A stretch of 10,925 nt of DNA from Thermofilum sp. (lineage in GTDB: Archaea > Thermoproteota > Thermoprotei > Thermofilales > Thermofilaceae), in NCBI GenBank assembly GCA_020832965.1, contig JAJHRM010000069.1, forward strand, positions 1 to 10,925, in the 5' to 3' direction. The notes beneath the pieces were generated by a model, which saw only the letters and a list, made by a program, of their open reading frames with translations, was not told the origin of the DNA and ran no database searches. The position numbers and the translations under genes were made by a program. Shown piece by piece: positions 1-10,925 of this stretch. Within the stretch, counting starts at the first letter, position 1; each line of letters starts with the position of its first letter.

Positions 1-1
1 C

Positions 2-673
2 AGCGCGGCCGGCATCCCCGCACCAAGCGGTACTGCAGTTAGCTGTGTTCTGAAGACCAAGTACCCCGACAAGGTGGTAATACCCATATTCATACTGAAC
101 TACAAGGGTCCCGTAGAGGTGGGAGCCCTAGCACTGGCTGCTGAAGCTGTAGGTTTGGATGGCATAGCAATGACTATGGGTGATGAGCCTAAATACGGGG
201 ACCCCCTAGGTCCAAAGTACTGGAAGAGGACGGAGGACGCCAGGGATTTCTTGAGGAAAGAGGTCAAGCTAAAGACCCTGAAGCTCGGATGCCTCCTATC
301 ACCGAGACCCTGGAGGGAGAGGTACGGCACAAAGGAATTTAGCGCGAGGGATATGGTTGAGAGAGTGAAGACGGGGTGGGACTTCGCGTTCTTCATGAGG
401 CTCACCCAGGAGACCCTGCCAGCACTTGCAGAGGTATCTAGAGAGCTCAAAAGCGCAAACATACCTCTATACACGTACTTCCTAATCGAGACCCCCCGCA
501 ACGTGGAGATATTGAGGAGGATTGGCTGGAGCCCCACAACAACGATCGACAAAGCTGTTGAGTTTGCTGAGAAGCTTGAAGGCCTAGTTGACGGAATCAT
601 AGCAACGTGCGCAGGGGATTACCAGGGAGACCTGGAGCTCTTAAAGGCGCTACAGAGGGTCAGGGGGAAGTAG
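2..673 (+). CDS. MetF-like methylenetetrahydropterin reductase (5'-truncated by window edge)
   Basis: The frame is open from the first bases, so the gene starts upstream and about 223 residues are visible. Sequence seen: an early GIPAPSGTAVS segment, then VVIPIFILNYKGP, then GLDGIAMTMGDEP, later FFMRLTQETLP. These line up in order with the TIM-barrel strands of methylenetetrahydrofolate reductase (MTHFR family: small-molecule pterin contact, HLTCRDRN strand, LALRGDPP strand, FFVTQ strand). The family reduces the methylene group on a reduced pterin to methyl using flavin and NAD(P)H or a partner protein. It is not the F420-dependent Mer (luciferase-like) family. An MtdB gene follows after 8 bp, so the likely substrate is methylene-tetrahydromethanopterin or a related archaeal pterin; that is inference. 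No MetV/zinc-domain partner is visible in the window. The family call is good; the exact cofactor and electron donor are unknown. Confidence 0.8.
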   Translation, partial: SAAGIPAPSGTAVSCVLKTKYPDKVVIPIFILNYKGPVEVGALALAAEAVGLDGIAMTMGDEPKYGDPLGPKYWKRTEDARDFLRKEVKLKTLKLGCLLSPRPWRERYGTKEFSARDMVERVKTGWDFAFFMRLTQETLPALAEVSRELKSANIPLYTYFLIETPRNVEILRRIGWSPTTTIDKAVEFAEKLEGLVDGIIATCAGDYQGDLELLKALQRVRGK

Positions 674-681
674 GTGGAACA

Positions 682-1599
682 GTGTCTGAGCTGAAGTTTA
701 GACCCGTATTCGCATTCCTCGACACCGACAAGCACGCAAGCCCATTCGACATACTCATGACGATAGACCTTGTACCCGACGTCGTAGTGCTCAAGTACGA
801 AAACGTAACCCCGGAAGACGTCGAGAAAATAGTCTACGATGCCCTGTTCCCCAGAGGTCCGAAGGGAGTAAAGTACACCAAGATCTTCGTCAACGGGAGC
901 AAACTGGAAACCGTAAACGCCATCGTCGAGAAGATAAAGAAGTGCATGTTCCCGCCGTTTGAACTCTCCGTGATCGTTGACCCAAGAGGCTCCTACACGA
1001 CGGCTAGTGCGGCAGTGGTAAAAACCCTCGAAGTGATGCAGAAACTTGGCTTAGGCACGATAGAGGGTAAAAACGCCACAATACTGGCCGGCACGGGTCC
1101 TGTGGGGGTTGCAGCTACATGGCTCTACGCAGCTGAGAGGGCCGCAAAGGTTACCGTAACCTCGAGAGAACTTGCAAGAGCTCAGAACGTAGCATCTAGG
1201 GTCAACGAGGAGCTAAAGACGGACGTTGTAAAGCCTTTCCAAGCCAGGACCCCGGAGGACGTGGGGAGGGCTATAGAGGATGCGGATATAGTCCTCGCTA
1301 CGGGCGCACCAGGAGTACAACTCTTACCGCTAAACATCCTGAAAGCGCATGGAAGAAAAGTGAAAGTGGTCGCAGACTGCAACGCAGTCCCACCCTACGG
1401 CGTAGAGGGTCTCGAACCGAAGTGGGATGGAAAGGAAGTTGTACCTGGGGTGTACGGGGTAGGCGCACTAGCCATAGGCACACTTAAAAACAAAATCGAG
1501 GCGGAGCTAATCAAGAAAGCCCTGCAGGAACCAAAGGGCATATTCGACTTCAGGGCAGCCTACGAAATAGGTAAAGCAATGCTCCCGCCCGCTAAGTAA
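682..1599 (+). CDS. mtdB: NAD(P)-dependent methylene-tetrahydromethanopterin dehydrogenase (MtdB type)
   Basis: The protein has 305 residues, close to the usual 285-300 of MtdA/MtdB. An N-terminal pterin-binding domain (about 1-100) opens with FAFLDTDKHASPFD, as in MtdB. It is followed by DPRGSYTTASA (100-110), matching the conserved DSNGSNTTAAA-type segment. A Rossmann domain carries AGTGPVG (136-142), and TSREL (160-164) sits after the second strand, which would suit NADP(H). The C-terminal GVGALAIGTLKNK matches the family's GALGIGGLK segment. It oxidises methylene-H4MPT to methenyl-H4MPT, or the reverse, in the cytoplasm. I chose the GTG at 682 over the upstream GTG at 607: it has GGTGG four bases ahead, starts right after the MetF-like stop, and gives the family-length N terminus. 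It is cotranscribed with the MetF-like gene. Confidence 0.93.
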   Translation: MSELKFRPVFAFLDTDKHASPFDILMTIDLVPDVVVLKYENVTPEDVEKIVYDALFPRGPKGVKYTKIFVNGSKLETVNAIVEKIKKCMFPPFELSVIVDPRGSYTTASAAVVKTLEVMQKLGLGTIEGKNATILAGTGPVGVAATWLYAAERAAKVTVTSRELARAQNVASRVNEELKTDVVKPFQARTPEDVGRAIEDADIVLATGAPGVQLLPLNILKAHGRKVKVVADCNAVPPYGVEGLEPKWDGKEVVPGVYGVGALAIGTLKNKIEAELIKKALQEPKGIFDFRAAYEIGKAMLPPAK

Positions 1600-1611
1600 G
1601 ACTTTTACGAA

Positions 1612-1626
1612 CTCTTCTCTTTTTTC
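1612..1626 (+). terminator. Pyrimidine-rich archaeal terminator after mtdB
   Basis: A pyrimidine tract ending in six T (1620-1625) lies 12-27 bases after the mtdB stop. Archaeal RNA polymerase terminates on such T tracts without a hairpin. It is followed at once by the GC palindrome cagcgcgcgctg (1626-1637). Confidence 0.5.
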
Positions 1627-1666
1627 AGCGCGCGCTGTCGCGCTCACTCCGTATATAGATCAGTCT

Positions 1667-1705
1667 GCCCCACTTAACCACTTAATGCTTAAGTAAAGGT
1701 GGGGC
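1667..1705. repeat. Imperfect inverted repeat (hairpin)
   Basis: GCCCCAC (1667-1673) pairs with GTGGGGC (1699-1705), and ACTTAA (1680-1685) pairs with TTAAGT (1689-1694) around a TGC loop, with an asymmetric internal loop between the two stems. It lies between mtdB and the nucleotidyltransferase remnant. No T run follows on the plus strand, so it is not a typical terminator. It could be the end of a vanished mobile element or an RNA structure. Confidence 0.5.
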
Positions 1706-1737
1706 CGTGTTTAAGATTACCAAATCCACCCTATCCC

Positions 1738-1929
1738 CTAGGATTTCAGATAACCTATTGATAGGTAGTAATCAAGCAGATTTTCAGGAGTCGATGAAAG
1801 CAAGACGTCACTACCCTCTTTATCAGTCCCCCTAGCCTTAGAGCCGAATAGGTAAGCAACTAATACTCTCTGCCAATCAAGGTCATCATCAAATACCCTT
1901 CTTAATGCCTCTATAACCTCCTCCCGCAT
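1738..1929 (-). pseudogene. Fragment of MNT-type nucleotidyltransferase (MntA-antitoxin-like), broken at the active site
   Basis: The 63 codons from the ATG at 1927-1929 have GGTG a few bases upstream on the minus strand; an in-frame GTG sits at 1933-1935. The protein reads MREEVIEALRRVF, then LVAYLFGSKARGTDKEGSDV, the start of a minimal nucleotidyltransferase domain. The hallmark is GS-x(n)-SDxD, but here SDV runs into LLSSTPENLL, so the second catalytic aspartate and the remaining domain are missing. Intact MNT proteins are usually 95-140 residues and often pair with a HEPN toxin (type VII toxin-antitoxin). No HEPN gene is visible here. I infer a decayed remnant with an internal deletion after the SDV codons. 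Catalytic activity is very unlikely. Confidence 0.6.
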
Positions 1930-1942
1930 CTTCACACCATCC

Positions 1943-1954
1943 TAGCGCGCGCCA
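1943..1954 (+). repeat. GC-alternating element tagcgcgcgcca
   Basis: This is one of four copies of TAGCGCGCG in the window (others at 7148-7156 on plus, 2364-2372 and 7935-7943 on minus). This copy shares all 12 bases with the complement of 7932-7943. It lies just upstream of the nucleotidyltransferase fragment, 16 bases before a run of nine T. Confidence 0.6.
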
Positions 1955-1968
1955 CCCGTTCCCCCGTC

Positions 1969-1977
1969 TTTTTTTTT
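1969..1977 (+). terminator. Run of nine T in the intergenic region
   Basis: A T9 tract preceded by a C-rich stretch. On the plus strand it could stop read-through from the mtdB side before the next promoter. No gene ends right before it, so its job is uncertain. Confidence 0.3.
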
Positions 1978-2063
1978 CACAGGGTTATGGTTTTAACCTC
2001 GCTGGGCGCGGCTATAAAGCTTTTCGTTGTGATGCGTTCTGCAGTAGTACATAAAGTAATATA

Positions 2064-2084
2064 TGGGATCACGGTCTGGGATCA
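2064..2084 (+). promoter_or_regulatory. Direct repeat TGGGATCA x2 upstream of TATA box (candidate operator or activator site)
   Basis: TGGGATCA occurs at 2064-2071 and again at 2077-2084, 13 bp apart, and ends exactly where the AT-rich TATA region begins. That position, at the BRE and upstream activator zone, suits a transcription factor touching the same DNA face at roughly one helical turn. The regulator is unknown. Confidence 0.45.
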
Positions 2085-2098
2085 TAAATTTTTAATAC
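2085..2098 (+). promoter_or_regulatory. TATA-box promoter of the corrinoid protein remnant
   Basis: The AT-only core aaatttttaa lies about 40 bp before the chosen ATG at 2133. Transcription would start near 2117, leaving a 15-base leader that contains the ribosome binding site GGTGA (2122-2126). Confidence 0.5.
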
Positions 2099-2132
2099 TT
2101 TTGCTCTCTCCATATTATTGCTGGTGAAAGAC

Positions 2133-2378
2133 ATGTCTGCCTCCGAGGAGCTTGTAAGCGCCATTGTTAACCTTGATGAGAGGAGGGCTGTCGAGACGAC
2201 TAAGAGGCGTTTGGAGGCTGGCGAAGATCCTCTCAGAATATTGGAGGATTTGACTAAGGCTGCCAACGTTATTGGTGAGAAGTATGAGAGGGGTGAGCTC
2301 TTCATCGCCGACCTCGTTATGGCTGGCGAGATACTTAAGGAGGTTTCTGACCCCGTGAGAGCGCGCGCGCTAAGATAA
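2133..2378 (+). pseudogene. Truncated methyltransferase corrinoid protein (N-terminal cap domain only)
   Basis: The 81 codons match the helical cap domain of MtaC/MtbC/MttC-type corrinoid proteins: repeated short helices ending in the typical KYERGELFIADLVMAGEILKE pattern (K/R-F-E-x-G-x-x-F-I-P-x-L in the family). Intact proteins are about 210-220 residues, with a B12-binding Rossmann domain bearing DxHxxG after the cap. Here the frame leaves the family pattern after ILKEVSDP, crosses the (GC)5 tract at 2361-2370 and stops at 2376. The cobalamin-binding half is therefore absent, and the protein cannot carry corrinoid by the known mechanism. The ATG at 2133 has GGTGA six bases upstream; a TTG at 2118 is the alternative. 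Intact, it would have shuttled a methyl group from a substrate methyltransferase to a UroD-type methyltransferase, whose remnant follows. Confidence 0.75.
2364..2372 (-). repeat. TAGCGCGCG copy at the corrinoid/UroD junction
   Basis: The plus strand reads agcgcgcgcgct (2360-2371), a perfect palindrome and the longest CG alternation in the window. It lies precisely between the last corrinoid-protein residues and the first UroD-like residues. Confidence 0.6.
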
Positions 2379-2410
2379 CAGCATTCCAAGCTCAGCTCTT
2401 TACAGAACTT

Positions 2411-3061
2411 ATGAAGAAAGGCAATATAGCATTTCCATTGACAAATGCATATACTCCGGCAGATGTGATTGGGGACTTCCTCAGGCATCCGACAGGTGCC
2501 ATGCTAGATATCAGGAGATACCCAGAGGACTTTAAAATGGCGTGTGAAGTGCTTGTGGAGTATATTCTCAAGGTAGCTACAGCTGTACCACCAATGCCAC
2601 CACTCACACAGTTCTTCATACCGCTTCACCTCAATGAAATGCTACCCCCAAAGCTATACAATGAGTTTTACTGGCCTTACCTAAAGAAAATAACTGAGAC
2701 TCTTGTTGCAAAGGGCTATAAGGGGTTTATATTCTTTGAAGGGGATCACCTGCCTCATGTAGAAACGATACTCGAGCTACCGAAGGGCTGGGGCATCGCA
2801 TGGTTTGAGAGGCCCAGAGACTTCATAAAGGTTTGGGAAACATTAAAAGGACATACCACAGTAATGGGAGGAGTACCACCATCCCTGATTGCAGGTGGCA
2901 CTCCTGAGAAGATAGATGAATACATAAAGAATTTACTGAGCAAGATAAAGCCTGAAGGAGGCTTCATTTTATCACCTGGAGTAAATGAGCTGCCAGCTGG
3001 GACACCTGTAGCTAACGTAAGGGCATATATTAACGCAGCACTTAAGTATGGCGTATATTAG
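2411..3061 (+). pseudogene. UroD-family methyltransferase, N-terminally truncated (MtaA/MtbA-like)
   Basis: From the ATG at 2411 there are 216 residues, but the frame is open and family-like back to about 2378 (TAFQAQLFTELMKKG). Seen in order: YTPADVIGDFLR, FFEGDHLPHVETILELPKG, TTVMGGVPPSLIAGGTPEKI and GGFILSPGVNELPAGTP. These are strands of the uroporphyrinogen decarboxylase barrel as used by cobamide:coenzyme methyltransferases. The family normally has about 340 residues, so roughly the first 110-130 are missing. The zinc ligands of MtaA/MtbA (HxC and a later Cys in the APGC segment) are not here: GDHLPH and SPGVNE stand instead. So either the fragment is from a zinc-free UroD subfamily or it is inactive. 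It lies directly after the corrinoid cap and was probably once a separate downstream gene of the same methyltransferase operon. It may still be translated. Confidence 0.7.
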
Positions 3062-3143
3062 CGGGCGAAACCTAGCTCTAGAAGCCCTTGAGAGAAGTGC
3101 TCCCCGACGCCAGTTACCCGCACAAGATCCTGTGAACACAAAA

Positions 3144-3156
3144 TTTTTTATTTTTT
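3144..3156 (+). terminator. Double T-run terminator in the convergent gap
   Basis: Two T6 runs separated by one A lie in a strongly AT-rich stretch (about 3139-3175) between the UroD-like fragment and the oppositely transcribed mfnD. The 215-bp gap (3062-3276) otherwise shows no gene. Confidence 0.5.
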
Positions 3157-3239
3157 ATAAATTTACAAATATATTCTCACCTAATTTCTTAGTCTAGTTC
3201 TCTAATAGCAGTCACTTAGCAATCGACTTGCATTTTAAT

Positions 3240-3261
3240 CTTCCCATCAATGGTTGGGAAG
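3240..3261 (-). terminator. Hairpin 16 bp past the mfnD stop
   Basis: CTTCCCA (3240-3246) pairs with TGGGAAG (3255-3261) around an 8-base loop, just downstream of mfnD on the minus strand. No T run follows it, so it may protect the 3' end rather than terminate transcription. Confidence 0.3.
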
Positions 3262-3276
3262 TAGAGGAGTAACTAG

Positions 3277-4437
3277 CTAAAGAACATGAGTGAGATCGTA
3301 CACCATCCGGGTTGCGGGCAGGAGCATTGCTACCCTGTCTAAAATGCTATCTCCTGCGCGTGCTCTGCCGATTAGGATGGTGCGTGTAGAGCCCTCTACA
3401 TTTATGCTCCTCTCGTTAGCAAGTGCTGGAACGGCTCTGTCCAGCACAAGGTAGTAAGCGTAATCGCTCACCACTTCTCCCAGAAAGCATGGCTTACCTA
3501 GATCCTGGTGGCCACTCACAGAACTGACCAAGAATTCACCTAGCCGCGGGAAGACCTCGTAAATACCAACAATGGAGGTCGTAGCTCTCGGGTTAACCTC
3601 GATGACATGCATGCCTCCATCGCTCCACACAACATCTAAGCCAATATAGCCTCTAAGCGTGGGGTGGCACTCGAAGAGCTTGCTGAGAGCCGCCTCTGCC
3701 TCTCCCCTAAACGTGCTACTTCTGATGGGCAGCACTCCCCCGACGTACCTAAGCCTGCTACCATCTAGGGCTATCAGCTGCAAGTTTAAAGAGTAGAGCA
3801 GGTAACCACTCCTACCGTAGATAACTGACACGCTTCCATGCACACCACTAACATACTCCTGAACCAAGGCTCTACCACTCGGATCGCACTTCGCAGCCTC
3901 GCGCGCAAGCCGCACAGCGTCACCCTCGTCCTCAGCGAAGTAAACACACTCAGACCCAGCTAGAAGGGCTGGCTTTACTACGTATGGCGGGTTCAGCTCA
4001 CTCACGCACGCACGGTCAATAACCGGGCCCTTCACTAGCACGGTTTCCGGTGTTTTAACCCCGCATCTTTTAAGGGCAAGGAATGTGCTGAACTTGTCCG
4101 AGAAAGTCTCCACCAGTGGGTGTGGAGGACCCAAGAGACTGCTACCCACAATCTTAGATAACCTGATAAGCTCCAGTGGAGGGGCGACAAGCACTACCCA
4201 GTCGAAGCTCTCCCTCGCACGCTCTAAGCAGCGGTGGAAGTCACCCTCGTCACCTACCACCACTACTTTATTCCAGGGCACCTTGGGGGCTCTACTGCTA
4301 ATGGTTAAGTAGGCCTCACAGCCGGCCGTGCTCAGCGACCTGGCAAGCGTAATAGCCATAGCGTAGGCTTCTGGCAATAAGTCAAGGTAGCGGCTCTGAT
4401 ACACACTTAACACGTACTCAGACACAAGGATTTTCAC
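3277..4437 (-). CDS. mfnD: Tyramine--L-glutamate ligase, ATP-grasp (methanofuran biosynthesis)
   Basis: 386 residues, close to methanogen MfnD. MfnD joins the gamma-carboxyl of glutamate to tyramine with ATP, giving gamma-glutamyltyramine, the side chain precursor of methanofuran. The protein shows the ATP-grasp order: an N-terminal alpha/beta domain (1-110), SDKFSTFLALKRCGVKTPET (113-132), the nucleotide-binding lysine in PYVVKPALLAGSE (151-163), QEYVSG (193-198) with a downstream Gly-rich strand, and the Mg-binding signature HVIEVNPRATTSIVG (277-291), with E280 and N282. The INPRxTTS form of the last motif is typical of MfnD. A GTG start is chosen, with GGTG six bases upstream. It lies 34 bp after the HisA-like gene and is probably cotranscribed with it. 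The enzyme acts in the cytoplasm. Confidence 0.88.
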   Translation of the reverse strand: MKILVSEYVLSVYQSRYLDLLPEAYAMAITLARSLSTAGCEAYLTISSRAPKVPWNKVVVVGDEGDFHRCLERARESFDWVVLVAPPLELIRLSKIVGSSLLGPPHPLVETFSDKFSTFLALKRCGVKTPETVLVKGPVIDRACVSELNPPYVVKPALLAGSECVYFAEDEGDAVRLAREAAKCDPSGRALVQEYVSGVHGSVSVIYGRSGYLLYSLNLQLIALDGSRLRYVGGVLPIRSSTFRGEAEAALSKLFECHPTLRGYIGLDVVWSDGGMHVIEVNPRATTSIVGIYEVFPRLGEFLVSSVSGHQDLGKPCFLGEVVSDYAYYLVLDRAVPALANERSINVEGSTRTILIGRARAGDSILDRVAMLLPATRMVYDLTHVL

Positions 4438-4471
4438 AGCTTACACCGCAAAAGTTTGACCCCAGAGAACT

Positions 4472-5149
4472 TCAATATAGTGGTCTGCGTATGACCCCCT
4501 TATGTATCGCTGTGGCCACCAGGACCCCGGCCACCCCCAGGCTTTTCAAATACAGTACATCGTTTTCATCCCTGACGCCTCCCCCCACGACGAGTTTTCC
4601 GGGGAAGCACTCAGCCAGCTTCGAGGCAACAACCCTATTCACCCCAGACTCCGTACCAACTCTGCTTAGATCGATGACAAGGATCTTCTTCAACTCCGCT
4701 GCTTTGAAAAGCTCGAGGACTTTCTCTACCTTTTCACTAGCGTTTCTGAACGTTACCTCGTCTCCACGCATATCCAAGCTCACCGCTCTCCCACTGAGAA
4801 AACCCACCTCTCCAGGGTACTCCACGTACTCTGTTCCGATAACGTACGTCACTTCATTGGAATCAGCGAGGCTTAAGCCTCTCCTCCCAACGTCAGCTAG
4901 CACTCTAAAATTCAGCGCCACCGCCGTGCGAACTACGCTGCTGTTGTCCCCCCTACCCATAATAGCGTCCAAGTCAGCTATGTAGACAGACGTGAAACCC
5001 ATGCTTTTGAGACTGCTAAGAATGGGGTACGGGTGAGGCACACCCGACAACACGCTACCCTTTAGGGGTTTGTACTCCTCTCTGCGGCCCGCAACTGCGT
5101 GGACAACTAAACCATCCATAACGTCTAGGACGGGAATCACCTCCACCAA
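4472..5149 (-). CDS. HisA/HisF-family TIM-barrel protein of the methanofuran cluster, function unknown
   Basis: 225 residues from a TTG start. The protein begins VEVIPVLDVMDGLVVHAVAG, then VYIADLDAIMG (55-65), VIDLSRVGTESGVN (158-171), VVGGGVRDENDV (187-198) and GVLVATAIHKG (208-218). These match HisA/HisF strands: the acid after strand 1 (D9), the acid after strand 5 (D160) and the two phosphate-binding loops are kept. It belongs to the HisA-related group found beside C1 and methanofuran genes in methanogens and methylotrophs. The lack of any his gene nearby argues against histidine synthesis. A longer open frame reaches 5470, but it would run through the TATA box (5183-5190) and overlap the start of the divergent mfnF. 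GGTGAG six bases before the TTG fixes the start; GTG at 5146 is an alternative. Its substrate is probably a phosphorylated small molecule (inference). Confidence 0.78.
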   Translation of the reverse strand: MVEVIPVLDVMDGLVVHAVAGRREEYKPLKGSVLSGVPHPYPILSSLKSMGFTSVYIADLDAIMGRGDNSSVVRTAVALNFRVLADVGRRGLSLADSNEVTYVIGTEYVEYPGEVGFLSGRAVSLDMRGDEVTFRNASEKVEKVLELFKAAELKKILVIDLSRVGTESGVNRVVASKLAECFPGKLVVGGGVRDENDVLYLKSLGVAGVLVATAIHKGVIRRPLY

Positions 5150-5182
5150 GCAATGCTCACCAAGATTTGCTACTGCAATGAC

Positions 5183-5190
5183 TTTTAAAT
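5183..5190 (-). promoter_or_regulatory. TATA box of the hisA-like/mfnD operon
   Basis: TTTTAAAT on plus reads ATTTAAAA on minus. It lies about 38 bp ahead of the TTG start, predicting a leader of roughly 12 bases that holds the GGTGAG ribosome site (5156-5161). It excludes the upstream ATG codons as starts. Confidence 0.55.
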
Positions 5191-5255
5191 GCATAGATCT
5201 TCTCGGCATTTCGGTAGCAGCGGGGAACTGCGCGTGGATACGCTTAAATCCCTGC

Positions 5256-5261
5256 TTTAAA
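5256..5261 (+). promoter_or_regulatory. TATA box of the mfnF-mfnE operon
   Basis: TTTAAA lies 42 bp before the mfnF ATG, predicting a leader of about 18 bases. A similar TTAAA lies at 5244-5248. With the opposite box at 5183-5190 this makes a compact divergent promoter of 153 bp between the two methanofuran operons. Confidence 0.5.
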
Positions 5262-5302
5262 CTGCTTACGGGATGGAAGCTGCGCCAGCTTGATGATTCG
5301 TA

Positions 5303-6388
5303 ATGAATATACTGGGACTCGACATAGGGGGAGCTAACGTTAAAGCGGTTAACACCATGCTCACTCCCAGCGGGAAGGGTGTAAACCTTACTGGAGTAGT
5401 GCGTAGGTATCACCCGCTGTGGCTGCGGGGAGTAGAGTCTTTGAGACTCCTCCTCAAGGAAATTAAGCAAGAGTTCTCCCTAAAGCCAGGGGAGTACTAT
5501 GTGGGGGTAACGATGACCGCGGAGCTGTCCGACGTGTTTAAAACGAAGCATGAGGGGGTAAAGACAATAGTAGAGGTTGTAGACGACGTGTACGGTGATG
5601 CTAGGGGGGTGCACTACGTATCTGCAGACATGGAGCTGGTGAGTTCTCCCGAGGCCTCAAGAAGCTACCTGAAAATTGCCGCAGCTAACTGGGCTGCCAG
5701 CGCGTGGCTACTGAAGCACAAGTGCCTAGAGTGGGGTATGCGCGACGCGCTATTCATAGACATCGGCAGCACGACGACAACAATAATACCTATGGTTGAT
5801 TGCAGCGTGAGGGTTAGAGGCTACACTGATCCCGAGAAACTGGTCTGCGGCGAACTTGTCTACACGGGTGTGCTTAGAGGCAACGTAGCCGCGCTAGTGG
5901 ACCGGGTTCCATACAAGGGTTTCTATGCTCGAGTGTCTTCAGAGAGGTTCTCTCTGATGGGGGACGTCCACCTACTGCTGGGACACATCAGTAGCGAGGA
6001 ATACACCACTGAAACAGCTGACGGGAGGGGGACGACCCTGGAGGAGGCTGTGCAGAGGATAGCCCGCGTGCCCTGCGCTGACTCCGACATGGTCAGCTTT
6101 GAGGAAGCGGTGGAGATGGCGCGGTACATATACGAGAGGCAGGTCTTCGCAGTGTTTGAGGCGTTAATGCAGGTTAGGTCGTGGCTTGCATCGCAAGGTG
6201 TTAGGCTGGACGAGTTCACTGCCATAACTGCTGGCTTAGGCGAGTTCTTGGCGGCGGAGGCAAGCAGGAGGGCTGGTTTCAGAAGGATAGTGAGCATCAA
6301 CGAGCTTGTAGGCGAGAAAGTGGCAAGCGTGCTGCCATCCTACGCCTCAGCACTAATGGTGCTCAACAGGGTGGTTAGCCGTGGGTAA
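5303..6388 (+). CDS. mfnF: MfnF: gamma-glutamyltyramine/aminomethylfuran condensing enzyme (ASKHA fold)
   Basis: 361 residues; methanogen MfnF is about 330-350. MfnF couples (5-(aminomethyl)furan-3-yl)methyl diphosphate with gamma-glutamyltyramine, releasing diphosphate and forming the core of methanofuran. Seen: the actin/hexokinase-type phosphate-1 motif LGLDIGGANVKA (4-15), the family-specific TMTAELSDVFKTKHEGV (70-86), a second Gly-rich motif FIDIGSTTTTIIPM (151-164), GELVYTGVLRGN (183-194), GDVHLLLGHIS (220-230) and TADGRG (238-243). All match the hydantoinase A-like MfnF family. The ATG at 5303 directly precedes DIGGAN, as in homologues, and no strong ribosome site is visible. The stop overlaps the mfnE start by 8 bases, so translation is probably coupled. 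Confidence 0.9.
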   Translation: MNILGLDIGGANVKAVNTMLTPSGKGVNLTGVVRRYHPLWLRGVESLRLLLKEIKQEFSLKPGEYYVGVTMTAELSDVFKTKHEGVKTIVEVVDDVYGDARGVHYVSADMELVSSPEASRSYLKIAAANWAASAWLLKHKCLEWGMRDALFIDIGSTTTTIIPMVDCSVRVRGYTDPEKLVCGELVYTGVLRGNVAALVDRVPYKGFYARVSSERFSLMGDVHLLLGHISSEEYTTETADGRGTTLEEAVQRIARVPCADSDMVSFEEAVEMARYIYERQVFAVFEALMQVRSWLASQGVRLDEFTAITAGLGEFLAAEASRRAGFRRIVSINELVGEKVASVLPSYASALMVLNRVVSRG

Positions 6389-7037
6389 GCTAGTAGTGCT
6401 CAAGTTATCCGGGCACTTAATCAACCACGGAGAATTTATTCAAAGCACGCTCAGCGAGTTGAAGTCCCTAGCTGGGGTGGCTAGATTCGTGCTGGTACCG
6501 GGCGGCAGCGTATTTGCGGATTTCGTGAGAGAGCTGCAGGGAAGAATGCGTTTCAGCGATGACACCGCCCACTGGCTGGCAATCAAGGCCATGGAAATGT
6601 ATGGAACATATCTTTTGAGCTTTGACGAGTCGAACATGCTCCTAGAGGCATACGACCTCCCCGAGGTCCACGAAGCTCTGAGTAAAGGCAAAATACCAAT
6701 CCTTATGCCCTACAGGGTTATGAGAGCCTCCAATAAGCTTCCACACAGCTGGAACGTAACAAGCGACTCAATATCAATATACGTGGGGGAAATCTTGAAG
6801 GCAAGCATGGTGATACTAGCTAAACCCGTCGATGGAATACTGGACAGCCGGGGCAACATGGTTCAAAAAATGAGCATCTTGGATCTGGAGCGGTCAGGCA
6901 CAAACGTCATCGACCCATACGCCGTGGAGCTTCTACGCAATGCTAAACTGCAAATAGCAATATACAACATGCTTAAACCGTCAGTGCTGAGATACATAGT
7001 GAACGGGGAACCCGGAGACTACACACTCATCGAGTGA
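6381..7037 (+). CDS. mfnE: [5-(Aminomethyl)furan-3-yl]methyl phosphate kinase
   Basis: 218 residues, an amino acid kinase fold. MfnE phosphorylates aminomethylfuran-methyl phosphate to the diphosphate used by MfnF, made by the gene just upstream. Motifs: VLKLSGHLI (6-14), the Gly-rich loop LVPGGSVFAD (38-47), MRFSDDTAHWLAIKAM (56-71), the MfnE-type PHSWNVTSDSIS (121-132) that holds substrate and nucleotide, and LAKPVDGI (146-153). Family members have DxLPxSWDVTSDSI at this place; here the residue after W is N rather than D. A GTG start lies within the end of mfnF, with GGGTGG (6369-6374) six bases upstream, which decides the start. It is cotranscribed with mfnF. The 109-bp gap after it is convergent with mfnB. 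Confidence 0.92.
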   Translation: MGKLVVLKLSGHLINHGEFIQSTLSELKSLAGVARFVLVPGGSVFADFVRELQGRMRFSDDTAHWLAIKAMEMYGTYLLSFDESNMLLEAYDLPEVHEALSKGKIPILMPYRVMRASNKLPHSWNVTSDSISIYVGEILKASMVILAKPVDGILDSRGNMVQKMSILDLERSGTNVIDPYAVELLRNAKLQIAIYNMLKPSVLRYIVNGEPGDYTLIE

Positions 7038-7087
7038 TGCTCCGGGGGCTTAAATGGGCTGGCTCAGCGTTTGTCACTAGAACCTGA

Positions 7088-7114
7088 AGGCGCATGATGC
7101 TGGGAGAAGCGCCT
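7088..7114. repeat. Short inverted repeat in mfnE/mfnB convergent gap
   Basis: AGGCGC (7088-7093) pairs with GCGCCT (7109-7114) around a 15-base loop, followed by AAAAA. It may be a weak 3' structure for either transcript. Nothing else is recognisable in 7038-7146. Confidence 0.25.
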
Positions 7115-7146
7115 AAAAATGCCCACAAGTTGAGTAGCGTTTCTGT

Positions 7147-7869
7147 TTAGCGCGCGTAACTCCTGATTGTTTCCTTCATTTCACTTACGAGCTTCTCCGA
7201 GACTACTCCACCTCTACCTCCAGTACAGGCGGCACCCCTAAATCCGACCACGTCAAATCCCAGCTCAATAGCGTCGAGGATGTGTTGCCTCTTTAAGCTC
7301 CCGGCTAGCGCGGCTAGCAGATTATTCCCGTGAGCTTCCTTAGCGAAGCTTTCCAGGTAGCTTCTAGGCAGAAAGTCGAACGTCGTCCTACCGTCCTTCA
7401 CATACGTGTCGATCATCACCACGTCAGCCCCGACATCCCTGGCTACCTCTACTACCTTTAAAGGCTCTATTGCCCCAGCTCGTGAAAAGTCGGCATACCC
7501 CACCAGAACCAGCTTAGTACCGCTAAACGACTCCAAAACCCCAGAGACCCTTAATCCCACCCCTCTAGCATCCTCGACTGACCGCACAGCGAGACCTATC
7601 TTAAAGTAGCTAACGCCAAGCGTCGCGGCAGCATAAGCAACATACTCCATGTACGGGTCAACACCCTCAACATCCCCACCCGCAGAGCTGACCTCCACCC
7701 CGGCGATACCCATCCCCCTGATCCTACCCAATACCTCCCTCAAAACGCTGTAATCGGGTAAACCGAGGCTACCCCTCGAAGGATCTTTTACATCAACAAT
7801 ATCAGCCCCACCACGTATAACGCTATCAAGCTCGGAAGGATGCTTTATTGATATTAGCAGCTTAATCAA
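7147..7869 (-). CDS. mfnB: (5-Formylfuran-3-yl)methyl phosphate synthase (4-HFC-P synthase)
   Basis: 240 residues from the TTG start; MJ1099 has about 235. MfnB condenses two glyceraldehyde 3-phosphate molecules into 4-(hydroxymethyl)-2-furancarboxaldehyde phosphate, the first furan intermediate of methanofuran. The TIM barrel shows GGADIVDVKDPSRGSLG (20-36), with D26 and the Schiff-base-type lysine K28, FKIGL (89-93) with K90, GYADFSRAG (124-132), IDTYVKDGRTTFDF (153-166) with D154 and K158, LLAALAGSL (184-192) and FRGAACTGG (210-218). These are the catalytic positions known in MfnB. The TTG at 7867-7869 is preferred over the GTG at 7878: it has GGGTG six bases upstream and gives the MIKLLIS start seen in the family. 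It is monocistronic, with its own TATA box. The 3' end overlaps a TAGCGCGCG element. Confidence 0.93.
   Translation of the reverse strand: MIKLLISIKHPSELDSVIRGGADIVDVKDPSRGSLGLPDYSVLREVLGRIRGMGIAGVEVSSAGGDVEGVDPYMEYVAYAAATLGVSYFKIGLAVRSVEDARGVGLRVSGVLESFSGTKLVLVGYADFSRAGAIEPLKVVEVARDVGADVVMIDTYVKDGRTTFDFLPRSYLESFAKEAHGNNLLAALAGSLKRQHILDAIELGFDVVGFRGAACTGGRGGVVSEKLVSEMKETIRSYAR
7148..7156 (+). repeat. TAGCGCGCG copy overlapping the mfnB stop
   Basis: It spans the last two codons and the stop of mfnB (Ala-Arg-stop read from gcgcgc). It is one of four copies in the window. Confidence 0.6.
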
Positions 7870-7907
7870 AACCAGCACCCAGGGATATGCTTGACCATGA
7901 TTACTAC

Positions 7908-7915
7908 TTAAATTC
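7908..7915 (-). promoter_or_regulatory. TATA box of mfnB
   Basis: AATTTAAG on the minus strand lies about 42 bp ahead of the TTG start, which fits a 15-base leader containing GGGTG (7876-7880). Confidence 0.5.
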
Positions 7916-7931
7916 TTCGACGCCTCTTTCC

Positions 7932-7943
7932 TGGCGCGCGCTA
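7932..7943 (-). repeat. GC-alternating element, inverted copy of 1943-1954
   Basis: The complement reads tagcgcgcgcca, identical over 12 bases to 1943-1954. It lies in the 140-bp gap upstream of the mfnB TATA box; the rest of 7944-8009 shows nothing recognisable. Confidence 0.6.
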
Positions 7944-8009
7944 GTTAAGAAGGAATGAAAGTCTCTCCCTCTGAAGCGAAAAGCCAGCAATCCAAGCGTG
8001 GGATGCAAC

Positions 8010-9104
8010 TTAGGAAGAATTGGAGGAAGAGCTGAGCCACTTTGCGGGTTTGATATAGTCCTTACCTCCAGCATCAAAAGTTCCTATTGTCACCTGGCAG
8101 TATGTCTCTCCTAGCCTCAGATCCTCTACCTCCTCTAGCTTGCCGTAGGCGACAACCTCTTCTCCGGGCTCGGCGAGATCTATGTATAAGCCCTCGTAGC
8201 TAACGATCCTTGTCACCGGTCTGGGCGGAGACGGCCCCTCCAGTACTTTAACGCTGTCGACTGCGTACACGGCCGGCATGAAGATGGACTCGCTGGCGTC
8301 CGTTACCCTGGCTTTCACCTTTACGAGACCAAGTGGTCTGTGAATTTTGTCTTCCCACTTCTCACCTACTTCGCTCTCCAACTTGACCGGGTGGATGGAG
8401 AATGGTCTTCCCTTGTAGATAGCTCTATTCCACTTACACTTGCTGTACAGGGTCATAGCCTCTTCTAAGCTTAGCTCATGGTGAGATATTATCTCCCTAC
8501 TCCACTCCTCCAGCACCTCCCCCTTAGGCAGGGAGATGTGCGGTTTTTTCCCATTGAGCAGCAGCTCTTTCAAGGCATCTCTAACAATCCAGCTGCTGCG
8601 CTGACCATACACGACGAGGTCTATATCCGAGTACTTTAAATTATGCATCTTTAGGAGAATGGAGCCCGTTATACCAAAGCTGTCTAAACCTACCTGGGTC
8701 TCATCCGATAGTTCCTCAACAAGCTCTAGCGCTAGTCTCTCTAGCTCGTCACGAGGTGAGCTGAGCATCTCTCGTAGCCTCTCTTCGGGCTTAAAGTGGG
8801 TCTTAACCTTGGATCTGGGTACTTCTACTAACTCGATCGACCTGTAGTTGTCGTAGGCTATGTATTCTGGATGGTGTTTCTTGAGGTAATCCATGGTGTG
8901 TTTAACTCCTATCGCACTGTAGTACGGTAGAATCCTCCCGTACATGACCCCATCCCTGCTCCACTTAGTCCTAATATTTGAAGAGAAGTGAGGAATGTAC
9001 TTCAGGTACGCCAATACCCTGTCGACGGGGTGAACATTGCCAATTACACAGAAAATCATTCCCTCAGCAGACTCAACGAAGTCTCTATCCCTGAACCCCC
9101 TCAT
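8010..9104 (-). CDS. Archaeal nucleotidyltransferase-fold protein A, function unknown
   Basis: 364 residues. It belongs to a broadly archaeal group annotated as predicted nucleotidyltransferase. The N-terminal domain opens with FRDRDFVESAEGMIFCVIG (4-22), then HPVDRVLAYLKYIP (25-38) and FKPEERL (104-110). The nucleotidyltransferase motif is GITGSILLKMHNLKYSDIDLVVYG (about 144-167), with the GS and the SDxD metal carboxylates. The expected third acid strand reads GRPFSIHPVKLE (232-243), with no acid at the equivalent place. A C-terminal beta-rich domain (about 275-355) ends in a serine-rich tail, SSSSNSS. The substrate (RNA end, protein or small molecule) cannot be told. The ATG start opens the family-typical FRDRDFVE, so it is well supported. 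It is divergent from and distantly paralogous to the next gene, with 77 bp between them. Confidence 0.75.
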   Translation of the reverse strand: MRGFRDRDFVESAEGMIFCVIGNVHPVDRVLAYLKYIPHFSSNIRTKWSRDGVMYGRILPYYSAIGVKHTMDYLKKHHPEYIAYDNYRSIELVEVPRSKVKTHFKPEERLREMLSSPRDELERLALELVEELSDETQVGLDSFGITGSILLKMHNLKYSDIDLVVYGQRSSWIVRDALKELLLNGKKPHISLPKGEVLEEWSREIISHHELSLEEAMTLYSKCKWNRAIYKGRPFSIHPVKLESEVGEKWEDKIHRPLGLVKVKARVTDASESIFMPAVYAVDSVKVLEGPSPPRPVTRIVSYEGLYIDLAEPGEEVVAYGKLEEVEDLRLGETYCQVTIGTFDAGGKDYIKPAKWLSSSSNSS

Positions 9105-9151
9105 CTAATCACAGCTGCTGTTTCTGCAGCGGGCAGTAAAAGTGAGAAAGG

Positions 9152-9158
9152 TATAAAG
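9152..9158. promoter_or_regulatory. Shared TATA box of the divergent nucleotidyltransferase pair
   Basis: TATAAAG on plus reads CTTTATA on minus. On plus it lies 30 bp before the ATG at 9182, right for a leaderless transcript. On minus it lies about 50 bp before the ATG at 9104, giving a leader near 25 bases. No other good box is visible in the 77-bp gap. Confidence 0.5.
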
Positions 9159-9181
9159 ATTTTTGCAACCAACTAGCATGC

Positions 9182-10045
9182 ATGATAGAGGGGTACCTGG
9201 TCAAGTACGGAGGTTACCTCTGGCTTGTAAAGGGGTGCGAGCACTTTGATGAATACTTAATTGCTTACCCCCGCTACGACGCTACCAATCAAGTTAAAAT
9301 TAAGGATACTGACAGGGCGCTTGGTGTAGCCAGGAAGCTGGGGGTAGTGAGGTATGATGAGTGTTTGAAGCTGGAGGTTCCACTGGTAAGGAAGGACGAG
9401 ATAGAGGAAGTGCTCGACCCCTTTTACAGGGAGTCCTGGCCGCAGCTACCACGGGAAATCTCAGAAATCCTCGACGGGCTGGATCCTGGTGAGCTGGGGG
9501 AAGTAGGGTTAACCGGGAGCTACTTAGCATCAGTAATGCTGAGGAACATTAAGCCGAGGGATGTAGACTTGGTTATCAAAGATGAGGGCGTTGGGTTTAA
9601 AATTTATAGGAAGCTCAGGGATCTGAGGGAAAGAGGGGTCGCTAAACCCCTAAGTGTCATTGAAGAGCATGAAGGGACAGACCGGGAGACTAGGGTAAAG
9701 CTGCTGCGGGACAGAGTGCTGGAGGGAGTGCTAGGCAACATCGTTTACAGCATACGAATAGTATCTTGCAAGAGGAGCGCGGAACCCGTCTGCTTGGAGA
9801 ACGCTGAATTCCTCAGCGATGAGCTTGTCATCGTGGAAGAGGTTTCTCCAATAGTGATGCCTTACATCTACATTGCCACGAGTAGTAAACTGGGGAGAAT
9901 TCCAGTGAGAAGTCTGCGGATGAGGTACAGCGAGGTACCCGTAGGGACAAAGCTCATGGTGTCGAATTGCAGGCTAGAGCGTTATGCTGATGGCTCGGCT
10001 TGCGTCAGCCTGGATGGTAGAGAATGCGTTGTTAAGTTAAAGTAG
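9182..10045 (+). CDS. Archaeal nucleotidyltransferase-fold protein B, paralogue of the divergent neighbour
   Basis: 287 residues. The motif GLTGSYLASVMLRNIKPRDVDLVI (109-132) is the same GxTGS plus xDxDL nucleotidyltransferase signature as in the divergent gene, with R-D-V-D in place of S-D-I-D. The N terminus also aligns: GGYLWLVKGCEHFDEYLIAY here against EGMIFCVIGNVHPVDRVLAY there. So does the C-terminal beta domain after a shared MPxxY. The third acid strand again lacks an acid: GNIVYSIRIVSC (185-196). It is shorter because the linker after the N-terminal domain is reduced. The ATG at 9182 is chosen; another ATG at 9178 is out of frame. With no room for a ribosome site after the predicted transcription start, the mRNA is probably leaderless. 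Function unknown. Confidence 0.72.
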   Translation: MIEGYLVKYGGYLWLVKGCEHFDEYLIAYPRYDATNQVKIKDTDRALGVARKLGVVRYDECLKLEVPLVRKDEIEEVLDPFYRESWPQLPREISEILDGLDPGELGEVGLTGSYLASVMLRNIKPRDVDLVIKDEGVGFKIYRKLRDLRERGVAKPLSVIEEHEGTDRETRVKLLRDRVLEGVLGNIVYSIRIVSCKRSAEPVCLENAEFLSDELVIVEEVSPIVMPYIYIATSSKLGRIPVRSLRMRYSEVPVGTKLMVSNCRLERYADGSACVSLDGRECVVKLK

Positions 10046-10077
10046 TCACTCCTGACGCGGATGCACTCACGCGCGGG

Positions 10078-10925
10078 TCATGCCCTCAGAATGGAGCTCT
10101 TCCTCTGAATAGCGTAGAGAGCTATCGAGGAAGCCGCTATGTCCGCTGAAGACCCCGGGTTTATGCCCCTCTCTCCAAGCTCGCGGTCAAAATCTTCTAT
10201 GGCGCTCCAGCACTCTCCTCTCCTCGCCACGCACAGGTTAAGCACTTCTCGAGCCTTTCCAGAGACCTGCACTGCTACTTCGAAGCCTTGCTTTCTAGCG
10301 ATAAGGGTATCCACGTCGTGTGCTAACTGGTACAGGTAGGTTTCAACGAGCGCTAGGTTCCAACTGCCGTGAGTCCTGAGCCTGCCTTCGAGAAACACTG
10401 AGTTCCTAAGAGACCTCGCGTACCCCTCCACAACCTCTCTGCACACGATATCGCTTTTAGAGCTGTGGGCAACAACGTCCCAGAGCCTGTGGTTCTTGGC
10501 TAGAAGCTTCTCCCTATACTTCTCGTCCCAGACGTTTGGAAAATCCCCCACTACATCGGATCTCCTGATATAGCTTGGAGAAGCTATCCTGATGGCGCTG
10601 TAGAAATGCACGGAATCCAGAGCCGTAGAGTACCTGTGCATCAAGTCCTTCGCGTTCTCAGTCACAGTAACAGCTTCTAAGCGACCCCCACCTGTGCACG
10701 CAGCATAGCCGCTGGCTAGTGCGAGTGGGTATAGGAGTAGGGCGGATCCCAGACACGTGTTACCCCCACCCGAGACCCTCTTTGATTCCAGGGCGGTAGC
10801 CTTGATAAGATCCCCCACGAGAACCTTTGCAGCGAAGCCCTTAGCGAGCCTGCACCCCCTCACAACAGCTCTAAACATGTGGTGCTCTGCAACAATAGCC
10901 GATACCAGGAAGTCCTCGAACAGGG
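10078..10925 (-). CDS. CitG-like triphosphoribosyl-dephospho-CoA synthase homologue (5'-truncated by window edge)
   Basis: Although an ATG occurs at 10876-10878, the frame stays open to the window edge and reads LFEDFLVSAIVAEHHMF upstream of it. FEDFLVSA is typical of this family just before its first helix, so the gene starts outside the window. Visible residues include LVGDLIKATALESKRVSGGGNTCLGSALLLYPLALASGYA, which matches the SGGGNTNLG core of CitG-like proteins, then DSVHFYSAIRIASPSYI and, near the end, GINPGSSADIAAS. CitG proper makes triphosphoribosyl-dephospho-CoA from ATP and dephospho-CoA for citrate lyase. Archaeal relatives such as this one occur in organisms without citrate lyase, often near tetrahydromethanopterin genes, so the true substrate is unknown. 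It is convergent with the nucleotidyltransferase B gene, with a 32-bp gap. Confidence 0.75.
   Translation of the reverse strand, partial: LFEDFLVSAIVAEHHMFRAVVRGCRLAKGFAAKVLVGDLIKATALESKRVSGGGNTCLGSALLLYPLALASGYAACTGGGRLEAVTVTENAKDLMHRYSTALDSVHFYSAIRIASPSYIRRSDVVGDFPNVWDEKYREKLLAKNHRLWDVVAHSSKSDIVCREVVEGYARSLRNSVFLEGRLRTHGSWNLALVETYLYQLAHDVDTLIARKQGFEVAVQVSGKAREVLNLCVARRGECWSAIEDFDRELGERGINPGSSADIAASSIALYAIQRKSSILRA

What the first reader, a model, noticed from the sequence alone, without database searches (positions are those of the whole stretch)
2133..3061. Deletion scar joining a corrinoid protein cap to a UroD-type methyltransferase
Corrinoid-protein similarity ends around 2350 and UroD-like similarity begins around 2378, in a different frame. 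The B12-binding domain of the first gene and about 110-130 residues of the second are missing. The longest alternating GC tract in the window (2361-2370) lies exactly at the join. This fits one deletion in an ancestral methyltransferase operon (corrinoid protein followed by methyltransferase), perhaps through the GC repeat. The promoter in front still looks intact, so a cap-only protein and a truncated barrel could still be made.
Basis: partly seen in the sequence, partly recalled or inferred. Interest (0 to 1): 0.7.

Follow-up and report, generated by a model that had tools for sequence, protein, structure and literature searches.

The report
Freshly broken methyl-transfer gene pair
In an uncultured hot-spring archaeon, two neighbouring genes that together strip methyl groups from small molecules appear to have been cut down by one missing stretch of about 1,000 bases; the same gene pair is broken in different ways in relatives, so this is most likely an ordinary, though repeated and here very recent, gene loss.

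Summary
A B12-binding cap (2133-2360) abuts, out of frame, the C-terminal half of a UroD-type methyltransferase (2375-3058). Relatives carry the intact pair: corrinoid protein, then UroD protein. The span is 1312-1326 bases in 8 intact operons, 311 here, so 1001-1015 bases are missing: the whole corrinoid-binding domain and about 200 UroD residues, not 110-130. The family is MtoC-MtoB/CdmC-CdmB (O-demethylase or haloalkane methyltransferase). Two relatives are broken otherwise: Ignisphaera aggregans (frameshift, two stops) and a Desulfurococcaceae genome (a larger deletion; same join in two metagenome proteins). Those relics changed 5-10 of 65 invariant UroD-tail residues; the window changed none, and its UroD branch shows no relaxation (omega 0.025). 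So the break is very recent, or an artefact, or the pieces are still used. A complication: third-codon G+C steps at the join (cap host-like 0.58, UroD part 0.39), leaving open that the halves had different histories. The GC tract matches neither side in relatives and may be junction filler. Reads could not be checked. Mostly ordinary gene decay; modest interest.

The parts
2089..2097 (+). TATA-like element in front of the cap gene
   Evidence: TTTTTAATA, about 35-45 bases before the ATG; several intact relatives have TATA-like stretches in the same region (upstream sequences printed; judged by eye)
2123..2127 (+). Shine-Dalgarno-like GGTGA
   Evidence: read from the sequence; by eye
2133..2378 (+). 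remnant of a corrinoid protein (MtoC/CdmC-like): cap domain only, 81 codons plus TAA
   Evidence: PF02607 E 6.3e-17; 78% identical over 78 residues to the intact corrinoid proteins P0105/P0107; also listed as an 81-aa protein of a 72,391-base contig (P0083)
2361..2374 (+). the join, including the alternating GC tract 2361-2370
   Evidence: cap homology clear to 2360, UroD homology from 2375; the bases between match neither side of 8 intact relatives
2375..3061 (+). remnant of a UroD-type methyltransferase (MtoB/CdmB-like): C-terminal 227-228 codons plus stop; first ATG 2411
   Evidence: PF01208 profile 159-345 of 346; 92% identical to the copy in L001; aligns to CdmB 9rui residues 207-429 of 429
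1738..1935 (-). short MntA-like nucleotidyltransferase fragment (65 aa) upstream, itself probably truncated
   Evidence: NF047752 E 8.7e-05 over profile 6-27 of 106, 22.4 bits against a cut-off of 60
697..1599 (+). context: methylene-H4MPT dehydrogenase (Mtd-type; the listed ORF starts at 607)
   Evidence: PF09176 E 8.9e-22; 86% identical in G001
3277..7878 (.). context: methanofuran-biosynthesis genes MfnD(-), HisA/F-like(-), MfnF(+), MfnE(+), MfnB(-); in L075, L077 and L080 the corrinoid-UroD operon or relic also lies near HisA/F-like and other Mfn genes

Best explanation
This is the remnant of an mtoC-mtoB-like operon (corrinoid protein, then UroD-type methyltransferase 1) that lost one internal stretch of about 1.0 kb very recently. 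The join (2361-2374) ends the corrinoid protein after its cap, removing the corrinoid-binding domain, and starts the methyltransferase in the middle of a long helix before the last six barrel strands, removing the N-terminal region that in CdmB includes the extensions forming dimer contact and substrate channels. Neither product could carry or methylate a corrinoid, so the system is dead at this locus. Shown here: homology, colinearity, missing length, other breaks in relatives, no decay yet. Inferred: that it was one deletion event, its mechanism (microhomology or filler joining), and loss of function.
For: Domain matches. Of 25 related loci, 16 have a cap start 1.1-1.3 kb before the matched UroD on the same strand; L001 and L010 have a corrinoid C-terminus before UroD at a contig end. 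Cap ATG to the NAY codon is 1312-1326 bases in 8 intact operons, 311 here. Mfn genes near the operon in 3 of 10 UroD-bearing stretches (L075, L077, L080). Other breaks: G013, whose single contig of 1,875,953 bases equals the published size of I. aggregans, with a frameshifted cap and 2 stops in UroD; G011/L021 plus P0034 and P0086 with another join. No decay in the window: 0 of 65 invariant tail residues changed against 5, 8 and 10 in the G013, G011 and P0034 relics and 0-3 in 9 intact copies (for G011 and P0034 one of the changes is the residue at their join); omega on the window's UroD branch 0.025, background 0.052, 95% upper bound between 0.05 and 0.06. Predicted intact fold (mean pLDDT 94.1): the break falls in helix 184-213 and six strands of three or more residues lie after it.
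Against: GC3 differs sharply between the two pieces (Fisher p 0.006), not expected of one operon that aged together. Absence of decay is what an assembly error or continued use would also give. No second contig with this join was seen, and the window's genome is not held. In 7 of 10 UroD-bearing stretches no Mfn gene was found nearby, so the site is not conserved in all relatives.
Confidence: 0.57

Rival explanations
1. The join unites two histories: a long-resident cap remnant with host-like codon use and a UroD gene (or its C-terminal part) that arrived more recently from an AT-richer donor, brought together by recombination rather than by one deletion in one operon.
For: Synonymous GC3: cap 0.58 (at the 40th percentile of 2153 overlapping host pieces of its length), UroD part 0.39, below all 913 overlapping 200-codon host pieces (minimum 0.54). 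K/(K+R) 0.36 against 0.74, though host genes range 0.31-0.72. The G001 UroD (92% identical) has GC3 0.43-0.46 while the one other gene compared there, mtd, has 0.29. Rank order of relatives differs: cap nearest P0105/P0107 and G014, UroD nearest G001, G019, L002; the G001 cap and the UroD partners of P0105/P0107 are unknown.
Against: One of 10 intact operons (G014) shows a cap-minus-UroD GC3 step as large (0.22); cap trees are poorly resolved; cap-versus-UroD identities of the window's pairs lie within -2.1 to +1.4 sd of the fit to the other pairs; order, strand and spacing are those of one operon.
Confidence: 0.22
2. The join is an assembly error or a minority variant, and the organism has the intact operon.
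For: Neither fragment shows decay; the join is seen on one contig only; reads unavailable.
Against: No repeat of 12 bases or more with a second copy in the window lies at the join, the junction has its own 10-base tract absent from both sides in relatives, and the contig is long (72,391 bases if P0083 is this contig).
Confidence: 0.14
3. The short genes are functional as they are (a cap-only protein and a truncated barrel), kept by selection.
For: Both frames open; UroD omega 0.024-0.025 and omega = 1 rejected (p about 1e-8); a 195-aa open cap-UroD fusion exists elsewhere (P0034); a cap-only 88-aa protein, P0084, is listed on a 939-base contig (context not examined).
Against: The same pair of short genes was not seen in a relative; the analogous fusion P0034 and its kin are decaying (10 and 8 of 65 invariant residues changed; P0086 is only 120 aa); the cofactor domain and the N-terminal region are missing; a branch-wide omega mostly records time before the break.
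Confidence: 0.07

Closest known systems
MtoC-MtoB, archaeal aryl O-demethylase (Methermicoccus shengliensis, Archaeoglobus fulgidus AF_0006-AF_0007)
   Same: gene order corrinoid protein, UroD-type MT1, then MFS transporter in 3 of 5 relatives whose next gene was identified (L002, G019, G001; not L075 or L076); two of the genomes found here (accession roots QNVF01 = L003, JAAOZJ01 = L005) are named as mto carriers by Welte et al. 2021 (PMC8359953, passages)
   Different: in the window the pair is reduced to a cap and a C-terminal piece, and no MFS gene follows within the window; substrate of the intact relatives untested; their MT2 was not identified
CdmC-CdmB chloromethane methyltransferase of Acetobacterium dehalogenans (PDB 9rui, 9rul, 9ruo)
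   Same: the only PDB sequence at E <= 0.001 for the intact relative (E 2.5e-63 over residues 24-427) and for the window fragment (E 3.8e-42)
   Different: the window fragment aligns to CdmB 207-429 only; it lacks the N-terminal part with the extensions between the first three strands that form dimer contact and channels (PMC13222342, section 8)
Ignisphaera aggregans (G013) copy of the same operon
   Same: same gene pair, broken
   Different: full length, broken by a frameshift and two stops, not by a deletion
Desulfurococcaceae Bin S23 relic (L021/L080) and P0034/P0086
   Same: cap joined to a UroD C-terminus by a deletion
   Different: another, larger deletion (only the last 111 UroD residues remain), with clear decay

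Membership tests
MtoCB/CdmCB-type corrinoid methyltransferase system | corrinoid protein with cap and corrinoid-binding (DxHxxG, motif recalled) domain | tested here: not met
   only PF02607 found above its cut-off; relatives carry GDIHDIG
MtoCB/CdmCB-type corrinoid methyltransferase system | full-length UroD-fold MT1 (about 425 aa) | tested here: not met
   profile 159-345 of 346 only; L001-L012 copies 425-449 aa by first start (L008 and L012 included)
MtoCB/CdmCB-type corrinoid methyltransferase system | descent from such an operon | tested here: met
   78% (cap) and 92% (UroD part) identity to intact members, order and strand conserved
MtoCB/CdmCB-type corrinoid methyltransferase system | methyl transfer from methoxyaromatics or haloalkanes | not testable with these tools
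   no assay; substrate of the relatives unknown
deletion-scarred relic (pseudogene) | intact homologues exist and a lesion removes essential parts | tested here: met
deletion-scarred relic (pseudogene) | relaxed selection after the break | tested here: inconclusive
   no relaxation seen (omega 0.025, 0 of 65 tail invariants changed); fits only a very recent break
deletion-scarred relic (pseudogene) | join supported by reads | not testable with these tools
   no reads held
functional short genes | same pair of short genes conserved in relatives | tested here: inconclusive
   none seen among 25 loci or 214 genomes; but the protein lists (82, 3 and 42 rows) include short UroD-only and cap-only proteins (P0084, P0085) whose surroundings could not be read

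The most novel reading that the evidence does not exclude
The cap and the C-terminal UroD half are still made and selected after the break: hyperthermophilic archaea at this locus repeatedly reduce an MtoCB pair to 'cap plus half-barrel', one lineage even fusing them in one open frame (P0034), as small proteins with a new non-catalytic role (for example binding the intact paralogous corrinoid proteins or their activase). The fresh, undecayed pieces here would be such a product caught early, perhaps assembled from pieces of different origin.
Probability: 0.05. Interest if true: 0.55.

Novelty: new member of a known kind. Interest (0 to 1): 0.3.

Why it matters
It suggests that an O-demethylase/dehalogenase-type entry point to the methyl branch of the H4MPT pathway is being lost repeatedly in Ignisphaera-like hyperthermophiles (point lesions in I. 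aggregans, an older shared deletion in another lineage, a fresh one here). It warns that cap-only or half-UroD hits in hot-spring metagenomes are not evidence for methoxydotrophy, and it gives a graded series of decay stages of one operon.

Tried and rejected
Deletion through a GC repeat present at both ends: not supported by the relatives at hand, none of which has GCGCGC at either end; the window's own ancestor is unknown. The simplest shared bases are AAGA (cap ...CTAAGAG in G019; UroD ...AAAAGATA in G001), seen by eye, too short to prove anything.

Cap codon model: synonymous sites saturated (branch lengths up to 20), so its omega values were discarded; only the statement that the window's cap breaks none of 22 invariant positions among 9 relatives was kept.

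The codon model of the UroD part used 11 sequences and 10 (G013 left out; its two stops were treated as missing). Not used: L007-L009 and L011 (indels), L010 (translated, not tried), L012 and the more distant loci L013-L025. In one search the L007 row was misparsed and G013 had no cap motif; both were dropped, leaving 8. The GC3 comparison used 10 intact operons. The identity fit left out P0034.

A possible gene tail after the UroD stop (3084-3135) was searched for and matched nothing convincing. Sister-taxon question: neighbours give mixed answers (Mtd 86% and CitG 72% nearest G001, the 364-aa gene 75% nearest G010, MfnF 50-59% in the six of seven genomes hit), so the organism was not placed beyond the order of the Ignisphaera relatives. 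The pterin-binding family PF00809, a possible MT2 marker, hit 8 of 10 relatives, mostly weakly, and none was assigned as MT2.

Literature: one listing for 'pseudogene, corrinoid, uroporphyrinogen decarboxylase, archaea' gave one bacterial paper; the listings (12 of 12 papers; 12 of 147 shown) had no title or abstract start about broken mtoCB in Ignisphaera. 'Ignisphaera' does not occur in the main text of PMC8630106, PMC8359953, PMC13222342 or PMC10989822. A wider absence in print is not claimed.

Full report
What is there. The ORF 2118/2133-2378 is a B12-binding cap (PF02607, E 6.3e-17) with no corrinoid-binding domain, and the frame 2375-3061 is the C-terminal half of a UroD-type protein (PF01208, profile 159-345 of 346, E 1.1e-18). 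They are in different frames; the UroD frame is open from about 2351 but its homology begins at 2375-2378 and its first ATG is 2411.

Intact relatives. A scan of genome contigs with the UroD part gave 25 loci. Of these, 16 have a cap start 1.1-1.3 kb upstream of the matched UroD on the same strand (L002-L009, L011, L013, L017, L018, L020, L022, L024, L025); L001 and L010 begin inside the corrinoid gene at a contig end; L012 and L023 show no cap; L014-L016 show such a pair for a second UroD copy but not for the matched one; L019 has a cap further away; L021 is itself broken. Near relatives have a corrinoid protein of about 215 aa followed by a UroD protein of 425-449 aa by first start codon (L001-L012). 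From the cap ATG to the NAY codon of UroD, 8 intact operons measure 1312-1326 bases and the window 311, so 1001-1015 bases are missing.

What the intact system is. The only PDB sequence at E <= 0.001 is CdmB, the chloromethane methyltransferase of Acetobacterium dehalogenans (9rui; E 2.5e-63 for the intact L002 protein, 3.8e-42 for the window part). Bernhardt et al. 2026 (PMC13222342; outline, sections 8 and 9 and passages read) place CdmB nearest the archaeal O-demethylase MtoB. Welte et al. 2021 (PMC8359953; passages) name the genomes behind L003 and L005 as mtoABC carriers and give the A. fulgidus order MtoC, MtoB, MFS, MtoA, MtoD. In L002, G019 and G001 an MFS gene follows UroD; in G014 (L075) and G018 (L076) another gene does. 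The activase family PF14574 is present in 10 of 10 relatives searched. The substrate of these relatives is unknown.

The site. Among 10 UroD-bearing stretches compared, 3 (L075 and L077 intact, L080 broken) have HisA/F-like and methanofuran genes nearby, as in the window, where MfnD, a HisA/F-like gene, MfnF, MfnE and MfnB follow. In the other 7 no Mfn gene was found in the stretch held, some of which are short contigs. So the neighbourhood is shared with some relatives only, and gene orientation has changed (HisA/F-like is on the other strand here).

Other broken copies. In the order-wide search 12 of 214 genomes have a UroD match at E <= 1e-20; 10 of them hold a copy or piece at least 60% identical, of which 2 are broken. 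G013, a single contig of 1,875,953 bases, the published size of Ignisphaera aggregans (PMC3035270, passages), has the full-length operon with a frameshift in the cap and 2 stops in UroD. G011 (L021/L080) has a cap with several lesions joined to the last 111 UroD residues; P0034 (195 aa, open, 691-kb contig) and P0086 (120 aa, 36-kb contig) show the same join. The window's join is a different one. P0085 (57-aa cap, 3 contigs), P0084 (88-aa cap, 939-base contig) and L024, whose corrinoid frame stops at 162 aa against 213 in the similar L013, may be further breaks; not followed.

How old the break is. Over the last 111 UroD residues, 65 positions are invariant in 9 intact copies; the window changes 0, intact copies 0-3 (leave-one-out, 65-68 positions), the relics G013 5, G011 8, P0034 10; one change each in G011 and P0034 is the residue at their own join. 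Over 205 codons the window changes 1 of 126 invariant positions against 8 in G013 and 0-5 in intact copies. A branch codon model gives omega 0.025 on the window branch, background 0.052, with 2 delta lnL 2.63 at 0.05 and 4.24 at 0.06; omega = 1 is rejected (p about 1e-8). The same model does not separate G013 from background either (omega 0.080, p 0.26; omega = 1 rejected, p 4e-6), so a low branch omega by itself is a weak test of recent decay; the invariant-site counts carry more weight. If neutral since the break, at most about 2-3% of the branch can have passed (my arithmetic: 4.1 changes expected at 2%, 1 seen). So the break is very recent, or not real, or the pieces are still selected.

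A point against the simple story. Synonymous GC3 is 0.58 in the cap, ordinary for this contig, and 0.39 in the UroD part, below all 913 overlapping 200-codon host pieces (minimum 0.54); Fisher p 0.006. The near-identical UroD of G001 (GC3 0.43-0.46) also differs from the one other G001 gene measured, mtd (0.29). In 10 intact operons the cap-minus-UroD step is 0.10 or less in 9 and 0.22 in G014. The UroD gene may therefore have been imported, with or without its own cap; trees of the 78-residue cap cannot tell.

The GC tract. Close intact corrinoid proteins read ...SDLVRPKLKELG where the window reads ...SDPVRARALR-stop; the tract 2361-2370 stands where relatives have the PK (or EK) codons and matches neither end of the relatives compared. 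GCGCGC occurs 11 times (overlapping) in the window against 2.0 +/- 1.5 expected (0 of 200 shuffles reached 11), at six separate sites: three between genes, one at the end of MfnB, one at the scar, one inside MfnD. Filler, slippage, or a repeated palindrome of this genome are all open.

Structure. The intact L002 protein is predicted with mean pLDDT 94.1. The break falls in helix 184-213. Six strands of three or more residues follow it (221-223, 278-283, 315-320, 339-343, 361-366, 396-400); everything before it is gone, including the region where CdmB has the extensions between its first three strands that form dimer contact and channels (the mapping onto CdmB is my inference from the alignment). 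Loss of function is an inference.

Verdict. A real join as far as sequence can tell; most likely a very recent 1.0-kb deletion in an MtoCB/CdmCB-type operon, one of at least three different losses in this archaeal group. Ordinary as a mechanism, useful as a series.

Noticed in passing
window 1628, 1945, 2361, 3901, 7150, 7934: GCGCGC palindromes are more frequent than expected (11 overlapping matches at six sites against 2.0) and five of the six sites are between genes, at a gene end or at the scar; 1942-1954 and 7932-7944 are perfect 13-base inverted copies; only 15 of 88 loci fetched by then have any.
   Followed up: partly
window 1738-1935 (-): 65-aa MntA-like nucleotidyltransferase fragment between two GCGCGC sites; looks truncated.
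   Followed up: partly
window 3084-3135 (+): GC-rich stretch right after the UroD stop whose frame ends like a protein C-terminus (LREVLPDASYPHKIL-stop); no match found.
   Followed up: partly
window 2-673 (+): 223-aa open-ended ORF before Mtd with no Pfam or NCBIfam match but 82% identical in G001 next to its Mtd; resembles a methylene-tetrahydropterin reductase by eye only.
   Followed up: no
window 9182-10045 (+) and 8010-9104 (-): Neighbouring genes with no or weak family match (nucleotidyltransferase-like by eye); the 364-aa one has a match of 58-75% identity in 10 of 10 relatives.
   Followed up: no
L078 and L079 (G009 C43 and C57, contig starts): Two corrinoid cap genes with different N-termini but identical sequence from the DPQAV motif on; both contigs end at the same cap residue, an assembly fork or a recombinant pair.
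   Followed up: no
L024 6910-7422: Corrinoid frame of a Bathyarchaeota genome stops at 162 aa, while the similar L013 has 213 aa before its UroD gene: another possible break of the same gene pair, or a sequence error.
   Followed up: no
G001 (L001, L032): UroD GC3 0.43-0.46 against 0.29 in its mtd: the methyltransferase may be imported there as well (one gene compared).
   Followed up: partly
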